In this document: in pieces, positions 1 to 64,000 of the stretch
How the letters are laid out: the number at the start of each line of letters is the position of its first letter
How positions within the stretch are numbered: position 1 is the first letter of the stretch
NCBI GenBank assembly: GCA_009843635.1
Contig: VYDB01000078.1
Span: forward strand, 63,656-127,655
Source of the DNA: Gammaproteobacteria bacterium
GTDB lineage: Bacteria; Pseudomonadota; Gammaproteobacteria; Pseudomonadales; Azotimanducaceae
Length of the DNA: 64,000 nucleotides
Direction: 5' to 3'
The notes under the pieces: generated by a model
The model's database searches: none
Told to the model about the DNA's origin: nothing
The model's input: the letters and a program-made list of their open reading frames with translations, nothing else
Position numbers and translations under genes: made by a program

Positions 1-137
1 CGGCCGCGTCTTTTGTGTATAAGCTACCGGGCACGCCCTTGGGCGCGGATGCCTACGCCCGAGCCGCGGGGGTTGCTGTGGCAACCGCCACGGCCTTGAT
101 CTCCGAAAGGCGGCTGCGGACCAGCAACGAACCGTAG
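1..137 (+). CDS. C-terminal tail of an unidentified protein (cut by window edge)
   Basis: A reading frame is open from the window edge (codons in phase with base 3) and stops at TAG 135-137, giving about 44 residues that end in RRLRTSNEP. The tail is Ala-rich and shows no motif I recognise. Third positions are G/C-rich as in real genes here. A HicB-like gene with its own ribosome binding site follows after 64 bases, so the two could be co-transcribed. It may be a chance open frame. Confidence 0.35.
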   Translation, partial: AASFVYKLPGTPLGADAYARAAGVAVATATALISERRLRTSNEP

Positions 138-201
138 CTTTCCTTCTTCCTGCCCATAGATGGCGAAAGGCCGCAGTGGCCGATTGTGGAGGAACTATCC
201 G

Positions 202-441
202 ATGTCTGACACGCACAACTATCCAGCCGAGGTAGAGCGCGACGAGGACGGGCGCTATGTCATAGCGTTCCCGGATTTCGGTTGGGGCGCTACAGACGGG
301 GCAACTTGGGATGAAGCGCTGGCGGAGGCTCGGGATCTGCTGCGGGAGTTGATCGCGGCCACCATGCGCGAAGGCGAGGATCTGCCGGACCCCTCGCGAG
401 CCGCAGGCCAGCAGACCGTTGTCGCTCCCCCGGTGTCTTAG
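202..441 (+). CDS. HicB-family antitoxin-like protein
   Basis: A 79-residue protein with the HicB partial RNase H-like fold pattern: YPAEVERDEDGRYVIAFPDF near the N-terminus, then a turn and the helix WDEALAEARDLLRELIAA. HicB proteins neutralise the HicA mRNA interferase and often bind their own promoter. The start is ATG 202 because GGAGG lies at 188-192; an upstream in-frame ATG at 160 has no such site. No HicA-like ORF (about 60-80 residues) is visible next to it, and no DNA-binding RHH or HTH tail follows the fold. It may therefore be a solitary HicB or the remnant of a pair cut off by the window edge. Confidence 0.7.
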   Translation: MSDTHNYPAEVERDEDGRYVIAFPDFGWGATDGATWDEALAEARDLLRELIAATMREGEDLPDPSRAAGQQTVVAPPVS

Positions 442-481
442 GGAAACGCGTGACCGTCACGGTTGACAGATGGTTGGCCGG

Positions 482-1036
482 TCAGGCCGCCAGGGTTTCG
501 ATCACGTCGCCTTTGCGTTGCAGCACGCTCACGCCCTGCTCCAAAGCTGCCCGCTTGAGTTCGTCATGGAGGTGAAAGGTGGCCAGCGCGAAGCGCTGCC
601 GACGGCCAGCGTGCTCGGGAAACAAACGCTGGAAGTTGGGTGCCTTTTCGCCCAGCAGGCGCTCGAGGTCCTTCTCGTGCGCCTTGTACTTGACCTCCAC
701 GACGAACACCGTCTGGCCGTTGACCAGCAGCAGGTCGAACTCGTCCTCCAAGCCGGCATGGCTGCGGGTGACGTTCTTGTCCACGAAGTCGAAGCGCAAC
801 CCGTCCAGCACCGGGTTGGCCTTGAGGCTGTTGTAGTAGAACTCCTCGGCCACCGCACCCTGGTTGTTGCCCACACCGCCGTACATGGTGGCCAGCCGGT
901 CCAGTTTGGCGTCCGTCTTGGCCAGTTGCGCGGCGGTTTCGGCCAGTTGGGCATCTGTCTTGGCCAGTTGGGCGTCGGTGCGGTCCTGCGCCATGGCAAG
1001 CCCGGCTACGAGCGCTTTCAATTCATTGTCGGTCAT
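482..1036 (-). CDS. PD-(D/E)XK nuclease-like protein with coiled coil (DUF3782-like)
   Basis: About 184 residues. The N-terminus MTDNELKALVAGLAMAQ is followed by a heptad-like repeat (TDAQLAKTDAQLAETAAQLA), a predicted coiled coil. The C-terminal half has a nuclease-like core: EFDLLLVNG, then FVVEVKYKA, matching the D...ExK spacing of PD-(D/E)XK enzymes. Such proteins are common in bacteria with mobile or defence genes; their substrate is not established. ATG 1036 was preferred because family members usually begin right before the coiled coil; the frame stays open to 1147. It is convergent with the HicB-like gene and lies downstream of the Gabija pair on the same strand. Confidence 0.65.
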   Translation of the reverse strand: MTDNELKALVAGLAMAQDRTDAQLAKTDAQLAETAAQLAKTDAKLDRLATMYGGVGNNQGAVAEEFYYNSLKANPVLDGLRFDFVDKNVTRSHAGLEDEFDLLLVNGQTVFVVEVKYKAHEKDLERLLGEKAPNFQRLFPEHAGRRQRFALATFHLHDELKRAALEQGVSVLQRKGDVIETLAA

Positions 1037-1482
1037 GGCCAGAAAACCAACGGTTGGCATTGCTGGCCAGTATATCCCTTTGGCGCTCGCTGCGGCCACT
1101 GCATCCAAGTGCAAGCAGCCATTCTCATTTTGGTGCAAGTCGAGCACTTTGGAGTGTGGTTGTCGGAGCGGGTGGTTTGGCGGGTTGTTGATAGCAGGAA
1201 AGCGCTTATTGGCCGCGCGATCCTAGTCTCGACGCAGATGCCCGCGCACACCGGAGAGATCGACGTTCGGCGGCATGAGCCAGCATGATCGCCGCCCCGG
1301 GACAGTCAGCGGGCGTGAGAGGTCCTCCCTAAGGCCGTGTGCGGGACACCGCCATGATGTCGCTTGAACATCAGTTGCGGGATGGCGTCGCGTGTGTCCT
1401 TGTCGACCTTTCAACTTAGTATGTCTGGAGTGGAATTCGGCACCGCCCGTGGCAACAGGAGTAAAACAGGCGAGAGCTACGG
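1037..1482. other. Intergenic stretch, no supported gene
   Basis: About 446 bases between gajB and the nuclease-like gene. Open frames here (for example 1223-1510 on the minus strand) have no family resemblance, no ribosome binding site and atypical composition. No transposase remnant, tRNA or clear terminator is visible. The nuclease gene could use an upstream start up to 1147, which would shorten the gap. Confidence 0.5.
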
Positions 1483-3306
1483 TCAGGTCTCCGGGACTAA
1501 GAGGGCGCATGGGTCTGCCCGTGGTGTCAGGATCGTAGTCCGTCGCTTGGCCCGCGTGACACTGACCCTGAAGTTCTGTCGAGCTTGGTCGTCAATGTTT
1601 TCGCGCATGTTGCCTCGGACGATGCGGTCCGGATTCGCCACGATCTTTCCCTTTGCCCTCTTCGGCCAGCCCTCGAAGACTATGACTTCGTCGAACTGTT
1701 TGCCTTTCGCCTTGTGCATGTTCATGACGACGACGCCGGATTCGGGTTTTGTGTTCGTGGCAAAGTGGTCGCGGATGAATGCCTGACGGACGATCTCAAG
1801 TGCCTCGGTGTAACGCCCTGTATCCCGCCAGTTCTGGGATAGCGCTTCGCGAAGCTGGGTTCCGCGTTCCAGCAAACGAATGTTCCGAACCTCACTGGCG
1901 ATCTCTGCCAGACGTTTGCATCCCGCGTCCGCGAAGTGTCTTCGGATGGTAAGCCAGTCTGCACCCGGGTCGCCTGTCAAAGCTAGGGTCAAACAACCGT
2001 GGATTGCCCTTTCAATTGGGAGGAAGACGCTTCTGTTCGGAACATCTTTACCTTCGGCTCTGCGACTAACGGCGACGTCGTGGGCAGCAAAGATTCGAGA
2101 AGCCTCCTGAAGGCTGGTTCTCGACGGCGAGTCTCCTCCTTTGCCTCGGAAGTAGCTGGCCACAAGAGCGACGAACTCCGCCGGGTTAAACGTCCCGCCG
2201 TGGCTCTGTAAGCCATAGGCGATGACCTCAGCGGCCAAGATTGCTGCCTCCATATCGACAACGGCGTAATGTTGGATCTTCGGGAGCCCTCCCAGTGGTT
2301 CTCGAAAGACATCCGATACCAGTCGGGTCATGCGCTTGGTCGGCACAAGGATGGCAAGCGACCAGTCCTTCGGACCGGAATCGATCAGTCGCTTCCTAGC
2401 CTGCAAGGTCTCAGTCACGACCTTAGAGATCGCTTGGTTTGTGTTGGACTCGAATAGCACGCAGTCAATACCCTCGTAACGGTCCTTCGAGTACCTTCCC
2501 TTGAGAATATCGTTACCGAAATGAACGATGTCCGTACCCTTGCTCCGATGGTTCTCGTCGCTGAGATCAATTGGCACGACATCGAATTCCTGAATGAAGT
2601 GATTGAGTCTTTCAGGGTCTGCGCCGATAAAGTCGAAAATGCGTTGCTCCGGATCAGCTAGTGCGAGAAGGTCGCTGGCGCCGCCAAGCGCCTGAATGAC
2701 GTGCCATTGGTCGGCAGCAGTGTCCTGGAACTCGTCCAGTATGATGGTTGGGTATGCGTTTGCGATTAGCTTTTTGATCTTGTTGCTACCATGTAGGAGC
2801 TGCCCTACAAGGTCAGCAAACAGGTCGAAGCAGACTTGGGCTTCCTCCATCGCTAGGCGCAACCTTTCCGCCTCCTCACGATTGATTTTTTCGTCCCGCT
2901 CCGCTGCCGACAGCTTGCCTTGAGCACGGTAGCCATTGCGAATCTGGGAAAGGGCGACCGCCTCATTGTGCGGCGTCAGGATCTTCAGGCGGCGCGGCAG
3001 GCCTAAGAGATACCCATGCGTCTTGATCAACCGCCAGAAGAACGCGTGGTAGGTGTCTACCTCGATGAGGCGTTTTACGTCGCGATGCAGGCCGGACTCC
3101 TCGTCCATGGCTTCGAGGACCCTGGATACGGTAGCGCGGGCGAAGCTGAGGAACAGTACGCGTTGACCGGGACTGAGCTGTTCCCGGACGACGGTACCCG
3201 CCTTCAGGATGGAGACGGTGGTTTTGCCGGAGCCCGGACCGCCTTTGACCAGGCCATGTCCATCAATGGCAAGCACGTCCTGCTGCCGTTTCGTCAGTTC
3301 AATCAC
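1483..3306 (-). CDS. gajB: Gabija protein GajB, UvrD/Rep-like superfamily 1 helicase
   Basis: About 607 residues. The N-terminus IELTKRQQDVLAIDG is a Q-motif, followed by the Walker A GPGSGKTT (residues 23-30). Motif II is ILDEFQD, an ADPEQRIF motif III follows, and the C-terminus has VSVTRAKRR (motif VI). This is the UvrD-like helicase fold of GajB, which acts with the GajA nuclease in Gabija anti-phage defence. The start is uncertain: GTG 3306 gives the usual short lead to Walker A, but ATG 3360, ATG 3402 and TTG 3414 are also in frame. It follows gajA on the same strand with a short gap, as in known Gabija operons. At about 600 residues it is longer than the roughly 500 usual for GajB. Confidence 0.8.
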   Translation of the reverse strand: MIELTKRQQDVLAIDGHGLVKGGPGSGKTTVSILKAGTVVREQLSPGQRVLFLSFARATVSRVLEAMDEESGLHRDVKRLIEVDTYHAFFWRLIKTHGYLLGLPRRLKILTPHNEAVALSQIRNGYRAQGKLSAAERDEKINREEAERLRLAMEEAQVCFDLFADLVGQLLHGSNKIKKLIANAYPTIILDEFQDTAADQWHVIQALGGASDLLALADPEQRIFDFIGADPERLNHFIQEFDVVPIDLSDENHRSKGTDIVHFGNDILKGRYSKDRYEGIDCVLFESNTNQAISKVVTETLQARKRLIDSGPKDWSLAILVPTKRMTRLVSDVFREPLGGLPKIQHYAVVDMEAAILAAEVIAYGLQSHGGTFNPAEFVALVASYFRGKGGDSPSRTSLQEASRIFAAHDVAVSRRAEGKDVPNRSVFLPIERAIHGCLTLALTGDPGADWLTIRRHFADAGCKRLAEIASEVRNIRLLERGTQLREALSQNWRDTGRYTEALEIVRQAFIRDHFATNTKPESGVVVMNMHKAKGKQFDEVIVFEGWPKRAKGKIVANPDRIVRGNMRENIDDQARQNFRVSVTRAKRRTTILTPRADPCALLVPET

Positions 3307-3450
3307 AACCCGCCATCCAATCCAGCCGGAAAGATGCGGTGGCTCGGGATGATGGGGCATTCGCGAAGACCGTAGGACGACGAAGCCTGAAGCCCCATGC
3401 ATCAACCTGCCCAAGTGGCTGCATCAAGTACTGGAGCATCGCATGCGTCG

Positions 3451-5373
3451 TCATTTCCCCACTGATGGTGGCTCCTCGACAACAGGTTGCGCGAGTTGGC
3501 GCAGGCGGACGCAGCAGTCGCGCAACCATTCGGGAATCTCCTCTTCCGTGCATTGCGAAAGGAAATCGGCAATCCCCCAACTGCCCTTTGACCAGCGGAA
3601 ATAGTCATTTAACGCGGCTTCAACATCCTCCTTGGGGTTGGGATATTGATCATTGAGGTGTTGCGGCCAGTCAACTAGGCCAGCAAATCGATCAAGAGCT
3701 GCCGTGGTTGTGTTCTTTAGGACGAGGTCTTCGATGCCTTTCTCTGAGTGCATGAAGAGTTCATCTACATTCGCCGTGATCTTTGCCTGGTCAGCCGCAG
3801 ACTGCTTGTCACAGAGTCCGTAGACGGTCTTGCCGAGCGACCTGTAAAAGCCACCGAGGTCAGGAATACGCGTTTGGCTGCCGGCATCGATGGTGCATAT
3901 CCCGAGTGCCTCCAGAGAGCTGTACTTGGCTGGAGCAAGTTCTGCGAGCCTACGTGCGACGGCGGGGAACGCTGACGCTTCCACCGCACCCTCTGCGACC
4001 AAGACTCGACGGGACAGCAACCCTTCGCAAAAGCGCGTGCGGAACTCTTGCCTGTATCGCTTGTGCTTCACGCTGTTAGGAAGAGCAATAGGAGCTTGGG
4101 AGAGCTCTCCGTCACTGGCGCGCGCCAGTACAACAGTCTCGTGTAGTTCGAACTCTTCCAATACGTAAGGGGAATGTGAGGTGAAAATCGACTGAGCTGA
4201 TAGCTTACGGAGTTCGTGGACAATCCGCTTTTGTGCGTATGGGGGAATGGCGGTTTCCGGCTCCTCCATCGCGAAGATGACGTTCTGCCTGTCCTCGGCG
4301 ATTTGCGACAGCATGGCCAGCACAAGCATGTTGATCGTGCCCGTCCCCTGCCGGTAGAACGGCGCGGAATGACTTCCCTCGCCAGTCGCGATGAAGGCGG
4401 TGATGACGTTGCGAAGGTGGTCGCGGGTGAGGGCGGAAACGCGCAGATGAGGTTTGACGCCCCATTCCTTGGGGACGTACTTGTTCAACGCTGCATTGAT
4501 GCTCTCCAACACACCGGAAATGCCTAAGTCCGGGTCGCTGGCAACGTCGAACTCCGCTAGCCCGCCGATAGTCGTCTCCCACAGCCGAGGGCGTATTTCC
4601 TTCAGCCTGAGGATCACGTCCAGAAGGCTGCCGTGCTCTAGGCTGAGGGCACGCCTACCAGTGCGCAGGCCCCTGAGGTAAAGAAACCCGCAGTACTGCT
4701 TGTCACGTCGGGAAAACGGCTGAGGATTGTCGCTCTCTTTGAGGCTGCGCGCGAAGTACGTGCGGCCTTCAAAGTCGTCTTCCTCGGCCACGTATTGGCC
4801 GATGAACGTAACCCGCAGGGCTTCGACGACTGTATCGGCGTCTACACCCTGAACAGACGCGTCGGTGTATAGCTGGCCTCCTTCGGTGTTCCACCACTCG
4901 ACATAGTCCTTGAAATGCGCACTCTGTTCGCTTGAGAGGTCCGTGATGGTGACTTCGACGCAGATTTGCGGAGGGTCGTCCGCCGGTTCTAGGCCTGTGC
5001 CCTGCGGCGGCTCTCTCTCTGCTTGTGCCACGGGTTCGCCTTCGTTGTCACTTGGTTCGGTGGTGCCTTCTTCAGGGGGCGCGGATGCTGCGGTGGTGGT
5101 TGCGTAGATGGCCGCACCAGGCAGGTAGCGCCCCTGAAAGAAATCATGTTCGTCAATCGGTGCGCGTCGGTTTAGCCTGTCAGGGCCGAGCACAAGGTCG
5201 ATGGAGTCCAAGACAGTGGATTTGCCGGTGTTGTTATCGCCAATCAGCACCACGTGATCTGGGAAGAGTAAGTCAGCGCGCCTTATGCCCCTGAAGTTCC
5301 GTATCTTGAGTCTGCTGATTTTCAAGGCGGCATCCAGTTTCTTGTTGTTGTCGTAGCGCACGTGAGCGCACAC
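3451..5373 (-). CDS. gajA: Gabija protein GajA, OLD-family ATPase-TOPRIM endonuclease
   Basis: 640 residues. The N-terminal ABC-type ATPase starts with LKISRLKIRNFRGI and has Walker A GDNNTGKST (45-53); a later segment FAMEEPETAIPP with FTSHSPYVLEEF gives the Walker B/D-loop and switch His. The C-terminal TOPRIM domain has LVAEGAVEASAF and the acidic TIDAG and GLCDKQ strands. OLD proteins of this layout next to a UvrD-like helicase define Gabija: GajA nicks DNA when nucleotides are depleted and GajB activates it. Residues about 91-136 are an acidic, Pro/Glu-rich low-complexity insert in the ATPase lobe. The start is GTG 5371-5373, with AGGGG just upstream. The gene looks lower in GC than the catabolic genes to the right. 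Confidence 0.82.
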   Translation of the reverse strand: MCAHVRYDNNKKLDAALKISRLKIRNFRGIRRADLLFPDHVVLIGDNNTGKSTVLDSIDLVLGPDRLNRRAPIDEHDFFQGRYLPGAAIYATTTAASAPPEEGTTEPSDNEGEPVAQAEREPPQGTGLEPADDPPQICVEVTITDLSSEQSAHFKDYVEWWNTEGGQLYTDASVQGVDADTVVEALRVTFIGQYVAEEDDFEGRTYFARSLKESDNPQPFSRRDKQYCGFLYLRGLRTGRRALSLEHGSLLDVILRLKEIRPRLWETTIGGLAEFDVASDPDLGISGVLESINAALNKYVPKEWGVKPHLRVSALTRDHLRNVITAFIATGEGSHSAPFYRQGTGTINMLVLAMLSQIAEDRQNVIFAMEEPETAIPPYAQKRIVHELRKLSAQSIFTSHSPYVLEEFELHETVVLARASDGELSQAPIALPNSVKHKRYRQEFRTRFCEGLLSRRVLVAEGAVEASAFPAVARRLAELAPAKYSSLEALGICTIDAGSQTRIPDLGGFYRSLGKTVYGLCDKQSAADQAKITANVDELFMHSEKGIEDLVLKNTTTAALDRFAGLVDWPQHLNDQYPNPKEDVEAALNDYFRWSKGSWGIADFLSQCTEEEIPEWLRDCCVRLRQLAQPVVEEPPSVGK

Positions 5374-5642
5374 GACCCCTGAGCAGTTTAGCCCGGATAT
5401 TGCACCAGTGTAGTTGAGGAAAGGTGGAATTCCCCTGATAATTCAGGGTGTTAGATAAAGACTAAGGGGACATCCGCCGTAACGAAACATTACCAGAACG
5501 CCATTTGTTTTTCACGCTATTCCCCAGTTTCATTCAAAGGTTCCCAGATGCTGAACTTTGCAGCGCCACCGAGAATTCGCTTCTCCCGGCGGTCCCCCTT
5601 CGAGACAAACAACTACGTCGAATGGATTCGGTCGCCGGCACC

Positions 5643-6122
5643 CTAGTTCCCGGAGCACGCTGCCTCATTGACCTTCAAATACTCTACCAAAAAGGAGTCC
5701 ATGTGCTCGGAGATTGCTGTACGGATGAATCCAGCATTCCCTTTGCCGTGGGTTCCAACGCTGCTCACACTCCACGTTGTTGCGTGGCCGCAAAGGTCGC
5801 CCGAATGACATATCCGTCTGTTGTACTCAAGCGAGATATTGAATGCTGCGCCCACCAAGTTAACATTTAGGTACAGGTACGAATATGGAATCTCGTCATA
5901 CAGTCTGGCCGCCCTCAATCGGCTCTCCAAGGCTGTCCTCAGCGACTGCGTGGTCAACCCGATTCGAGCAGCCTCTGTAGGCAATGATTCCACCACGATT
6001 CCCATTGGAAGGCAGGAATTAAACAGTTCAAATCTGGCTATAGACTTTTCCACCTCCGATTCCACCGCATAAGCGCTCCCGACCGATAGAGCCACCGTCA
6101 AGGACAACACAACAAGACGCAT
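5643..6122 (-). CDS. Small secreted protein of unknown function
   Basis: 159 residues starting at ATG 6120-6122 with a clear signal peptide (MRLVVLSLTVALSVGSAYA, cleavage after AYA). The mature part is mixed alpha/beta with three or four Cys residues (NSCLP, RICHSGDLCGH, EAACSGN) that could form disulfides in the periplasm. No family is recognised. The frame stays open to an ATG at 6377 that has a good GGGGAG site, but the extra 85 residues are basic and would bury the signal peptide, so the shorter form is preferred. It sits upstream of gajA on the same strand, 269 bases away; a link to defence is unproven. Confidence 0.55.
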   Translation of the reverse strand: MRLVVLSLTVALSVGSAYAVESEVEKSIARFELFNSCLPMGIVVESLPTEAARIGLTTQSLRTALESRLRAARLYDEIPYSYLYLNVNLVGAAFNISLEYNRRICHSGDLCGHATTWSVSSVGTHGKGNAGFIRTAISEHMDSFLVEYLKVNEAACSGN

Positions 6123-6559
6123 TCGGATTGGTGGCTTGGGGCTAGGTAGGGTGTGCCTACCGGTTGCCCCTCGTGCTTTAACAACGACCTTGACGACATG
6201 GGGGCTGCAGGCACTGCCCAAGTTCGCCGCCCAGACCTTGCCTCCACCAGCCCGCCCTCGCAGCCCATTTAGACGCGATTTTCCTTCGCTTCCCCGGCGG
6301 CGAACCTGGCCACCAGCAGGACGTTGGCCACGGATGGGACTAGCAGTACGCCTCTCCTCTCTCAGTTCTATGGGCATGATTGATCTCCCCGTTCACCTCG
6401 CCACACATAAACGGATTTTCTGCACTTAGAGCAATCAAAGCCAACTTGTTTGTTCATGCAGCAATTCCAAACTGACAAACTACCGTTTCACAAAAGAGGC
6501 CGCCAACTGAGACATTGTCTGCGCATGGCGACCTCCTTCTGGTTGGTCCGAATCATCGC
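6123..6559. other. Intergenic stretch, no supported gene
   Basis: About 437 bases, AT-richer than the flanks, between the secreted protein and the first flavoprotein gene. It contains the possible longer N-terminus of the secreted protein (up to 6377). It marks the border between the accessory region and the catabolic run. I see no RNA gene, tandem repeat or transposase remnant in it. Confidence 0.45.
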
Positions 6560-9043
6560 CTAGCACCGAACGCGGCGGTTTTGGGGGTCGTAGAAGGGCG
6601 TTAGCGACGCCAGCGCCGGGATGCGCACGCCAGCCACTTCGATCTCAAAGGCGGCGCTTTCGATTTCGGAGGGGTCCGCCGCCAGCGATCCGGTCACGTA
6701 GCCGAGGCCGATGGCGCCGCCCAAGGTGTGGCCGTAGTTCCCGGACCGGATGTAGCCCGCAATCTGGTCGCCGCACCAGATCGGCTCATTGTGATGGAGC
6801 AGGGGTTCGGGGTCGCTCAGCTTGAACTGGACGAGGCGCTTGGCAAGGCCCTGCTCCCGCTGTCGAAGCACCGCTTCGCGGCCGATGAAGCCGCCGGGTT
6901 TGTCGAATTTGAGGGTGAAGTCGAAGCCGGCTTCCAGTGGCGAGTCCTCGTCGGTGATGTCGTGGCCCCAGTGCCGGTAGGCCTTTTCGATGCGCAGCGA
7001 GTCCAGCGCATGGTAGCCGGCCTGGACCAAGCCGAAAGCGTCGCCCGCTGCGGTGATTTCATCGTAAACGCCGGCGGCGAATTCCGTCGGTATGTACAGT
7101 TCCCAACCCAGTTCCCCCACGTAGGTGATGCGCGAAGCGCGAACCAGCGCATGGCCCAGCTCAATCTCTCGGCTGGTGGCGAACCGGAATGCCTCGTTGG
7201 ACAGGTCCGCCGGCGTCAACGACTGCAGCAACGCCCGGGCATTGGGCCCCATCAGCGAAATCACGCCTAGGCCGGAGGTCAGGTTGGTCAGCACGCAGCG
7301 CGCATCCGGCGGGATGTGGCTTTTAAGCCAGTGGAAGTCGCGCACTTCGGTGGCAGCGGCGGTGACCACGAGAAAGCTGTCTTCGCCGAGGCGGGTCACG
7401 GTCAGGTCGGCCTCTATGCCGCCCCGTTCGTTCAGCCACTGGGTGTAGACGATGCGGCCCGGGCGCACATCGACGTTGTTGGTGCAAACCCGGTTCAACA
7501 CCTGCGCCGCATCCCGACCCTCCAGGCGGAATTTGGCGAACGATGACTGATCGAAAAGACCCACTTGGGTGCGCACCCCCCGGTGTTCGGCGGCGGTGCG
7601 CTCGAACCAATTGCCGCGGCCGTAGCTGTACTCATAGCGGGGCGTTGTGCCCGGCTGGGCGTACCAGTTTGGGCGTTCCCAGCCCGCCGCTTCGCCGTGG
7701 CAGGCCCCGGCCGCGACCAACCGGTCGTGCAGGGGTGAGCGGCGAACGCCGCGCGCGGTTTCGAACTGGCGGTGCGGGAAGTGCGTGGCGTAGAGCAGGC
7801 CCAAGCTCTCGGAAACCCGTTCGCGCAGGTACTTGCGGTTGCGCTGGAAGGGCATGTTGCGGCGCACGTCCACCTCCCACAGATCGGCCGGAGGATGGCC
7901 GGCGCTTATCCAGTCCGAGACGACCTTGCCGATGCCGCCGGCGGATTGCAGGCCGATGGAGTTCAAGCCTGCGGCAACGAAGCAATTGCCGTACTCGGGC
8001 GCCTGGCCGATGTGGTAGCGAACATCCGGGGTGAAGCTCTCCGGGCCGCAGAAGAACTTCTGGATGCCGGCCCGCTCCAGCGCCGGCAGGCGCGCCATGG
8101 CGCCGTGGAGAATTGGCTCGAAATGATCGAAGCTGCCGGCGATTTCATCGAAGCTGAAGTCTTCCGGAATGCCATCGGCACCCCAGGGCCGGGCTTCGGG
8201 TTCGAAGGCGCCGACCAGCAGCTTGCCCGCATCGTACTTGTAATAGGTGCAGGCGTCGTAGTCCCGCACGACCGGAAAGTCCGGGTTCAGGCCTTCGACG
8301 GATTCAAACAGGGCATAGTAGTGCTCGCAGGCGTGCAGCGGCACGTTGACGCCGATGGAAGCCGCCAGGTCGCGGGTCCACATGCCCGCGCAGAGGACGA
8401 CGCAGTCGGCATCGACTTCGCCGTGCGCGGTGGCAACGCCGGTGACGCGGCCTTTGGCGGTTCGGATGGCGGTTACCGGCGCGTTCTCGACAATGCGCAC
8501 CCCGGCGTTGCGGGCGCCCTTGGCAAGCGCCTGGGTGATGTCCACCGCGTTGGCATAGCCGTCCGTCGGGATGTGGATGCCGCCAAGCACGTCGTCGGTG
8601 TTCAGCAGCGGAACCCGGCCCTTGATCGCCCCAGGCGTCAGCACCTGCACTTCCAGCCCGAACACCTTGGCCATGGAGGCGCTGCGCTTAAGTTCCTCGA
8701 ACCGCTCCTCGTTGGTCGCCAGCGAGACCGAGCCGCAACGGCGGTAACCCGTCGCCTGGCCAGTCTCGGCTTCGAGCTGGTCGTACAGTTCCCGCGTGTA
8801 GCGGGCGAGATGGGTCATGTTGACCGACGGCCGCAGTTGGCCGATCAAACCGGCGGCGTGCCAAGTGGTGCCGGACGTGAGCTGCTGCCGTTCGAGCAAC
8901 AGAACGCCGGAGCGGTTGGCACGGCCGAGATGGTAGGCGATGGAGCAGCCGATGACACCGCCGCCGATGACAACCACCGCCGCCCGACGTGGCAGCGTCG
9001 GCTGGCGCGGGAGCGCGCCCGCTTTTTCCTCCGCATTGGCCAT
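6560..9043 (-). CDS. FAD-dependent dimethylglycine/sarcosine dehydrogenase-like protein (DAO + GcvT)
   Basis: 827 residues. The N-terminal DAO oxidoreductase has the dinucleotide motif VVVIGGGVIGCSIAYHLG (24-41) and SGTTWHAAG; His62 is at the position that binds FAD covalently in mammalian dimethylglycine dehydrogenase. A middle FAO_M-like part follows, then a C-terminal aminomethyltransferase (GcvT) domain (VGLFDQSSFAKFRLEG; YVGELGWELYIP) that would bind tetrahydrofolate. The family oxidatively demethylates N-methyl amines and passes the one-carbon unit to folate. It is last in a minus-strand run, 18 bases after a paralogue of the same layout. The exact substrate (dimethylglycine, sarcosine or another N-methyl compound) cannot be read from sequence. 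Confidence 0.85.
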   Translation of the reverse strand: MANAEEKAGALPRQPTLPRRAAVVVIGGGVIGCSIAYHLGRANRSGVLLLERQQLTSGTTWHAAGLIGQLRPSVNMTHLARYTRELYDQLEAETGQATGYRRCGSVSLATNEERFEELKRSASMAKVFGLEVQVLTPGAIKGRVPLLNTDDVLGGIHIPTDGYANAVDITQALAKGARNAGVRIVENAPVTAIRTAKGRVTGVATAHGEVDADCVVLCAGMWTRDLAASIGVNVPLHACEHYYALFESVEGLNPDFPVVRDYDACTYYKYDAGKLLVGAFEPEARPWGADGIPEDFSFDEIAGSFDHFEPILHGAMARLPALERAGIQKFFCGPESFTPDVRYHIGQAPEYGNCFVAAGLNSIGLQSAGGIGKVVSDWISAGHPPADLWEVDVRRNMPFQRNRKYLRERVSESLGLLYATHFPHRQFETARGVRRSPLHDRLVAAGACHGEAAGWERPNWYAQPGTTPRYEYSYGRGNWFERTAAEHRGVRTQVGLFDQSSFAKFRLEGRDAAQVLNRVCTNNVDVRPGRIVYTQWLNERGGIEADLTVTRLGEDSFLVVTAAATEVRDFHWLKSHIPPDARCVLTNLTSGLGVISLMGPNARALLQSLTPADLSNEAFRFATSREIELGHALVRASRITYVGELGWELYIPTEFAAGVYDEITAAGDAFGLVQAGYHALDSLRIEKAYRHWGHDITDEDSPLEAGFDFTLKFDKPGGFIGREAVLRQREQGLAKRLVQFKLSDPEPLLHHNEPIWCGDQIAGYIRSGNYGHTLGGAIGLGYVTGSLAADPSEIESAAFEIEVAGVRIPALASLTPFYDPQNRRVRC

Positions 9044-9061
9044 CGTTCAGCGACCCGTGCG

Positions 9062-11509
9062 TTAAGCCCTAAGCCGCTTGCTGGCAGGATCGTAGGCCGG
9101 GGCATCGAGAATGCTCATCCGGCGCCGCTCGCCGAGCAGGCGGACTTGCAGATCGGTGCCGGGAGCGGCCAGAGCCGGCGGTACGTAGCCGAAACCCAAG
9201 CTCTTGCGAACGTAGTGGCCGTAGGCACCGGACGTGGTGACCCCGACGCAGCGTTCGCCAGTGAAAATCGGCTCACCGCCGCGCACATCCGAGTCCCCCG
9301 CTTCCACCTCGAAATAGATGAGCCGCAAGGGTTGCCCATCCGTTTGGGGCCCCGCATTGGCGGCCGCCTCGGCGGCGCGCAAGGTCGCCGCCTTGCCGAC
9401 GAAATCCGCCTTGTCGAGCTTGATGAAACGCGCCATGTCAGCTTCGAGCATGTTCACCTCGTTGGTCAATTCCGCGCCCCAACTTCGATACGCCTTCTCC
9501 ATTCTCAAGCTGTTGACGGCATACAAGCCGAAATTGGCGATGTCGAAAGCCGCGCCGGATGCCATGACAGCGTCGTACACCGCTTCCATATCCGCCATCG
9601 GAGGGTGCAGTTCCCAACCCAGTTCACCCACGTAGTTGACGCGCAAGGCCCGCACCGGCTTGCCCGCCACCTGGATTTCCTGGCCGCTCAGCCAACGGAA
9701 CGCACGGCTGTCGAGGGGGGCTGCGGTGAGCTTCGAGAGAATCTCCCGGGAACGTGGGCCAGCGAGCACCAAGACGCCGCGCTCATCGGTGACGTTGGCC
9801 ACCTGCACGCGCTCGCCCGGCCGTCGCGCCTCGCGCAGGCGGTCGAGATCGCGCACTTCGGCGGCAGCCGCGGAAAGCACGTAGAAGTGATCGTCGGCCA
9901 AGTGGGTGATGGTCAATTCGCCGCCGATGCGGCCTTGCTCGGACAGATGGTGGGTCAGCACGATGCCGCCGCCCTGGGGCATTCGGTTGGCGCAGACCCG
10001 GTTCAGGAAGGCGCGGGCATCGGGGCCGGTGACGTCGAACTTGGCGAAGCCGGACAGGTCGAGCGCACCGGCGCGTTCGCGGACCGCGAGGCATTCATCC
10101 CGAACCACTTCAAACAGGTTGTTGCGGCGGAAGCTCACGTCCTCTTCCCGGCCGTCCAACGAGAACCACTGGGGCCGCTCCCAGCCGAAGGTCTCCGTGT
10201 GGACGCCGCCTTGGGCAATCAGCTTGCCATGCAGCGGACTGGTGCGGACCTCGCGTGCGGCGGGCAATTCCTCCCCGGGCATCGGCGTGAAGTAGGTCCT
10301 AGCGTAGTCCTGACGGCCCTTCGCCTTCATGTAGCCGGCATCGGCGAAGGCCCCGAAGCGGCGGGGGTCGAAGCCGGTCATGTTGATCTCCGCATCGCCT
10401 TCCAGCATCCATTGGGCCAAGTACTTGCCGCAGCCCGCACCCTGGGCGATGCCGAAGGATGATCCGCAACAGAACCAGAAGTTGCGCAAGGCCCCGACGG
10501 GGCCGAGCAGCGGCGGGCCGTCGGCGCTGTGCGGTATGGCGCCGTTGACGATGCGCCGGATGCCAGCGGACTCAAAAATCGGTATGCGCCCCATCGCGCG
10601 TTCCAGCCAAGGCATCAGGCGCTCGAGGTCGTCGGAAAACAGTTCGCTGTCGGAATCCCAGGGCGGCAACCCCTCGGGCGGCCAGGCCTCGGCCAAATTG
10701 TCGTGCTCATAGATGCCGATCAGGCCGGATTGCTGCTCCTGGCGCAGATAGGCGGAAGCGTATGGGTCGCGAATGACGGGCACCTCCGTGTCGCGTCCGG
10801 CAAACTCCGCAACCGGTCCAGAAACCAGGTAGTGATGCTGGATGTTGCAGATCGGCGCATCGGCGCCGACCATCCCCGCCACCTGCCGGGCGTAGCAGCC
10901 CGCGGCGTTGACCACCTGTTCGGCAATCACCCGCCCCTGTTCCGTGATCACTTCCCACTCCCCGGACGGGCGGGCGTTGATGGCGGTTACCCGGTTGTGG
11001 CGAACGATTCGCGCGCCCATTTGCCGGGCGCCCCGTGCCATGGCATGGCAGAGCCCTGCCGGGTCGGCATGGCCATCGTCCGGCGTCCAGGCGCCGGCGA
11101 GCACGCCGTCCAGGTTCACGAACGGATGCAGTTCGCGAATCTTGCCGACATCAATGATCTCCATGGGGAAGCCCACGCTTTCCGCAATGCCGCGCACGGT
11201 TTCGAACCAATCGAGGTCACGCTGGGTCAACGCGAACCGAATGCTCCCCGACGTGTGCCAGCTCACAAACTGGCCGGTGATTTCCTCAAGGCGTTTGTAG
11301 AGCGAAATGCTGTAGTCGTGGATCTTGGCGAGGTTGTAGTTGCCCACGAGGTGGGGGCATTGGCCCGCCGCGTGCCAAGTGGATCCCGAGGTGAGTTCCG
11401 CCTTCTCGATCAGCAACGCGTCGGTGCAGCCCTGCTCGGCGAGGTGGTAGAGCAACCCAGCCCCCATGATGCCGCCACCGACAATGACTATGCGGGCTTG
11501 GTCGTCCAC
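9062..11509 (-). CDS. Second FAD-dependent dimethylglycine/sarcosine dehydrogenase-like protein
   Basis: 815 residues with the same DAO + FAO_M + GcvT layout as its neighbour: IVIVGGGIMGAGLLYHLAEQ, SGSTWHAAG with the FAD-linking His, and C-terminal GALDLSGFAKFDVTG and YVGELGWELHPP. GTG 11507-11509 is chosen as start because a strong GGGAGGGGG site lies just upstream; ATG 11528-11530 would add seven residues with no such site. The two paralogues differ across most of their length, so this is not a recent duplication; they may act on successive methyl groups or form a complex. The aldolase gene ends 82 bases upstream on the same strand. Confidence 0.85.
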   Translation of the reverse strand: MDDQARIVIVGGGIMGAGLLYHLAEQGCTDALLIEKAELTSGSTWHAAGQCPHLVGNYNLAKIHDYSISLYKRLEEITGQFVSWHTSGSIRFALTQRDLDWFETVRGIAESVGFPMEIIDVGKIRELHPFVNLDGVLAGAWTPDDGHADPAGLCHAMARGARQMGARIVRHNRVTAINARPSGEWEVITEQGRVIAEQVVNAAGCYARQVAGMVGADAPICNIQHHYLVSGPVAEFAGRDTEVPVIRDPYASAYLRQEQQSGLIGIYEHDNLAEAWPPEGLPPWDSDSELFSDDLERLMPWLERAMGRIPIFESAGIRRIVNGAIPHSADGPPLLGPVGALRNFWFCCGSSFGIAQGAGCGKYLAQWMLEGDAEINMTGFDPRRFGAFADAGYMKAKGRQDYARTYFTPMPGEELPAAREVRTSPLHGKLIAQGGVHTETFGWERPQWFSLDGREEDVSFRRNNLFEVVRDECLAVRERAGALDLSGFAKFDVTGPDARAFLNRVCANRMPQGGGIVLTHHLSEQGRIGGELTITHLADDHFYVLSAAAAEVRDLDRLREARRPGERVQVANVTDERGVLVLAGPRSREILSKLTAAPLDSRAFRWLSGQEIQVAGKPVRALRVNYVGELGWELHPPMADMEAVYDAVMASGAAFDIANFGLYAVNSLRMEKAYRSWGAELTNEVNMLEADMARFIKLDKADFVGKAATLRAAEAAANAGPQTDGQPLRLIYFEVEAGDSDVRGGEPIFTGERCVGVTTSGAYGHYVRKSLGFGYVPPALAAPGTDLQVRLLGERRRMSILDAPAYDPASKRLRA

Positions 11510-11611
11510 TGCACCCCCTCCCGTCTGCATAATGTGTCAAGGGTTCAAACCAATCCTTGCGCCGCCCGACTTCCTTGAACGCTTCCGCGACCAATCGCCG
11601 CGGCCACCACT

Positions 11612-12652
11612 CTACCTAGTGCTCTGCTTGGCGAGGTCGAGGGCCACATCGACGATCATGTCCTCCTGGCCGCCGACCATGCGCCGCCGACCGAGTTCGA
11701 CCAGAATTTCGCGCACGTCCATGCCGTAGTCCATAGCCGCCTTCTCGGCGTGGCGCAGGAAGGACGAGTAAACGCCAGCGTAGCCTAGGGAGAGGGTTTC
11801 CCGGTCCACCCGCACCGGGCGATCCTGCAGGGGGCGAACGAGCTCCTCGGCGGCATCCATCAGCCGATAAAGGTCACAGCCGTGCTGCCAGCCCTTGCGC
11901 TCCGCCGCCGCGATGAACACTTCGAGCGGCGCGTTGCCCGCCCCGGCACCCATGCCGGCCAAGGAAGCGTCCACCCGCCGCGCGCCAGCCTGCACCGCCA
12001 CGATCGAGTTGGCCACGCCCAAGGAGAGGTTGTGATGGGCATGCACGCCGCGCTCGGTCTCCGGCGGCAGGACGGCGTCGTAGGCTTCGAGCCGCTCGCG
12101 GTAGCCATCCATGTCCAGCGCCCCGCCGGAATCCGTGACATAGACGCACTGGGCGCCGTAGGACGCCATCAGCCCGGCCTGCTCCGCCAGCGCCTCTGGC
12201 TCGCTCATGTGGCTCATCATCAGGAAGCCGATGGTGTCCATGCCGAGTTCGCGGGCGATTTCGATGTGCTGCCTGGCCACATCCGCCTCGGTGCAGTGGG
12301 TGGCCACCCGAACCGAACGCACCCCGGCGGCATAGGCTCGTTTCAGCTCCTCCTTGGTGGCGATGCCGGGCAGGACGAGGGTAGTGACCACCGCCCGCTG
12401 CACAACGTCGGCCACCGCCTCGATCCACTCCCAGTCGGTGTGCGCGCCAAAGCCGTAGTTGAAGCTGCCACCATTGAGGCCGTCGCCGTGGGCGATCTCG
12501 ATGGCATCCACCCCCGCTTCATCGAGCGCCTTGGCAATGGCGGCGACCTGATCGACGCCGTATAGGTGACGGATGGCGTGCATGCCATCTCTGAGCGTCA
12601 CGTCCTGAACGTAGATTTTCTCCCGGGTGGGATCGGTGATCTTCCCGTTCAC
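11612..12652 (-). CDS. dmpG: 4-hydroxy-2-oxovalerate aldolase
   Basis: 346 residues, the normal length. It has the HMGL-like TIM barrel start [15 protein letters not shown], with the Arg-Asp of the metal/substrate site, and [13 protein letters not shown] with the two metal-binding His, plus the C-terminal communication domain. It cleaves 4-hydroxy-2-oxoacids into pyruvate and an aldehyde, which is channelled to the acylating dehydrogenase in an aldolase-dehydrogenase complex. The partner gene is directly upstream and overlaps by four bases (ATGA at 12649-12652). Close relatives act in meta-cleavage of phenols, biphenyl, phenylpropionate or steroids; substrate size is not predictable here. Confidence 0.92.
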
Positions 12653-13581
12653 GCTGCCGCTCCATACTTGAGTTCGGCGATGCGCTGCGCCGTCGCCATG
12701 GCCGCCGAGGTCATGATGTCCAAGTTGCCAGCGTACTTCGGCAGGTAGTGGCCAGCACCTTCAACCTCCAGGAAGATCGTGGACTTGACGCCCTCGTAGG
12801 TGCCCATGCCGGGAATTCGCAACGGGGCGTTGCTGCCGAAACGCTCGAACTGCACCTTCTGCTTAAGGCGGTAGCCGGGGACGTACTGCTGAACCTCGCG
12901 CACCATGTCCTCCACGGAGGCTTCCAACGCATCGAGTTCCGCGCCGATGGATAGGGTATAGACGGTGTCGCGCATGATCATGGGCGGCTCCGCCGGGTTC
13001 AGCACGATGATGGCCTTGCCCCGTTCGGCGCCGCCCACCACCTCGATGCCGCGGGCGGTGGTCTCGGTGAATTCGTCGATGTTGGCGCGGGTGCCCGGCC
13101 CAGCGCTCTTGGAGGCCACCGAGGCGACGATCTCCGCGTAGGGCACCCGCGCCGCCACGCGGCGCACGGCGTGCACCATGGGGATGGTGGCCTGGCCACC
13201 GCAGGAGACCATGTTCACGTTGTCCTCGCCTAAGTGCTCGGCCATGTTGACCACCGGCACGCAGTAGGGACCGATCGCGGCTGGGGTCAGATCCACCAAT
13301 TGCTTGCGGTCGGCTTGGCAGGCGGCGTGATGCCGGGCATGGGCGGCCGCGGAAGTGGCGTCGAACAGGATCTGAACCTGGCGCCACTCGGGCAGCGCGC
13401 GAGCGCCCTCGATGCCGTCATGGCAGGTGGCCACGCCCCGCTCACGGGCCATGGCGAGGCCCTCGGAATCAGCCTCGATGCCAACCATTAGGCGCAGTTC
13501 GAGGCGATCGGGCGCCGCGAGGAGTTTCATCATCAGGTCGGTGCCGATGTTGCCCGACCCTAGGATTGCGCAGCCGATCAT
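12649..13581 (-). CDS. dmpF: Acetaldehyde dehydrogenase (acylating)
   Basis: 310 residues, full length for the family. It has the N-terminal Rossmann motif [12 protein letters not shown] and the catalytic Cys in [12 protein letters not shown]. It oxidises the aldehyde from the aldolase to acyl-CoA using NAD and CoA. It overlaps the hydratase gene upstream (ATGA 13578-13581) and the aldolase downstream, so the three enzymes are translationally coupled in the usual meta-cleavage order. Homologues are DmpF, MhpF, BphJ, TesF and HsaG. Confidence 0.92.
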
Positions 13582-14360
13582 GCGAATCGCGCCTCGGCTT
13601 CGCCGACCCCGGGCATGGACAATCGGAAGACGTCACCGGCGGCCGCATCCGCCAGCGGCACCAGCGAGCCCGACAGGATGATCTCGCCAGCTTGGAAGGG
13701 AATCCCGTACTCGCCCAAGGTGTTCGCCAACCAAGCCACCGCGTTTTCCGGCGCGCCCTGCACTGAGGCGCCGGAGCCTTCGCTCAAGAACTTCCCGTTC
13801 TTGGTGACCGTGACGCAAACGTCCTTCAGTTCAAGCCCGCTCACCGGCACCTCGTCACCGCTCAGAATGAAGACGCCGCAAGAGGCGTTGTCGGCAATGG
13901 TGTCGCAAATGCGGATGCGCCAGTCCTGAATGCGCGAATCGACGATTTCAAAGCAGGCCATCACCGATTCGGTGGCCGCCAGCACATCACCCGGCGTCAC
14001 CCCGGGGCCTTTGAGATCGCTCTTCAACCGGAATCCGATTTCCGCCTCCGCCCGGGGCGCAATGAGACCCTTGGTGTCCACCACCCCATCCCGGCACCAC
14101 ATGGCGTCGGTCAGAAAACCGAAGTCCGGCTGATCGATGCCCAGCATCTCCTGCACCGCCGGGCTGGTGACGCCGATCTTCTTGCCGATCACCCGCTCGC
14201 CAGCCGCCTCCCGCAGGCCCATGAAGGCGCGGCTGATCCGATAGGCATCATCAACCTCGATGCCGGGGTCTGTTTCGCTGATCGGTGCGATGGCGCGGCG
14301 CTCGCGCATCGCTTGATGCAGCGCTTGGGCGACTTCACTGATTCGCTGGGCACTCAGCAC
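13578..14360 (-). CDS. 2-hydroxy-dienoate hydratase (MhpD/DmpE type)
   Basis: 260 residues from GTG 14358-14360, the usual MhpD length, with GGAAG eight bases upstream; the frame is open to 14453 but that would overlap the MaoC gene. The fumarylacetoacetate-hydrolase-like fold is evident from the metal site segment [15 protein letters not shown] and the conserved [18 protein letters not shown]. It hydrates 2-hydroxypenta(hexa)-2,4-dienoate to the 4-hydroxy-2-oxoacid, the aldolase substrate. The related 4-oxalocrotonate decarboxylase shares this fold, but the tight hydratase-dehydrogenase-aldolase order favours the hydratase. Confidence 0.85.
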
Positions 14361-14416
14361 ACTAGCGGCTTCCAACCATTGCGAGCCGGGACTATTCCAC
14401 AGGGGCAGAGCCAATT

Positions 14417-14863
14417 CTAGGGGAAGAAGCGGCTTAAAGTGTCGGCCACGCAAGCTGGGCGGTCCTGGCCTTCGATCTCCACGGTCACCCGGACCAGAAC
14501 CTGCAGCCCGCCACCGGCCGGCTCGACGCTGACCAGCTCTCCCTTGCCGCGGATGCGGGAACCGACCCGCACGGGGCTCGGAAAGCGGACCTTCTCGCAG
14601 CCGTAGTTGACGCCCATGGAGGCATCGGCCACCGTCAGCAGATCGGGCATGAAACGGTTCACCAAGGAAAGCGTCAGGTAGCCGTGGGCGATGGTGGCGC
14701 CAAAGGGACCATCCGCCGCCGCTTGGGGATCAACGTGAATCCACTGATGATCGTCAGTCGCCTCCGCGAAGCGGTCGATGCGCGCCTGATCAATGACCAA
14801 CCACGCCGTCGGCCCCAACCGGGCACCGACTCGGCCAGCCAAATCTCCATAACTCACATTCAT
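14417..14863 (-). CDS. MaoC-like (R)-enoyl hydratase
   Basis: About 148 residues, single hot-dog fold. The hydratase motif is DDHQWIHVDPQAAADGPFG followed by IAHGYLTLSLV, giving the catalytic Asp and His of MaoC/PhaJ proteins. ATG 14861-14863 is preferred over an upstream TTG. Such enzymes hydrate trans-2-enoyl-CoA to (R)-3-hydroxyacyl-CoA. It lies 56 bases upstream of the hydratase gene in the same run, which suggests it works on CoA esters from the same substrate. Confidence 0.85.
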   Translation of the reverse strand: MNVSYGDLAGRVGARLGPTAWLVIDQARIDRFAEATDDHQWIHVDPQAAADGPFGATIAHGYLTLSLVNRFMPDLLTVADASMGVNYGCEKVRFPSPVRVGSRIRGKGELVSVEPAGGGLQVLVRVTVEIEGQDRPACVADTLSRFFP

Positions 14864-14956
14864 CCATCGAAGTCCATGCAATGGAATTCCAGAGGTGCTG
14901 TTGGTGTCCCGGCGCGGCGAAATCCTGTTCCACGCCAGCGACGAGGGCGGAGAAGG

Positions 14957-15649
14957 CTAACCGCCTTGCGGCCGCGCAGTCGCCGCGAACTGGGCCTGGA
15001 CTTGACCCATGTCGAAGTAGTCGCGCCAAGCGGCGATCTTGCCGCCGCTGACCTCGAAGACACCCATGACCGGGATTTCCGCCCAGACGCCGTTGACCTT
15101 GAACTTGTCCACCCGCTCGGTGAGCACCACGCCACCCTCGTCGGCGATGTTGAGGACGTCCCATTGCACGGCTTCGGAATCGCCCATGATCTGGGTCAAG
15201 ACGCTGCGGATGGCAGCCTTGCCCTGCGCGGCTTCCATGGGGATGTTGTGGTACACCGCATCCTCAGTGAAGCTGTCGACGACGGCGTCGAGGTCGATGC
15301 GGTTGAAGGCATCGATCAGTTCCAGAACCAAATCCCTCGCTTCGCTCATTTGCCCTCTCTTGCCTTGCTGTTGGTTGATGAATTCACTGTATTCCCGCCA
15401 AGCCTCCTGAAAGCCGCCGAGCCCTCGGCCCCGAGTGCCCGAGGTTTCCATGCCTTGGGCCACCGCTTGCTCAACGCGCTCGACAATGGCCGATGCCGCG
15501 GCCGCGTCCAAATCCAGGACCAACATGTCGGTGGCGGCACCGCCTTTGTGACCCGTAGGCTTCGTCAAGGGTGTGCCCGCCAAGGCATCGCGCAAGGGCG
15601 CCGCCAAGTCGGGCCGCCCCGCCAGGAGCTCCAAGGTCTGCCCAAGCAT
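14957..15649 (-). CDS. Limonene-1,2-epoxide hydrolase/SnoaL-like protein with an extra N-terminal domain
   Basis: The C-terminal part (from MSEARDLVLELI, ATG 15347-15349) is a limonene-epoxide-hydrolase fold with the catalytic set seen in that enzyme: Tyr and Asn in VYHNIP, Arg and Asp in ERVDKF, Asp in WRDYFD. It probably hydrates an epoxide; related folds act as steroid isomerases. The frame continues upstream without a stop for another 100 residues from ATG 15649, and conserved-looking sequence (DWTTYKARCDRPDAWSRW) extends further to a CTG at 15704-15706 behind AGGCGAG. That upstream part resembles an independent small domain I cannot name. It may be a fusion, or two proteins with an internal start at 15349. 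Confidence 0.65.
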   Translation of the reverse strand: MLGQTLELLAGRPDLAAPLRDALAGTPLTKPTGHKGGAATDMLVLDLDAAAASAIVERVEQAVAQGMETSGTRGRGLGGFQEAWREYSEFINQQQGKRGQMSEARDLVLELIDAFNRIDLDAVVDSFTEDAVYHNIPMEAAQGKAAIRSVLTQIMGDSEAVQWDVLNIADEGGVVLTERVDKFKVNGVWAEIPVMGVFEVSGGKIAAWRDYFDMGQVQAQFAATARPQGG

Positions 15650-15713
15650 CCAGCGTGACCAAGCATCGGGCCGGTCGCAGCGCGCCTTGTAGGTGGTCCA
15701 GTCCAGAGCTCGC

Positions 15714-16634
15714 CTATCGAATCGACGACCCGGTCAGGAGGCGGTAGGCCTCCTCGTAGCGGGCCACGCTGCGGGCCACCACTTCATCGGGCAGGGTGGG
15801 ACCGGGTGGCGTCTTGTCCCACTCGCCCGCTGCCACCACGGTTTCCAGGTAGTTGCGCACGATCTGCTTGTCGAAGCTCTCCTGCTCCCGGCCCGGCACC
15901 CATTGGTCGGCGGGCCAGAAACGGGAACTGTCGGGGGTGAATATCTCGTCGATCAGGATGGGGGTGTCCTGGCCCGGCAAGCGCCCGAACTCGAACTTGG
16001 TGTCAGCGAGGATGATGCCCCGCTCCAAGGCGTAGGCCCCGGCGCGGCGGTAGAGGCGCAACGTCGTTTCACCAAGCCACTCCATCAGTTCCCGTCCGAC
16101 GATTTCCACGCCTTGATCGAAGCTGATGTTCTCGTCGTGGCCGGTATCCGCCTTGGTTGAGGGGGTGAACAGCGGCTCCTCAAGCCGGTCGCTGTTCCTT
16201 AGGCCCGCCGGCAGGGCAATGCCGCACACCGAGCCGCTGGCTTGGTAGTCCTTCCAGCCGCTGCCGGTGATGTAGCCCCGCGCGATGCACTCGATGGGCA
16301 CCACCTCGGTCTTTCGGCACAGCATGATGCGCCCGGCAAGGGCCTCGCGTTCCGCCGCCGAAAGCCCCGGCACGTCGGCAGGGTCGGTGGATACCAGATG
16401 GTGGGGGGTGTCGGCGGCGAACAGATCAAACCAGAACTTGGAAATCTGGGTCAGCACCACCCCTTTGCCGGGCAGGCCGTTGGCCATCACCACGTCGAAG
16501 GCGCTGATGCGATCAGTGGCAACGATCAGCAAGGCCTCGCCGCCATCGTCCAAGGTGACATCATAGAGGTCGCGCACCTTGCCGCTGCGCTTGTTAGGGA
16601 GATTCAGGTTGGTTTCGAGCAACGCGTCTGTCAT
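15714..16634 (-). CDS. purC: SAICAR synthase (phosphoribosylaminoimidazole-succinocarboxamide synthase)
   Basis: 306 residues, the longer PurC form. It has KRSGKVRDLYDV (ATP site), the ATDRISAFDVVM signature, VPIECIARGYITGSGWKDY and the C-terminal DEIFTPDSSRFWP. It joins CAIR and aspartate with ATP in purine synthesis, in the cytoplasm. It lies 46 bases after the PLP-enzyme gene on the same strand. No other pur gene is near, and I see no purine riboswitch. Confidence 0.95.
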   Translation of the reverse strand: MTDALLETNLNLPNKRSGKVRDLYDVTLDDGGEALLIVATDRISAFDVVMANGLPGKGVVLTQISKFWFDLFAADTPHHLVSTDPADVPGLSAAEREALAGRIMLCRKTEVVPIECIARGYITGSGWKDYQASGSVCGIALPAGLRNSDRLEEPLFTPSTKADTGHDENISFDQGVEIVGRELMEWLGETTLRLYRRAGAYALERGIILADTKFEFGRLPGQDTPILIDEIFTPDSSRFWPADQWVPGREQESFDKQIVRNYLETVVAAGEWDKTPPGPTLPDEVVARSVARYEEAYRLLTGSSIR

Positions 16635-16680
16635 GGAACTCTCGTTAACTTATTGATTTGATATTCGTTTTAGAAAGCCC

Positions 16681-17913
16681 TCAAGCCGAACGACGTAAGG
16701 CTTGATCCAGGTCGTCAAGCAAGTCCTCGACCTCCTCGATGCCTAGCGAAATGCGGATCAGCGAGTCGTCGATGCCCATGCTCGCCCGGCGTTCCGCACC
16801 CATCTCATGGTAGATGGTATGGGCCACCGGGATGGCCAAGGTGCGATTATCGCCGAGATTGCTGGACTTGATGATGATCTTGAGGGCGTTCATGAAGGCC
16901 CAGATGTCTATGCCGGGGTCGAGTTCGAAGCTCAACAGCGCGCCTGGGCGCCGGAACAGCTCGGCGGCGCGGTCGAACTCCGGATGTTGCGGCAAGCCCG
17001 GGTAATAGACCCGGCGCACCTCGCTGCGTGCATCGAGGAACTCCGCCATGGCCTGGGCGTTGGCGCATTGCCGCTCCAAGCGCAGCGCCAAGGTCTCGGC
17101 GCCGATGGCGAGCTCGTGAGCCGCCTCCGGCGACAGCGCTGCGCCAAAGTCCCTCAAGCCCTTCTTCTTGATCTGGGTCAGCGCCCATAGCTGGGCGTCA
17201 GCGCCCTTGTAGCTGTCATAGATGTTGGGGAACGTCCGCCAATCGTAGGCGCCCATTTCCGTCACCGCTCCGCCGAGCGTTGTGCCGTGGCCGCCGATGT
17301 ACTTGGTGAGGCTGTTGACCACCAGGCTCGCATCCACCTTGCTCGACTGGAAGAGATAGGGTGAGGTCATGGTGTTGTCCACCACGTAGGCCAAGCCCCG
17401 CTCGCGGCACAGCGCGCCGATTTCCGCCAAGGCGGCGACTTGGGTGCGGGGATTGGCGATGGTCTCGACGAACACCAGGCGGGTGTTGTCCTGAACGGCC
17501 TCGGCCACTTGGTCCGCATCGGTGGCGTCCACGAAGGTCACTTCCAGCCCATGGCTGGCGAAGCTCATGAACAGGCTGTTGGTGTTGCCGAACAGAAAGG
17601 CGCTGGAAACAAAGTGGTCGCCACGCCGCAGCAGGGCGAAAAGGAGCGTGCCGATGGCCGCCATGCCAGTGCCGAAGCAGACGCTCGCAAGCCCCCCCTC
17701 CATGGCGGAGAGCTTGACCTGCAGCGCATCGACCGTCGGATTGACTTGGCGCCCGTAGGTGAACCCGGCTTGAGTGCCTTGAAACACTGCCGCCAGATCC
17801 CGCGCGTCATCGTAGCCGTAGGCCACGGTGGCGTGCACGGGCTTGTGCAGCGAGCCGTGCTTGATCTCGCTCAAGCGGTCGCTATGCACAATCTTGCTGG
17901 TGAAGCCCTTCAT
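16681..17913 (-). CDS. Cystathionine gamma-synthase family PLP enzyme (O-acylhomoserine sulfhydrylase type)
   Basis: 410 residues from ATG 17911-17913, chosen because GGAAG lies nine bases upstream and the frame before it runs into the GGDEF gene. It is a Cys/Met-metabolism fold: FTYGRQVNPTVDALQ substrate loop, FGTGMAAIG phosphate site, and NSLTKYIGGHG with the Schiff-base Lys. Members move sulfur or cleave C-S bonds (MetB, MetY, MetZ, methionine gamma-lyase). The family is clear; the exact reaction is not. It is 22 bases downstream of the GGDEF/EAL gene. Confidence 0.85.
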   Translation of the reverse strand: MKGFTSKIVHSDRLSEIKHGSLHKPVHATVAYGYDDARDLAAVFQGTQAGFTYGRQVNPTVDALQVKLSAMEGGLASVCFGTGMAAIGTLLFALLRRGDHFVSSAFLFGNTNSLFMSFASHGLEVTFVDATDADQVAEAVQDNTRLVFVETIANPRTQVAALAEIGALCRERGLAYVVDNTMTSPYLFQSSKVDASLVVNSLTKYIGGHGTTLGGAVTEMGAYDWRTFPNIYDSYKGADAQLWALTQIKKKGLRDFGAALSPEAAHELAIGAETLALRLERQCANAQAMAEFLDARSEVRRVYYPGLPQHPEFDRAAELFRRPGALLSFELDPGIDIWAFMNALKIIIKSSNLGDNRTLAIPVAHTIYHEMGAERRASMGIDDSLIRISLGIEEVEDLLDDLDQALRRSA

Positions 17914-17935
17914 GTTCGCACGCATCTTCCGCAGT

Positions 17936-19867
17936 TCAAGGCGAGGGCGGGACGCCCTCGCTCCGAAATCCTCGGCCGGCGGGCAGGCGGGCTTGGCGAA
18001 CCAAGCCGGCAAAAGCATTGCCATTTAGAACCTGCGCGACGTCAGCGCCCGGCAGCGGCGGGGAGAACAGCACGCCCTGCGCTTGGTCGTAGCCCTCGGC
18101 GCACAGGCAGCGCAACTGCACCCGGTTGCTCACCCCTTCGGCTAGCAGCGTCACATCCAACGCCCCGGCGAAGGCGGCAATGGCCTTGACGATGCCGTGG
18201 CCACCGCCGGGGTCGTCGGCGCGAATGTCGTGGATGATGCTGGCATCCACATTGAGCTGGCTGACCGGGGAGTGCTGAAGATAGGCCAAGGCAGCGTAAC
18301 CGGCGCCAAAGCGGTCCGCGGCTATGCGCACCCCCAAGTCGTGGAGCGCCTGCAGCTTGGGCATGACCCGCTCGCGGCTCTGCGACAGCCGGTACTCATC
18401 AATTTCCAACCGCACCGCGGATGCCTCGAGGCCCGCCTTGCGCAGCCGCGCCTGCAGCTTGTCCGCAAAATCGTCCTGCTCAAGCGCCAACCCCGACACG
18501 TTGACCGAAACTCGGACATCCCCAGCACCGTTGTGGCGCCAGTGAGCCGCCTCCGTAAACGCCTGCTGCTGCACCAAGGCATCGACTTCGCCGAGCAGCC
18601 CGGCATCCTCAGCGGCAAGCAGGAAGTCGTCCGGCTTTAGCAGCCCCCGCGTCGGATGGCGCCAACGGACCAAGGCTTCCACGCCGCAGACTTGGCCGCT
18701 GGCGAGGGACACCTGCGGCTGGTAGTAGACGACAAACTCTCGTCGGGACAGCGCCTTGCGCAGTTCCCGGGCCGTGGTCAGGCGCCGCATCACACCCCGA
18801 TTCATGGTTTCGGAGTAGAGCCGGTAACCATTGCCGCCCTGATCCTTGACGTGGTACATCGCGATGTCGGCGGCCTCAATCAGGGCATCGCCCCGCTCCC
18901 CGGCCTCGGGATACAGGGCGATGCCGATGCTGGCGCCCACCCGGAGCCGACGCCCGTCGATGACGAAGGGCGCTTCGAAGCAATCCAGAATCTTGCCGGC
19001 GATGCGCTCGACCGCCCCGCGGCTGCGCACGCTGGGCACCAGCAGCGTGAATTCATCGCCTCCGAAGCGCGAGAGGGTGTCACCTTGGCGCAAGCAAGCC
19101 CGCACCCGTTGGGCAACGGCTCGCAGCAGGCGGTCGCCCACGCTGTGGCCGAGCCGGTCGTTGACGCGCTTGAAGCGGTTGAGGTCCACAAACATGACGG
19201 CGAGCTTGCGCCGGCTGCGCTCCGCTTGGGTGATGGCCACGCCCAAGCGGTCGTCGAACAAGGTGCGGTTGGGCAGACCGGTCACCGCGTCATGGAAGGC
19301 CCGCGAGTCAATACCCGGTTCTGGACCCTCGCGTTTACTGATGTCGCGAATGGCGCCGCATGTGCCCAGATAGTTCTCCGCCGTGCGTTCGTTGGGGTCG
19401 GCGTAGATGCCTTCGGCCCGCAGTTCCATCCACAGCCCGCGCGGATGGGCAGCGCGGCCACCATCCGCGCCGAGGTGGCTGACCAACTTCAGCGACACGG
19501 GCTGGCCAGCACGACTGCCGGTGCGTCGTTCATCGAAAACGTGGCGGGCAGGGCTGCGGCAGCTCTCATCCACCAGCGCCTCGTAGTGCTGGCCGACCAA
19601 ATCCTGCTGTTGAAAGCCCAGCAGCGTCTCCACACGCCGGTTGATGAAGCGAATGCGGCCCTCGCTGTCGAGCAGATAGATCAGTTCCGGCGAACTGTCC
19701 AGGACGAACCGATGCAAGGCGCCCGCGTCGTCAAGCAGCGCGGCGAAGGCCTCCGCAGTAAGACTCAGGCGCTGTCTTTGGTTCAGGGCGTCCAAGATGC
19801 GCTCCGCCTCCGGATTCCGGCGGACAGCGGATTGGCTCGACTCAATTGGCATTCCGAAATCGCTCAA
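17936..19867 (-). CDS. PAS-GGDEF-EAL cyclic-di-GMP protein, EAL domain degenerate
   Basis: 643 residues: PAS domain (about 52-165; FVLDSSPELIYLLDSEGRI), GGDEF (about 205-365) and EAL (about 380-630), with no membrane segment. GGDEF 269-273 is intact and is preceded by an RQGD inhibitory site at the standard spacing, so it should make cyclic di-GMP and be product-inhibited. EAL 397-399 is present, but the DDFGTG loop is ADRFGAG (second Asp is Arg519), the usual catalytic Lys in LKID is Asn (LNVD), and EGVE is EGVS. The phosphodiesterase is therefore probably dead, perhaps binding c-di-GMP. The gene starts in an ATGA overlap with the NUDIX gene. Confidence 0.88.
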   Translation of the reverse strand: MSDFGMPIESSQSAVRRNPEAERILDALNQRQRLSLTAEAFAALLDDAGALHRFVLDSSPELIYLLDSEGRIRFINRRVETLLGFQQQDLVGQHYEALVDESCRSPARHVFDERRTGSRAGQPVSLKLVSHLGADGGRAAHPRGLWMELRAEGIYADPNERTAENYLGTCGAIRDISKREGPEPGIDSRAFHDAVTGLPNRTLFDDRLGVAITQAERSRRKLAVMFVDLNRFKRVNDRLGHSVGDRLLRAVAQRVRACLRQGDTLSRFGGDEFTLLVPSVRSRGAVERIAGKILDCFEAPFVIDGRRLRVGASIGIALYPEAGERGDALIEAADIAMYHVKDQGGNGYRLYSETMNRGVMRRLTTARELRKALSRREFVVYYQPQVSLASGQVCGVEALVRWRHPTRGLLKPDDFLLAAEDAGLLGEVDALVQQQAFTEAAHWRHNGAGDVRVSVNVSGLALEQDDFADKLQARLRKAGLEASAVRLEIDEYRLSQSRERVMPKLQALHDLGVRIAADRFGAGYAALAYLQHSPVSQLNVDASIIHDIRADDPGGGHGIVKAIAAFAGALDVTLLAEGVSNRVQLRCLCAEGYDQAQGVLFSPPLPGADVAQVLNGNAFAGLVRQARLPAGRGFRSEGVPPSP

Positions 19868-20505
19868 ACCGTTTCGTTTCGTTGGCGGCGACGGACCTCA
19901 ACGTCCGCTCGGACGCCGCTAGCCTCGGCAAAGGGCCTTGGCATAAGTTCAAAGACCCTCGACAGGGCCGACAGCGCCAAGGCATGGCGAATGACGCCGC
20001 CGCGCACGGCCTGCGTCACTTGCGCCTCACTCATGCGCTCCACGGCCAGCATCTCGCCGCGCCCCGGACGCGGCTCAGCAAGCCGTTCGACATCCGTGGC
20101 CAGCCAATGATGGCACAAATGCTCGTGAATCGCCGGATTTGGCTCCACAGCGCCAAGATAGCGCCATTCCCCGCCACCGTAGCCGGTTTCCTCGAGCAGT
20201 TCCCGCTTGGCCGCTGTCAGCGAATCCTCCCCCGGATCGACCATGCCGCCCGGCGTTTCCAGCGTGACATAGCCCGCGCCGAAGCGAAACTGGCGCACCA
20301 TCACGACATCGCCACCAAGATCGATCGCCACCATGTTCACCCAGTCCACGGATTCGAGCACCAGCCGCTCAAGAACCTCGCCGCTCAGCGGATGCCGCAT
20401 CCGGTCAAATCGGGTGCGAAAGAGAATGAGATCATTGCCCTCGGCACTTCGATGGCGGCTGTCCAACCGCTCCCAATTCAGTTCAGTCGGTGTTTTGCGT
20501 GACAC
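19864..20505 (-). CDS. NUDIX hydrolase (ADP-ribose pyrophosphatase type)
   Basis: 213 residues. The Nudix box is complete: GGMVDPGEDSLTAAKREL continuing into LEETGY (G-x5-E-x7-REL-x2-E-x-G pattern). A leading beta-sandwich (VVMVRQFRFGAGYVTLETPGG) is typical of ADP-ribose or nucleotide-sugar pyrophosphatases. It would cleave a nucleoside diphosphate linked to another group. It begins just after the lipoprotein gene stop and overlaps the GGDEF gene by four bases, so it is co-translated with both. Confidence 0.88.
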   Translation of the reverse strand: MSRKTPTELNWERLDSRHRSAEGNDLILFRTRFDRMRHPLSGEVLERLVLESVDWVNMVAIDLGGDVVMVRQFRFGAGYVTLETPGGMVDPGEDSLTAAKRELLEETGYGGGEWRYLGAVEPNPAIHEHLCHHWLATDVERLAEPRPGRGEMLAVERMSEAQVTQAVRGGVIRHALALSALSRVFELMPRPFAEASGVRADVEVRRRQRNETV

Positions 20506-20509
20506 AGCG

Positions 20510-21754
20510 CTAGTACCCCGTCAACTCCTTGTAGCCCCGGCCGGCGTCCCGGCCTTGGGCGTCAGTCACCCGAACCAGCCCTTCCCAATAGGTCAGCAGG
20601 GTGTCCATGCGCTGGTCGTTCAGCGCGGCGGCAATTTCAAATCGACGTTCGCCCACCGCCAGCCGCCAGCGAATCGGCCATCTTCTGCCTTCCTCGTCCT
20701 GCCAATGTCCGATCGGCGTCAGCCTGAAGTCGCTGGCCGAGAGGAAGCGCGCCGCGCCGTTGGGATCAATCCAGGCGCCATGATCGTATGGATCCCGAGT
20801 GCCGTCTCGCCGCCGCAGTCGAAACGCCATGACATCCTCGCCGCTGTCGAGCATCAACGCAAACCAATCCCAGCCGACCTGCTCCGGACTAAGGGCGCTG
20901 GTGCTCCACTCCCGGTCCAGCCAGCCCCAGCCGGCAACCGGATGGCGCTCACCATCGATCTTCACATGCCCGCCGGTCCGCAAGCGGGGCGCGGAGTAGT
21001 AGTGGGACGCTTCGCCCGGCCCCTTGGCCGAAAGTCCGCCATCACCCTGCGCAACAAAGCCCTTCTCCGGGCGCATGGCCAGATCCACGGCGATGCCGTC
21101 CGCTGCCGCGCGCAGCGTCCACCCATCCGGAGCCATCACCAACCGCCAGTCCTCGAGCCAAGCCGCAACTGCCCCATCAGCCACTTCGACCCCCGCCAAC
21201 TCTGGATGCCCGCGCGCCATCCGTTCCGCATGGCGATGCGTCTCCGCCTCCACGTCCGTCAGCGCAAAGTGAGCCAAGTAGCCTTGTCCATTACGCCACG
21301 GATCGGCCGGATCACCGCCCGGGAAGAGCGCCCGGCGGAAGAGCGTGAACTGAACTCCAAATTCGCGGGCGCCGGGAGTGGGCGCGCGGTGCGGCCATCC
21401 GGCACACCTGGCGGGTGCGTTGTGGTGGGGTTTGAGGGTGCTGGGGAGCCTTAACAGTGCCGGATGGCCGCACCGCGCGCCCACTCCCTCCATGCGTTCG
21501 AACGGTGTTTCCTGCACGTCAACGGCTTCCAAGGCGAAGGTCAGGTACCACCATTCGCTGCGGAAGTCTGGATGCGCCCCGTGATCCTCCGGAAAACGAA
21601 ACGGGCGGGGGGACGACGCTTGGGCATACCCCTCCGCATCGTCATCCCCGCCGAGCATTCGCCCGACTTGCAAGCCTTCGCCAACGCCAGATTCCCCATC
21701 GACCGGCTCGCCGCCGCAACCTAGGATCGAAACACCCACAATCGCCCACAGCAT
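20510..21754 (-). CDS. AttH/CrtC-like lipocalin-fold lipoprotein, interrupted in frame by a palindromic element
   Basis: 414 residues from ATG 21752-21754, with a lipoprotein signal (MLWAIVGVSILGC, lipobox before Cys13). Motifs HGAHPDFRSEWWYLTF, GEASHYYSAPRLRTGG and GWGWLDREWSTSAL are those of the AttH/hydroxyneurosporene-synthase-like fold. AttH is the substrate-binding partner of AttEFG exporters, and here it follows the ATPase and permease. Residues about 90-127 are encoded by a perfect inverted repeat and have no counterpart in the family: after VQETPFER the chain would normally pass directly to REFGVQFTLFRRAL. The frame is kept, so the protein may still fold with a surface loop. Confidence 0.8.
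   Translation of the reverse strand: MLWAIVGVSILGCGGEPVDGESGVGEGLQVGRMLGGDDDAEGYAQASSPRPFRFPEDHGAHPDFRSEWWYLTFALEAVDVQETPFERMEGVGARCGHPALLRLPSTLKPHHNAPARCAGWPHRAPTPGAREFGVQFTLFRRALFPGGDPADPWRNGQGYLAHFALTDVEAETHRHAERMARGHPELAGVEVADGAVAAWLEDWRLVMAPDGWTLRAAADGIAVDLAMRPEKGFVAQGDGGLSAKGPGEASHYYSAPRLRTGGHVKIDGERHPVAGWGWLDREWSTSALSPEQVGWDWFALMLDSGEDVMAFRLRRRDGTRDPYDHGAWIDPNGAARFLSASDFRLTPIGHWQDEEGRRWPIRWRLAVGERRFEIAAALNDQRMDTLLTYWEGLVRVTDAQGRDAGRGYKELTGY
21374..21488. repeat. 115-base palindromic element inside a coding sequence
   Basis: Two 31-base arms match perfectly as inverted repeats: 21374-21404 (beginning GGGAGTGGGCGCGCGG) and 21458-21488 (ending CCGCGCGCCCACTCCC), around a 53-base GT-rich centre. 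The element lies entirely within the AttH-like gene and is read through in frame on the minus strand (encoding EGVGARCGHPA...APTPG). I found no second full copy in the window. Confidence 0.85.
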
Positions 21755-21768
21755 CCAACCGACGGCCT

Positions 21769-24156
21769 TCAAGCGCTTTCCTCCGGTACCGGCAGGACGC
21801 TGGCGGCAACCGCAGCAGCCAAGCCAAGAGTCATGGGCAACGCCCAATCCGCTGCCGAAATCGACAGCGCCACGCTCCAGCCGAAGGCGCGGGGGTTGAT
21901 CACATCGCAAAGAACCACGCCGATGAACAGCCCCAAGGGCAGCGCCAGGACCACCGCGAACACGCCGAGCGCGCCGCCGCGCATGAGGGCGAGCCAGCGC
22001 TGTTCGGCGGCGCTCAACCCGAGGGCGCGGAGCAGTGCCACGCTGGCCCTTTGATTGAGCCGCAGCGCCATCATCGCGTTGTACAGGCCGGCTACGGCGA
22101 CGATGAGCGCGACCAAGGTGAGCGCCCGGGTGATCGCGAAGGTGCGGTCAAAGATGTCGAGCGCCCCCGCCCGCAGTGCCGCCCGCTGACGCACCACGAC
22201 ATCCGGTGCGGCACCGGCAAGCCAGCGTTCAAGTTCGGCAGCAGACAGGCCGGATAGGCCCAGCCGGTCGTAGTGCAGGGCACCGAAGCGTTCGGCGGCG
22301 GCCTGCGCCTGGACCAGCAGGCGCGGCGCCACGTCGCCGAAGCCGGAAAACTCATGGACGATGCTTAAGGGTTCGCCGCCCACCTCCACCGAGTCCCCCA
22401 CCGACAATCCCAACGCGTTCAGCAAGGCCTCGCTGGCCAAGGCTTGGTCCGGCGCCAAGGCGTGGGCATAGCCGTAACGGGCCGTCTCGGCCACCGTGAA
22501 GTCCGCGTAGCCCACCTGCACGGTATAACCTTGCAGGCGGACGGAGCGCTCGCCCAAGGGCACGGCAACGACGCCGGGATGCGCTTCCCGCAAGGCGTGG
22601 GCCAAGGCAGCGCCCCCTTGATCGTGCAACTCCAGGAAGAAGTCGTGGGCCAGGCGTTGGTCCAGCATGCGCATGAAATCCCGCTCGAAGCTGCCCACCA
22701 TCAGCCCAATGCCAACGCTCGCGCCGACCGCCAGGATCAATGCCCCCAAAGCCACGCCCAAGTCGGCTTCGTGCCAAGTAGCCTCGCGCATCGCCAGCCG
22801 AAACAGCAACCCGTTGCGAGTCGTTGCGGCGGTCCCGTCTGAACTGCCATGCCGGTATCCAACTCCGGTTCGCCGCGCTTCAAAGGCGTCCCGCAGCCAC
22901 CGCAGCAGCGGGCCAACCCAGGCCGTGGCGATCAAGCTCCCCGCCAGCACGGCCAGGAAGCCGCCATAGAGGCCTGTTTCCTCAAGGGTCACGCCAGCGG
23001 CGATCAGTGCCAGCGCAACGACCGCGCCACCCCAACGCACGCCCTTCCTGCCCGCTGGCGGTTGCAGAAAACCCGGTGCGCGGCGAATGAAGGCCACCCC
23101 GGCACCCACCAAGGCGACGGCAAATCCGGAGAAAAGGGCCTTGATGAGAACGACCGCCGACATTTCCATCACCGGCGGCGCGGCGATGCCCGCCATCGAT
23201 AGGCGCAGGAGCAGCGCCGCCAATCCATGGCCGCCAGCGATGCCAACCAAGGTCGCCACCCCAGCCAGTACGCCGATGGCGCCAAGGAAGCCGGCAGCGA
23301 GTTCCCGCCGACTGACGCCCAAGGCCGAGAGCCGGGTCATCAGCAATTGTTGGCGGCGCAGCGATAGCACGCAAATCAGATAGATGATGAACCAAGCCAC
23401 CACCAAGGCGAGCAGCCCCAATGCGCCGCGCGTGAACAGGACGGCGTTGCCGAACTGTTGCTCGGGACGAACGGACGCCACTGGGCGAACCGTCCAACCG
23501 GCCAAGTGCTCGACGTCCGCCGGGAGTCCGGCGGCAAGCCCCGGAAACAGCCTCTCCAACGCATCGCGCACACCCTTGAAAGGCGCCTTGAGCGACAGGG
23601 CGACATAGTCCAAGTGATCCGCTGGACGATCCAATAGCGCCAAGGCGTCACCGATGTCCGCAAACACGGCGTTCTCATGGCCTGCATCCACCACTTCCGC
23701 CACCGTCCAACGCTCACCCGCGAGCTGCAGGACGGCCTTTGGCGCCAGTTCCAAACTGGCATCGGCCCGGATCGAATTGCGCCTTGCCGACGCGCTTGAA
23801 CCCGGCGCCGCCAACCGAAACCCGTCCGCGCCGACGACCTGGTAGCGCCGCCCCGCTGCAACCAGTTGGCCCTGAACGACGGGCGTGATCCATTCCACTT
23901 GGGGCAGCTCGCCCCGGCGCCATTGGCGGCGCAGGTCGAAGTAGTCGGCCATGGTGGCGTCCACCCGCTCGGCGACGTGGGTGACGCCGCGCAGGTGCGG
24001 CGCGGTGCGGGCGCCGAGCTGGTCGCTAACCGCCAGCCCCAGCAGGTGGGTGGCCACCGTCGAGGCCACACCCAAGGCGATGCCCAGCCCGGCGGTCAAG
24101 GTGGCCCAAGGCGTTCGCGCAAAAAACCGGACGAAGCTGCGCAGCAGCAGCTTCAC
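21769..24156 (-). CDS. FtsX-family ABC transporter permease (fused AttF-AttG type)
   Basis: 795 residues with about eight to ten membrane helices. The start is a GTG overlapping the ATPase stop (GTGA, 24153-24156). It has an N-terminal helix followed by a periplasmic MacB-PCD-like domain, a block of helices (LLALVVAWFIIYLICVL, FLGAIGVLAGVATLVGIAGG), a second periplasmic domain and a final FtsX block (LVALIVAVAGLYNAMMALRL). This duplicated layout equals AttF plus AttG in one chain. Such systems extract lipids or export small molecules at the inner membrane. The lipoprotein partner follows 15 bases downstream. Confidence 0.85.
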   Translation of the reverse strand: MKLLLRSFVRFFARTPWATLTAGLGIALGVASTVATHLLGLAVSDQLGARTAPHLRGVTHVAERVDATMADYFDLRRQWRRGELPQVEWITPVVQGQLVAAGRRYQVVGADGFRLAAPGSSASARRNSIRADASLELAPKAVLQLAGERWTVAEVVDAGHENAVFADIGDALALLDRPADHLDYVALSLKAPFKGVRDALERLFPGLAAGLPADVEHLAGWTVRPVASVRPEQQFGNAVLFTRGALGLLALVVAWFIIYLICVLSLRRQQLLMTRLSALGVSRRELAAGFLGAIGVLAGVATLVGIAGGHGLAALLLRLSMAGIAAPPVMEMSAVVLIKALFSGFAVALVGAGVAFIRRAPGFLQPPAGRKGVRWGGAVVALALIAAGVTLEETGLYGGFLAVLAGSLIATAWVGPLLRWLRDAFEARRTGVGYRHGSSDGTAATTRNGLLFRLAMREATWHEADLGVALGALILAVGASVGIGLMVGSFERDFMRMLDQRLAHDFFLELHDQGGAALAHALREAHPGVVAVPLGERSVRLQGYTVQVGYADFTVAETARYGYAHALAPDQALASEALLNALGLSVGDSVEVGGEPLSIVHEFSGFGDVAPRLLVQAQAAAERFGALHYDRLGLSGLSAAELERWLAGAAPDVVVRQRAALRAGALDIFDRTFAITRALTLVALIVAVAGLYNAMMALRLNQRASVALLRALGLSAAEQRWLALMRGGALGVFAVVLALPLGLFIGVVLCDVINPRAFGWSVALSISAADWALPMTLGLAAAVAASVLPVPEESA

Positions 24157-24815
24157 TGAGTCAACCCCACGATGCGGCCCGCCCGTTCGGCCACGGCGGC
24201 GCTGTGGGTGGCGACGACCAAGGCGCTGCCGAGGCGCTGGGCTTCGGCGAAGAGGGCATCCGCCACCTGCTCGCTGTGGCGGGCGTCAAGATTGCCGGTC
24301 GGCTCATCGGCCAGCACGATGGCCGGTTCATGGGCCAGCGCTCGGGCGATGGCCACCCGCTGCTGCTCGCCGCCGGAGAGAGTTTCCGGATAGGCGTCGA
24401 GCCGATCGCCCAGCCCCAAGGCCGCAAGCCGCTGCTGCGCTTCGGGCAGGTGCTGGTCGAGTCTGTTCAACGCCAATGGCAAGGCGACGTTCTCAAGCAC
24501 GGTGAGGGTTGGCACCAGATTGAAGAATTGGAACACATAGCCGACGGCGCGGCGGCGCAACGCGGTTCGCTCGGATTCGCCGAGCCGGCTCAACTCAAAG
24601 CTGCGGCCATCGTGGCGCAGAGTGAGCGTGCCGGCGTCCACCGGCAGCAAGCCGGCCATCAGGTTGAGCAGCGTGGACTTACCGGAACCGCTGGGTCCGC
24701 ACAAGGCCACCGACTCGCCAGCGGCCACCTCAAGACTGAATTCGTCAATCACCCGCCGATAGCGGGTGCCGTCACCAAAGCCCTTGCGCACACGGTCCAA
24801 TCGGATCGCACTCAT
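24153..24815 (-). CDS. ABC transporter ATP-binding protein (LolD/AttE type)
   Basis: 220 residues, a typical lone ATPase. Walker A is GPSGSGKST, signature LSGGEQQRVAIARAL, Walker B IVLADEPTGNLD, and the switch His is VVATHS. It powers the FtsX-type permease encoded next. It starts at ATG 24813-24815 and is the first gene of the long minus-strand run. A divergent Arc-like gene begins 100 bases away, so its promoter lies in that interval. Confidence 0.92.
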   Translation of the reverse strand: MSAIRLDRVRKGFGDGTRYRRVIDEFSLEVAAGESVALCGPSGSGKSTLLNLMAGLLPVDAGTLTLRHDGRSFELSRLGESERTALRRRAVGYVFQFFNLVPTLTVLENVALPLALNRLDQHLPEAQQRLAALGLGDRLDAYPETLSGGEQQRVAIARALAHEPAIVLADEPTGNLDARHSEQVADALFAEAQRLGSALVVATHSAAVAERAGRIVGLTQ

Positions 24816-24914
24816 TTGTTCCTCGAAGCGCTAACGAGTACATTAGGCGCCCTCAAGCAGTAATGCGGACTTGGCATCCTGCCTTCCCCCAAAAAGCAGT
24901 ATCAAAACAACGTC

Positions 24915-25211
24915 ATGACAGAACGACCGTACAAATTCGTCGTGCGGCTGCCTGCGGCCATGCGCGATCAGGTGGCCGAAGCCGCGGCCCACTACCGGCG
25001 CAGCATGAATTCAGAGATTGTAGCGCGGCTGGAACAGTCATTCGGCGTGTTGCCGCGCAGTTCCACGGAGCAGGAAGTCGAGCCTCCGCTGCATCCGCAC
25101 ATCGAAGCCATCTTCCGCAGCACGCTCAATGACAGCGAGCAGTCGTTGATCAAGGTCTTCCGGCGCCTTGACGGCACCCGCCAACAAGCCTTGCTCGATC
25201 TGCTGAGTTGA
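24915..25211 (+). CDS. Arc-family ribbon-helix-helix DNA-binding protein
   Basis: 98 residues. The N-terminal RHH unit is clear: YKFVVRLPAAMRDQVAEAAA with RSMNSEIVARLEQSFG, matching Arc (beta strand RLP, then helix A and the NSEI helix B). The C-terminal 50 residues (EAIFRSTLNDSEQSLIKVFR) are helical and may form a ligand or partner domain. It is transcribed divergently from the ABC-exporter operon, so it may repress that operon or itself, but no operator is identified. It converges with the osmoprotectant transporter. Confidence 0.82.
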   Translation: MTERPYKFVVRLPAAMRDQVAEAAAHYRRSMNSEIVARLEQSFGVLPRSSTEQEVEPPLHPHIEAIFRSTLNDSEQSLIKVFRRLDGTRQQALLDLLS

Positions 25212-25221
25212 TTCTGCCTAG

Positions 25222-26715
25222 TTACCTCGCTCGCAAATGGCCGGGCACCGCGACGCGCTCCACGCCCTCGAAAGCGAGTTCAGTGGCGATCGCCAGCAGC
25301 GCCGCTGGCACGGCGCCCTGCAGAATGAACGAGACGTCGTTCAGCGCCAGACCGGTGACGATCGGGTCGCCTAAGCCACCCGCGCCGATGAAGGCCGCCA
25401 AGGTGGCGGTGCCGATGTTGATCACCGCCGCGGTGCGGATGCCGGCCAGCACGCTCGGCATCGACAGCGGCAGATACACGTGGCGAATCTGCTGGCGCCG
25501 GGACAGGCCCATGGCGTCCGCGACGCGCAACAGGGTGGGATCGATGGTGGTCAACGCAGTGACGGTGTTGCGCACCACCGGCAGCAGGGAATAGAGGAAC
25601 AAAGCCACCACCGCCGGGGCAGCGCCGATGCCGAACAACGGGATCATCAGCGCCAACAAGGCGATGCTCGGCACGGTCTGCAGGAGGCCGCACAGATAGA
25701 CCACCAAACGCGCCGCCACCGCCCGGCGAAAGATCAGCAGGCTAAGCAGGAGGCCCACAGCCACTGCCGCGCCCAGCGCCGTCAAGGTCAATTTCAAGTG
25801 CTGCGCCGTATTGGCGGCCAAGCTGCGCCAAAGATCATCGCCGCCCGCCCCGGCGGCCGATTCGGCGGCAACGCCGCGCTCGGCCAGGAAGCCCGCCGCC
25901 ACGTCAGCGAAGCTTAAGCCATCCACCACCACTGCGGCGTTGAGTGCCTGCGCCGCCGCATCGTCCAAGCTGCCGCCCAAGGTTTCCAGCACTTCAATGA
26001 CCTGCGCGCCGACATCGACCCGCACCAAGGGCGCCGCCAAGTACCGGGGAAAGAAGCGTCGGTCATCCTCCAGCAGCACTAGGTCGTAGCGCAACAGCTC
26101 CCCGTCGGTGGAGTAGGCGTCGGTGACGTCCAGCGAGCCCTCCGCGATGGCTTGGTAGGCCAGGGCGTGTTCGATGCCCGTCGCGCCAAATGGCAGCCCA
26201 TAGGCTCGCTTAAGCCCGGGCCAGCCGTCCTCCCGTTCGAGGAATTCGTGGCTGAAAACCAACTTCAAGGCGGGTTGGCCAGCCAGGTCGCCGATCCGGG
26301 CCAAGCCGAGCGCTTGCGCCTGCTCGCGCCGCACGGCGATGGCGTAGGTGTTGTTGAAGCCGAACGGCCCCAGCAGGCGCAGGCCGTCGCCCTTGAGCCG
26401 TTGGTTCATGGCTTCGCGGGAGGCGTCGTGGCCGAGCTTCAATATCGCTTGGCTGAGGGTGCCAGTGTACTCCATGTAGAGGTCAATCTCCCCGGCCACG
26501 AGGGCGTCAAAGGCGATCAGCGTGCCGCCGAGGCCAAAGCGGCGCTCCACCGCGAAGCCCTTCGACTCGAGCAACTGCGCGGCGATTTCCGACAGCAGGT
26601 AGGACTCGTTGCTGTTCTTGCTGGCAATGCGAATGGGTTCGGCGGCATGGCCAACGTCCGCGCCAGCGGACACGGCCAGCAGCAACGCCAACGCGAGTCC
26701 AATTCGCGCGGTCAT
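25222..26715 (-). CDS. Osmoprotectant ABC transporter: fused substrate-binding protein and permease
   Basis: 497 residues. A signal segment (MTARIGLALALLLAVSAGA) leads into a glycine-betaine/choline-type binding domain (IRIASKNSNESYLLSEI; LVAGEIDLYMEYTGTLSQ; VTDAYSTDGEL), then a permease with about five or six helices (about 290-490) and the EAA-like loop ADAMGLSRRQQIRHVYLPLSMP. Both parts of OpuF/OpuBC-type importers are in one chain, with the binding domain first; in many fusions it follows the permease. It overlaps the ATPase gene by four bases (ATGA). Substrates could be betaine or related N-methyl compounds, which would feed the dehydrogenases at 6.5-11.5 kb (inference). Confidence 0.87.
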   Translation of the reverse strand: MTARIGLALALLLAVSAGADVGHAAEPIRIASKNSNESYLLSEIAAQLLESKGFAVERRFGLGGTLIAFDALVAGEIDLYMEYTGTLSQAILKLGHDASREAMNQRLKGDGLRLLGPFGFNNTYAIAVRREQAQALGLARIGDLAGQPALKLVFSHEFLEREDGWPGLKRAYGLPFGATGIEHALAYQAIAEGSLDVTDAYSTDGELLRYDLVLLEDDRRFFPRYLAAPLVRVDVGAQVIEVLETLGGSLDDAAAQALNAAVVVDGLSFADVAAGFLAERGVAAESAAGAGGDDLWRSLAANTAQHLKLTLTALGAAVAVGLLLSLLIFRRAVAARLVVYLCGLLQTVPSIALLALMIPLFGIGAAPAVVALFLYSLLPVVRNTVTALTTIDPTLLRVADAMGLSRRQQIRHVYLPLSMPSVLAGIRTAAVINIGTATLAAFIGAGGLGDPIVTGLALNDVSFILQGAVPAALLAIATELAFEGVERVAVPGHLRAR

Positions 26716-27443
26716 AACTGTTGGTTCACCAGTTGTTCGACGTAAGAGTCGCCGGGCGCGTTGACCACCTCGTCGGTGGTGCCCGAACGGACCACTTGGC
26801 CAGCCCTGAGGATGACCAGGCGGTCGCCAAGGTGCACCGCTTCGCGCATGTCGTGGGTGACCAGCACGGTGCTGACGCCCTCGTGGCGTTGAACGAACTC
26901 AAAGCGTTCGTAAATGCCGACCCGAGTGATGGGATCGACCGCCGAAAAGGGTTCGTCGAGCAACAGCAGGCCGGGCTTCAGCATCAAGGCCCGGCACAGG
27001 CCCACCCGCTGTTGCTGCCCACCCGACAACTGATGCGGATAGCGCCGGGAAACCTCCTCCGGCAGGTCCATTTCCTCAAGCAGTTCCGCATAGCGCGCCT
27101 CGATGGCATCCTGCGTCCAGCCTTCGAGCTGGGCCAGCAGCACCACGTTTTGCCGGTTGGTGAGATGCGGAAACAGCCCAGCGCCCTGCACCGCATAACC
27201 GATGCGGCGGCGGAAGGGCTCGACCGCTTGGCGGGGGACGGCTTCACCGAACACCCTGACCTGCCCAGCATCCGGTTGCAACACGCCGTTGATGAGCTGC
27301 AGCAGGGTGGTCTTGCCGCTGCCGCTCTCACCGACCACGGCGGTGGTCAAGCCCGCCGGGAAGCTCAGATTGACGCCATCGAGCACCGGAACGCCGGCGA
27401 AGGCCTTGGCCACGCCATCGAATTGAACCGCCTCAGCAGCCAA
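26712..27443 (-). CDS. Osmoprotectant ABC transporter ATP-binding protein (OpuCA-like, no CBS domains)
   Basis: 243 residues from TTG 27441-27443, chosen because AGGGG lies six bases upstream and the family starts here (AAEAVQFDGVAKAF); the frame stays open to 27554 through repeat sequence that does not look like protein. Walker A is GESGSGKTT, signature LSGGQQQRVGLCRAL, Walker B LLLLDEPFSAVD, switch His VLVTHD. It lacks the C-terminal CBS pair of OpuA/ProV. It energises the fused importer encoded downstream. Confidence 0.88.
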   Translation of the reverse strand: MAAEAVQFDGVAKAFAGVPVLDGVNLSFPAGLTTAVVGESGSGKTTLLQLINGVLQPDAGQVRVFGEAVPRQAVEPFRRRIGYAVQGAGLFPHLTNRQNVVLLAQLEGWTQDAIEARYAELLEEMDLPEEVSRRYPHQLSGGQQQRVGLCRALMLKPGLLLLDEPFSAVDPITRVGIYERFEFVQRHEGVSTVLVTHDMREAVHLGDRLVILRAGQVVRSGTTDEVVNAPGDSYVEQLVNQQL

Positions 27444-27453
27444 GATCGCCCCT

Positions 27454-27712
27454 AGGGAGCCGCTGATCAAGTCCCGGAAGCTCAGAGGAGCCTGGCGGGC
27501 GTGATGGCAAGGCGCGGCGAAGCCGTGTGGCAGGCCCCACACAATGAGCCGCAACGCGGCCAGCGCGGTCGCCAGGCCCTCCCGGAGGGCGTCTCACGAC
27601 GCCCAGCGACGCAAATTCGCCGTTTTGCGGACCACCATCACCCCACCGCAACATCTTCTCAGTCCTCAACCAGTGAGGCGCTGAGCGAACGGGACTTGAT
27701 CAGCGGCTCCCT
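27454..27712. repeat. Inverted repeat pair spanning the sbcB 3' end
   Basis: Arms 27454-27485 and 27681-27712 are inverted repeats matching at 29 of 32 positions. A 23-base perfect core (starting AGGGAGCCGC) and a 6-base outer match (GCTCAG) are separated by a mismatched GAA. The right arm encodes part of the exonuclease C-terminus (EPLIKSRS). The left arm lies just upstream of the transporter ATPase start. The span resembles a small element with terminal inverted repeats, or an inverted copy of the sbcB end. Confidence 0.75.
27576..27604. other. Two overlapping, mutually exclusive hairpins
   Basis: GCCCTCC (27576-27582) pairs with GGAGGGC (27584-27590). Alternatively GGGCGTC (27587-27593) pairs with GACGCCC (27598-27604) around a TCAC loop. 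The two share 27587-27590, so only one can form. They lie in the 215 bases between sbcB and the transporter ATPase gene. There is no T-run, so a simple terminator is unlikely. Confidence 0.5.
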
Positions 27713-29119
27713 CAGCCCGTCGAGGTGGGCGCGAATCGCCCGCAAAACCCCGTCACCGTCCGCCCCCTGCTTCCGCAATTCGTCCAGCCGCGCCTCCACC
27801 TGGGCCATGGTGCGCCACCGGGCTTGGTCCGCCTGGAGCTTGGCGACCACCCAGTCTCGCCACCGCGCCTGCTCGGCATCGGTCAGGCGTTCCGGGAAGC
27901 TACGGGCCTTCACACGCTTGGCCAGTTCCGGCAGGCGCGGGTCGTCGTAGTCCAGGTCAAGCCAGCGGCCCTCGGCCAAGGCTTGATTGAAACTCAGGCA
28001 ACGGTTGCGATCATCGTCGCCCAGAAAGCCATCGTAGAGCGCCGCCTCCACATCCGCCGCCGCCACCGGCTGCTCCTGGCGGTACACGTCCTCAATCTTC
28101 CGTTCCACGCCCGCCCCTCGCAGCCGCCGAAGCCGCTCGGCCACCAGATCGGCATCGTAGCCCAAGCGCTCCGCATCGGCTGGCCTGACCACTGACAGGG
28201 GCGCGATGAAAGGGCACTTGTTCAGTCGGATTTCCTTGAGCGGCGGCCGAACGGCCACCTCGGCGCCAAACAGCGCTTCGCGGATTTGGTCCGCATCCCA
28301 CTCGATCAGCGCTTCGATATCCTCGCCCAAGTCGGCAACGATGACGGAGTTGCCGTTGGCGGGATGCCGGCAGACCGCAACCACCGGCGCAAAGCCGTAG
28401 CGTCGGCGCGGGTACTTGCCGGAGACATGCGCCAGCGCCTCGCCACCCAGGGGCAGCAGCAGGTCTCCTGCCAGGCGCTTGAACCGCAAGCCCAGAAAGT
28501 AGGCGAAGAGCCTTGGTTGCCGTTCTTTGAGCAGGCGCGCCAACGCCACCGTGGCGGTCACGTCGGACAGGGCGTCATGGGCCTGCCCGTGCTCCAAGCC
28601 GTTGGCGTCGGTCAAGGCCGACAGGCTGTACACCGGCAGGCCGTTGTCGTCCCGGGGCCATTCGATGCCTTCGGGACGCAGTGCGCCTGCCGCCCGGACC
28701 AAATCCATGAGATCCCAGCGTGAGTTGCCGCCCTGCCACTCCCGGGCGTAGGGGTCCATCAGGTTGCGGTAGAGGCCGTGACGAATGAACTCGTCATCGA
28801 AACGCAGGTTGTTGTACCCCGCCACGCAGGTGCCCGGCACCGAAAACAGGGCGTTGATCTTGGCCAGGGCACGCCACTCGGAAAGGCCCTCCTGCCGGGT
28901 GCGCTGCGGCGTGATGCCGGTGACCAGGGCTGCATCCGGATCCGGCAGCACATCGTCGGGCAAGTGAACGTAGGTGACGAATTCATCCCCCATTGGTTCG
29001 AGGTCCGGGCCGGTCCGCAACCCGGCGAACTGCAGGATGCGGTCCCAGCGCGGATCGGTGCCGGAGGTCTCCAGATCGTACCAGTAGAAACTGTCACCCA
29101 AGGGCCCCTTCCCCTTCAT
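27659..29119 (-). CDS. sbcB: Exodeoxyribonuclease I
   Basis: 486 residues from ATG 29117-29119, the usual length; upstream in-frame codons are not conserved. It is a DEDDh exonuclease: YWYDLETSG (Asp-Glu), VAGYNNLRFDDEFIRH (Asp) and HGQAHDALSDVTATVALA (His-Asp). An SH3-like and helical C-terminal ExoI region follows (PLSVVRPADAERLG). It degrades single-stranded DNA 3' to 5' in recombination and mismatch repair. The last residues (EPLIKSRSLSASLVED) fall in an inverted repeat, so the C-terminus may have been replaced by inserted sequence. Confidence 0.92.
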   Translation of the reverse strand: MKGKGPLGDSFYWYDLETSGTDPRWDRILQFAGLRTGPDLEPMGDEFVTYVHLPDDVLPDPDAALVTGITPQRTRQEGLSEWRALAKINALFSVPGTCVAGYNNLRFDDEFIRHGLYRNLMDPYAREWQGGNSRWDLMDLVRAAGALRPEGIEWPRDDNGLPVYSLSALTDANGLEHGQAHDALSDVTATVALARLLKERQPRLFAYFLGLRFKRLAGDLLLPLGGEALAHVSGKYPRRRYGFAPVVAVCRHPANGNSVIVADLGEDIEALIEWDADQIREALFGAEVAVRPPLKEIRLNKCPFIAPLSVVRPADAERLGYDADLVAERLRRLRGAGVERKIEDVYRQEQPVAAADVEAALYDGFLGDDDRNRCLSFNQALAEGRWLDLDYDDPRLPELAKRVKARSFPERLTDAEQARWRDWVVAKLQADQARWRTMAQVEARLDELRKQGADGDGVLRAIRAHLDGLREPLIKSRSLSASLVED

Positions 29120-29189
29120 CCAGCATGCGATCCGCCAAGTCCCCCGGACCGAGTTGCAAAGCGCCGCAGGCTGCGGCAATCTCGAAGCA

Positions 29190-30569
29190 ATGTCGCCGCC
29201 CCTCAAGAAGTTTGCCGGACCGGCAGGCCCCATTCTTGCAGTTCTCGCCGGATTATTCATGTTGCAGGCGGGCTTCGATGCGCCCGCCGCCATCACGCTG
29301 GGCGTCACGGCGCTGTGCGTGGTCTGGTGGGTGTTCGAGCCCATCCCGATTCCCGCCACCTCCCTGGCTCCCTTGGCCATACTGCCGCTGACCGGCGTGC
29401 TGACCGCCGCCGAGGTCGGCGCCGCCTACGGCCATCCGGTGGTGCTGCTGCTGCTCGGCGGCTTCATCCTGGCCACTGCGCTGGAGAAGAGCGGCGCCCA
29501 CCGGCGCATGGCCCTCGGCTTGGTGCGGGCCTTCGGCGGCGGCAGCAGCCGAAGGCTGGTGTTCGGCTTCATGGCCGCTTCGGCGCTGATGAGCATGTGG
29601 ATCTCCAATACCGCCACCACCCTGATGCTGCTGCCGGTGGCGCTGGCGGTGGTGGAGAAGTCAGATGATCCGAAGCTGGCCCGGCCATTGCTGCTCGGCA
29701 TCGCTTACGCCGCCAGCGTCGGCGGCATGGGCACGCCCATCGGCACGCCCCCGAACGTCGTCTTCATGGGCGTGTACAGCGACTTCATGGGCACCGAGTT
29801 CAGCTTCCTGGAATGGATGTCCTTCGGCCTGCCGGTGGTGGCGGTGATGGTGCCCTTGGTCGGCCTGTGGCTGACCCGGCGGGTTTCCTACAAAGGCGAG
29901 ATCAGCCTGCCCGCCCCCGGCCCCTGGAGCACCGGGGAGGTGCGGGTGGTGATCGTGTTCGGCGCCACCGCCTTGGCCTGGATCACCCGCAAGGAACCCT
30001 TCGGCGGCTGGACCGAGTGGTTCGGCGCACCCTACTCCAACGATGCCATGGTCGCCTTTCTGGCGGTCATCGCCATGTTCCTGGTGCCCAACGGCAAGGG
30101 CGGACGGCTGCTCGACTGGGAGACGGCCACCAAGATTCCTTGGGGCATGCTGATCCTGTTCGGCGCCGGCCTCACCATTGCCAGCGCCTTCGCCTCATCG
30201 GGCTTGAGCGAAGCCATCGGCAACCTCCTGGGCGGCATCTCCGCCTGGCACGTGCTGGCGGTGATGGGGGTGATCTGCCTGTCGGTCACCTTCCTGACCG
30301 AGACCACGAGCAACACCGCCACCACCACGCTGCTGATGCCCATCCTCGCTGCCGCGGCGCTCGGCGCGGGCATGGACCCCCGACTCTTGATGATCCCCGC
30401 CGCCATGAGCGCCTCCTGCGCCTTCATGCTGCCGGTGGCCACGGCGCCCAACGTCATCATGTTCGGCACCGGCCGAATCCCCGTTGAAGTCATGGCCCGC
30501 GAGGGCTTTGCACTGAACCTCATCGGCGCGGTGGTCATCGCCAGCCTCTGCTACCTGCTGGTTGCGTAG
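29190..30569 (+). CDS. DASS/SLC13-family anion transporter
   Basis: 459 residues, about 11-12 membrane helices. Both sodium/substrate motifs of the family are present: ISNTATTLML in the first half and ETTSNTATTTLLMP in the second, in inverted repeat halves. It probably imports dicarboxylates, citrate or sulfate with sodium. The start is ATG 29190, right before the first helix; an earlier frame position at 29154 is less likely. It is divergent from sbcB by 70 bases, and its 3' end overlaps a convergent aminopeptidase frame by 375 bases. Confidence 0.88.
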   Translation: MSPPLKKFAGPAGPILAVLAGLFMLQAGFDAPAAITLGVTALCVVWWVFEPIPIPATSLAPLAILPLTGVLTAAEVGAAYGHPVVLLLLGGFILATALEKSGAHRRMALGLVRAFGGGSSRRLVFGFMAASALMSMWISNTATTLMLLPVALAVVEKSDDPKLARPLLLGIAYAASVGGMGTPIGTPPNVVFMGVYSDFMGTEFSFLEWMSFGLPVVAVMVPLVGLWLTRRVSYKGEISLPAPGPWSTGEVRVVIVFGATALAWITRKEPFGGWTEWFGAPYSNDAMVAFLAVIAMFLVPNGKGGRLLDWETATKIPWGMLILFGAGLTIASAFASSGLSEAIGNLLGGISAWHVLAVMGVICLSVTFLTETTSNTATTTLLMPILAAAALGAGMDPRLLMIPAAMSASCAFMLPVATAPNVIMFGTGRIPVEVMAREGFALNLIGAVVIASLCYLLVA

Positions 30570-31631
30570 CGCCGTAAACGCCGCCTCGCGCGCAGCCGCT
30601 TCAAGCTGCGCCAACTCGTCCACGGCGGCGAAAAAACCGGCCCAGTCCGGATGCCGCCGATGCAGGGCGGCGAAGGCCGGCTGCCAGTGCCGGTAGGTGG
30701 CCAGCGAGGCCAGGTAGGCGTTGTTCACCCGCTCCATCACCCGGTCGTAGCGTCCGCCGCCGAGCCGGGGGCGATTGACCTGATAGCAGGAGCGCATGGC
30801 ATCCAGCAACCTTGCCTTGGCAGGCCCAAGGCCCATCGTGCCGTTTTGGTCGTAGAGCGCTGTGAGGCCAGCCTTGGCGCGCATGAGCAGCCCAATCAGT
30901 CTGCGCCACTCCGCTTGCTGCTGGCGGTGCGCCGCGAACTCATCGGACCGGCCCTGAAGGGTAAACCATTGGCGGGCGCCCTCTTCGCCCACAAAGCTGG
31001 CAAAGGCCTCGTTCAGCGGCACGTCATTGGCCACCCAGAGCCGCCGGTGCGCCGTCTCATGGATCAGCAGTTCGGCCAGCTCCGCCTCCGGCCAGTCGAT
31101 GAAGGTGCTGAGCAGCGGATCGTCGAACCAGCCGAGCGTGGAGTAGGCGGCGACCCCGCCAACGAAGGTCTCCAAGCCCTGGTCGGCCAAGCGGTGGGCG
31201 GCGCGGCGGGCGGCATCTTGGGAGAAGTAGCCGCGATAGGGGGTGCAACCAGCGAACGGATGGCACCATTGGCGAGCCTCCAAGGAGAACGGCGGGGCGG
31301 CGAAGACGTTCCACAGCACATGGCTGCGCTCGAGGTCGGCGAAGCGCCGGTAGCTGGCGCCGGGGTCCAAGCCCATTTCCGACTCGGCGAAGCGAAGAAT
31401 CTCCCCGGCTCGCCGCAGCCGGGCCTTGAGCGATGCGGGGGTCGCCGGATCCGCCAACAGCGCATCGACCGGCTGCGATGCCCGCAGCACCCCCCAATGC
31501 CCGCCCACCGCTTGGGCGTAGTAGCCGAGGTTTGCGCAGCCGCCGAGCGCCATGGCCAGCAGCAACATGAAGAGCGCTGGCACCACTGGCTTGATGAAGG
31601 CTAAGGGCCGAGTTGGGGGCTGCGGCCTCAA
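30195..31631 (-). CDS. Predicted aminopeptidase lipoprotein (COG4324-like), C-terminally extended
   Basis: 478 residues from TTG 31629-31631, whose TGA overlap with the Fic gene stop suggests coupling. A lipoprotein signal (FMLLLAMALGGC) is followed by the metallopeptidase core with zinc motif HETAH (191-195) and the downstream NEAFASFVGEEGA, giving the third ligand Glu. The family normally ends near residue 345-360. Here no stop occurs, and the frame runs on for about 120 residues antisense to the DASS transporter gene (His/Gly/Asp-rich, not protein-like). Either the native stop is lost or the end is an error. Substrate unknown; location inner or outer membrane, periplasmic face. Confidence 0.72.
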   Translation of the reverse strand: MRPQPPTRPLAFIKPVVPALFMLLLAMALGGCANLGYYAQAVGGHWGVLRASQPVDALLADPATPASLKARLRRAGEILRFAESEMGLDPGASYRRFADLERSHVLWNVFAAPPFSLEARQWCHPFAGCTPYRGYFSQDAARRAAHRLADQGLETFVGGVAAYSTLGWFDDPLLSTFIDWPEAELAELLIHETAHRRLWVANDVPLNEAFASFVGEEGARQWFTLQGRSDEFAAHRQQQAEWRRLIGLLMRAKAGLTALYDQNGTMGLGPAKARLLDAMRSCYQVNRPRLGGGRYDRVMERVNNAYLASLATYRHWQPAFAALHRRHPDWAGFFAAVDELAQLEAAAREAAFTALRNQQVAEAGDDHRADEVQCKALAGHDFNGDSAGAEHDDVGRRGHRQHEGAGGAHGGGDHQESGVHARAERRGSEDGHQQRGGGGVARGLGQEGDRQADHPHHRQHVPGGDAAQEVADGFAQAR

Positions 31632-32614
31632 TCGACCGATACGGGTGGAAGATATTGGTCACCAACCGTGCGGCCGCCATTGCCGTTCGGACGGTTTAGG
31701 TTGCCCGCCAAGGCTCTCTGAGCAACCAAGATTCCCCCGAACAGGCCTTCCATTGACCAGCTGCCAATGAAGTCGGAAAACACCTTCAGATTACCCTCGT
31801 CGGCCACCTCAAGGGCGATGATATACACAAACTTGCTTTCGGTGCTCACCACTGGCGGCGGCAGGCCGCGCTTGACGTAGGCCCAGGCCATGAGCAGCCG
31901 GGAGACCCGCCCGTTGCCGTCCTGGAACGGGTGAGTGAGGACGAACCGATGGTGCAGCCAAGCCGCTTCGGCGTTGACCGGGTAGTTCCGGTGGCGAATG
32001 TCGTCGTTGTACAGATCGATGAACCGGCGCATCTCCGGCACCACCTGCTCCGGCGGGCAGTACTCGTACACCACGCCGTCTTGTCGGCGGGGATTGTTGG
32101 GCCTCACCTTCCACTGGCCTTTGCCGCGAAACGGCACTTGAACGCGCCGACCTTGGGGATCGATGCCCGCGACGGTGTCCTGATGTTGGGTCAGCACAGC
32201 GTGCCAGCTCTTGATCATGTAGGTGGAAAGGGGGCGACCGCTGGCAACGTCATCGAACATCATGTCGTAGGCGGCCTCCTGATCCTCCAGCAGCCCGCGC
32301 AGGGTTTGGTCCTCAAGCCCCTCAAGAGTGTGTGACCCGACGGCACCCGCGAAGCCCTCCGCGATGAGCTGCTCAGTCACGCCACGCCGCAGCGTGTACA
32401 AGCCCTCGATCTGCCCGGTCTCCAAGGCGAAGGCGCGCACCCGCTCCCGAAGCCACCCGTCCAAAAAGCGCGACTCCGGGGAGCCAGCCTTCAGTTGTCG
32501 CTGGCAGTCGGCCCACTCCGCCTCAAGGTCGGCAAAGCCGGGCGTTGCCCAGCCTTCCGCCCCCTCCGGCATACCTGTGAGGGGCATCCATTTTTCGGGG
32601 GCCTGCGCGTCCAT
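31628..32614 (-). CDS. Fic-domain AMP-transferase with built-in inhibitory helix
   Basis: 328 residues. The Fic motif is complete: HPFQDGNGRVSR at 228-239, so the enzyme should transfer AMP (or another nucleotide) to Ser, Thr or Tyr of target proteins. An N-terminal class II inhibitory motif is visible, TGQIEG at 66-71 (pattern S/T-x-x-x-E-G/N), whose Glu blocks the ATP site. No separate antitoxin is needed, and none is encoded nearby. The C-terminus (VADEGNLKVFSDFIGSWS) lacks a winged helix. The aminopeptidase gene follows with overlap; the acyltransferase gene is divergent. Confidence 0.88.
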   Translation of the reverse strand: MDAQAPEKWMPLTGMPEGAEGWATPGFADLEAEWADCQRQLKAGSPESRFLDGWLRERVRAFALETGQIEGLYTLRRGVTEQLIAEGFAGAVGSHTLEGLEDQTLRGLLEDQEAAYDMMFDDVASGRPLSTYMIKSWHAVLTQHQDTVAGIDPQGRRVQVPFRGKGQWKVRPNNPRRQDGVVYEYCPPEQVVPEMRRFIDLYNDDIRHRNYPVNAEAAWLHHRFVLTHPFQDGNGRVSRLLMAWAYVKRGLPPPVVSTESKFVYIIALEVADEGNLKVFSDFIGSWSMEGLFGGILVAQRALAGNLNRPNGNGGRTVGDQYLPPVSVD

Positions 32615-32680
32615 TTCCGTCTCTCAAGTCCCGTGCCGACAAGCGACCACCATTTTACAGCCGGCCCCTTCCACGTTCGC

Positions 32681-32739
32681 GGAGTTTCGCGACAGCGAAA
32701 CTCCAATCGAACTTGCAGCCCCAAGGGGCTGCAAGTTCG
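32681..32739. repeat. Twin hairpin (REP-like) element
   Basis: Two perfect palindromes lie side by side. GGAGTTTCGC/GCGAAACTCC (32681-32704) has a GACA loop; 32708-32739 has 15-base arms (CGAACTTGCAGCCCC) with AA in the centre. They sit between divergent genes, so they are not terminators. The GAGTTTCGC stem recurs at 48408-48431. Confidence 0.75.
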
Positions 32740-32775
32740 CTGGCACCATCCATCCCCCTGTGCTATGTGTGCCCA

Positions 32776-33660
32776 ATGGCTTGGCTCAAGGGTTCCCTTT
32801 CAGCGGCGTACATTACCCTCAACACGGCGGCGGTGTGCGCCCTGCTCTATCCGATGGCCGTGCTGCGGCTGCCTCTAACCGGCGCTTGGCGCAGCGCCAT
32901 GACCCAGCGCATGGACCTCATCATCGACTTGTGGGTGAGCGCCAACAACGGTCTCATCAAGACCTTGAGGTTGATCGACATCGAGGTGCAGTGGCCGTCC
33001 GAGCCGCTCCGCCGCGACCGCTGGTACATGGTGGTCAGCAACCATCAGACCTGGACCGACATCATACTGCTGCAATCGGCCCTGCGCCCGATGCTGCCGC
33101 CGCTGAAGTTCTTCACCAAGCGCGAACTCATCTGGCTGCCGCTGGCGGGCTTGGCGATGAAGCTGCTCGGCTTTCCCTACGTCCGCCGCGCCCGCCAAAC
33201 CGGGGACGGCAACGGCCAAACAGCCGCCGGCAAGGACCGGGACGCCATCACTGCCGCCTGCGCCGTGTTCCGCAACCATCCCACCGCCGTGCTCAGCTTC
33301 CTGGAGGGCACCCGCTTCACGCCCGCCAAGCGAGACGCCCGAAACAGCCGCTTCCAACACCTGCTGAACCCCAAGATCGGGGGCTTAAGCGCCGTCCTTG
33401 GCGGCCTTGCGGACGAACTCGACACGCTGGTCGATGTGACCATTCACTATCCCGGCGCCCCGCCGGGCTTCTGGGAATTCCTGCAGGGGAAGTGCCCCCG
33501 CGCCCGGATGCGCGTGGACGCGCACCGCTTAGGCGATGAATTGCGCGACCCTGACCCTGCCGTGCAGCGGGCCAGGGTTGGGGCGTTCGTTGAGGCGTTG
33601 TGGCGGGCGAAGGATGCTCGGTTGGGTGAGGCGGCACTCAAGCAATGGGCGGGTAGCTAA
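32776..33660 (+). CDS. 1-acylglycerol-3-phosphate O-acyltransferase (PlsC family, YihG-like)
   Basis: 294 residues from ATG 32776. It has the HX4D catalytic motif (NHQTWTD, His90 and Asp95) and FLEGTRF (Glu177-Arg180) for phosphate binding, with a hydrophobic N-terminal helix (AAYITLNTAAVCALLYPMAV). It transfers acyl chains to lysophosphatidic acid at the inner membrane. The length and spacing fit YihG/YihG-like enzymes rather than the shorter PlsC. The twin hairpin lies in its upstream region. Confidence 0.9.
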   Translation: MAWLKGSLSAAYITLNTAAVCALLYPMAVLRLPLTGAWRSAMTQRMDLIIDLWVSANNGLIKTLRLIDIEVQWPSEPLRRDRWYMVVSNHQTWTDIILLQSALRPMLPPLKFFTKRELIWLPLAGLAMKLLGFPYVRRARQTGDGNGQTAAGKDRDAITAACAVFRNHPTAVLSFLEGTRFTPAKRDARNSRFQHLLNPKIGGLSAVLGGLADELDTLVDVTIHYPGAPPGFWEFLQGKCPRARMRVDAHRLGDELRDPDPAVQRARVGAFVEALWRAKDARLGEAALKQWAGS

Positions 33661-33791
33661 CCGCGGCGGGACTGAATGCGGCCGGAATTCGCACAGAAGC
33701 GCCAGCCAGCATTCCGATTGGATTCACTCAACAGCGCGTTGTATAGTTCGTGATTGCCTTTCTACCCCATTCCGACGCGGAGTATTTCCCC

Positions 33792-35771
33792 ATGCCGTAC
33801 CGCCTGCACAGTCTCTCACTGGCGCTGCCCTTGGCCTTGGCCCTCGTTGCCGGGCAGGCGCAAGCCGCCCGTGTCGACAACTTTGTTCTGCTCGACCATC
33901 AGGGCGCGGCCCACGAGCTTTACTACTACCGGGACGCCCCGGCGGTGGTCATCATGGTGCAGGGCAATGGCTGCCCGATCGTGCGCAACGCGCTGAACGA
34001 CTACAAGGCGCTGCGCGACCGCTACGGGGAGCAGGGTGTTGAGTTCTACCTGCTCAACGCCAACCTGCAGGACGACCGCGCTGCCATGCAAAAGGAAGCC
34101 GCCGAATGGGACATCGACATCCCCATTCTGGACGACGAAACGCAACTGATCGGCGAGTCCCTTGGACTGGTGCGCACCGCCGAAGTGCTGGTGATCGACC
34201 CCAAGACGTGGCGGGTCGCCTACCGGGGACCGCTCAACGACCGCATCAACGACTATGAGCGCCAGCGCGCCGAGGCCAGCGAGCACTACGCCGCCGACGC
34301 CATCGAGGCGCTGATTGCCGGCGAAGGCCAGGCCATCAAGGTGGCGGAACGCGACGCCATCGGCTGCCTCATCAACTTCCCGGCCCGGACGCCGCAGCAG
34401 GCACCGATCAGCTACACCGCCGATGTGGCGCCGATCCTGCAGCAGAACTGCGTGGCCTGCCATCAGGAGGGCGGCATCGGGCCTTGGGCCATGTCCGGCT
34501 ACAACATGGTGCGCGGCTTCGCGCCGATGATCCGCGAGGTGGTGCGCACCAAGCGCATGCCGCCGTGGCATGCGGACCCGCACATCGGCACCTTCAAGAA
34601 CGGCCGCGGGCTCACCGTTGAAGAGGCCCAGACACTGGTGCATTGGGCCGAGGCCGGGGCACCGCGGGGCGAAGGGGACGACCCCTTGGCGCTGGCTGAA
34701 AACAAGGCCGCCGAGTGGCCCTTGGGTGAGCCGGACCTCATCATCGACATCCCCGCCTATGAAGTGCCGGCCAGTGGGGTGGTGGACTACCAGTTCCCGG
34801 TGGTGAAGAACCCGCTCGATACGCCCGTGTGGATCGTCGCCACCGACATCCTGCCCGGCGACCGCAACGTCGTGCATCACGTTCTGTTTGGATCCACGCA
34901 GTCGGAGATAGCCGAGTCGGACCGCGGCTTGGACTTCGAGCAGTACATCGGCGGCTACGCGCCGGGCAACGAGGGGTCGCACATGCCGGAAGGCACCGGC
35001 ATCCGGGTTGAGGGCGGCGGCTACTACCAGTTCCAGATGCACTACACGCCCTATGGCAAGGCAGTGGTGGACGAGAGCAAGCTCGGCCTCTACTTCGCCG
35101 ACGAGCCGCCCGCCAACTACCTGCGTCAAACCGTGGTGGTCGATCCCACCATTCGAGTGCCGGCCAACGACCCCCGCTACCAGGAGGAGGCCTACCTGAC
35201 CTTCGACCGCGACGCCGTGGCGTATTCACTGGTGCCGCACTCCCACTACCGGGGCATCGCCTCCCACTTCGAGCTGCAGCGCCCCGACGGCAGCAGCGAA
35301 ATGCTGCTCTCGGTGCCCAACTACGACTTCAACTGGCAGCGCACCTACGAGTTCGCCGAACCCGTGGCCATGCCCGCCGGCAGCAGGCTGGTGCACCGCA
35401 CGGTGTACGACAACTCGGCCCGCAACCCCGGCAATCCGGATCCCAGCCGCGAGGTGCCCTGGGGCCTGCAATCCTGGGATGAAATGCTCTACGGCGCCGT
35501 GCAGTTCACTTGGGCCGAGGAGTCCACGGCCAATCCCATCCACAACGAGGAGCTGCACGAAACCTTCCAAATGGTCGGTTTCATGGACCGCAACATGGAC
35601 GGCAAGCTGGCTTGGAGCGAATTGCCGGGGTACATCAAGAAGCGGCTCGTTCAGGGCTTCGCCGCCGTGGACACCAATGGCGACGGCGGCCTTGACGCCA
35701 ACGAGATCTTCAACATGGAAAACAGCCGCCAGGAAGTCGCCACAACGGACGGGACGCCGAGCGCGGAGTAG
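33792..35771 (+). CDS. Secreted redoxin - cytochrome c - copper monooxygenase - EF-hand protein
   Basis: 659 residues with a signal peptide ending AGQAQA. Domains in order: redoxin-like (about 25-190) with a single Cys in GNGCPIVRNAL, so no CxxC; a haem site CVACH (Cys220, Cys223, His224); a copper type II monooxygenase-like domain with His pair 362-363 (VVHHVLF), His417 (QMHYTPYG) and HSH 483-485, matching both copper sites of peptidylglycine/dopamine monooxygenases; and two EF-hand loops (DRNMDGKLAWSE from 599, DTNGDGGLDANE from 627). It would act in the periplasm as an oxidoreductase, with electrons perhaps passing from haem to copper. The substrate is unknown. ATG 33792 directly precedes the signal peptide. 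Confidence 0.82.
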   Translation: MPYRLHSLSLALPLALALVAGQAQAARVDNFVLLDHQGAAHELYYYRDAPAVVIMVQGNGCPIVRNALNDYKALRDRYGEQGVEFYLLNANLQDDRAAMQKEAAEWDIDIPILDDETQLIGESLGLVRTAEVLVIDPKTWRVAYRGPLNDRINDYERQRAEASEHYAADAIEALIAGEGQAIKVAERDAIGCLINFPARTPQQAPISYTADVAPILQQNCVACHQEGGIGPWAMSGYNMVRGFAPMIREVVRTKRMPPWHADPHIGTFKNGRGLTVEEAQTLVHWAEAGAPRGEGDDPLALAENKAAEWPLGEPDLIIDIPAYEVPASGVVDYQFPVVKNPLDTPVWIVATDILPGDRNVVHHVLFGSTQSEIAESDRGLDFEQYIGGYAPGNEGSHMPEGTGIRVEGGGYYQFQMHYTPYGKAVVDESKLGLYFADEPPANYLRQTVVVDPTIRVPANDPRYQEEAYLTFDRDAVAYSLVPHSHYRGIASHFELQRPDGSSEMLLSVPNYDFNWQRTYEFAEPVAMPAGSRLVHRTVYDNSARNPGNPDPSREVPWGLQSWDEMLYGAVQFTWAEESTANPIHNEELHETFQMVGFMDRNMDGKLAWSELPGYIKKRLVQGFAAVDTNGDGGLDANEIFNMENSRQEVATTDGTPSAE

Positions 35772-35823
35772 CGTACGGCGCTATACCAAAAATCAATCCA
35801 ACGAGAATACCAGGGGGAGGTTC

Positions 35824-36942
35824 ATGAACTTCGAGTTCTCTGACGAACAGAATTTGTTGCGCGAGCAGGCGCACGGCTTCTTGGCCGAGCACTGCCCGAT
35901 GAGCAAGGTGCGGGCCGTGCTGGACGGCGAGCAGTCCGCCGATTTGGAGCTCTGGCAAAAGATCGCCGAGATGGGCTGGACGGCAACCACCATCCCCGAG
36001 GAGTTCGGGGGCTTGGGCCTTTCCTACCTGGAGCTTGCGGTCATCGCCGAAGAGCTCGGCCGCGCCGTGGCGCCAACGCCGTTTTCCTCCTCCGTCTATC
36101 TCGCCACCGAAGCCCTGCTGCTGGCGGGCAGCACCGAGCAAAAGGAGCGCTGGTTGCCCAAGCTCGCCAGCGGCGAGGCCATCGGCACCTTCGCCATCAG
36201 CGAGGGGCCGAGCCGCGCGACGCCCGCCAATCTGCAAACCGCCGCCCAAGGCGGCGCGCTGAACGGCTCCAAGGCCGCAGTCCCCGATGGCGACATCGCC
36301 GACGTCGCCATCGTGGTGGCCAAGGCCGACGGCGGCGATGGGGCCAGCCTGCAACTCGTGGAACTCGATGGGGAAGGGGTTAGCATCCGGCCTCAGCGCA
36401 CCTTGGATTTCTCCCGCAGCCACGCCCGCCTGACGTTCGCCGATGCGCCCTGCGAACCGCTCGGCCATCCGGGCGAAGGCTGGGCGCACACCGAAAGGCT
36501 CTTCGACCGGGCTGCGGTGCTGTTCGCCTGGGAGCAGGTGGGCGGGGCCGAGGCGGCGCTGGAAATGGCCAAGGAATACGCCATGGGCCGCTACGCCTTC
36601 GGGCGCCCCATCGCCTCCTACCAAGCCATCAAGCACAAGCTGGCCGAGGCCTACGTCAAGAACACGCTGGCCCGCTCCAACGGCTACTACGGCGCTTGGG
36701 CACTCAACACCGGGGCCGCCGAACTGCCGCTAGCAGCGGCGACGGCGCGGGTGTCGGCCATTCAAGCCTATTACTACGCCTCCAAGGAGAACATCCAGAC
36801 CCACGGGGGCATGGGCTACACGTGGGAGTTCGACTGCCAGTTCCACTATCGGCGGGCCAAGCTGCTGTCGGTGAACATCGGCAGCGAGGGCTTGTGGCAG
36901 GATAAGCTGGTGACCGCCCTGGAGCAGGCCAACGCCGCCTGA
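35824..36942 (+). CDS. Acyl-CoA dehydrogenase, subunit with degenerate FAD loop
   Basis: 372 residues from ATG 35824, preceded by GGGGGAGG. The acyl-CoA dehydrogenase fold is clear (NFEFSDEQNLLREQAHGFLAEH; PEEFGGLGLSYLELAVIAEELGR; HGGMGYTWEFDCQFHYRRAK). The FAD/substrate loop usually reading TEPxxGSD is altered to SEGPSRATPANL. It is followed after 53 bases by a second dehydrogenase with an intact loop. Adjacent pairs of this kind form alpha2-beta2 enzymes in steroid and related side-chain oxidation, so this is probably one partner of a pair. Confidence 0.87.
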   Translation: MNFEFSDEQNLLREQAHGFLAEHCPMSKVRAVLDGEQSADLELWQKIAEMGWTATTIPEEFGGLGLSYLELAVIAEELGRAVAPTPFSSSVYLATEALLLAGSTEQKERWLPKLASGEAIGTFAISEGPSRATPANLQTAAQGGALNGSKAAVPDGDIADVAIVVAKADGGDGASLQLVELDGEGVSIRPQRTLDFSRSHARLTFADAPCEPLGHPGEGWAHTERLFDRAAVLFAWEQVGGAEAALEMAKEYAMGRYAFGRPIASYQAIKHKLAEAYVKNTLARSNGYYGAWALNTGAAELPLAAATARVSAIQAYYYASKENIQTHGGMGYTWEFDCQFHYRRAKLLSVNIGSEGLWQDKLVTALEQANAA

Positions 36943-36995
36943 ACGAGACGGCGGTAGAACACGGCGAGAGATAAGGAAGGACAAGGAGACCGGGA

Positions 36996-38210
36996 ATGGA
37001 TTTCAACGACACCCCTGCTGAGGCGGCCTTTCGCGAGGAGGCCCGGGCTTGGCTGAAGGACAACGTGCCCACCGAGGCGGAGCTTGCGGACTTGAACCTC
37101 ATGCAGCAGTCCAAGCTCTGGCAAAAGCGCAAGTATGACGCCGGCTGGGCCTGCATCCGCTGGCCCAAGGAGTACGGCGGACGGGGCGCCACCGCCATCG
37201 AGCAGGTGATCTGGAACCAGGAGGAAGCCAAGTACGGGGGCTTGCCGGGCGGCGTGTTCAGCATCGGCCAGGGCATGGCCGCCCCCACGCTGATGACCTG
37301 GGGCAAGGAGGAGCACAAGCAGCGCTACCTGCCGAAGCTCGCCAGCGGCGAGGAGATCTGGTGCCAGTTGTTCAGCGAGCCGGCTGGCGGCTCGGACCTT
37401 GCCGCGCTGCGCACCAAGGCGGAGAAGGACGGCGACGAATGGGTGATCAACGGCCAGAAGATCTGGACCTCCGGCGCCCACTACTCGGATTACGGCATCC
37501 TAGTGGTGCGCACGGACCCCAACGTGCCCAAGCACAAGGGCTTGTCCTACTTCTTCTTGGACATGAAATCCCCCGGCGTCGAGACCAAGCCCATTAAGCA
37601 GTTGTCCGGCGACGCCAACTTCAACGAGGTCTATTTCACCGATGTGCGCATCCCCGACAGCCAGCGCTTGGGCGAGGTCGGCCAAGGCTGGCAGGTGTCC
37701 ATCACCACGCTGATGAACGAGCGCGCCTCCATCGGCGGCGGCGGCGCGAGCTCCGACTTCCGCGCCCTGCTGGACCTGGCGCAGACCGTCACCATCAACG
37801 ACAAGCCCGCCATCGAGGATTCCGCCGTGCGCGCCAAGCTGGCCGACTGGCACTGCAAGCGCTCCGGCCTGAAGTACACCGGCTACCGCTCCTTGAGCGC
37901 CCTGTCGCGCGGGGAGACACCCGGGCCGGAGAACTCCATCGGCAAGCTGGTGGCGGCGCCCATGGCCCAGGACATGGCCTCCTTCGCCATGGACCTGATG
38001 GAGATGTCCGGAGCCGTCTGGGACGACGAGGACTCCCCGGCAGCAGGGCTGTTCCAAGCCACCTTCATGGCCATACCGGGCTTCCGCATCGCCGGCGGCA
38101 CCGACGAGATCATGGCCAACATCATCGCGGAGCGAGTGCTGGGGCTGCCCCAGGAGCCGCGGTTGGACAAGGGCATTCCGTTCAACGAAGTGCCGACGGG
38201 CGCAGGCTGA
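36996..38210 (+). CDS. Acyl-CoA dehydrogenase
   Basis: 404 residues, ATG 36996 with an AAGGAG site. The FAD loop is intact (FSEPAGGSDLAALRTKAE), then WVINGQKIWTSGAHYSDYG and the C-terminal AGGTDEIMANIIAERVLGLP. It introduces a trans double bond into acyl-CoA, passing electrons to ETF. It likely pairs with the preceding dehydrogenase. An LLM flavoprotein gene follows after 43 bases in the same direction. Confidence 0.92.
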   Translation: MDFNDTPAEAAFREEARAWLKDNVPTEAELADLNLMQQSKLWQKRKYDAGWACIRWPKEYGGRGATAIEQVIWNQEEAKYGGLPGGVFSIGQGMAAPTLMTWGKEEHKQRYLPKLASGEEIWCQLFSEPAGGSDLAALRTKAEKDGDEWVINGQKIWTSGAHYSDYGILVVRTDPNVPKHKGLSYFFLDMKSPGVETKPIKQLSGDANFNEVYFTDVRIPDSQRLGEVGQGWQVSITTLMNERASIGGGGASSDFRALLDLAQTVTINDKPAIEDSAVRAKLADWHCKRSGLKYTGYRSLSALSRGETPGPENSIGKLVAAPMAQDMASFAMDLMEMSGAVWDDEDSPAAGLFQATFMAIPGFRIAGGTDEIMANIIAERVLGLPQEPRLDKGIPFNEVPTGAG

Positions 38211-38253
38211 GCAGCAACGCGGTCGATTCCGTGGCCATCGGACTCCCGGCGTC

Positions 38254-39378
38254 GTGAAATTCGGGCTGTTCGTTTACTGCACGGTGGGCCGGCGTCCGGA
38301 GCTGGAGGCCGGCATGGCGGGCCGCAATCCGGCGCTCTACCAGCGCATGATTCACGAGCTTGGCCGTTACGCCGCTTTCGCCGAGGAGCGCGGCTACTTC
38401 GGCTTCGGCCATCCGGAGCACCATCTGCAGATCGAGGGCTTCGAGGCCTCCAACGATCCCTGCCTGATGGCGAGCTGGCTGGCGCGCCACACCCGCAAGA
38501 TGAAGATCATCACCTGCGGGTTCGTCTCCACCGCCAACAACCCGCTGGCGACGGCGGAGAAGATCGCCACCTTGGACCACATGCTCGAAGGTCGATTCGG
38601 CGTCGGCCTGGTGCGCGGCTACCAAGCCCGATGGGTGGAGAACTTCAAGGTGCAGCCGCAGCTCAAGGCGGTGGGGCCTTGGACCAAGGACACCGCGGAC
38701 GACGCGCTGAACCGCGAGTACTTCGCTGAATTTGTCGAGATCGTGGTCAAGGCGCTGGCCAGCGAGACCTTTTCCCATCAAGGCAAATTCTGGACTTTCC
38801 CGCCGCCGGATTTCGTCAACCCCCACGAGCACCCGGTTTACGCCCGCTTCGGGCAGGGCGTGGATGCCGACATGCGGGTGCGCGAAGTCGGCATCGCCCC
38901 GCGGCCGTTCCAGGACGACATCCCGCTATACGGCGGCTTCTCCGCCAGCCTGCGCACCGCCAAGTTCTGGGCTCGCTACAAGGGCCGGCCGATCATCATG
39001 TCCAGCAACACGGAGTTTCTCGAACTACTGTGGTCGGAATGGCGCAAGGAGGCCGAGGCCCACGGCCACGCGGTCAAGCCGGGCAAGGAGGCCTGCTGGG
39101 GCGGGATCATGATCTGCGCCGAAACCGACGCCAAGGCCCAGGCCCTGTTCGAGGACATGGAGTGGTTCTGGAAGACTTGGGCCATCCCCTTCGGCCAGCC
39201 CGTGCCCCAACTGCTGGTGGGTTCGCCGGACACCATCAACCGTCGAATCGAGAAGGTCTCGAAGGCAGTGCCCATCGATGAGGCCTTCATGTTGATACCG
39301 GCCGGGATTCACGCCCCGGAGCAAATCGAGGACTCACTGGACCGCTTCGCCCGCGAAGTCATGCCCAATTGGGGATGA
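38254..39378 (+). CDS. LLM-class (luciferase-like) flavin oxidoreductase
   Basis: 374 residues from GTG 38254. It has the bacterial luciferase-like TIM barrel: MKFGLFVYC start, FAEERGYFGFGHPEHHL, TANNPLATAEKIATLDHMLEGRFGVGLVRGY, and a C-terminal LLVGSPDTINRRIEKVS. Members use FMN or F420 to oxidise or reduce diverse substrates. It sits between the acyl-CoA dehydrogenases and a Ddn-like gene, which would fit a shared catabolic task and possible F420 use. Flavin type cannot be decided from sequence. Confidence 0.85.
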   Translation: MKFGLFVYCTVGRRPELEAGMAGRNPALYQRMIHELGRYAAFAEERGYFGFGHPEHHLQIEGFEASNDPCLMASWLARHTRKMKIITCGFVSTANNPLATAEKIATLDHMLEGRFGVGLVRGYQARWVENFKVQPQLKAVGPWTKDTADDALNREYFAEFVEIVVKALASETFSHQGKFWTFPPPDFVNPHEHPVYARFGQGVDADMRVREVGIAPRPFQDDIPLYGGFSASLRTAKFWARYKGRPIIMSSNTEFLELLWSEWRKEAEAHGHAVKPGKEACWGGIMICAETDAKAQALFEDMEWFWKTWAIPFGQPVPQLLVGSPDTINRRIEKVSKAVPIDEAFMLIPAGIHAPEQIEDSLDRFAREVMPNWG

Positions 39379-39412
39379 GGGCGGGGCAACTGAAACGCTA
39401 AGAGGAGATCCA

Positions 39413-39847
39413 ATGACCGAATACAAGCCAAGCCCCGTCCGCTGGGTTCGCGAGCAGGTGGAGCTGTATGAAAGCAGCGGCGGCACCCAGGGCACGGAGT
39501 TGCTGGACACGGGCATGCCGGTGATCATCGTCACCCACCGCGGCAACCAGACCGGCGCGATCCGCAAGACGCCCCTGATGCGCGTCAAGGACGGGGACAG
39601 CTATGTGCTGGTGGCCTCCCAAGGCGGGGCGCCGAACAATCCGGTGTGGGTGTACAACCTGCGCGCCAACGCGGACGTGGAAATCCGGGACAAGACCGAA
39701 GTGACTCCCATGCGGGCGCGCGAGGTGCAGGACGCCGAAGAGCGCCAACGCCTCTGGGCGCTCGCCACAGCCGCGTTCCCGCCCTACGAGGACTATCGGG
39801 CCAAGACCTCCAGAACCATCCCGGTGTTCGTGGCGGAGCCGACCTAG
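39413..39847 (+). CDS. Ddn-like deazaflavin/flavin-dependent nitroreductase-family protein
   Basis: 144 residues, ATG 39413 with AGGAGA upstream. It has the split-barrel pattern of the Ddn family: VIIVTHRGNQTGAIRKTPLMRV, LVASQGGAPNNPVWVYNL, ATAAFPPYEDY and SRTIPVFVAEP. In Mycobacterium these enzymes use F420H2 to reduce quinones and nitro compounds. In Proteobacteria the cofactor is less clear. It is last in the plus-strand run and converges with the GspC-like gene nine bases away. Confidence 0.85.
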   Translation: MTEYKPSPVRWVREQVELYESSGGTQGTELLDTGMPVIIVTHRGNQTGAIRKTPLMRVKDGDSYVLVASQGGAPNNPVWVYNLRANADVEIRDKTEVTPMRAREVQDAEERQRLWALATAAFPPYEDYRAKTSRTIPVFVAEPT

Positions 39848-39856
39848 AACATTCGG

Positions 39857-40381
39857 CTACGTAGCTTCGGCACCGACGTCGACGATCTCGGGGAACAGGA
39901 CCAGTTCGTAGGGCTGTTGGCTGGCGTCGGTGAGGATCAGGCGGTTTTCGGCCACCTCCGCGAGCACGCGGCCATCCGGCAAGGCGTCGCCGACGTGGAA
40001 GCGCTGCACGGTGCCGTCCTCCAGGATGAGCAGGATGGAAGTGCGGCCCGGCACGGCGAACAGGCCGACGAAGCCCATTTCACGCAGTTCGGGATTGAGC
40101 CGGTCGAGGCCTGCAGCCGCCGCGGCCCGGCGCTCGGCTTCCTCGAACGAGATCCCCCAGCGGGTGCTCCGCACAAAGCCCTCCAAGTCTTCCGCCGGTA
40201 AGCTGCCGATGTCTCTCTGCCCCGGGATTTCAACTGCCGCCGTCGGCGGCGGCGGCGATGAAACCGGCCAAGCAAAGGCCAGCAAAAGGGCGCCGGCCCA
40301 GATGGCGAGCACGGTGAGCAGGCGTTTTCTGCCTTGGGGGCTGGACCATCCCAATCGGGCGACAAGATCAGCAAGGCGCAT
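39857..40381 (-). CDS. GspC-like type II secretion inner-membrane protein
   Basis: 174 residues. A short cytoplasmic start is followed by one membrane helix (LLTVLAIWAGALLLAFAWPV), a Pro-rich linker and an HR domain of GspC type (LFAVPGRTSILLILEDGTVQ, GDALPDGRVLAEVAENRLIL). GspC links the secretin GspD to the inner-membrane platform. No gspD-N gene is present in the window and the PDZ part is missing, so it may be a solitary GspC or a related PilP-like adaptor. It is divergent from the polysaccharide exporter. Confidence 0.7.
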   Translation of the reverse strand: MRLADLVARLGWSSPQGRKRLLTVLAIWAGALLLAFAWPVSSPPPPTAAVEIPGQRDIGSLPAEDLEGFVRSTRWGISFEEAERRAAAAAGLDRLNPELREMGFVGLFAVPGRTSILLILEDGTVQRFHVGDALPDGRVLAEVAENRLILTDASQQPYELVLFPEIVDVGAEAT

Positions 40382-40483
40382 GGGAACTCAAAGGAAACTC
40401 TATGCTGCAGTGCTTTCATGTTACGACAGTCCTTGCAGTTGTAAAATTCGCCACAAGCCGTCGAGGCAACGCAAAGCGAACCC

Positions 40484-41251
40484 ATGACCCCAAGCCGCCG
40501 CACCAAGGACATCCTGCTGTACAAGACCTACGCCGAACTGAAGGCGGAGGCGCAGCGCAATTTCCTGGGCTTCCTGTGGTGGGTGATCGAGCCCATCCTC
40601 TTCATGCTGGTGTTCTACTTCGTCTTCGGCAAGCTGCTCGGACGCCGGCCGGAAGCGTTCATACCCTTTCTGCTGGTCGGCCTAGTGGTGTGGCTGTGGG
40701 GCCAGGCAACCATCGCCCAGGGCGCGGCGGCGATCACCGCCAACCGCGGGCTGTTGAATCAGGCCTTCGTGCCCAAGGCGCTGTTCCCCACCGTGATCTT
40801 CCTCAAGAACACCTTCAAGTTCCTGTTTGCGCTGCTGATGCTGCTCATTTTTCTGGTCGCCTACGGCTTTGAGGCCTCGCTGGCTTGGCTGGAGGCGGTC
40901 CCGGTGCTGGCCATCGGCGGCCTATTCATTCTTGGCTCGGCCTACTTGGCAGCGGCCCTGACGCCGTTTTTCCCCGACCTGCAAGTGCTCATCGACAACG
41001 GTTTGCGCGTGCTGTTCTTCATATCCGGCATCTTCTACGACATCGACACGCTGAACACCAGTTACAAGGCGGTGTTCCAAGCCAACCCGGCTGCCGTGCT
41101 GATCGACAGCCTGCGCGCGATTCTGCTGACCGGCGAACATGCCGATTGGTGGCGCCTCAGCGGCGTCCTCGTCGGCGCCCTGTGCATCGGCGGCGCTGGC
41201 TACGCCATCATGCGGGTCAACGAATCACGGTATGCCAAGATCGCCTACTAA
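40484..41251 (+). CDS. ABC-2 type polysaccharide exporter permease (Wzm/KpsM-like)
   Basis: 255 residues with six membrane helices (FLGFLWWVIEPILFMLVFY; FIPFLLVGLVVWLWGQ; LFALLMLLIFLVAYGF; VLFFISGIFYDID). It is an ABC2_membrane protein that exports polysaccharide or polyol-phosphate chains across the inner membrane. The ATPase gene overlaps its 3' end by 20 bases. No glycosyltransferases are nearby, so the exported glycan is unknown. Confidence 0.9.
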   Translation: MTPSRRTKDILLYKTYAELKAEAQRNFLGFLWWVIEPILFMLVFYFVFGKLLGRRPEAFIPFLLVGLVVWLWGQATIAQGAAAITANRGLLNQAFVPKALFPTVIFLKNTFKFLFALLMLLIFLVAYGFEASLAWLEAVPVLAIGGLFILGSAYLAAALTPFFPDLQVLIDNGLRVLFFISGIFYDIDTLNTSYKAVFQANPAAVLIDSLRAILLTGEHADWWRLSGVLVGALCIGGAGYAIMRVNESRYAKIAY

Positions 41252-41939
41252 GGGGCGCCGCCCTCTGCTCAGCTTGGCTTCGGCTGGCGTCTGCTACCGC
41301 CGCCGCCGCACCCTGCGCTCCGCCGGCACGCTGCATTGGGCCTTGTCCGACGTGAGCTTTGAGGTGATGAGCGGCGAGACGGTGGGTATCCTGGGCCGCA
41401 ACGGCTCTGGCAAAACCACGCTGCTGAAGGTGCTCGCCGGCATCATCGAGCCGGACCGGGGAAAGATCGAACGCAACCACTCGAGCATTTCAATGCTGTC
41501 CCTGCAGGTGGGATTCCTGCCGCAGCTCTCCGGGCGGGAGAACGCCCTGCTCAGCAGCGTGCTGCTCGGCGAGGATCGGATGGCGGCGAAGCGCAATCTC
41601 GACGCAATCGTGCGGTTCGCCGGCCTTGAGGACTGCATTGACGACCCCTTGGCCACCTATTCCTCCGGCATGCGGGCGCGCCTCGGGTTTTCCGTGGCCT
41701 ACCACACCACGCCGGAATTGCTGCTCATTGACGAGGTGCTCGGCGTCGGTGACCAGGAGTTTCGCGAGAAATCAACCGCCGCCATCAAGGAACTGATCAA
41801 GTCGGATCGAACGGTGGTGCTGGTTTCCCACAACCTGCCGACGATCCGCGAACTTTGCGACCGGGTGGTCTGGATTGAGAACGGCGAAAGCCGGATGGTC
41901 GGCCCGACGGAGGAAGTGATCGAGGCCTACTTGAGGTGA
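41232..41939 (+). CDS. ABC polysaccharide exporter ATP-binding protein (Wzt/KpsT-like)
   Basis: 235 residues from ATG 41232, overlapping the permease stop. Walker A is GRNGSGKTT, signature YSSGMRARLGFSVAY, Walker B ELLLIDEVLGVGD, switch His VLVSHN. It lacks the C-terminal glycan-binding domain of longer Wzt proteins, which fits a KpsT/TagH-like exporter. The frame is open to 41139, but that upstream part lies inside the permease gene. Confidence 0.9.
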   Translation: MPRSPTKGRRPLLSLASAGVCYRRRRTLRSAGTLHWALSDVSFEVMSGETVGILGRNGSGKTTLLKVLAGIIEPDRGKIERNHSSISMLSLQVGFLPQLSGRENALLSSVLLGEDRMAAKRNLDAIVRFAGLEDCIDDPLATYSSGMRARLGFSVAYHTTPELLLIDEVLGVGDQEFREKSTAAIKELIKSDRTVVLVSHNLPTIRELCDRVVWIENGESRMVGPTEEVIEAYLR

Positions 41940-41971
41940 GCCGAAGACGGCAGGCTCGACCCCAGGGCGGT

Positions 41972-42418
41972 TTACTCAGCCACCACGGAGATGGGCACGG
42001 AGACTGACACCTCCGAATGGATGCGCACCGTGACCTCGTAGTCGCCCACGACCCGAAACGCGCCTTCCGACAGGATGATTTCGCGCTTGTGCACCTCAAC
42101 GCCCTGCTCGGCAAGGGCATTGGCGATTTCCTGGGCGCCGACCGAGCCGTACAGCTTGCCCTCCTCGCCGGCCTTGACGACGATGGTGACGTTGGCTGCG
42201 GCCAACTGCTTGCCACGGTCGCCCGCTTCGGCGAGACGGGCTTCGGCGAGCTTCTGCAGCTCCGCTCGCCGCTGCTCGAACACCTCGCGATTCTCGGCGG
42301 TGGCCCGCACCGCCTTGCCTTGGGGCAGCAGGTAGTTTCTGGCGAAACCCGGCTTGACCGTCACCTCGTCACCGAGGTCGCCAAGGCGGTTGATGGGTTC
42401 GAGGAGGATGACGTTCAA
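41972..42418 (-). CDS. rplI: 50S ribosomal protein bL9
   Basis: 148 residues, the normal length. The N-terminal signature MNVILLEPINRLGDLGDEV with FARNYLLPQGKA is followed by the long helix (RAELQKLAEARLAEAG) and the C-terminal domain. It is the last gene of the rpsF-rpsR-rplI operon, ten bases after rpsR. It converges with the exporter ATPase gene, with 32 bases between their ends. Confidence 0.97.
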   Translation of the reverse strand: MNVILLEPINRLGDLGDEVTVKPGFARNYLLPQGKAVRATAENREVFEQRRAELQKLAEARLAEAGDRGKQLAAANVTIVVKAGEEGKLYGSVGAQEIANALAEQGVEVHKREIILSEGAFRVVGDYEVTVRIHSEVSVSVPISVVAE

Positions 42419-42428
42419 GGGAACACCC

Positions 42429-42650
42429 TCACTTGTGCTGGTCGGTGTAGGGCAGCAAGGCCAAGTAGCGCGCTCGCTTGATTTCGGTGGCGAGCTGGCG
42501 CTGGAACTTGGCGCTAGTGCCGGTAATGCGGCTGGGGACGATCTTGCCGGTTTCGCCGAGGAACTGCTTCAGCAAGTCGAGATCCTTGTAGTCCAGTTGG
42601 GCGGGGTCCGCCTTGGCAGCAAACTTCTTGTGCCGGAATCGCGGGCTCAT
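42429..42650 (-). CDS. rpsR: 30S ribosomal protein bS18
   Basis: 73 residues. The core IDYKD-type motif ([13 protein letters not shown]) and [22 protein letters not shown] with [10 protein letters not shown] are canonical. It binds bS6 on the platform of the small subunit. ATG 42650 overlaps the rpsF stop by four bases, so the two partners are translationally coupled. Confidence 0.97.
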
Positions 42651-43165
42651 TCGGCTTCCTCCGTGGTTTCGACCGCTTCGGCCTCCTGCGCGGCCGCGGT
42701 GGTCTCGTCGGCCTCGGCACTGCCTTCCGCCGCACCGTCTTCGGCTTCATCGGCCGGGTTGTCGCCTTGGGCGTCACCATCCGCAGCCTGGGGGGCCGGG
42801 GCGGCGCGGCGCGCTTCCTGCTCCCGTTCCCGCTCCTGCTCGCGCAACTCCTCCTCATAGATCTTGGAGTTGCCGGTCACTGGCCCCCTGCGCCGGATGA
42901 TGAGGTTGCGCAGCACCGCATCGTTGAACTTGAAGGCGCTCTCAAGTTCAGCCAACGCTTCCTGGCTGACCTCCATGTTAATCATCACGTAGTGGGCCTT
43001 GTGAATCTTGGCGATGGGATAGGCGAGCTGCCTGCGCCCCCAGTCCTCCACCCGATGCACTTTGCCGGCCCAGCGCTCGATGAGGCCGAGATAGCGTTCG
43101 ATCATTCCGGGCACCTGATCGCTCTGATCGGGATGAACCAGGAACACGACTTCGTAATGCCGCAC
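42647..43165 (-). CDS. rpsF: 30S ribosomal protein bS6, with long acidic tail
   Basis: 172 residues. The RNP fold is canonical: [60 protein letters not shown]. The last about 65 residues form an Ala/Glu/Asp-rich tail ([20 protein letters not shown]) far longer than the short tail of E. coli S6, which is a target of glutamylation. First gene of the operon. The 108 bases upstream to rlmB hold its promoter; I could not pick one out. Confidence 0.96.
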
Positions 43166-43273
43166 TTGTAGGCCTCCTTCCGGTGTCGTTTCGCCTCCGC
43201 CGCACCCACCGGGGCGGCGTGAAGCAAGGAGTGCTAGACAGGGAGCGGCATTCTAGGTCTTGCGACGCACATG

Positions 43274-44011
43274 TCAACCGGCCAAGGTCCGCTGCCGAAC
43301 CGCCTCGAACAGCATGACGCCGGTGGCGACTGCGACATTCAGGCTGCCAACCTCGCCAGCCATCGGGATGGCGGCCAGCTCGTCGCAGGTCTTGCGGGTG
43401 AGCTGGCGCAGTCCCTGGCCCTCGCTGCCCACCACGATAGCGACATTGCGAGTGAGATCCGCAGCGGTCCAAGGGCGCGAAGCGGTGCCGTCAGCGCCGA
43501 TCAGCCAGACGCCGAGGCGTTTGAGCCACTCCAAGCGACGGACGAGATTGGCTACCTCGACCAAGGTGGCTTGCTCGGCACTGCCCGCCGCGGCCTTCAG
43601 AGCGGCGGCGCTTAAGGGGGCGCTGCGGCGCCGGGGCCAGAGAATGGCGTGAACGCCGGCTGCCGCGGCGGTGCGCACGCAGGCGCCGAGGTTGCGCGGG
43701 TCGTTGATGCCGTCGAGAACCAGAAAGAGCTTGGGCGATGGCCAGCCATCGAATTGGTCCTCGAACTCGGCTTCCGTGGTGAGCCGCAGTTCGTGGCAGA
43801 GCGCGACCGCGCCCTGGTGGGCGGTTCCGCCAAGGCGGTCAAGCCGTTGCCGGGGCGCAAACTCATGGCGCACCCTGTGCTCGGCGGCCAAGCCCAGCAG
43901 GGTTTCGATGCGCGCATCGCGGCGATTGCGCTGCAGCAGCAACAGCCGCACCCGCTCCGGGGCCTTGCGCAACAGCGCTTCGACGGCGTGAATCCCGCTG
44001 ACTTCGCTCAC
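43274..44011 (-). CDS. rlmB: 23S rRNA (guanosine-2'-O-)-methyltransferase RlmB (SpoU family)
   Basis: 245 residues, typical length. It has an N-terminal substrate-binding domain (SGIHAVEALLRKAPERV) and the SpoU/TrmH knot with its three motifs: LDGINDPRNLGACVRTA, VVGSEGQGLRQLTRK and SLNVAVATGVMLFEAVRQR. It methylates G2251 of 23S rRNA. The GTG start (44009-44011) overlaps the RNase R stop, the standard rnr-rlmB order in gammaproteobacteria. Confidence 0.95.
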   Translation of the reverse strand: MSEVSGIHAVEALLRKAPERVRLLLLQRNRRDARIETLLGLAAEHRVRHEFAPRQRLDRLGGTAHQGAVALCHELRLTTEAEFEDQFDGWPSPKLFLVLDGINDPRNLGACVRTAAAAGVHAILWPRRRSAPLSAAALKAAAGSAEQATLVEVANLVRRLEWLKRLGVWLIGADGTASRPWTAADLTRNVAIVVGSEGQGLRQLTRKTCDELAAIPMAGEVGSLNVAVATGVMLFEAVRQRTLAG

Positions 44012-45813
44012 CGGCGCCTCCTGCGCTTGCCGCCGTGGCGCCGCGGCGCCGCGTGCCCGCGGCGCCGGAAACCAAACTCCGGCAATTCAAGGTCGAGACG
44101 GCCAAGTTCCGGCTGCGCGCCCGCTAGGCGCACTTCGATGGCGTCGCCGATCGCGTAGCTTACGCCCGTGGTTTCACCCACCAGCCGGAATGGGGGCGCG
44201 TGGCGAAAGTAGTCGCCGCCGAGGGCGGAGACGTGCAGCAAGCCTTGGATGAAATAGCCGTCGAGGTCCGCGAACAGGCCAAACTCGGTCACGCCGGCGA
44301 CGGTGGCGGCAAAGGTCTCGCCGATTCGCGGCGCCAAAAAGCTGCACTTGAGCCAAGCGTCCACCATGCGGGCGGCATCGTCGGCGCGGCGCTCGGCGAG
44401 TGACGCCTCCGTGCCCGCCCCGGCGAGCGCTTGGCGCGCATCCCCGCTCTCCGCCTGGCCATGCAGAACCGCCTTGATGGCTCGATGCACGGTCAAGTCC
44501 GGGTAGCGGCGGATCGGCGAGGTGAAGTGGGCGTATCGGTCCAAGGCCAGAGCGAAGTGGCCCTTGGTCTCCGGCGTGTAGTGCGCCCGTTGCATCGACT
44601 GCAGGGTCAGCAAGGCGAACAGCCAGCCGTCAGTGCGTTGCCCAGTGGCGCTTAGCGCCTCTTGCAACGACTTGGCGCTGATTTGCTGCTGACCCGGCAG
44701 GGGTGCGCCGACGCTGGCGAAAGCTTGGGAGAGCGGGGCCAGCTTGGTTGGATCCGGGGGCTCGTGAACGCGGTGCAGTCCCGCCCGGCCCTGGGCCTCG
44801 AGGAATTCGGCAGCGCAGATGTTGGCGGCGATCATCGCTTCCTCGATCAGCCGATGGGATTCCAGCCGGCGCGCCGGCTTGATGGCGGTCACCTCGCCGC
44901 CCCGGAGTTCCGGGGTGCCTTCGTGGGCGTCGAAGTCCAATGCGCCGCGCGCCTCGCGGGCTCGGCGCAGCGCCCCGTAGGCATCGAACAAAGCGCCCAA
45001 TGACTTAGCCACCCCGCGCGGCTGTCCATTGCCGCTGCAACGAAAGGCCTCGACCTCCCCGTAGGTGAGCCGTGCCTGGGAGCGGATGACCGCCTCATGG
45101 AATTCGTAGCGGGCTATGCGGCCCTTGCGGCTCACCTGCATGTCGCAGACCAAGGCCAGCCGATCCTCGTTCGGGCGCAGCGAGCAGATGCCGTTGGACA
45201 GCGTCTCGGGCAGCATGGGAATGACCCGTTCCGGGAAGTAAACCGACGTGCCGCGCTCCTGGGCGGCGGCATCAAGGGCGCTGCCGGGGGCGACGTAGTG
45301 GGCCACATCGGCGATGGCGACGACCAACCGCCAACCACCGCCCCCGGCTTCGGCATAGACCGCGTCATCAAAGTCGCGGGCCGAGGGACCGTCGATGGTG
45401 ACTAGCGGCAAGCGCCGCATATCAATGCGCCCCGCATGGTCCGCGGTCACGACTTGGCGCGGTGCCGCGTTGGCAGCGCTGTCCACGCTTGGCGGCCAGC
45501 GCGCTGGAATGGCGTAGGCCACCAGGGCGGCTTCGGTGGCCGTCTCGGCGACGCTTTCCCCGCCTATAACCTGCTCGATACGCCCGATGAGGCCGCGAGG
45601 ACCCGCACCGGTAATGGATGCGCGAACAATGTCACCATCCTTGGCGTAGCTCGATGCATCGCTTAAGGCCACGCGGCCCCGCACACTGCCGCCCAGCGCT
45701 TCGATGTACGCACCCCGCCCCCTCGTTCGGAACACGCCGACCACGGGTTTCTTGGCGGGCTCCAACACGTGCGGAGCATTGGCAGCCTTGGCTGGTTGCT
45801 GGCCTTTCGACAA
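44008..45813 (-). CDS. rnr: RNase R/RNase II-family exoribonuclease, N-terminally short
   Basis: 601 residues from TTG 45811-45813. The RNB domain holds the catalytic Asp cluster (TIDGPSARDFDDAVYAE) and a complete core (FTSPIRRYPDLTVHRAI). The C-terminal S1 domain (VAGVTEFGLFADLDGYFIQGLLH) and a basic tail (RRRGHAAPRRHGGKRRRRR) follow. The N-terminus contains only one cold-shock domain, corresponding to CSD2; the HTH and first CSD of about 800-residue RNase R are missing. A stop lies 25 bases upstream, right after the TonB receptor gene, so the 5' part is truly absent. It could still act as a processive 3'-5' RNase. Confidence 0.85.
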   Translation of the reverse strand: MSKGQQPAKAANAPHVLEPAKKPVVGVFRTRGRGAYIEALGGSVRGRVALSDASSYAKDGDIVRASITGAGPRGLIGRIEQVIGGESVAETATEAALVAYAIPARWPPSVDSAANAAPRQVVTADHAGRIDMRRLPLVTIDGPSARDFDDAVYAEAGGGGWRLVVAIADVAHYVAPGSALDAAAQERGTSVYFPERVIPMLPETLSNGICSLRPNEDRLALVCDMQVSRKGRIARYEFHEAVIRSQARLTYGEVEAFRCSGNGQPRGVAKSLGALFDAYGALRRAREARGALDFDAHEGTPELRGGEVTAIKPARRLESHRLIEEAMIAANICAAEFLEAQGRAGLHRVHEPPDPTKLAPLSQAFASVGAPLPGQQQISAKSLQEALSATGQRTDGWLFALLTLQSMQRAHYTPETKGHFALALDRYAHFTSPIRRYPDLTVHRAIKAVLHGQAESGDARQALAGAGTEASLAERRADDAARMVDAWLKCSFLAPRIGETFAATVAGVTEFGLFADLDGYFIQGLLHVSALGGDYFRHAPPFRLVGETTGVSYAIGDAIEVRLAGAQPELGRLDLELPEFGFRRRGHAAPRRHGGKRRRRR

Positions 45814-45877
45814 GGGTGGATCCCAACACAGCGGGCGCTATAGCGTCGCGGATCAGGCGGGCAAACGCAACGACTGA

Positions 45878-48130
45878 CTAAAACGCGATGCGTACGCCTA
45901 GCGATGCGGTGCGGTCCTTGTTGGGCCGGGCACCGTAGGGTTGGCGGCCAACGATCTCCTGCTCGCGGGTCAGGTTCTCGACCCGGGCAAAGAGGTCGAG
46001 GCTGTCGGTTAGATGGTAGTTGCCCGCGAAGTCGATGGTCAGCGTGCTGCCAGTGCGCTCAAATGCGCCGCAAGCCGCCCTCGTGCAGACCCCTTCAATG
46101 TAGTTGGCGGACAGGAACAACGCCCAGCGGGTCTGCTGCAAGCCGAGGGTCAGGTTGAGTTGGTGGTCCGGGATGTAGGGTATGGGGTCGCCCTTGCGGA
46201 CGTCGCCGAAGAAGTCGGTGTCCGCAATGTCGGTATCGAACTCGCCGTTGATGTGGGTGTAGGCCAACTCCAACGGGAGGCTCACGGCAGCGTCCGGCAG
46301 CAGGTCCGCGGCTAAGCGCAACTCCAGGCCAATGACGGTTGCCGCATCGCCATTGAAGGCGTCGCCGATTTCGCAGTCTGCGCCCGAGGAGGCCGTGCAT
46401 TCGCCGAGCAGGTTGTCGTAGTCGCTGAGGAACCAAGTGGCTTCGGCGCTGAGCCGTTCGCCATTGAAGCGGGCGCCGGCCTCGTAGTTCAAGGCGGTTT
46501 CCTCGTCCACGCCAGGCGCGTTGGTGGGTGCCGTGAAGCCTTTGTGGACACCGCCGAACAGGGTCAGGCGGTCGGTGAGACTGTAGATGGCGCCAGCCCC
46601 CGGCAGCCAGACTCGAGTCTGGTTGCGACGGCTGCTGCGCAGGTTGTCGGCGGCCCGGGAGGCTGGGTTGGCGGTGCGTCCGGCCCGGGTCTCCCAGCGG
46701 GTGCGGCGCTGGTCGATGTCCTCGTAGCGCAGGCCTGGAGTGAAGGTCCAGCGGCCCCACTGGATTTCATCGACCAGATGCAGCGACAGGGCCTGCGCCT
46801 CCTGCAGGCGATTGCCGGCGTTGCCGAGCAGGCCCTGGTCGTCGAGGCGCAGGCGTCCGCCGCTTTGGTGGTAGGTGCTGTTGCGCTGCAGGCGGTCCTC
46901 CTCGTCCTCGTGGTAGCGGGCGCCGATGTTGATCCGGTGGCTGAGCGCGCCCGTGGCAGCGGTCCAAGAGAGGCTGCCCTGCACGCCGCGGGAGAAGTAG
47001 GTGCGCGCATTGGAGCGGATCTGGATGCTGCCCGGCGCCGTGTCGAGCGCGCCGTGCAATATCGCCTGCAATTGGCCGGGGCCCACGCCGCCAATGGGCT
47101 GGCCAAGATTGATGGCCTGCACCACGTTTGACCAACTGGTGCGGGAGAACGATTGGGCGTCGGCGCTGCCGTCGAAGTCGATGCCCTCGGTCTTGAACCA
47201 ATTTCGTTCGTGCTCGTTGTCGTAGTAGATCACGGACGCCGCGACCGAGTCGCTGGGCGTCCACTGGTAGCGGACGATCAGTTGCTCATGCTCCGTGGCG
47301 ATGTTGTCGAGGCTTGACAACCCATAGCGGCGGAAGGGGTCGCGGGCAAAGTCGGCGTCCGTGAGCCCGAGGTAGCTCTGCTCCGAATCCTGCTCGGCAA
47401 TCTGCATCTTCAGCGCCAAGGCGTGGTCGGAACCCTCCGGCGCGTAGCTCAGCTTGAGGGTGTAGTCCTCTAGGTCGAGGCCAGAGTCGCCGCCCCGGTC
47501 CACGCCTTGGAAACCATCCGAACGCCATTGGTGGGTTTCCACCAGAAAACCGAAACCGGCCGCATTGCGGGCGCCGTAGTGGCCGTGCAGGCGCCAAGTG
47601 GCGTCTTCGGCGCCTTCGAGCATGGCGTACCCGGCCGCCTCGTCCGGGATGGGGGTCGAGAGCATGTTCAGCGCACCGCCGATGGTGTAGGGGCCCTGGC
47701 TGATGGCGGCCGGCCCGGTGAGCACTTCGATGGCCGCCATGCGGCCCAAGGTGGGGAAATAGTATGCGCTCGGCGCGGAATAGGGCGCCGGCGCGATCAG
47801 CACGTTGTCTTCCAAGAGGGTTATGCGCCCGCTGCGCTCGGTGGCCACCCCGCGGATGCTGATGTTGGGCCGCAGCCCGTAACCGTCCTCCACCTGCACG
47901 GATACCCCCGGCACTTGGCGAATGACGCGCTGAATGTCGGCATGTCCGAGGCGCCGAAGCTCCTCGATGCCAATGTGATGGGCGCTGCCGGCGATGCGGT
48001 TGGCCTGCGCCCGCTCGCCAACGATCAACACCTCCTCGATGAAGGCTGGGTCATCCGCCTGCGTCGGCAGTGCCGCGCCAGCAAAAAGAAGCATGCCGGC
48101 CAACGCCGTGAAACCAGCCTTGCGAACCAT
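45878..48130 (-). CDS. TonB-dependent outer-membrane receptor (iron/siderophore type)
   Basis: 750 residues. The signal peptide ends ALPTQA, followed by a TonB-box-like segment (EEVLIVGE), the plug domain (VIRQVPGVSVQVEDGYGLRPNISIRG; LEDNVLIAPAPYSAPSAYYF) and a 22-strand barrel ending in ASLGVRIAF with a terminal Phe. It imports a ligand across the outer membrane with TonB energy. A Fur-box-like site 41 bases upstream points to iron control and a ferric siderophore or citrate ligand. No inner-membrane uptake genes are nearby. Confidence 0.93.
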   Translation of the reverse strand: MVRKAGFTALAGMLLFAGAALPTQADDPAFIEEVLIVGERAQANRIAGSAHHIGIEELRRLGHADIQRVIRQVPGVSVQVEDGYGLRPNISIRGVATERSGRITLLEDNVLIAPAPYSAPSAYYFPTLGRMAAIEVLTGPAAISQGPYTIGGALNMLSTPIPDEAAGYAMLEGAEDATWRLHGHYGARNAAGFGFLVETHQWRSDGFQGVDRGGDSGLDLEDYTLKLSYAPEGSDHALALKMQIAEQDSEQSYLGLTDADFARDPFRRYGLSSLDNIATEHEQLIVRYQWTPSDSVAASVIYYDNEHERNWFKTEGIDFDGSADAQSFSRTSWSNVVQAINLGQPIGGVGPGQLQAILHGALDTAPGSIQIRSNARTYFSRGVQGSLSWTAATGALSHRINIGARYHEDEEDRLQRNSTYHQSGGRLRLDDQGLLGNAGNRLQEAQALSLHLVDEIQWGRWTFTPGLRYEDIDQRRTRWETRAGRTANPASRAADNLRSSRRNQTRVWLPGAGAIYSLTDRLTLFGGVHKGFTAPTNAPGVDEETALNYEAGARFNGERLSAEATWFLSDYDNLLGECTASSGADCEIGDAFNGDAATVIGLELRLAADLLPDAAVSLPLELAYTHINGEFDTDIADTDFFGDVRKGDPIPYIPDHQLNLTLGLQQTRWALFLSANYIEGVCTRAACGAFERTGSTLTIDFAGNYHLTDSLDLFARVENLTREQEIVGRQPYGARPNKDRTASLGVRIAF

Positions 48131-48170
48131 GGGGAAGTCCCTTCCAAACTCGATGGCCCGGCACCGTAAA

Positions 48171-48189
48171 CTAAATGATAACGATTATC
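48171..48189 (-). promoter_or_regulatory. Fur box-like operator upstream of the TonB receptor
   Basis: The 19 bases CTAAATGATAACGATTATC match 14 of 19 positions of the Fur consensus GATAATGATAATCATTATC, with both half-sites ATGATAA and ATTATC well kept. It is embedded in an AT-rich stretch 41 bases upstream of the receptor start. It predicts repression by Fur with iron. Confidence 0.75.
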
Positions 48190-48236
48190 AAATATATTTT
48201 ATTCGGCCTGGGAAGGCGGGCGGGGCGTCAAGGGAA

Positions 48237-48323
48237 TGGTGCCGAGGAGAGGACTTGAACCTCCACGGGGTTACCCCCACTAGCACCTGAAGCTAGCGTG
48301 TCTACCAATTTCACCACCTCGGC
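48237..48323 (-). tRNA. tRNA-Leu (anticodon CAG)
   Basis: 87 bases on the minus strand, including an encoded CCA (48237-48239). The acceptor stem is GCCGAGG/CCTCGGC, the D-arm reads TGAAATTGGTAGACAC as in bacterial tRNA-Leu, and the T-loop is GGTTCAAGTCC. The anticodon stem CTAGC/GCTAG encloses the loop TTCAGGT, anticodon CAG, which reads CUG. A long variable arm (GTGGGGGTAACCCCGT region) confirms a class II tRNA-Leu. Confidence 0.95.
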
Positions 48324-48386
48324 GGGAAGCGGTCGCTTCGGAAAGCGGGCGCGCAATGTAATGGCACGGGAAGGGCCTTGTCAACG

Positions 48387-48431
48387 CGCCGCCTTCGGCG
48401 GCGTGATCGAGTTTCGCTTGCGCGAAACTCG
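48387..48431. repeat. Second twin-hairpin (REP-like) element
   Basis: CGCCGCC-TTC-GGCGGCG (48387-48403) is followed by CGAGTTTCGC-TTGC-GCGAAACTCG (48408-48431). The second stem shares GAGTTTCGC and a 4-base loop with the element at 32681. It lies between the tRNA and the phosphoesterase gene. Confidence 0.75.
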
Positions 48432-48471
48432 GATAGTCGCGGGCGGTTGCCAATTGATCTATGGTAACCCC

Positions 48472-49311
48472 ATGCGATTGTGGGCGATTTCCGACCTCCA
48501 CCTTTCCCATCCGAGGAACCGGGAAGCCTTGGACGACCTCCCCGCCCACCCCAACGATTGGCTGATCCTGGCCGGCGACATCAGCGACGGCCCCAAGCGG
48601 CTCGAAGGCTGCTTCCGCCGCCTAGCCGGCAAATTCCGGCAGATCGTCTGGATACCGGGCAACCACGAGCTCTGGTCGCTGCCCCGAGACCCCGACGGGC
48701 TGCGCGGCGTCGCCCTCTACCAACGCCTCGTCGAAGTGGCGCGCGGGCACGGCGTGCTGACGCCGGAAGACCCTTATCCAATCGTGGAGCACCAAGCCGG
48801 CCCAGTGCTGATCGCACCCCTGTTCCTGCTTTACGACTACAGCTTCCGGCCCGACCAAGTGCCGTTCGATCAAGTCGTGCAATGGGCCACGGAGGCCAAT
48901 TCAGCCTCCGCCGATGAGTCGCTGCTGCACCCAGACCCCTTCGCCGACCGCCCGGCCTGGTGCGCCGCGCGCTGCCAAGAGACGGCGGCACGGCTCGCCG
49001 CTTATCCCGAGGATCTGCCCAAGGTGCTCATCAATCACTACCCGCTCGAGGAGCGGCTGGCGGTGCTGCCCCGAGTGCCGCGCTTCACGCCTTGGTGCGG
49101 CACCCGGCTGACGCACGGCTGGCACCGGCGCTTCAACGCCTGTGCCGTGGTTTACGGGCATCTGCACATCCGCGGCACCCGCTGGCTCGACGGCGTGCCC
49201 TTCCAGGAAGTGTCGCTCGGCTACCCTGACCAATGGAACCAGGGCCTCGGCATCGGCGCCTACCTGCGCGAAGTGACCGTCGCCGCGTCGCGATCCGCCC
49301 CTGTAATCTGA
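48472..49311 (+). CDS. PptH-like metallophosphoesterase (putative phosphopantetheine hydrolase)
   Basis: 279 residues from ATG 48472, directly before the first catalytic strand. All five metallophosphoesterase motifs are present: SDLHLSH, LAGDISD, PGNHELW, INHYP and YGHLHI. The protein resembles mycobacterial PptH (Rv2795c) in detail from memory: NDWLILAGDI, WIPGNHELWSLPRDP, PLFLLYDYSFRP and the EVSLGYP end. PptH removes 4'-phosphopantetheine from carrier proteins, opposing the transferase PptT, with which it is linked. Here a phosphopantetheinyl transferase lies 1.3 kb downstream, beyond the selenoprotein gene. The link to that function is inferred. Confidence 0.8.
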   Translation: MRLWAISDLHLSHPRNREALDDLPAHPNDWLILAGDISDGPKRLEGCFRRLAGKFRQIVWIPGNHELWSLPRDPDGLRGVALYQRLVEVARGHGVLTPEDPYPIVEHQAGPVLIAPLFLLYDYSFRPDQVPFDQVVQWATEANSASADESLLHPDPFADRPAWCAARCQETAARLAAYPEDLPKVLINHYPLEERLAVLPRVPRFTPWCGTRLTHGWHRRFNACAVVYGHLHIRGTRWLDGVPFQEVSLGYPDQWNQGLGIGAYLREVTVAASRSAPVI

Positions 49312-49452
49312 AAATCATTCGGCTAGGATAGCTGTTTAGTTTTCTTGATCGCGGGGCAAGGTTGTCACACGAATCAACTGCTGCGCCCGGCGACCACCCA
49401 CTCGTCAGCTTGAGGCGTCGCCTCGTTGGCATTCTGACCAAAGGAGCATGGC

Positions 49453-50595
49453 ATGGCTGAAACCATGATGGCGTATCCGGAACTGCGTCACCCATACGAA
49501 GTGACGCCGATTCATCCTCCGGGCAGCACCACGGTGCTGCACCAAGGACGGGCAGTCACCCTGGCTGAAACCGGCGATGGCGATGGCCTGCTCATCAGGC
49601 CGGAAGACCTGCCCCGGGTGAACGGTTTCGAGTTGAAGCCGGAAGGCGCCTGCCGTGAAGGCCTGTGCATACCGATGAACGATGACTTGCTGATCAGCAG
49701 GGACGACGGGCAGTGGTTTGACCTAGCCGCCTTCGCCGATCTGACTGGGCAGCCGTACGTGGCCGACCGGCCCGCTGGGGTGTGGAGCTTTGCCGAAGTC
49801 CCGGCGACGCGCGAGCCCATGATGGCCGATGCCATGGCGCCCGACTTCGCAGTGACGGATCGGCAGGGCAACCGTGTCGCAACGGCCGACCTCAAGGGAA
49901 AAAAGGCGCTGATCGTGACTTGGTCATCCTGGTGAGGCTGCCAGCTTGACGTGCCCGTGTGGCAGCGTGTTTACGAAGAGATCAACGATCCGGACTTCGT
50001 CCTCATTTGCGCCGCGCAAGATACCGGCGGCGAAGCGGTGGCCGGGCCGATTTTCGACGCGGCGAACCCCACCTATGTTCAGGTCGTGGACGAAGATCAC
50101 GTCATTAGCAGCGCGTTCAATTTCGTGAACGTGCCTTCCGCAGCCTGGATCGATGAGACCGGCAGGATCGTGCGCATTGATGAAGGCACCTACGCGGCAA
50201 TCCACGAGATCGGCGACGGTGAAGAGAAGTTCGTTTTCGGCAACGATGTTTACGCGCAGGCCGTGAAGGACTGGGTGGCAAATGGGGCGCGCAGCAGATT
50301 CGCCCAATCCACCGCCACGGTCTCGGGAAACATCCGCAAGCACAGCTTCGATCAACGCAAGGCCGATGCGGCATTTCGGCTGGCCAACCTGTTCCGGGCG
50401 CACGGCTGGCAAGCCAAGGCGGAGCAGTACTGGGAGATGGCCCGATCGCTGAATCCCGACAGCATCAACTTCATTCGGCAGAATCTCACGCTGACGGAAG
50501 AGGGTTCGGCCGGCGAGACCTTCCGCAAGGTGGTGATGGACTACGCCAACCAGGGCAAGGACTACTACCGGCCCCTGGACCTGGAAGAGGCCTGA
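49453..50595 (+). CDS. Redoxin-domain selenoprotein (in-frame UGA at the active site)
   Basis: Read through TGA 49933-49935 the gene is a single frame of 380 residues with Sec161. Before it the redoxin start is normal (MAPDFAVTDRQGN; KGKKALIVTWSSW); then U, GC and QLDVPVWQRVYEEIND continue the thioredoxin fold, followed by the typical AAWIDETGRIVRIDEG strand. The position of U is that of the first Cys of a CxxC active site (WC in ordinary thioredoxins), giving a UGC motif. The N-terminal 100 residues carry a Cys pair (ACREGLC); the C-terminus is helical and TPR-like (DAAFRLANLFRAHGWQAKAEQYWEMA). ATG 49453 has AAGGAG seven bases upstream. It probably acts as a thiol/selenol peroxidase or reductase. 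Confidence 0.85.
49933..49966 (+). promoter_or_regulatory. Bacterial SECIS-like element
   Basis: The UGA (49933-49935) is followed by a stem GCTGCCA (49937-49943) / TGGCAGC (49960-49966). An inner stem ACG/CGT (49949-49951/49956-49958) closes a TGCC loop (49952-49955) with G in second place. The UGA-to-apical-loop distance is 16 bases. These features fit the bacterial SECIS pattern bound by SelB. Confidence 0.75.
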
Positions 50596-50647
50596 GGGCA
50601 CGGTAATCAAGGATCAATGGTGGCGCCTGTGGCAGGAAACCGACGGC

Positions 50648-51316
50648 GTGACCATCCTGCACGTGGACCTGTCGCCACACGCCAACCGCGAGGCGCGCGC
50701 CTTCGCCCTGCTCGATGCCCAGGAGACCCGGCGGGCGCGGCGATTCGTGGTCGAGCCGCCCCGGCGCCGCTTCGTCCTATGCCGGGCAGCGCTGCGGGTC
50801 AACCTCTGCCAACGGCTCGACTGCCGCAACGAACGGCTTTCATTCAGCGCTCTCAAACACGGCAAGCCGGTCGCCGAAGTGAATGGCGAGCGCGTCTCCC
50901 TAGGCTTCAACCTCAGCCACAGCGGCGGGCACGGGCTAATCGCCATTGCGGCCCATGAGCAGCTCGGCATCGATGTCGAGGAACGCAAGCCCGGCCGCAA
51001 CTTCGAAGGCATTGGCAGACGCGTCTATGGCCCCGCCGAGCGCCGATTGCTGGCGCAGGCCGATGGGCAGCGCAAGGCGGCGTTCTTCTATCGGTTGTGG
51101 ACTTTGAAGGAAGCGCTGATCAAGGGCTTGGGCACCGGCTTCACGCTCAACCCAGCCACCTTCGAGGTGCCCGAGCCCATGCTGCGCGGCGAACGCTCAG
51201 GCCGGTTTCAATTCCCGCACCAGCCCGAGGACAACTGGCAACTGCTGGACCTAGGGGAACCCCGCTTCGCCGCCGCACTTGCCTACCGGCTGGACCGCCG
51301 AACGCCAAACGAGTAA
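50648..51316 (+). CDS. 4'-phosphopantetheinyl transferase (Sfp/Gsp superfamily)
   Basis: 222 residues from GTG 50648. The transferase signatures are present: LGFNLSHSGGHGLIAIAA, LGIDVEERK (metal Asp/Glu) and FFYRLWTLKEALIKGLGTGF. It moves 4'-phosphopantetheine from CoA to a Ser of carrier proteins (AcpP, PKS, NRPS). The open frame before GTG contains a WWRLWQ-like segment typical of Sfp N-termini, so a non-standard upstream start is possible. It lies 52 bases after the selenoprotein gene, in the same direction. Confidence 0.9.
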   Translation: MTILHVDLSPHANREARAFALLDAQETRRARRFVVEPPRRRFVLCRAALRVNLCQRLDCRNERLSFSALKHGKPVAEVNGERVSLGFNLSHSGGHGLIAIAAHEQLGIDVEERKPGRNFEGIGRRVYGPAERRLLAQADGQRKAAFFYRLWTLKEALIKGLGTGFTLNPATFEVPEPMLRGERSGRFQFPHQPEDNWQLLDLGEPRFAAALAYRLDRRTPNE

Positions 51317-51346
51317 CTTTTAGGCCGACCACCGGAGAGGCCACTT

Positions 51347-52498
51347 GTGATCAGGCAGTATCTGGGCGCCCTGCTCGTTCTCGCTGTCGGCGTCGGCGTG
51401 GCCGCGTTGATCGTGGCCACCGGCCCAACGACCGTCAAGCAACCGAGCCGGCCAGACATTCCGGTCGTGCAGGCAACGCCCGTGCAGCCCCGGTGGGTGC
51501 AGATGACGGTTCGCGCGCACGGCGAAGTGATCCCCAAAACCGAAAGCAACTTGGTTGCGGAGGTGGCGGGGCGGGTCGTCAGCGTGGCGCCGGCGATGGT
51601 CTCCGGCGGCTTTTTTGCCAAGGACGACGTTCTGGTTGAAATCGAAAGCGTCGACTACCGGGTCGCTCTCGAACAAGCGCGGGCGCGCCTGGCATCGAGG
51701 CGCAGTGACCTCGATACCGCCGAAAAGGACTTCGACCGACTCGAGGAATTGGCCAAGACCCAATTCGTCAGCGAGTCGGCGCACGATGCTGCGTCCAATC
51801 AGCTTGCCGTGGCGAGCGCGGCATTGCGCTCGGCCCAGGCCAGCTTGGAGCGGGCCGAACGCGACCTGGCCCGCACTCAGATCACGGCGCCCTATGACGG
51901 CCGGGTGCGCACGGAACGGCTGGACGTGGGCCAATTCGTGAACCGTGGCGAAACAATCGCTGCCCTCTACTCCATCGACTACGCGGAAGTGCGGCTGCCG
52001 ATCCGCGATGTCGATCTTGCGTTCCTGCCGCTTTCCCTGGCGAACCGGCAAAACGATGAGCCGCCGCCCAAGGCAAGATTGCGCGCGGAGTTCGCCGGAG
52101 CGGAACACTTCTGGGTTGCCGACGTGGTGCGCACGGAAGGCGAACTGGATCCGCTTACCCGCATGGTCAACGTGGTTGCGCAGGTGCCGAAGCCCTACGA
52201 ACCCGCCGGCGCCTCGCCGCCCTTGACCGTCGGCCTGTTCGTTGAAGCGGAGATCTTTGGCAATTGGGTCGAGGATGTCTTCATCGTGCCGCGCACGGCG
52301 CTGCAGGAAGGCGGCAAGGTCTATGTCGTGGCGGATGACGGCCGCCTCTCGTTTCGCGACGTGGCGGTGTTGCGCAGGACCGGCGAGACCCTTTACCTGC
52401 AAGGCGAGTTGGAATCCAGCGAAGTGGTCTGCCTTTCGCCGCTCGCCAACGCGACCGAAGGGCAGCGCGTTCGCACCATCCTGGCCAGTGAGGCCTAG
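51347..52498 (+). CDS. RND efflux periplasmic adaptor (membrane-fusion protein) 1
   Basis: 383 residues. An N-terminal anchor helix (YLGALLVLAVGVGVAALIVA) is followed by the MFP layout: lipoyl halves (VAEVAGRVVSVAPAMVSGGF; ITAPYDGRVRTERLDVGQFV), an alpha-helical hairpin (ARASRRSDLDTAEKDFD region) and beta-barrel. GTG 51347 follows CGGAGAGG. It would link an RND pump to an outer-membrane channel. It is first of five genes: two adaptors and three permeases. Confidence 0.9.
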   Translation: MIRQYLGALLVLAVGVGVAALIVATGPTTVKQPSRPDIPVVQATPVQPRWVQMTVRAHGEVIPKTESNLVAEVAGRVVSVAPAMVSGGFFAKDDVLVEIESVDYRVALEQARARLASRRSDLDTAEKDFDRLEELAKTQFVSESAHDAASNQLAVASAALRSAQASLERAERDLARTQITAPYDGRVRTERLDVGQFVNRGETIAALYSIDYAEVRLPIRDVDLAFLPLSLANRQNDEPPPKARLRAEFAGAEHFWVADVVRTEGELDPLTRMVNVVAQVPKPYEPAGASPPLTVGLFVEAEIFGNWVEDVFIVPRTALQEGGKVYVVADDGRLSFRDVAVLRRTGETLYLQGELESSEVVCLSPLANATEGQRVRTILASEA

Positions 52499-52618
52499 CC
52501 GGATTTCTTGTTGCGCAAAAGTGCGCTAGCATTCCCGCATTGATGCAGCAACGATCGGTTCGGGCGAGTGGGGAGGCCCGCGCTTGGACCCTGGACGCGA
52601 CTGAGGGGGAGCTTGAAC

Positions 52619-53785
52619 ATGGCGGAGTCGGGTGACGACAATCAGGATTCCGGGCAGCAGCAGCGCTGGCGCGGCATTCTCCAACTGGCGATCATCGTTG
52701 CGGTGATCCTGGCGGCGATTTTCTTCGCCCGCGCACCTAGCCGTGAATTCCTCGAACTGGATCCCGAACTGGCCGAGGTCCGCGTCACCCCCACCGCCGC
52801 GGTAATCGAGCCGACAGCGACCCCCGCATCCCACAAGGTGGTGTTGACCGGCACGGTGACGACCTTGGGCAATGTGTCAGTCCGGTCCGAGACTTCAGGG
52901 CAAGTGGTGTGGGTGTCCGAGAACTTCCGCAGCGGCGCCGAGTTCAAGGCTGACGAAACTTTGGCGCGGGTCGATGCGCGGGACATGGAGCTGATGCTCG
53001 CAAACGCCAAGCTCGGGCTGGTTGCCGCCCAGGAAAACCTCAAGCAGAGGCGCGACGAGGCAGCGCGAGCGCCGCAATTCCTGCAGCGGTTCCCCGGCGG
53101 GCATTTGAACCCGTGGCTCGCCACCGAAGGGACCATCGAAGAAGCCGAGGCACTGGTCGAAATCGCCCGCAACAACGTCAAGCTCGCCGAAATCGAACTG
53201 GACGAAACGAGGATCCGGATGCCGTTCGACGGCTATGTGCGAAAGACGGTGCTGTCCCGAGGGCAGGTGGTCGAACGGCTGGTCTCCGATCTCGGGACTG
53301 TCTATGCGAAGCATCAATTGCGGGTGCGCGCCCGCATTTCGGCATTCGACCTGAATTCCCTGCAGCCGGTCATCGGCCGCAAGGCCGTCGTGGTCGCCAA
53401 CGGCCAGGCCATTGACACGGTGGTCGAGCGCGTCTCGAAGGAAGTCGATATCGAGACGCGATTGGCCAGCCTGTACCTCGAGGTGCTCGACCAAGAGAAC
53501 GCGGCCATGCTGCCGCCTCCCGGCACCTTTGCGGACGTGACCGTGCAAGGGCCGATGCAGGACGACGTGTTCGTGCTGCCCGAATCGGCGTTGCAGATCA
53601 GCGGCAGCGTCTGGCTGGTCGATGACGGCCAGCTCACCGCGTACACCCCCGCTTCGGTGGGGTACAGCGACGGCGGTTGGCTGGTCCGTGCGTTCGATAC
53701 CCGTGATGGCATCGTGGTGGGCCGCGTACCGGGAGCGCGCGAAGGCCTCGGCGTGAACGCCGTGCCCGCCGGAGCGGCGCAGTAG
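52619..53785 (+). CDS. RND efflux periplasmic adaptor 2
   Basis: 388 residues from ATG 52619, behind GAGGGGGAG. One N-terminal membrane helix (GILQLAIIVAVILAAIFFA) leads to a HlyD-like adaptor: VRSETSGQVVWVSENFRSGAEF, a helical hairpin (AQENLKQRRDEAARAPQF) and RIRMPFDGYVRKTVLSRGQVVE. It is quite different from adaptor 1, so the two may pair with different permeases or form a mixed ring. RND permease 1 starts 43 bases downstream. Confidence 0.9.
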   Translation: MAESGDDNQDSGQQQRWRGILQLAIIVAVILAAIFFARAPSREFLELDPELAEVRVTPTAAVIEPTATPASHKVVLTGTVTTLGNVSVRSETSGQVVWVSENFRSGAEFKADETLARVDARDMELMLANAKLGLVAAQENLKQRRDEAARAPQFLQRFPGGHLNPWLATEGTIEEAEALVEIARNNVKLAEIELDETRIRMPFDGYVRKTVLSRGQVVERLVSDLGTVYAKHQLRVRARISAFDLNSLQPVIGRKAVVVANGQAIDTVVERVSKEVDIETRLASLYLEVLDQENAAMLPPPGTFADVTVQGPMQDDVFVLPESALQISGSVWLVDDGQLTAYTPASVGYSDGGWLVRAFDTRDGIVVGRVPGAREGLGVNAVPAGAAQ

Positions 53786-53827
53786 GTACCCTGGCAACCA
53801 CTGTAACGCGCAGGCAGGGAGTCCGCC

Positions 53828-56800
53828 ATGGCTGAATCCGCAAGCATCGGTGATCCGGACGCCGGCGCGCGCGTGGGCGTCATCGCCTACTTCGCCCGCA
53901 ATCCCGTCGCCGCCAACGTACTCCTGTTCCTGCTCTTCGTTGGCGGGCTGATCGCCTCCGACCTGATCACCCTCGAGACATTCCCCGAATACGACCCCCG
54001 CGTCATCCGCGTCGAAGTGCCCTATCCGGCCGCAACCCCGGCGGAGGTCGAGGAAGACATCGTCAAGCGCATCGAGGAAAGCCTGGTGGGCACCATTGGC
54101 ATCGCCCGCACCATCTCCAGCTCCCGCGAGGAACGGGCCGTCGTCGATGTGGAGATGGAACCCTTCGCTGACGACATCGACACCCTCAATTTCGTGCGCA
54201 CGGCCATCGAGCGCATCGAGGACTTCCCGCCGCTCAACGCCGATGAGCCGGAAGTGACCAAGGTCGAGGTCAGCCGCAAGGTGCTGACGATCGCCTTGAG
54301 CTCCGGGGCGCTCGACCCCTTCGAGTTGCGTCACGCCGCGGAGTCGCTGCGGGACCGGCTGCTGCTGCTGCCCAGCATATCGATCATCGATCTGTTCGGG
54401 ACGAAGGACCAGGAGATTCAAGTCGAGCTCAGCGAAGAGACCCTACGCCAGTACGGCATCACCCTGGACCACGTGGTGAGCGCCATCCGGCGGACGTCGG
54501 TGAACGTCACCGGCGGCGAACTGCGCACCGGGTCAGGGGACATCATCATGAGCACCCTGGCCAAGCGCGATTACGCCGACCAATTCGACGACGTGGTGGT
54601 CCTTGCCCGGCCGGACGGTTCGCTGGTGCGCCTCGGCGACATCGCGGAACTGCGCGACAGCCTGCTCGAACACGACGCCGTAGCCACCGTCAACGGCGTC
54701 CCCACCATATTTCTCCAAGTCAAGGTCTCCGCCGACACCTCCCCCCAGGAAGCAAGCGCCCAGGTGCGCGACTACCTAGACGGCTTCGAGGCACCCGCAA
54801 CCGTCGGGGTGGCCATCTGGGAAGATGAGACTTGGGCGGTCGAGGACCGCATGTACTTGATCATCAAGAACGGGATCTTCGGCCTGATCCTGGTGTTCGC
54901 CACCCTCATGCTCCTGTTCGACCTGCGCGTAGCGACTTGGGTGGCGCTCGGCGTTCCCGTGGTGTTCGTGGCCTCGCTGATCGTCTTTCCTTTCTTTGGC
55001 CTCACCCTGAACGTCATGACGCTGTTCGCGTTCTTCATACTGATCGGCATCGTCGTGGACGACTCGATCGTGGTGGGCGAGAACATCGCGATGCGCTTGG
55101 ATCGAGGTGAAACCGGCGCCGAGGCCGCCATCGCCGGCACCCGGGAAGTCATTGCTCCCATTGCGGTCGGCGCCTTCACCACCATGGCGGCATTCGCGGC
55201 GCTGCTGCCGCTCGACGGGCTGATCGGCCAGATGTTTGCCGTGATCCCGATCGTGGTGGTGGTCGTGCTGCTGTTGTCCCTGTTCAAGGCGGCCTTCATT
55301 CTGCCTGGCCATCTCGCAAAACCTGGGCGCTGGAGCGCCTGGCCCCTGTCCGCAGCGCAGGAACGGTGTCACGCCGTCGCCCAGGCCATGATCGAGACCA
55401 GGATCGTTCCCCTGATCTCCTGGTCGGTGCGGCGCTTGCAATGGCCGCCGGTCATCGTCGCCGGCAGCGTTCTCGTTACCGCCTGCCTGCTGGTGTTCGG
55501 GGGCGTTCATTTCGACCCGAGCTTAAGGGTGGTGGACGAGAAAAACGTGCAGGTTGACCTAGTGCTGCCCCAGGACGCACGGCCCGAGGACCTGCAAGCC
55601 GTCACGGACCATGCGGTCGCGGCGGCGCAACGGGTGGACGCTGAGCTTGGCGGGCGGGTGATCGACGCGGTCGCGGTGGCCATCGGCCACCACTTCCCCG
55701 TGGAATCCTATCGCGGCGCGGATGCGCGTCAGTACCGCAGCAATCTGGCCTCCGTGCAACTGCGGCTCAATCCGCCCGAGGTGCGCGGCGTTACCATCGA
55801 AGAACTGCAGCACCGCTGGCGCCAGCGCCTGGCCCGCATGCCTGGCGTCGAGTCGGTGAGCTTCCCCACCCGGCAGACGCAGACATCGAATAGCCTGTCG
55901 TACGCATTGATGCATCCGGATCCACAGGTGCTTGCCGATGCCACCGAGGAGTTGCACGCGGCGCTCGCCCGCTTGGACGGCGTCAGCCAAGTCAACGACT
56001 CGATCGAGCAAGGCAAGCGCCGCTTCGATGTACGCCTCAACGCCGCCGGCGATACAGCCGGCCTGACCGCGGCATCGGTTGCCACCCAGTTGCGCAACAG
56101 CTTCTACGGCGCCGAGGCCCAGCGCATCCAGCGGGGCCGGGAAGAGGTTCTGGTGATGGTGAGGTACCCCCAGGATCGGCGCTCCAGCTACGCGGAGTTG
56201 CTCAACGAGCGCATCAACCTGCCGGCCAGCCGGGAGCAGGTTCCGTTGTACACGGTGGCCGAGATCACGGAAACCCGCAGCATCGCCAACCGGCTGCGCA
56301 TAGACGGGCGCAGCGCCGCGGTGGTTAGTGCCGACTACGATGCCGCGCGCTTGCTCTCCGGCGACTTGGCCGACGTGGTTGAGGAGCGGATTCTTCCAGA
56401 CCTCCAGAGCCGCTATCCGGAGATCCGAATTCGCAAGCACGGGGCAAACCGGGACATGGAACGCCTTACCGGCATCCTGACGCTTTCGGTGCCGATCGCA
56501 CTCTTGGTCATATATTGCCTGATCGCCTCCTTCCTGCGCAGTTTCGTGCAGCCGTTGCTGGCCCTAGCGGGCATTCCCATGGCATTCGTGGGCGCGGTGG
56601 CGGGGCACTTGGCGCTGGGTTACGAGTTCAGCATCACATCGATATTCGGCCTGCTCGCGGTTTCCGGCGTGGTCGTCAACGACACGATTCTACTGATGTA
56701 TCGCTACAACCACATGGTCCGAGAATCCGGCATGCCTGAGATTGCGGCAATTTCCGCGGCCACCCGGCAGCGTGCCCGGGCGATCCTGCTCACCAGCGTG

Positions 56801-56992
56801 ACCACCCTGCTCGGCCTGCTGCCGATTCTGTTCAGCGGCGACGAGGCCATTCGGTTCCTGATTCCGCTCGTGGTGAGCATCGCCTTCGGCTTGGTGTTCG
56901 CCGGCATCGGCCTGGTGTTCTTCCTGCCATCGGTCATCATGACGGTGGAACTGGCGAAAGGGCGGCTTGGCCGACGGCGGCTGGTGGGCTGA
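53828..56992 (+). CDS. RND efflux permease 1 (HAE-1/AcrB family)
   Basis: 1054 residues, full length with 12 membrane helices and two periplasmic porter domains. ATG 53828 has AGGGAG upstream. The TM4 proton-relay pair is in GIVVDDSIVVGEN (Asp411-Asp412). Typical elements include PAATPAEVEEDIVKRIEESL and the end GLVFAGIGLVFFLPSVI. It exports drugs, metabolites or lipids by proton exchange. Its stop is 35 bases before permease 2. Confidence 0.93.
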   Translation: MAESASIGDPDAGARVGVIAYFARNPVAANVLLFLLFVGGLIASDLITLETFPEYDPRVIRVEVPYPAATPAEVEEDIVKRIEESLVGTIGIARTISSSREERAVVDVEMEPFADDIDTLNFVRTAIERIEDFPPLNADEPEVTKVEVSRKVLTIALSSGALDPFELRHAAESLRDRLLLLPSISIIDLFGTKDQEIQVELSEETLRQYGITLDHVVSAIRRTSVNVTGGELRTGSGDIIMSTLAKRDYADQFDDVVVLARPDGSLVRLGDIAELRDSLLEHDAVATVNGVPTIFLQVKVSADTSPQEASAQVRDYLDGFEAPATVGVAIWEDETWAVEDRMYLIIKNGIFGLILVFATLMLLFDLRVATWVALGVPVVFVASLIVFPFFGLTLNVMTLFAFFILIGIVVDDSIVVGENIAMRLDRGETGAEAAIAGTREVIAPIAVGAFTTMAAFAALLPLDGLIGQMFAVIPIVVVVVLLLSLFKAAFILPGHLAKPGRWSAWPLSAAQERCHAVAQAMIETRIVPLISWSVRRLQWPPVIVAGSVLVTACLLVFGGVHFDPSLRVVDEKNVQVDLVLPQDARPEDLQAVTDHAVAAAQRVDAELGGRVIDAVAVAIGHHFPVESYRGADARQYRSNLASVQLRLNPPEVRGVTIEELQHRWRQRLARMPGVESVSFPTRQTQTSNSLSYALMHPDPQVLADATEELHAALARLDGVSQVNDSIEQGKRRFDVRLNAAGDTAGLTAASVATQLRNSFYGAEAQRIQRGREEVLVMVRYPQDRRSSYAELLNERINLPASREQVPLYTVAEITETRSIANRLRIDGRSAAVVSADYDAARLLSGDLADVVEERILPDLQSRYPEIRIRKHGANRDMERLTGILTLSVPIALLVIYCLIASFLRSFVQPLLALAGIPMAFVGAVAGHLALGYEFSITSIFGLLAVSGVVVNDTILLMYRYNHMVRESGMPEIAAISAATRQRARAILLTSVTTLLGLLPILFSGDEAIRFLIPLVVSIAFGLVFAGIGLVFFLPSVIMTVELAKGRLGRRRLVG

Positions 56993-57026
56993 CCTTTCGA
57001 GCATCATTGGGAAGGGGTCGCCATCG

Positions 57027-60000
57027 ATGATCGAGTACTTCGCGCGCAACCACATCGCCGTGTACCTGATCACCTTCCTGCTGCTGGTGCTCGGGTTCAT
57101 CGCGATCTCCAACAGCACCATCGAACGCTATCCGGAGCTCGACCTTCGAACCATCGCGGTGAACGTGCCCTACGACGGCGCAACGCCGCGGGAAGTCGAG
57201 GAGGACATCATCCGCCGCATCGAGGAGAGCATCGCCGGCCTCGATGGGATTGACCGGATCACCGCCAACGCCTGGGAGGGCCGGGGCGAGATTCTCATTG
57301 AGCTGAACCAGTGGGTCGATGCCGTCTCAAGGCTGGAGATCGTGCGAACCGCGGTGGAGCGAATCGAGGACTTCCCTCCCCCGAACGCCGACCCGCCGGA
57401 AGTGGTTCGCAAGGAAATCGTCAGGGACGTGGCGTCGCTGGTGGTCACGTCGCCAACCGCCGGTGAGGACCGGCTTCGGCGGGCGGCTGAGGATCTGCGC
57501 GAACAGCTTCTGCTGCTGCCCAACGTCGGCCTCGTCGAACTGGTCGGCGCGCGGGATCGGGAAATTCAAATCGACCTCGACGAATCGCAACTCCGCAGCC
57601 ATCACCTGACCATCGCCGAAGTCGCGGCGCGCGTTCGGCTGGCCTCGGTGAACGTCACCGGCGGCGGCATTCGCACGGAGTCCGGGACCATCGTCATGAG
57701 CACGATGGACAAGCGGGTCAGAGGGGATGAGTTCCGTGACATCGTCATGCTCAGCCGCCCGGATGGCGCCATCATCCGGCTCGGCGACATGGGCACCGTC
57801 CGCGACGGCTTCGTCGATGACCCGCTGATCAACACCGTCAACCAGGTGCCGGCGGTGTTCGTTCACGTCCAAGCGCCGCCCCGCGCCAACCCGGACGACG
57901 TCATCGCCGAAGTCGAGCGTTTCATGGCCGGCTACCAAGCGCCGCCAGGAACCTCGGTCGAGCTCTGGCTGGACGAAACCTACAAGATCAAGAAACCGCT
58001 TCAGTCCGTCGCCAACAACGGCGTGATCAGCGCGATGCTGGTCTTCGTCGTGCTGATCCTGCTGTTTGATCTGCGCATCGGGCTCTGGATCGGCATCGGC
58101 ATCCCCACCGCGATCATCGGATCCTTCATTATTTTGTACCTGCTGGACGTCTCCATCAGCTTTTTCATCGTCTACGGCGTGGCCATGATCATCGGCATCG
58201 TGGTGGACGATGCGATTGTCGTGGGCGAAAACATCGCCCGCCTGCGCGCGCGCGGCGTTCCCCCCCTCGAAGCATCGATCCAAGGCGCCCGGGAGGTGCT
58301 GCCGCCGGTGCTGGTCGGCGTGCTGACCACCATGGTGGCGTTCTCGGTGCTGCTGCCACTCGACGGCATCCTCGGCCAGATGTTCAGCTACACCGGCATC
58401 GGCGTATTGGCCGTGCTGCTGCTGTCGCTGATCGACTGCTTCCTGCTGTTGCCCGCGCATCTTTCCGGGGGCAGTCCGCTCAGCCGCTGGCCCCTTAGCG
58501 CGGTTCAGGCTCGAGCCAGCGGGTCATTCCAAGCGTTGCTCGACCGCAGACTGATGCCCAGCATCGGATTCGCAGCGCGCCGTCCGCTGCTCACCATTGC
58601 CGGCGTCGCCCTGTTCGTCATCGTCGCGATCGGCCTTTTCTCCGGCAATGTCCTGCGCTACAACACGGCGGACAACCGGCTCGACGAGCAGAAGCTGCAG
58701 GCCGACCTGACCATGGCGGCCGGGTCAACTTTCGAGGACACGGTGCACGCCACCGAGCAGATCGTCCGGGCCGCGCGGGCTGCCAATCGGGAATCCGGCG
58801 GGACGGGGATCAACGCCGTCAACCTGATCGTCGGGCAGCACAAGGCGGTGGAAACCATGCTCGGCGCCGATGTGCCCGACCCGGCGCCCAACCTCGCTTC
58901 GGTCCAACTGCGCCTGAACGTGCCGCCGGAACGGACCATAATCACCGACGAACTCAAGCAACTGTGGATCGACAACATCGGCACGATACGCGGTGCGGAC
59001 AAGCTGGCGTTTCCCTCGACGCGGACCGCCACCGCCTCAAGCGTGGGGTACGCGCTGCTGCACCCCGACGCCGACACCGTGGTCGCTGCGGCGAGCGAAT
59101 TGAAGGCCCGGCTTGAGGACCATCCCTATGTTTACCAGATCGACGATACCCTCGAGTTGGGCAACGTCCGCTACGAAGTCCAGCTCACGGACGCAGGACG
59201 CGCCTCAGGCCTGACCGCCATTTCGCTTGCCGGGCAACTGCGCAACCGGTTCTACGGCTCGGAGGTGGACCAGATCGTGAGGCACTCGGAAGAGCTCGAG
59301 GTCATGGCGCGCTATCCCTTGGAAAGGCGCGCCAACATCAGCGATCTTCACGATGAACTCATCAGCTTGCCAAACAGCGACGTGGCTGCCCTGTCGAGCG
59401 TGGCGCAGATCGTGCAGACCCAGGATCTCAAGCAGCGCCAACGCATCGACGGCCTGCCGGCGGCCTCGGTCAATGCCTTCTACAACGTGGCGATGATCAG
59501 TTCCAGGGAACTCGGCGGGCTCATCGAGGGTAGCTGGCTGCCGGAACTCAAGCACAAGTATCCGGATCTGCGCATCCTGCCCGACGGTTCCAGCCGCGAT
59601 GCCGCCAAGGTTGGCCGAAGCCTCGCCACCTACTTCCCGGCCGCCGTGTTGTTGATTTTCGTCCTCGCCGCCATCCAGTTGCGCAGCATCCTGCAACCGT
59701 TCTACGTGCTGCTCGGCGTCCCGCTGGCGTTTGCCGGCTCCATTTACCTGCACTGGATGCTTGGATACGACCTGTCGCTCTCCTCCATTTTTGGACTGAT
59801 CGCGGTGACCGGCGTGGTCATCAACGACTCTCTGGTGCTGCTCGACCGCTACAACCGGATGCGCCGCGATGATCCGCGGCTGGGCGTGAGCGATGCCATC
59901 ATCCAGGCAGCGCAACTCCGCGCCCGGCCAATCGTGCTGACCACGGTGACCACCGTGGTCGGCCTGTCGCCCCTGCTTTACGACAAGTCCGAGGTGCTGC

Positions 60001-60158
60001 GATTTCTCATTCCCCTCGTCGTCAGCCTGACCGGCGGGCTGATCTTCGCGAGCATCGGCATCCTGTTCCTGCTGCCCGCCATCATGGTCCTGGTCGAAAG
60101 GCTGCGCGCCCTGCTGGCGGAGCGATTCGGCCAACCCGCAGCAACCGCCGCACCATGA
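57027..60158 (+). CDS. RND efflux permease 2 (HAE-1/AcrB family)
   Basis: 1043 residues from ATG 57027, with AAGGGG upstream. It is a complete RND permease: GATPREVEEDIIRRIEESIAG, proton relay GIVVDDAIVVGEN (Asp394-Asp395), and the C-terminal GLIFASIGILFLLPAIMVLVE. It is clearly divergent from permease 1, so not a recent copy. It ends in an ATGA overlap with permease 3, which implies coupled translation of the last two pumps. Confidence 0.93.
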   Translation: MIEYFARNHIAVYLITFLLLVLGFIAISNSTIERYPELDLRTIAVNVPYDGATPREVEEDIIRRIEESIAGLDGIDRITANAWEGRGEILIELNQWVDAVSRLEIVRTAVERIEDFPPPNADPPEVVRKEIVRDVASLVVTSPTAGEDRLRRAAEDLREQLLLLPNVGLVELVGARDREIQIDLDESQLRSHHLTIAEVAARVRLASVNVTGGGIRTESGTIVMSTMDKRVRGDEFRDIVMLSRPDGAIIRLGDMGTVRDGFVDDPLINTVNQVPAVFVHVQAPPRANPDDVIAEVERFMAGYQAPPGTSVELWLDETYKIKKPLQSVANNGVISAMLVFVVLILLFDLRIGLWIGIGIPTAIIGSFIILYLLDVSISFFIVYGVAMIIGIVVDDAIVVGENIARLRARGVPPLEASIQGAREVLPPVLVGVLTTMVAFSVLLPLDGILGQMFSYTGIGVLAVLLLSLIDCFLLLPAHLSGGSPLSRWPLSAVQARASGSFQALLDRRLMPSIGFAARRPLLTIAGVALFVIVAIGLFSGNVLRYNTADNRLDEQKLQADLTMAAGSTFEDTVHATEQIVRAARAANRESGGTGINAVNLIVGQHKAVETMLGADVPDPAPNLASVQLRLNVPPERTIITDELKQLWIDNIGTIRGADKLAFPSTRTATASSVGYALLHPDADTVVAAASELKARLEDHPYVYQIDDTLELGNVRYEVQLTDAGRASGLTAISLAGQLRNRFYGSEVDQIVRHSEELEVMARYPLERRANISDLHDELISLPNSDVAALSSVAQIVQTQDLKQRQRIDGLPAASVNAFYNVAMISSRELGGLIEGSWLPELKHKYPDLRILPDGSSRDAAKVGRSLATYFPAAVLLIFVLAAIQLRSILQPFYVLLGVPLAFAGSIYLHWMLGYDLSLSSIFGLIAVTGVVINDSLVLLDRYNRMRRDDPRLGVSDAIIQAAQLRARPIVLTTVTTVVGLSPLLYDKSEVLRFLIPLVVSLTGGLIFASIGILFLLPAIMVLVERLRALLAERFGQPAATAAP

Positions 60159-63100
60159 AAAAGATGATCGCTTGGTTCGCCACCAATCACGTGGCGGCGA
60201 ACCTCGTGATGGGATTTTCTGTCTTTGCGGGCCTGGCCGCCCTGGATCGCATCCCCGTCAAGCTCTATCCCGATGTGGACCCGCCCCTGATCATCGTAAC
60301 GGTCCCCTACCTGGGCGCCGCCCCCGAAGAGGTCGAATCCGGGGTCTGCACCCGCGTCGAGGAGAGCTTGGAGGGCATCACCGGAATTCGGGAAATACGT
60401 TCAGCCTCGGTTGAGGATCTGTGCACCGTTCAAGTCGAGATGTTCTTTGACACCGATCGCATGCGAACGCTTGGCGAGGTGGAAAACCAAATCAACGCGA
60501 TCGACACGTTTCCGGAGGAGGCCGAGAAGCCCATCGTCAAGCTGGCAACCGTCAGGAACGTGGTGATCGAAGTCGCCGTAACCGGGTCGATGGACGAACG
60601 CTCGCTCAAGGAGATGGGCCGCCGGGTGCGCGACGACCTGCTCAGGCTGCCCGGCATCAGCGAAGCCGCCATCGTCAACGAAAAACCCTATGAAATTTCC
60701 ATCGAGGTCTCCGAAGCCTCCCTTTCGCGCAACAACCTGACCTTCGATGACGTCGCGGAGGCCGTGCGCGAACGCTCGCTGGATTTGCCTGGGGGCTCGG
60801 TGAAGACCGACCGGGGCGACATCCTGCTGCGCACGGCAGGGCAGGCCTACTGGGGGCACGAACTGGAAAAGCTCACCATCAGCACCCGCAGCGATGGCAC
60901 GCGGGTCACGCTCAACGATGTGGCCCAAGTGGTCGATGGATTCGAAGACACCGGGCAGGGCTTGACGTTCGAGGGCCAGCCCGCCGCCTTGGTGCAGGTG
61001 TTCCGGGTCGGCGACCAGGATGTGCGCAACGTCGCCGCGACCGTTCGACAGTTCGTGGCGGAGGCCCCCTCCGACTACCCGGCGGGCGTTGAGCTTACGG
61101 TGTGGCGGGATGCCTCCGTGACGCTCGCCTACCGCCTGCAGGCGCTGCTGGACAGCGGCGTGCAAGGGCTGCTGCTCGTGCTGATCCTGCTCGCGCTGTT
61201 TCTGCGCCCGCACCTGGCGCTGTGGGTGGCCGCCGGAATTCCCATCGCCTTCCTCGGCGCCATCTTTCTCATCTACTGGTTCGGCTATTCCATCGACTCC
61301 CTGTCCGTCATGGGCTTCATCCTCGCCTTGGGGATGATCGTGGACGACGCCGTGGTGGTGGGGGAAAACGTCTATTCGGCCCAGGAAAGGGGCGGCGGCA
61401 AACTCGCCGGCGCCATCCAGGGCGCCCAGGACGTCCTGGTGCCCGTCACCTTCGGCGTGATTACGACCACGGTGGCGTTCCTGCCGCTGCTGTTCGCCGT
61501 CGGCAGCGTCGGCCAAGCCTACGGGTTCATGGCCGTCGTGGTCATCTGCTGCCTGGTGTTTTCCCTGATCGAGTGCCAGATGGTGTTGCCGTCGCATCTC
61601 GGCCACGGCAGCGGCCGCATGCCGCTCGGCGACTTCGGCCTAACGCTGCTCGCAACCGGCGTCATCGCCGCCTTTGCGTTCGCCCCGGACATGCGCTCCG
61701 GTTCCGCAGTGGCCGTGGTCGTCTTCGCCGGCGTGTGCGCAGCCCACGTTTCCGGCTTCATGAACAAGGCTGCGGCCGGGTTTGCCCGCATCCAGGTGCT
61801 GTTCGAATCGGGCCTCGCCTGGTTGATCAACAACCCCTTTCGCCAACTCGCCAGCGCCGCATTCCAGCAGCGGTTCGTGACCTTTGCGGCGGGCATCGCG
61901 ATCTTCGCATCGGCCATGGCATTCCTGGCGGGCGGCCACCTGCCGTTCTCCCTCCTGACGCCCCAGACGGGGGACAGCGTGGTTGCCAAGCTGACGATGC
62001 CCATGGGCGTCTCCCGGCCGGTCATGGAGCAAGCCCTGGCGCAACTGTCGAATGCGGCGCAGGAAGTGCGCCAAGAACTTGAGGATCGCTACGACGAACC
62101 CGTGGTGGTGAACCTCATGGAGGCCCGGGGCGGACAATTCGCCGCTAGCGCGGGCCTGAGCTACCGCACAGACGCTGTCGGAACCCACCTCGGCGAGGTC
62201 ATCATGCAGTTGACCCCGGGCGAGACGCGGGCCTTGGCGACCGATGAGGTGGCCGCCTTATGGCGTGACCGGGTTGGGCCCATAGCGGACGCGGTCGAGG
62301 TGGCCTTCGTCACCGACCGCATCCAAGGCGCACCCGAAATCGACATACGCATCGGCGGCACCGATTCGGAGGCGATGCGCAGCGTCGCTGCGGCCATCCG
62401 CCAGGAACTCGCCGAGTTTCCAGGGGTTTACGAAGTTACCGACTCATTGAACAGCGGCAAGCCGGAAATGATCCTGACGGTCACGCCAGCCGGAGAGGCA
62501 TTGGGCATCACGCTGGCGGACCTGGGAACCCAGGTGCGGCAGGCGTTCTATGGGGAGGAAGCCCAGCGCATCCAACGCGGCCGGGATGACATTCGCCTCA
62601 TGGTGCGCTACACCGAGCAGGAGCGCCGCTCCCTGGACTCGCTCTACGACCTGCGCATCCGCACCGCGGACGGCGGAGAGGTGCCCTTCACCACGGTGGC
62701 CGAAGTGCGGTACGGACAGGGCTTCCCCGTGATCGAACGCACCAACGGCACGCGTTTTGCGTGGGTGACCGCCGAGGTCGATCCCTCGGTGACTTCGGGG
62801 ACCGCGGTGCTCGCCGCACTCGATTCCGGATTCCTGCAAAGCACCGTCGCCCGGCATCCCGGTGTCTCCTACTGGTTCAAGAGCGCCGAGGAGCAGTCGG
62901 AACTGGCCGGCACCCTAGGGCCGCTGTTCCTCTTCGTGGTGCTGGCCATCTACGCGCTGCTCGCCATGCCGCTGGGCTCCTACACGCAGCCCCTGATCAT
63001 CATGTCGGTGCTGCCATTCGCCCTGGTCGGCGCCATTTTCGGCCATGTGCTCATGAAGTCGTTCGGGCTCCTCCATGCCCTGTCCGTCAACTCCCTGTTC

Positions 63101-64000
63101 GGCGTCGTCGCGGCAGCGGGGGTCGTGGTCAACTCGACGTTGGTGTTGATTCACGGCGTCAATCAATATCGGTCCGGGGGGGATTCGCTGCAGGACGCGC
63201 TCGTGAACTCGGCCACCTCCAGATTCCGCCCAATCCTGATCACCACAGCGACGACGTTCGCCGGGTTGACCCCACTGATGGTGAACGACAGCACCCATGC
63301 GCAATTTCTCGTTCCCATGGCAACCTCGTTGGCGTTCGGCATCTTGGTTTCCATGCCGGCGGCGCTGTTGGTGGTGCCGGCCATCTGGCTGGTCAGCCAA
63401 GATGCCATCAGCGGCACCAAGCGGATTTCAAGCCGCTTCGGAAACGTCATCGGCGCGGCGCCGCGCCTCTCCGCCTGGTTGTCCCGCCACCCCTACGTGC
63501 AGGAGAGCCTGCGTTCCCAGGAATTCCAAGCGGCGGACCTACCGGGCCAGCGCGACCTCGAAGCAGCCCAAGCCACCCACCGGCAAGAAGCGTGGCGGAC
63601 GCCACCAGGGCAGGCCCGCCTGCTTTGCCAAAAGGAGTTCGATCCGAGCGAACTGCGCGAGCAATTCGCCGCCGTCGCCGACCGGGCGTCGGGCAGCGAC
63701 AGCTTGGTCAACGAGGCCAGGAGCTGGGCTGAGCAGCACACCATTCGACTGGGCGTGCACATGACCCGGGGCGTGCTGACGCCGGTGGCAGCTGCACAGT
63801 CCATATCGGACATCCTGGACATCTGCCTCGCCGCCCTTGTGCCCGTCGTTAAAAACGAGTTCGAACTCGCCCACGGCGACATGCCCAACAGTCGTATCGG
63901 CTTGGTCGCCCTTGACGCCGCGGGCCGGCGCGAGTTGGCCAACGGGGCGCCTCTCGAGCTGATGTTCATCTACGATCACGACCCGGTGCGGGCCAACGCC
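60155..64000 (+). CDS. RND efflux permease 3 fused to a GlnE-like adenylyltransferase domain (3' end outside window)
   Basis: At least 1282 residues, open to the window edge. ATG 60155 overlaps the permease 2 stop. Residues 1 to about 1085 form a full RND permease: YPDVDPPLIIVTVPYLGAAP, relay GMIVDDAVVVGEN (Asp397-Asp398) and final helices LVSMPAALLVVPAIWLVS. From about 1090 the frame continues as a GlnE-like segment: LSRHPYVQESL, a helical stretch, then GLVALDAAGRRELANG and PLELMFIYDHDP, which align to the GlnE nucleotidyltransferase strand (GKLGGREL...DLDLIFLYD). The two metal-binding Asp of DxD are Pro and Glu here. No known pump needs such a domain; the fusion may regulate it or be a decayed GlnE. 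Confidence 0.8.
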   Translation, partial: MKKMIAWFATNHVAANLVMGFSVFAGLAALDRIPVKLYPDVDPPLIIVTVPYLGAAPEEVESGVCTRVEESLEGITGIREIRSASVEDLCTVQVEMFFDTDRMRTLGEVENQINAIDTFPEEAEKPIVKLATVRNVVIEVAVTGSMDERSLKEMGRRVRDDLLRLPGISEAAIVNEKPYEISIEVSEASLSRNNLTFDDVAEAVRERSLDLPGGSVKTDRGDILLRTAGQAYWGHELEKLTISTRSDGTRVTLNDVAQVVDGFEDTGQGLTFEGQPAALVQVFRVGDQDVRNVAATVRQFVAEAPSDYPAGVELTVWRDASVTLAYRLQALLDSGVQGLLLVLILLALFLRPHLALWVAAGIPIAFLGAIFLIYWFGYSIDSLSVMGFILALGMIVDDAVVVGENVYSAQERGGGKLAGAIQGAQDVLVPVTFGVITTTVAFLPLLFAVGSVGQAYGFMAVVVICCLVFSLIECQMVLPSHLGHGSGRMPLGDFGLTLLATGVIAAFAFAPDMRSGSAVAVVVFAGVCAAHVSGFMNKAAAGFARIQVLFESGLAWLINNPFRQLASAAFQQRFVTFAAGIAIFASAMAFLAGGHLPFSLLTPQTGDSVVAKLTMPMGVSRPVMEQALAQLSNAAQEVRQELEDRYDEPVVVNLMEARGGQFAASAGLSYRTDAVGTHLGEVIMQLTPGETRALATDEVAALWRDRVGPIADAVEVAFVTDRIQGAPEIDIRIGGTDSEAMRSVAAAIRQELAEFPGVYEVTDSLNSGKPEMILTVTPAGEALGITLADLGTQVRQAFYGEEAQRIQRGRDDIRLMVRYTEQERRSLDSLYDLRIRTADGGEVPFTTVAEVRYGQGFPVIERTNGTRFAWVTAEVDPSVTSGTAVLAALDSGFLQSTVARHPGVSYWFKSAEEQSELAGTLGPLFLFVVLAIYALLAMPLGSYTQPLIIMSVLPFALVGAIFGHVLMKSFGLLHALSVNSLFGVVAAAGVVVNSTLVLIHGVNQYRSGGDSLQDALVNSATSRFRPILITTATTFAGLTPLMVNDSTHAQFLVPMATSLAFGILVSMPAALLVVPAIWLVSQDAISGTKRISSRFGNVIGAAPRLSAWLSRHPYVQESLRSQEFQAADLPGQRDLEAAQATHRQEAWRTPPGQARLLCQKEFDPSELREQFAAVADRASGSDSLVNEARSWAEQHTIRLGVHMTRGVLTPVAAAQSISDILDICLAALVPVVKNEFELAHGDMPNSRIGLVALDAAGRRELANGAPLELMFIYDHDPVRANA

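Follow-up and report, generated by a model that had tools for sequence, protein, structure and literature searches.

The AttH-like gene and its palindromic insertion

The window, i.e. the whole stretch of 64,000 nt that was analyzed, carries on its minus strand a gene for an AttH/CrtC-type lipoprotein (20510–21772; PF07143, PF17186), located downstream of genes for a MacB/FtsX-like permease and an ABC ATPase. The open frame as listed spans 20510–21910 (minus strand); the start codon is probably the TTG at 21770–21772, which follows a GGAGG motif, and a congener (L049) has no ATG at this position. The frame holds the longest perfect inverted repeat of the window, in which two arms of 32 nt (21374–21405 and 21457–21488, plus strand) are 100% complementary (32/32 nt) and enclose a center of 51 nt (21406–21456). 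The longest inverted repeat found in 30 random sequences with the same dinucleotide make-up had 15 nt. The palindrome described in the first-pass annotation is real and perfect, only its dimensions had been given as 31 and 53 nt for arms and center.

An alignment of 11 copies revealed that the center is conserved between copies at its ends (plus strand: ACACC.GGCGGG at 21406–21417 and GAGCCTTAACA at 21446–21456). The palindrome of 115 nt is followed by a tail, TCCATGCGTTCGAACGGTGTTTCCTGCACGTCAACGGC (21489–21526, plus strand), which resembles the tails beside copies in the same genome and in two congeners, G002 and G005, and which recurs in a deletion scar in G002; in many copies about 37 nt of tail follow the palindrome. 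The entire in-frame insertion (21374–21526, minus strand, outer limits approximate) has a length of 147–153 nt or 49–51 codons, a range that mirrors the uncertain length of the original turn, and is missing from AttH of four congeners; the compared stretch comprises 99 nt in the short-turn congeners versus 246 nt here. The earlier estimate of about 38 added residues was too low, because the insertion includes the tail.

The flanks of the insertion match the CrtC N-terminal domain (PF07143) and the lipocalin-9 domain (PF17186), and the earlier reading of an unbroken frame with normal protein on both sides held. In AttH of G001, G003, G005, and G006 a short turn links the two strands SEWWYLT...EFGVQFT and the segment is absent, as the proposed alignment of homologs was expected to show; the solved homolog 2ICH, which is also the best PDB match of the fold, likewise has a short turn without the segment. 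In the nearest species (G002, G004, and G007) the loop is already longer and holds other inserts. AttH of G004 is 39 nt longer than the short form, and G002 and G007 contain in the same turn, in frame, another hairpin repeat, GGAGTTTCGCGC.AGCGAAACTCC, followed by a second hairpin. This repeat is itself dispersed, with 33 matches in the genome under study (G000), 40 in G002, 117 in G004, 17 in G007, and 42 in G008. Copies of the form GGAGTTTCGCG..AGCGAAACTCC are also present in the window at 32681–32704 and 48408–48431. In G008 two AttH pieces lie at contig ends and both break at the turn, which would fit a repeat at this site.

The attH gene is under purifying selection, with a dN/dS of 0.12 versus G002 (shared columns) and of 0.12–0.17 versus the three nearest species. 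In the AlphaFold2 model the residues of the insert (about 51–103) have a pLDDT near 30, the remainder is mostly well predicted, and well-predicted strands (38–50 and 104–115) border the insert. In this model the insert forms a disordered loop that connects two strands, and the lipocalin fold is otherwise intact.

A dispersed repeat found in one genus

The palindrome belongs to a family of palindromic repeats that is dispersed over the genome and, as far as searched, restricted to one genus. The genome of origin is a draft of 152 contigs (4.49 Mb, 96% complete). It contains 12 matches to the 115-nt element, with identities of 74–100%, and a split copy on contig C58; a covariance model built from 11 copies retrieved 13 copies, and with one long form the total is about 14. 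The genome search for the arm that had been suggested earlier thus led to copies spread across the genome. The same model identified 45 places in G005, 11 in G007, 2 in G002, and one weak match in G006, while four other congeners and 49 genomes from other genera yielded no match. An exact core pattern, applied to 84,980 species with one genome each, matched only in two congeners, G005 and G007 (record sets JAPPHD, RHO1_bin_72, and JAJEIQ, p16x65bins.14). Searches of viral contigs, phages, and plasmids yielded no match, so that no candidate carrier of these types emerged. As far as searched, both the sequence and the host range of the family are new; the kind of element, a genomic parasite able to make proteins longer, is already known.

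The arms vary between copies, yet they stay complementary within each copy. Across the copies 95.6% of the stem cells are paired, 12 of the 30 stem pairs have changed on both sides, and the pairing exceeds that of all 500 shuffles (0/500 as high) and of all slid controls. In the genome of origin the arm identity is 0.92 within a copy versus 0.81 between copies. This matching would be best explained if one arm were copied onto the other via a folded strand, a process that has been discussed for coding palindromes of other systems (PMC6649704).

Two of the 14 copies in the genome of origin are inside genes. By ORF evidence the others are intergenic, about six of them between convergent gene ends, and one is located between genes for tRNA-Leu and tRNA-Met (names read from the sequence). 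The orthologous sites of close relatives are often empty (e.g., L101 in G002, L105 in G007 and G004, L107 in G007), and some of them hold other, unrelated hairpins. At L106 the insertion is common to the genome of origin and G002, with the same flanks (L106/L117). At L111 the copy in the genome of origin is truncated, a full copy is present in G007, and G002 has retained only the outermost arm bases and the tail; this remnant is a deletion scar. At L103, too, G002 and G004 have remnants of arm and tail. The suggested check for target duplication was carried out at junctions versus empty sites: no consistent duplication could be read from them with confidence, and a TAGCTTA repeat at L101 is confined to one side.

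The second in-gene copy, on contig C132, is inserted in frame in gspG (PF08334, PF07963), between a start codon conserved with sister species and the cleavage motif RGFSLIELMVV. Given this start, which is the probable one in the genome of origin, the GspG leader has 53 residues versus 14–27 in G008, G007, and G004. The attH and gspG copies use the same reading frame and encode similar peptides, VGARCGHPALLRLPSTLKPHHNAPARCAGWPHRAPTPG and VGARCGRPAPLRLPRTLERHHSAPAWRAGCPHRAPTRG. Of 57 copies, 52 have this frame open, but three other frames are often open as well, which gives no grounds to propose that the frame is specially maintained. The G002 leader comprises 82 residues (31 with a shorter alternative start) and contains hairpins of a GAGGGC repeat in frame. 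Sister species thus contain different hairpin repeats in frame at both coding sites, the attH turn and the gspG leader. Among the copies examined in G005, G007, and G002 no clear in-gene case was found; the candidate frames were upstream extensions or had no domain support.

Probable spread of the element and alternative explanations

Taken as a whole, the data make it very probable that the palindrome is a non-autonomous, MITE-like repeat that has spread through the genus and was inserted in frame into a turn of the AttH-like protein. Judging from copy number, empty sites, and differences between species, the element appears to move. It consists of long arms, a variable center, and a short tail, and it would be moved by an enzyme acting in trans. 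In attH it would have entered a β-hairpin turn of the lipoprotein and persisted, since its length is divisible by three, one of its strands can be read through in that frame, and a disordered insert is tolerated by this turn. Translation of the new codons is most likely, and the insert is presumably neutral for the protein. Arm-from-arm copying (template switching, folded single strand), together with recent movement, probably explains why the arms have stayed perfectly matched. An autonomous relative with the same arms was not found in the genome of origin (a draft, 96% complete), where every arm match is paired within about 204 bp, so that no candidate parent emerged from this search.

Some copies have a long form, in which the enclosed stretch of about 90 nt folds as one hairpin plus a three-way junction. 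This form is represented by L099:1857–2061 in the genome of origin (contig C58:31357–31560), by contigs C214 and C326 of G002, and by several copies in G005; the loci L248, L250, L251, and L258 have this form. About 20 copies in G005 have the long-form centre without the inner right arm. In a draw of 390 genomes of the order, which included few members of the genus, the long form was found in the genome of origin only (0 of 389 others). The long-form center is 94–99% identical between species, although the silent sites of attH are saturated between G000 and G005 (dS about 1.9), and this near-identity therefore points to recent spread or strong constraint. Of all features of the element, this long form, conserved and multi-branched, is the most unusual. 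It is conceivable, but on balance improbable, that a single mobile unit has the element as its short form and carries this branched center in its long form, that it moves via folded single-stranded DNA or RNA with the aid of a not yet recognized enzyme, and that short tolerant coding stretches are repeatedly occupied by unrelated hairpin repeats.

It is unlikely that the element, including its attH copy, is a functional structured RNA or a regulatory hairpin (terminator, attenuator) and persists on account of an effect on expression. The positions between convergent gene ends, the strong base pairing, and the conserved branched center of the long form would suit such a role. However, the corresponding sites in close relatives are empty or occupied by unrelated hairpins, and Rfam covariance models gave no match of weight for the short or the long form. 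In addition, the wobble pairs, a possible means of telling upkeep of the arms in RNA from upkeep in DNA, have no significant strand bias: the raw counts (100 A.C versus 14 G.T) had hinted at strand-specific selection at the RNA level, but the distinct events (20:10, p = 0.10) did not bear this out.

Even less probable is a REP-type repeat that the genome's own RAYT transposase would mobilize. G000, G002, and G007, all of which carry the element, encode a Y1_Tnp protein of about 215 amino acids, but G005, the genome richest in copies, has no Y1_Tnp match. In G000 the RAYT gene is followed by CGAGGGCGGGACGCCCTCG hairpins, i.e. by the GAGGGC repeat and hence another repeat, and no copy of the element adjoins it. 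Furthermore, the element, with 115 bp plus tail, is far longer than the 20–40 bp of REPs (PMC3733652). The GAGGGC repeat is most common in G002 and G007, both of which have RAYT, and G005 lacks this repeat along with RAYT; G004 and G008 carry the repeat as well and have no RAYT match. RAYT was consequently rejected as the mobilizer: it is tied to the other repeat, and G005, the richest in copies of the element, yielded no match to it. The CGAGGGCGGGACGCCCTCG hairpin occurs 49 times in the genome of origin, among other places directly after the RAYT gene on contig C121, and up to 349 times in congeners; one REP-like hairpin of this type lies in the window at 17942–17960, at the end of ORF 17936–19867 (minus strand).

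A local event in attH, be it a hairpin that arose through template switching or duplication or the usual variation of the loop in this protein family, can be practically dismissed: the loop length does vary among related species, but the same sequence is present at 13 unrelated places, at several of them with the same tail, and therefore the attH insert came from elsewhere. Equally negligible is an assembly or read artifact, a concern raised in the first-pass annotation and understandable for a draft of 152 contigs and for palindromes, which are prone to misassembly, since the copies have diverged and yet each is perfect or nearly so, the sequence upstream of attH is common to congeners, and the separate assembly G002 contains the orthologous L106/L117 insertion.

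Relation to known in-frame palindromic repeats

Palindromic repeats that lie in frame have been described in Rickettsia, Wolbachia, enterobacteria, and Neisseria (PMC2229807; PMC2759123; PMC10969869), and REPs within genes in several species (PMC3733652). The earlier view that they are rare outside Rickettsia was overstated, as such elements are reported from several other bacteria (PMC2229807; PMC2759123; PMC3733652). The element described here works like these repeats, and it is no RPE or REP member by the tests made. The RPEs comprise 105–146 bp, and nearly half of them are located in genes (Ogata et al., 2000, as reviewed in PMC2229807 and PMC10969869). The likeness to RPEs proposed earlier holds for behavior: the size (115 bp plus tail), the long stem-loop, the many copies, and the in-frame insertion into unrelated genes (attH, gspG) at seemingly tolerated sites with reuse of one frame are all comparable. 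It does not extend further, since only 2 of the 14 copies are in genes, the element is GC-rich and confined to one gammaproteobacterial genus, and its arms stay matched, whereas RPE arms were reported to lose identity (PMC6649704). No sequence relation was seen with the exact core pattern, a comparison that leaves room for distant likeness.

ERIC/RU-1, RU-3, YPAL, and Correia elements are similar in that they are stem-loops of about 100–170 bp, which are mostly intergenic and occasionally in frame in genes (PMC2229807; PMC2759123). Their sequences and hosts differ, and most of them have target duplications or TA termini (PMC2229807), neither of which was shown here. REP/RAYT elements share the hairpins downstream of genes and, at times, within coding sequences, and two Xanthomonas species are reported to have different REPs at about the same site in recB (PMC3733652), which parallels the different repeats in attH and gspG. 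However, REPs are 20–40 bp long and many have a RAYT partner (PMC3733652), unlike the 115-bp element, which has no linked RAYT. As in MITEs, terminal inverted repeats with arms of about 30 bp delimit a short non-coding unit, here with a tail outside one arm; unlike for MITEs, no related autonomous element with the same ends was found in the draft genome of origin.

The list of palindromic repeats that enter genes in frame is short, and the element extends it beyond Rickettsia and enterobacteria by a genus-specific family. Its close relatives permit a comparison of before and after, with empty sites, a shared insertion, and deletion scars all visible. The different hairpin repeats in the attH loop and the gspG leader of sister species point to a repeated filling of tolerant protein sites, which makes repeat-driven protein lengthening testable.

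In G005 the tail belongs to a larger unit, which measures about 250 bp, has an AT-rich left part, and is sometimes arranged in tandem. These composite units (e.g., L044, L069, L075, and L085) have the left part TTGACATAAT, share YTYKCATG ends, and form tandem arrays; their flanks also enclose a second palindrome with unrelated arms. The window itself contains another inverted repeat of 32 nt (27454–27485 and 27681–27712), the arms of which are 91% complementary and 195 nt apart.

What the first reader, a model, noticed from the sequence alone, without database searches (positions are those of the whole stretch)
48472..51316. PptH-like hydrolase and phosphopantetheinyl transferase in one cluster
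The phosphoesterase shares with mycobacterial PptH its length, all five metal motifs and family phrases such as NHELW, LLYDYSF and SLGYP. In Mycobacterium this enzyme is encoded beside PptT and opposes it. Here the pair brackets a selenoprotein redoxin in the same direction. A phosphopantetheine cycle in a Gram-negative, with a redox partner, would be new to me.
Basis: partly seen in the sequence, partly recalled or inferred. Interest (0 to 1): 0.7.

Follow-up and report, generated by a model that had tools for sequence, protein, structure and literature searches.

The report
Phosphopantetheine hydrolase-transferase gene pair beyond mycobacteria
A probably sponge-associated gammaproteobacterium carries the enzyme that strips the phosphopantetheine arm off acyl carrier proteins, reported only from mycobacteria, beside its apparently only enzyme for putting that arm on; the same two-gene pairing recurs in several bacterial phyla, which suggests that the 'on' and 'off' enzymes work as one unit.

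Summary
Window 48472-49311 encodes a PptH orthologue: M. tuberculosis PptH (6UNC) is its only strong PDB sequence match (E 1e-70) and best fold match (Z 27.6, next 16.6), and the functionally tested residues H246 and C225 are conserved (H230, C209). Window 50648-51316 encodes an Sfp/HetI-type phosphopantetheinyl transferase (PPTase), the only PPTase found in this 96% complete genome, which has no AcpH and only two carrier proteins. A 2021 paper calls PptH unique to mycobacteria; here full-length homologues appear in Pseudomonadota, Gemmatimonadota, Acidobacteriota, Chloroflexota and several actinomycetes. In 33 of 50 loci a PPTase gene is adjacent, in three arrangements and from two PPTase subfamilies, often with a 4-base stop/start overlap. 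Hydrolase and transferase distances correlate (r 0.95-0.97), so the pair appears to have moved between phyla as a unit. The selenoprotein between them is a recent insertion, absent from the sister species. Best reading: an apo/holo carrier-protein cycle acting here mainly on AcpP of fatty acid synthesis. Activity and purpose are inferred, not tested.

The parts
48472..49311 (+). pptH: PptH-type metallophosphodiesterase (phosphopantetheinyl hydrolase), 279 aa, ATG start
   Evidence: phmmer to 6UNC E 1.2e-70; predicted fold Z 27.6 to 6UNC; Mtb H246 and C225 conserved as H230 and C209; single copy in the genome
50648..51316 (+). Sfp/HetI-type 4'-phosphopantetheinyl transferase, probable GTG start at 50648; homology to relatives extends in frame to about 50615 but no standard start codon lies there
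   Evidence: Pfam ACPS 62 bits and AASDHPPT_N; best PDB relatives Sfp 1qr0/4mrt; only PF01648 match in the genome; start-codon comparison
49312..50611 (.). lineage-specific insertion that separates the pair (approximate ends)
   Evidence: blastn of sister-species locus L003: window 49284 and 50612 are 44 bp apart there
49453..50595 (+). selenoprotein of redoxin fold, UGA codon at 49933-49935 (motif WSSWUGC), 380 aa; passenger within the insertion, not part of the conserved pair
   Evidence: NF041054 227 bits, below its cut-off of 300; Redoxin Pfam; tRNA-Sec in the genome, 75 bits; absent from L003-L013 loci

Best explanation
The two genes encode opposing enzymes of a carrier-protein cycle. The PPTase moves 4'-phosphopantetheine (Ppt) from CoA onto the serine of carrier proteins (apo to holo). 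The PptH-type enzyme, with its two-metal centre, hydrolyses the same phosphodiester and releases Ppt (holo to apo). In this genome the transferase appears to be the only PPTase and no other known Ppt hydrolase was found; the only carrier proteins found are AcpP of fatty acid synthesis and one small ACP beside an aminotransferase-fold enzyme. The likely main substrate is therefore AcpP, not a polyketide or peptide synthase. The most likely use is resetting carriers: stripping blocked or mis-loaded arms left by a promiscuous Sfp/PptT-type PPTase, or lowering the holo-ACP pool. Shown by sequence: orthology, intact catalytic residues, recurrent adjacency, stop/start overlap in relatives, co-inheritance. 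Inferred: activity, substrate and purpose.
For: Identity: 6UNC is the only strong PDB sequence match and the top fold match, Z 27.6 versus 16.6 for the next entry. Of 66 columns at least 96% constant in 53 PptH-type sequences, Mtb PptH agrees in all but one, and many (W60, P98-E99, W208-C209, E246-V247-S248) are missing from more distant metallophosphoesterases. Function of the reference: Mtb PptH removes Ppt from carrier proteins, including E. coli, Klebsiella and Pseudomonas ACPs, and also removes S-modified (biotin-linked) Ppt; H246N is inactive (PMC8557913). Coupling: a PPTase gene beside PptH in 33 of 50 loci with adequate flanks, of Sfp/HetI or PptT/Npt type, in three arrangements; ATGA stop/start overlap in L003, L004, L005, L008, L009 and L013 and 1-4 base overlaps in Streptomyces and Tsukamurella. 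Mirror-tree r 0.97 (n 30), and 0.95 within the window's clade (n 18) with 0 of 5000 shuffles as high. No other neighbour family is shared across phyla to a like extent. Genome: one PPTase, no AcpH, two carrier proteins.
Against: No activity has been measured outside M. tuberculosis, and the physiological role of PptH is unknown even there (no role found in CoA salvage or mouse infection, PMC8557913). In 17 of 50 loci, including an 8-row Gemmatimonadota subclade, no PPTase is adjacent. In the window the insertion separates the two genes, so co-transcription here is uncertain. The genome is 96.5% complete: an AcpS or further carrier protein could be missing.
Confidence: 0.77

Rival explanations
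1. The hydrolase is a PptH homologue that has shifted substrate: it cleaves another pantetheine diester or nucleotide such as CoA, dephospho-CoA or acyl-CoA, and the neighbouring PPTase reflects shared CoA metabolism.
For: Calcineurin-like phosphoesterases are versatile; the next folds are nucleotide, glycerol and sphingomyelin-type diesterases. In Mtb, CoA was tested only as a modulator, and the authors did not rule out that small molecules are substrates.
Against: Active-site and family-specific residues match Mtb PptH; the recurrent partner is a PPTase, and other copies lie beside carrier-protein genes (NRPS).
Confidence: 0.12
2. The pair is a selfish or addiction-like module: PptH is harmful when the transferase falls short, so the linked PPTase protects the cell, and linkage reflects joint transfer rather than a metabolic role.
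For: Pair distances correlate strongly across phyla; 7 of 10 paired MAGs have no other PPTase; in Mtb, PptH makes partial PptT inhibition lethal (PMC8557913).
Against: PptH is kept without an adjacent PPTase in 17 of 50 loci and as a chromosomal gene through mycobacteria; the PPTase is a housekeeping enzyme; nothing was found in phages.
Confidence: 0.1
3. The three genes form one redox-linked unit in which the selenoprotein acts on the thiol of the Ppt arm.
For: Same strand and order in the window and in L002.
Against: Absent in the sister species and in all other loci examined around the pair; it breaks the stop/start overlap; profile kinship to a separate selenoprotein family.
Confidence: 0.03

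Closest known systems
PptH/PptT of Mycobacterium tuberculosis (Rv2795c/Rv2794c)
   Same: Orthologous hydrolase (42-45% identity, same fold, same catalytic residues), encoded beside a PPTase
   Different: Gram-negative host; PPTase of the Sfp/HetI type instead of PptT; apparently the only PPTase in the genome (M. tuberculosis also has AcpS); no large synthases with carrier domains found, so AcpP is the likely substrate; protein shorter; pair split here by an insertion
AcpH (ACP phosphodiesterase, PF04336) of E. coli and Pseudomonas
   Same: Same proposed reaction: removal of Ppt from holo-ACP
   Different: Unrelated HD-family fold; not encoded beside a PPTase as far as tested here; absent from this genome
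Sfp / HetI / PcpS-type PPTases
   Same: Same superfamily and motifs; a single broad PPTase serving the cell is known for Pseudomonas PcpS (own knowledge)
   Different: Here linked to a dedicated Ppt hydrolase gene

Membership tests
PptH-type phosphopantetheinyl hydrolase (PTPH) | Full-length sequence homology to Mtb PptH, above all other metallophosphoesterases of solved structure | tested here: met
   E 1.2e-70 over residues 3-267; no other meaningful PDB sequence match
PptH-type phosphopantetheinyl hydrolase (PTPH) | Metallophosphoesterase fold closest to 6UNC | tested here: met
   Foldseek E 8e-26; Z 27.6, rmsd 3.0 over 253 residues, next entry Z 16.6
PptH-type phosphopantetheinyl hydrolase (PTPH) | Metal-centre residues, and residues whose mutation inactivates Mtb PptH (H246, C225) | tested here: met
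   H230 and C209 aligned; D8, H10, D36, N64, H65, H189, H230, H232 conserved in 96% or more (N188, not part of this claim, less so)
PptH-type phosphopantetheinyl hydrolase (PTPH) | Removes Ppt from holo-carrier proteins | not testable with these tools
   Needs an assay
AcpH (PF04336) | ACP_PD domain | tested here: not met
   P0001 matches only metallophosphoesterase models; no PF04336 match in the host genome
Sfp-type PPTase (PF01648 with N-terminal AASDHPPT_N-like half) | Two-domain PPTase with the GIDVE and WTLKEALIK-type motifs | tested here: met
   Pfam matches; motifs in the translation; Sfp best in PDB
PptT/Npt PPTase | PptT/Npt-type sequence | tested here: not met
   No PptT/Npt model match for P0003 at E up to 1, whereas the Streptomyces partner scores 232-238 bits
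WAxxUGC selenoprotein (NF041054) | Score above the model's curated cut-off of 300 bits | tested here: not met
   227 bits over residues 48-249: a relative, not a certified member

The most novel reading that the evidence does not exclude
PptH plus a promiscuous PPTase forms a horizontally mobile carrier-protein reset module spread over many phyla. Where it arrives it can replace AcpS as the only PPTase, so that the cell then depends on the transferase keeping ahead of the hydrolase; its main job is to erase blocked or mis-acylated phosphopantetheine arms.
Probability: 0.25. Interest if true: 0.8.

Novelty: new variant of a known kind. Interest (0 to 1): 0.62.

Why it matters
PptH is described as restricted to mycobacteria and its physiological role is an open question (PMC8557913). 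Finding the hydrolase-transferase pair in several phyla, with different PPTase subfamilies and gene orders, shows that the linkage is general and was probably formed or kept repeatedly, which argues for a common purpose that is not specific to mycobacteria. Genomes with one PPTase, one hydrolase and two carrier proteins reduce the question to a minimal system, and cultured carriers (Streptomyces, Niveispirillum) allow direct tests.

Tried and rejected
SECIS: the hairpin after the UGA folds no better than shuffles (z 0.59), so Sec decoding rests on in-frame homology, the family profile and tRNA-Sec. Phages: no PptH match; viral contigs gave only weak, generic metallophosphoesterase matches. Weak matches in the host's order (1e-21 to 1e-23) are a separate, distant subfamily, not PptH. 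A third conserved neighbour was sought and not found across phyla. Promoter and terminator scan: no promoter on the + strand, terminators not above chance. The PptH structure paper is not held; no paper found in the library reports PptH outside mycobacteria, but subscription papers are not covered. TAL-effector and APE1 matches are low-score noise. A misreading considered: that the PPTase is broken, because no standard start codon remains at the ancestral position; rejected because GTG 50648 keeps the whole Sfp-homologous part.

Full report
Observation. The window holds, on the + strand, a 279-aa metallophosphoesterase (48472-49311), a 380-aa UGA-containing redoxin (49453-50595) and an Sfp-type PPTase (50648-51316).

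Identity of the hydrolase. phmmer against all PDB sequences gives one strong match, 6UNC, PptH of M. tuberculosis, E 1.2e-70 over residues 3-267. The AlphaFold2 model (mean pLDDT 80) finds the same entry first, Z 27.6 at rmsd 3.0 over 253 residues; the next entry has Z 16.6. The alignment places H246 (the N mutant is inactive) at H230 and C225 (the R mutant is a loss-of-function resistance mutant) at C209; the numbering assumes a chain offset of 3, which both residues fit. Among 53 PptH-type sequences 66 columns are at least 96% constant; Mtb PptH agrees in all but one, and many of them are absent from the more distant metallophosphoesterases. This is family membership, not superfamily resemblance.

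Distribution. Pandey et al. 2021 state that PptH appears limited to mycobacteria and AcpH to Gram-negatives (PMC8557913). One scan of species genomes gave 12 relatives at 50-99% identity in MAGs labelled Gamma- and Alphaproteobacteria, Bryobacterales, Gemmatimonadetes and Anaerolineae. Sampled surveys at E 1e-40 found it in 5 of 398 Pseudomonadota, 15 of 249 genomes of the Gemmatimonadetes MAG's phylum, 14 of 247 of the Bryobacterales MAG's phylum and 3 of 251 of the Anaerolineae MAG's phylum, query genomes included. Among 194 sampled genomes of its order only the window's own had it, but the same-genus genome of L003 has it too. Plasmid records add Streptomyces, Tsukamurella, Nocardia, Nonomuraea and Niveispirillum. 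Several of the closest MAG names (RHO, CAR, COS) fit sponge surveys such as PMC8163846; the sponge link is inferred from names only.

Pairing. A PPTase gene lies beside PptH in 33 of 50 strong loci with adequate flanks. With one to three PPTases among several thousand genes, chance adjacency would be of the order of 0.1% per genome (own estimate). Eighteen have PptH then an Sfp/HetI-type PPTase, nine the reverse order, two are convergent, and four have PptH then a PptT/Npt-type PPTase. In L003, L004, L005, L008, L009 and L013 the PptH stop overlaps the PPTase start as ATGA; in L006 and L007 the overlap is longer. Streptomyces and Tsukamurella records show overlaps of 1-4 bases. No AcpS-type partner was seen. 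In one Streptomyces plasmid PptH overlaps an NRPS gene instead, and a distant relative in Agrobacterium vitis sits between a PPTase and fabD.

Co-inheritance. The window's PptH lies in a fully supported clade of 27 rows that mixes Gamma- and Alphaproteobacteria, Gemmatimonadota and Acidobacteriota, at about 65-75% identity across phyla. Distances of PptH and its PPTase partner correlate at 0.97 over 30 pairs and at 0.95 within this clade, above all shuffles. Transfer of the pair as a unit between phyla is the simplest reading; the direction is not resolved. Mis-binned contigs could explain single MAGs but not the pattern.

Genome context. In the host genome (96.5% complete) the paired PPTase is the only PF01648 match, as in 7 of the 10 paired MAGs; the other three have a further PPTase. 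AcpH is absent here and in 25 of 26 PptH genomes examined. Only two carrier proteins were found: AcpP upstream of fabF, and a small ACP beside an aminotransferase-fold enzyme, an epimerase and the C-terminal part of an AMP-binding enzyme. So the cycle, if active, probably works on the fatty-acid carrier.

The selenoprotein. Where the window has about 1.3 kb between matched ends, L003 has 44 bp, so the selenoprotein gene came in between pptH and the PPTase in the lineage of the window and L002, unless L003 lost it; the adjacency in all deeper relatives favours insertion. It removed the overlap and, in the window, the original start codon of the PPTase; L002 has a GTG there. The window gene probably starts at GTG 50648, which is where Sfp itself begins by homology (own knowledge). 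tRNA-Sec is present. The gene is a passenger, not a conserved third component.

Mechanism. By homology the hydrolase uses a two-metal (Mn/Fe-type) centre to cleave the Ppt-serine phosphodiester. Mtb PptH acts on many carriers and also removes an S-blocked arm. Sfp-type PPTases accept many acyl- and modified CoAs (established knowledge), and all partners seen here are of the Sfp/HetI or PptT type, so removal of wrongly loaded arms is an attractive purpose; control of the holo-ACP pool is the main alternative. Neither has been tested.

Limits. No activity data; mostly MAG-based genomes; surveys sampled only part of each phylum; unpaired copies exist; the literature library lacks subscription papers, so a report of PptH outside mycobacteria could have been missed.

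Noticed in passing
L096:296-2584 (G000:C109): The second carrier protein of the host genome lies beside an alpha-oxoamine-synthase-like aminotransferase-fold enzyme, an NAD-dependent epimerase and an AMP-binding C-terminal piece; it resembles a bacterial sphingolipid-type cluster.
   Followed up: partly
L108:2977-3828 (Streptomyces sp. NBC_01243 plasmid): A PptH gene overlaps the end of an NRPS gene inside a biosynthetic cluster, a second kind of carrier-protein linkage.
   Followed up: no
L093:3198-6000 and L016:946-2571: A more distant metallophosphoesterase subfamily (TIGR03729-like, lacking PptH-specific residues) is also adjacent to PptT/EntD-type PPTases, in Agrobacterium vitis followed by fabD.
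   Followed up: partly
L053-L056, L060-L062, L066: A Gemmatimonadota subclade keeps PptH but has no PPTase within 1.5 kb (L066 is cut off downstream), apparently a single loss of linkage.
   Followed up: partly
L047:1092-2105 (G076, same family as the host): A PPTase of the same clade as the paired ones, in a genome without a PptH match: possible loss of the hydrolase.
   Followed up: no
window 51347-56992: HlyD-type and RND efflux genes lie directly downstream on the same strand; HlyD-like genes also occur near the pair in L003 and L008.
   Followed up: partly
window 48237-48323: tRNA-Leu (CAG) on the - strand just upstream of pptH, next to a TonB-dependent receptor-like gene (45878-48130, - strand).
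   Followed up: no

Follow-up and report, generated by a model that had tools for sequence, protein, structure and literature searches.

ResA, TlpA and StoA proteins are exported or membrane-anchored and use a CxxC motif with cysteine. Selenoproteins with a UGC motif were reported in 2008 as 'Prx-like (UGC-containing)' proteins in the GOS selenoproteome (PMC2398784), and a 'UGC-containing TlpA disulfide reductase family protein' is listed in PMC13188914; the sections of these two papers used here contain no functional test of a UGC-type selenoprotein. The protein analyzed in this work is encoded in a stretch of 64,000 nucleotides (hereafter, the window) from a gammaproteobacterium of the Azotimanducaceae. 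Going by the descriptions in those sections, it shares with this class the UGC motif with selenocysteine (Sec), an AhpC-TSA/TlpA-like domain and occurrence in aquatic bacteria. The nearest family model is NCBIfam NF041054 (WAxxUGC_long, ResA-like WAxxUGC motif-containing protein). It was matched by all 27 proteins compared, and a Cys form belonging to a different family within the order reached a score of 546. The window protein scored 227.3 bits and other members of its clade (clade 1) 234 and 238 bits, below the curated cut-off of 300. Like the proteins of this family, with which it is homologous over most of its length, the window protein has a CX4C motif, U-G-C, a ResA-like domain and a UGA-coded Sec with Cys variants, and the hairpin is in the same position. 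It differs in its motif, WSSW-U-GC rather than WAxxUGC, and in forming part of a fully supported clade of its own that has the N-terminal extension MAxxMMAYPELRHPFE. With ResA, TlpA and StoA it shares the fold and the position of the nucleophile, whereas its UxC motif is one residue shorter in the alignment than their CxxC, a signal peptide is missing, and there are extra N- and C-terminal parts. Judged by sequence, the window protein represents a new clade within the already known UGC-type selenoproteins and not a separate kind.

The gene (49453..50595, plus strand) is predicted to encode a UGC-type ResA/TlpA-like thiol oxidoreductase of 380 amino acids. One frame extends from the ATG at 49453 to the TGA at 50593-50595, with the TGA at 49933-49935 (plus strand) as the sole internal stop; AGGAG is present shortly 5' of the start codon, which is kept among relatives. 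The preliminary description of the locus had joined two halves of one redoxin domain across the internal TGA, regarded both of its flanks as coding and placed U in the position of the first catalytic Cys, and these readings were borne out. Indeed, the Redoxin/AhpC-TSA matches in Pfam cross TGA 49933 (residues 127-244, E 5e-9). The dN/dS ratio against a relative with 84% identity was 0.108 5' of the UGA and 0.112 3' of it, showing that purifying selection acts on both flanks. Homologues were collected by searching the whole genomes of 98 relatives and by scanning GTDB contigs. At the codon aligned with position 161, TGA was found in 106 and TGC in 3 of the 109 loci in which this codon was readable, some genomes being counted via both searches. 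On this alignment, the conservation of the TGA far exceeds chance. Another 20 regions, picked from more distant matches and nearly all pre-marked with TGA, contained TGA in 19 cases and TGC in one. Genome-wide recoding of TGA was ruled out, since both the selenoprotein gene and the upstream phosphoesterase gene terminate with TGA. A standard gene caller stops at Trp160 and makes the rest a separate ORF; therefore, the enzyme probably goes unnoticed in marine and sponge-associated gammaproteobacteria.

A SECIS-like hairpin had been proposed to follow the UGA directly, with a stem of seven pairs and TGCC as the loop, 16 bases from the UGA. Such a stem (49937-49943/49960-49966, plus strand) exists in the window sequence and forms part of its best fold (-12.2 kcal/mol), but it is intact only there and in a relative with 95% identity. 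Among 52 distinct clade 1 sequences, the pair 49938/49965 was broken in 50 and the pair 49943/49960 in 39, no compensatory change was found at the pairs of this stem, and the folded stretch containing it was not stabler than shuffled sequences (z -0.07). As hardly any relative can form it and no compensating substitutions occur, the 7-bp stem was ruled out as the SECIS. The conserved element is instead a predicted hairpin at 49949-49968 (plus strand), composed of a 5' arm (49949-49955), the loop CGUGU (49956-49960) and a 3' arm (49961-49968) in which one purine, 49964 or 49965, is bulged. Its loop begins 20 nt past the UGA, and the TGCC is part of its 5' arm.

The core of this hairpin, four UGCC/GGCA pairs with a 5-nt loop, formed in every one of the 92 distinct UGA sequences, which come from three clades, but not in any of the four Cys homologues; throughout these 92 sequences, the second loop position is G and the fifth is U. 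Compensatory changes from CG to UA were detected in clade 1 (columns 18/35, 9 sequences), at two pairs in clade 2 and at two pairs in clade 3, where the loop is also CGUGU and the stem has six perfect base pairs. The clade 1 codons V167 GTG, P168 CCC and V169 GTG were invariant (60, 58 and 60 sequences, respectively), and codons 167-169 were the only ones with an entropy below 0.35 among 105 conserved codons with four-fold or higher degeneracy (mean: 1.65 bits). For comparison, we applied the bSECIS rules as given in the sections of PMC13188914 used here (limits for loop and spacing, a stem of at least 4 bp, an energy of -7.5 kcal/mol or lower). In agreement with the model in Fig. 2 of that paper, the hairpin has a loop of 5 nt whose second position is G, followed by U, a stem of at least 4 bp and a distance of 20 nt from the UGA. 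Its energy was -7.6 kcal/mol in a 45-nt context and -6.4 kcal/mol as an isolated 20-mer, against the required -7.5 kcal/mol, and the clade 1 median for the isolated hairpin (-6.8 kcal/mol) is borderline by the same rule. Within the window mRNA, the competing stem at 49937-49966 was computed to be stabler than the conserved hairpin (-12.2 versus -7.6 kcal/mol). Folding of a single sequence thus picks a different stem, and it is the comparison of about 90 relatives that locates the likely SECIS. Covariation, codon invariance and the loss in Cys homologues indicate that the hairpin 49949-49968 is likely the SECIS, and we are highly confident in predicting that the gene encodes a selenoprotein with this element.

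The genome possesses selA, selB, selC and selD. The tRNA-Sec scored 75 bits and has the anticodon TCA, SelA scored 470 bits, and selB, which adjoins selA and selC, was identified by its translation next to these genes and not by a profile search. SelD is fused to an FAD/NAD dehydrogenase-like part (Ndh-SelD, 742 aa; L041 307-2535, G000:C129) and is a Cys form (CGGCGAK); the Ndh-SelD fusion type is described from marine samples in the portion of PMC2398784 considered here. With an E value of at most 1e-20, the UGA form of the gene is carried by 35 of the 98 relative genomes. SelA is present in 33 of these, and the two remaining genomes, which are drafts, have a tRNA-Sec that exceeds the cut-off. 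In G087 and G089, the only genomes with Cys forms alone, SelA was absent and no tRNA-Sec exceeded the cut-off. The co-occurrence of the Sec form with the Sec machinery runs in the expected direction, with relatedness confounding the count.

In the phylogenetic tree, clade 1 comprises 59 rows with a support of 100/100, all of them Sec forms. No Cys form was present among the 80 tree rows of clades 1 and 2, and the switching between U and C requires at least three changes. The motif WSSWUGC of the window protein is replaced in other clades by WASWUGC or WAPYUGC, the latter being that of clade 3 (L124-L139, L143). Several genomes hold two or more of the clades together. The whole-genome search detected no selenoprotein gene in the same-genus genomes G001, G004, G006 and G007, and the gene is therefore dispensable. 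UGC selenoproteins of the clade 2 type were also observed in MAGs that carry the labels Hydrogenedentota and Acidobacteriota (Vicinamibacterales) (L103, L108, L109, L113), which suggests transfer or mis-binning. Two copies (L037 and G045:C22:17835-18950) have an extra in-frame TAG besides the Sec TGA and are possibly decaying paralogues.

The AlphaFold2 model of the protein had a pLDDT of 90.5 and a pTM of 0.90. A ResA/TlpA-like thioredoxin-fold domain at about residues 126-243 (49828..50181, plus strand) was recognized by Pfam, Foldseek, profile matches and phmmer: PF00578 scored 33 bits (cut-off: 26 bits), with a weak match to GSHPx, and Foldseek revealed resemblance to 3kcm, 4nmu and ResA. 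In the phmmer alignment, U161 coincides with the first Cys of CxxC, and C163 is one residue nearer than usual. The model places U161 at the N-terminus of a helix that starts at residue 162, and the predicted cis-Pro-type loop NVP (226-228) is invariant in the 27 homologues. We conclude that the modelled fold is the ResA/TlpA-like thioredoxin fold. The C-terminal residues 297-339 (50341..50469, plus strand) appear to form a helical TPR-like region, as indicated by weak Pfam TPR matches below the cut-off, by helices in the model and by TPR profile matches. PDB sequence-profile matches were confined to the thioredoxin and TPR parts and gave none for residues 1-115, and none of the best 50 Foldseek matches listed spans the whole protein.

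Four residues were invariant across the 27 aligned homologues, Cys forms included: C67 and C72 of the N-terminal CX4C motif (49651..49668, plus strand), U161 (or Cys) and its putative partner in U-x-C, C163 (49939..49941, plus strand). In the model, C67 and C72 sit on the neighbouring short strands 65-68 and 71-73. Judged by eye, the N-terminus of clade 1 proteins has no signal peptide and those of clade 2 are signal-peptide-like; therefore, their compartments probably differ, and the sequence suggests that the clade 1 protein is probably cytosolic. The layout of CX4C and UxC, with one cytosolic-looking and one exported-looking clade, makes this a concrete, testable enzyme.

Going by the sequence comparison, SelB and Sec-tRNA-Sec would decode UGA 49933 under the direction of the hairpin 49949-49968. 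The fold and the motif suggest that the selenolate of U161 would attack a disulfide or another oxidized substrate, and that Cys163, two residues on, would resolve U161 with formation of an intramolecular selenenylsulfide. In the least certain step, Cys67 and Cys72 may pass electrons to or from the U161-C163 centre as an internal relay. We consider it fairly probable that the protein is a thiol:disulfide oxidoreductase. The relay, proposed from the invariance of C67 and C72, has in our view somewhat less than an even chance; these residues could alternatively bind a metal or form a disulfide with a structural role. More tentatively still, clade 1 may represent a cytosolic, Sec-only oxidoreductase with its own function, having a self-contained C67/C72 - U161/C163 relay, never replaced by Cys among the sampled relatives of the clade, and working in a compartment apart from that of the exported sister clade.

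Several other explanations were weighed against a selenium-dependent thiol:disulfide oxidoreductase. The TGA at 49933 might stem from faulty assembly or from a mutation in a pseudogene, the true codon being TGC (Cys), as the source assembly is a draft of 152 contigs and distant relatives do have Cys forms. However, TGA occupies the same codon in 106 of 109 loci from many independent assemblies, including the strain-titled (non-MAG) records HTCC2143 (L099) and Litorirhabdus (L046), the sequence 3' of it is under purifying selection, and the conserved hairpin occurs only alongside TGA. The independent genomes with TGA and the purifying selection refute this explanation, whose probability we regard as negligible. 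For a selenoprotein, U161 could also reduce peroxides, with C163 as the resolving residue. The Pfam matches to AhpC-TSA/Redoxin and, weakly, to GSHPx agree with such a peroxiredoxin- or GPx-like peroxidase, as does the name 'Prx-like (UGC-containing)' that the class bears in the relevant section of PMC2398784, but the top matches in sequence and structure are ResA, TlpA and StoA rather than peroxiredoxins, and U161 occupies the place of the first CxxC cysteine. A peroxidase is therefore unlikely. Slightly better, although still improbable, are the prospects of a metal-binding or structural role of C67/C72, which would make the protein a simple U-x-C redoxin or a reductive handler of metals or metalloids. 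An invariant CX4C on neighbouring predicted strands would suit this role, and a TlpA-type protein complexed with a copper chaperone exists (4txo); yet the 27 homologues have no further invariant Cys or evident metal-ligand motif nearby, and no neighbouring gene of any kind is widely conserved.

The preliminary description had suggested a redox step tied to carrier-protein chemistry, in which the selenoprotein would work with its neighbours, a metallophosphoesterase (48298-49311) and a phosphopantetheinyl transferase (PPTase, 50648-51316), on 4'-phosphopantetheine or carrier-protein thiols. This pair of neighbours recalls the mycobacterial PptH-PptT pair. Phosphopantetheine is a thiol, and the order phosphoesterase - selenoprotein - PPTase, all on the plus strand, is found in the window and in the relative with 95% identity. 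However, neither neighbour was detected at the other GTDB loci tested, some of which are on short contigs, and no other neighbour family recurred beyond 11 of the 79 loci. Moreover, G007, a genome of the same genus, has the phosphoesterase next to the PPTase, their matches lying about 60 bp apart, and lacks the selenoprotein gene; therefore, the latter seems to have been inserted between, or lost from between, an existing pair, and its appearance in the window is that of an insertion into an older pair. With the neighbours unconserved and the pair existing without the selenoprotein, we reject the phosphopantetheine link as very unlikely and conclude from these gene comparisons that the two neighbours do not belong to the selenoprotein's system. 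In G004, all that matches the phosphoesterase frame beside the PPTase is a short segment from its start (pair loci L145 and L146). In the window, a tRNA-Leu (CAG; 48237-48323, minus strand) sits just upstream and overlaps the longest phosphoesterase ORF, and the start of this gene is therefore probably further in, near 48470. On the 3' side of the PPTase lies an RND efflux set (51347-56992) consisting of two HlyD-type proteins and an AcrB-type pump.

Follow-up and report, generated by a model that had tools for sequence, protein, structure and literature searches.

GlnE is a soluble enzyme that acts on glutamine synthetase, and its adenylyltransferase (AT) half recognizes a loop of another protein. 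In HAE-type RND permeases both termini lie on the cytosolic side of the membrane, as is established for AcrB. We know of no HAE-type RND pump that carries a large cytosolic domain, and none was met with in the open-access papers that we searched. The nearest functional analogy to the protein described here is offered by the PII-controlled transporters, AmtB with GlnK and SbtA with SbtB, in which a trimeric transporter is placed under a nitrogen or carbon signal protein (PMC10710835); in those systems control is exerted by a PII protein distinct from the transporter, whereas the GlnE-derived tail considered here is covalently part of the permease, and any contact with PII is hypothetical. Our search of the open-access (PMC) literature returned no paper that joins RND with GlnE and none that joins NHLP or YcaO with a desaturase. 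As far as we have found, a portable GlnE-derived tail on membrane proteins looks to be undescribed.

The fusion gene and its row

The DNA analyzed, referred to as the window, is a stretch of 64,000 nucleotides (G000:C95:63656-127655) from a 4.49-Mb draft genome, G000, that is 96% complete. At its right edge an open frame on the plus strand (60155..64000) runs out of the window with zero stops, 1,282 of its 1,551 codons lying inside and the rest past the edge. In the assembly, which is identical to the window over all 3,846 shared bases of the gene, the frame stays open for 810 bases more, GlnE homology continues along it, and the stop falls at L009:11464-11466 (gene L009:6811-11466; product 1,551 aa). 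The first-pass annotation had proposed an RND permease fused in frame to a GlnE-like domain, a proposal borne out by the 1,551-aa frame and by Pfam, NCBIfam, and structure-profile matches, all positive, to the residues beyond the RND part; it was right that the frame continues past the permease, but its figure of about 190 residues for the extension was too short, the full gene giving about 455 aa.

The product consists of a complete RND permease (residues 1-1078; 60155..63388, +), a 19-residue linker, LVSQDAISGTKRISSRFGN, leading from the last RND helix to the pseudo-adenylyltransferase (63389..63445, +), and a GlnE-homologous domain of approximately 450 aa, of which the first 185 residues (1098-1282; 63446..64000, +) lie in the window and the whole extends to about residue 1529. 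The end of the permease was set by its ACR_tran match and an alignment of the junctions of fused and unfused orthologues, and the latter also delimits the linker. The Pfam ACR_tran match (E 5.5e-144) covers both halves of the model, signifying full-length RND homology, and the paired aspartates (DD) of the TM4 proton relay are at residues 397-398, within VDDAVVVGENVY (residues 396-407). Scores fall under the named-subfamily cut-offs of NCBIfam (RND_permease_2, 405 versus 1250). In its complete ACR_tran region, its TM4 DD, and its adjoining adaptor genes the protein resembles HAE-type permeases of the MdtB/MdtC-like kind; it differs from them in the C-terminal domain of some 450 aa, putatively cytosolic, since unfused orthologues end soon after the last helix.

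Two genes for HlyD-type periplasmic adaptors and then three RND genes, all on the plus strand, make up the row, and the fusion comes last. The first adaptor (51347..52498, HlyD_3) is a homologue of the adaptor found directly upstream of other RND fusions, and the second (52568..53785) is likewise of the HlyD_3 family. They are succeeded by an unfused RND permease at 53828..56992 and by another at 57024..60158, whose start was picked by eye in an open reading frame listed from 56967. The latter gene shares 4 bases (ATGA) with the fusion gene, and the two likely belong to one operon. Elsewhere in the window, on the minus strand (6560-11530), are two tandem FAD oxidoreductase-GcvT genes resembling dimethylglycine or sarcosine dehydrogenases.

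The RND-GlnE fusion is real. The same genome encodes a second, paralogous RND fusion of the same layout on contig C79 (L010:7310-11908; 1,532 aa), and in other assemblies the layout recurs in over 20 frames; together these exclude the frameshift or missed stop between 63400 and 63500 that the first-pass annotation had named as its possible undoing. The pseudo-AT parts of the window and C79 fusions are 43% identical, and in the C79 fusion and its relatives the gene order is adaptor-fusion beside adaptor-RND.

Identity and descent of the C-terminal domain

The domain corresponds to the C-terminal, AT half of GlnE. Pfam GlnE (PF03710) matches residues 1164-1365 (E 1.5e-10; 41 bits, where the cut-off is 24), and the NCBIfam model of alpha-type GlnE, PRK14108, matches residues 1165-1515 along model positions 619-972 (E 1.1e-35). 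The score of the fused gene against PRK14108, 122.6 bits, lies below the NCBIfam cut-off of 724 bits, so that this is not a full bifunctional GlnE, in which an AR and an AT half are joined; only an AT-type half is present. A profile built from 18 fused domains matched the E. coli GlnE AT half (PDB 3k7d) with E 1.1e-21 but its deadenylylating counterpart (1v4a) only with E 2.3e-7, a difference that, with the phylogeny described below, rules out the N-terminal (AR) half to which the extension had at first been assigned. An AlphaFold model of the domain from three sequences was poor (mean pLDDT 53.5), and the only Foldseek matches to this poor model at E <= 0.001 were the E. coli GlnE halves, 1v4a and 3k7d_A. 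Judged from sequence, the extension is one complete AT half, with the conserved start helix, the nucleotidyltransferase fold, and the helical part, and homology to the E. coli and PRK14108 proteins spans essentially the whole half. It departs from them in being attached to a membrane protein, in lacking the catalytic aspartates, the GK motif, and the AR half, and in a stretch of about 30 residues near its start that has no GlnE counterpart.

The genome holds a third copy of the domain, at the end of a membrane protein of the FA_desaturase family (C140, L018:12446-14845; 799 aa), and two GlnE genes besides. A separate, intact glnE, for which the first-pass annotation had advised looking, is present on contig C89 (L019): it is gamma-type, with both active sites intact, and sits between ilvE-like and waaF-like genes. 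The other GlnE (C47, L020:3227-6133), also found in six relatives of the genus, is alpha-type and full-length; its AR half is intact but its AT half is degenerate (SPLEL). Like the fused domains it has a dead AT half, and it groups with them in the tree at a modest 89/94, a placement that could reflect shared loss of constraint; unlike them it is full-length and unfused, keeps its AR half, and is only about 25-30% identical to them. Both kinds of protein are annotation traps. The fusions will probably be labeled simply as RND or as GlnE, and the C47 GlnE scores just over the NCBIfam bifunctional cut-off (726 versus 724 bits) despite its dead AT half.

A tree built by a careful method from 72 sequences, GlnE halves and fused domains together, places the fused domains in one clade (100/99), inside which the RND-fused and the desaturase-fused sets are each a clade. 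On this phylogeny the fused domains have a single origin. They fall with the C-terminal halves of alpha-type GlnE and outside the gamma-type clade, so that an origin from the genome's own gamma-type GlnE is not favored. In a phylum-wide sample of 398 genomes the best matches to the domain, at up to 204 bits, were likewise the C-terminal halves of GlnE proteins of ordinary length. These belong to another class, and their designation as alpha-type rests on the NCBIfam model and on sequence style; the fused domain itself was not seen in that sample.

Within a sample of 206 genomes of the window's family the fused domain occurs in 4 of 37 genera. RND fusions, in frames of up to 1,995 aa, are found in genera g1, g7, and g52, and desaturase fusions of about 800 aa in g1, g7, g8, and g52. 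Outside the family, genome G169, which belongs to a different family of the order, has a desaturase fusion, and genome G595, from another family of the class, has an 822-aa frame with a copy that was assigned to the desaturase type by its length and tree position. No convincing free-standing copy appeared in the genomes searched, the full-length copies being carried on one or other of the two membrane-protein hosts. In another family of the class, a GlnE (L092, G651:C6:102872-103750) lies in a 1,722-aa open frame, which is either a further fusion or an open upstream frame.

Unfused full-length orthologues of the RND part (roughly 48-54% identity; frames of about 1,085-1,175 aa) are present in many other genera of the family, and in the junction alignment their C-termini end where the domain of the fused proteins starts. 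The fused proteins occupy one strongly supported clade of the RND tree, which came from a quick search with SH-aLRT support only. Since that clade includes only two unfused members, both from g52, one gain and one loss suffice. These two, L147 and L148 (L164, L165), are RND orthologues whose frames terminate at the junction; no pseudo-AT was found downstream of them, and on sequence grounds they are cases of secondary tail loss. The desaturase part, by comparison, was found at 48% identity or more only in fused form; the homologues next in line are unfused and do not exceed 37% identity.

Lost catalytic residues and retained constraint

The metal site of the window copy reads APLEL in place of SDLDL (residues 1265-1269, window 63947-63961), within a degenerate nucleotidyltransferase strand, LVALDAAGRRELANGAPLELMFIYD (63902..63976, +), whose counterpart in GlnE is GKLGxxE...SDLDL. 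Its three catalytic sites are occupied by P, E, and a non-acidic residue, the third lying beyond the window edge. From the replaced DxD (PLE) alone the domain had already been suspected of being non-catalytic; the third catalytic aspartate is lost as well. Among 49 fused copies the first aspartate (D1) and the third (D3) are never retained (0/49 each), the second (D2) is retained in six, all of the desaturase type, and no copy has all three. In the RND-fused copies none of the three positions is ever an aspartate, D1 is proline in 21 of 26, and the GK of the nucleotidyltransferase motif is gone as well. Every catalytic aspartate is present in the AT halves of the sampled GlnE proteins, both gamma-type (38) and other-class (17). 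Given the loss of the metal site, the fused domain is probably non-catalytic, a pseudoenzyme that is nonetheless maintained. The missing aspartates argue against nucleotidyl transfer; they do not argue against the binding of PII or glutamine.

In the five pairs compared, the domain has dN/dS values of 0.21-0.32 and the host parts have values of 0.12-0.15, which rules out a useless, decaying tail, although the L147/L148 group does without one. Conservation is uneven along the domain. Between the RND-fused and the desaturase-fused sets, similarity peaks in an N-terminal module, APRL...EF..L......E....R...EFD (residues 1098-1163; 63446..63643, +), to which the roughly 30 residues lacking an equivalent in GlnE belong: identity is 0.44 and 0.38 across the first 70 alignment columns and 0.20-0.29 across the remainder, which includes the old active site. 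For this reason we infer that the present function resides in the N-terminal module and is one of binding rather than catalysis.

Possible roles of the tail

In sum, the C-terminus of an RND lineage in one family of uncultured gammaproteobacteria acquired a whole AT half of GlnE, catalytically dead and most like the alpha-type GlnE of another proteobacterial class. Purifying selection has maintained the tail through duplication and through spread among at least three genera, and a sister copy is carried by a desaturase- or hydroxylase-like membrane protein encoded in an NHLP/YcaO RiPP cluster. RND topology would put the tail in the cytosol, and a pump trimer would present three of them. Its position, its lost catalysis, and the site of its conservation lead us to favor, with some reserve, a non-catalytic docking or regulatory platform in the cytosol, through which the membrane protein would be tethered to some partner there; binding would more likely take place on the N-terminal module peculiar to this lineage than at the old active site. 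That the same domain is borne by a desaturase-like protein favors a general membrane-protein tail over a pump-specific feature. More tentatively, and with less confidence than in docking as such, we can imagine the dead AT half as a portable adaptor that links unrelated inner-membrane proteins, the RND pump and the RiPP-cluster desaturase, to one common cytosolic partner. That partner might be either PII-type nitrogen signaling or the machinery of peptide maturation, and the efflux pump would then be gated through a pseudo-adenylyltransferase. With a conserved dead GlnE half carried both by a pump and by a membrane enzyme from a RiPP cluster, there is a concrete, testable case of a pseudo-nucleotidyltransferase reused for control or docking, and possibly a direct link between cytosolic signaling and efflux.

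The first-pass annotation had suggested that the fusion could couple nitrogen or nucleotide status to export. One more specific proposal is that the tail binds PII (GlnB or GlnK) or glutamine, with a PII trimer docking on the three tails that an RND trimer would present and so switching export, as GlnK does with AmtB. Its attraction is that GS-ATase is regulated through PII binding (PMC12409994), that PII proteins regulate several transporters, apparently only those able to form trimers (PMC10710835), and that P-II family genes are present in this genome, two of them full and a third matching weakly. Moreover, the helical-part motif GG-x-D-x-E is present in most fused copies, and an ancestral contact with a ligand or regulator could thereby persist, a point that counts against the docking platform we favor. 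We nevertheless judge control by nitrogen status unlikely, for the best-conserved part of the tail is specific to this lineage and largely missing from GlnE, and a desaturase tail in a RiPP cluster suggests no obvious need for such control.

That cluster is of the NHLP/TOMM type (L018:4032-19694, on G000:C140), and similar rows were read at L058-L063. Its conserved order is NHLM ABC1, NHLM ABC2, an NHLP-leader protein with weak similarity to squalene-hopene cyclase, the desaturase-pseudo-AT fusion, a YcaO that carries a TOMM leader-binding domain, an unknown protein, and a tryptophan halogenase. In G002 (L063:7215-11927) desaturase, pseudo-AT, and YcaO make up a single frame of 1,571 aa, YcaO being elsewhere separate and adjacent; this could be a true three-part fusion or a sequence error, and as a single frame it is consistent with a bridging role. 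In G000 a HipA-like kinase gene (HipA_C, Couple_hipA; L018:9497-11092) stands between ABC2 and the NHLP-leader protein, as one does in G002; it is absent from the other loci read.

The company that the desaturase fusion keeps raises the idea that the tail binds an NHLP/YcaO leader peptide or product, bringing substrate to the membrane enzyme in the one host and product for export to the RND pump in the other. The AT half of GlnE, after all, itself recognizes a loop of a second protein, and desaturase fusions were found in about 14 of 17 genomes with RND fusions as compared with about 20 of the 189 others (hand tally; Fisher p approximately 4e-10, confounded by common descent). Even so, this seems to us less probable again than nitrogen control: at the loci read the RND fusions were neither in nor beside a RiPP cluster, the cluster has a leader-binding domain and exporters of its own, and in two genomes with RND fusions no desaturase fusion was detected.

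An enzyme of altered chemistry, performing AMPylation or phosphorolysis through the replaced residues, would fit the retention of the overall fold family and the 3 copies in 49 that hold two acidic residues across the three sites, but with D1, D2, D3, and the GK all gone from the RND-fused set we consider it very improbable. Least credible of all is an assembly error, frameshift, or chance read-through, which the cutting of the gene by the window edge and a broken copy of the region in the relative G002 (L064) might bring to mind, against a junction of identical layout at two paralogous loci here and in many independent assemblies. The orthologue of the window's RND row in G002 (L064:9520-15998) is split into several frames, by either decay or assembly error.
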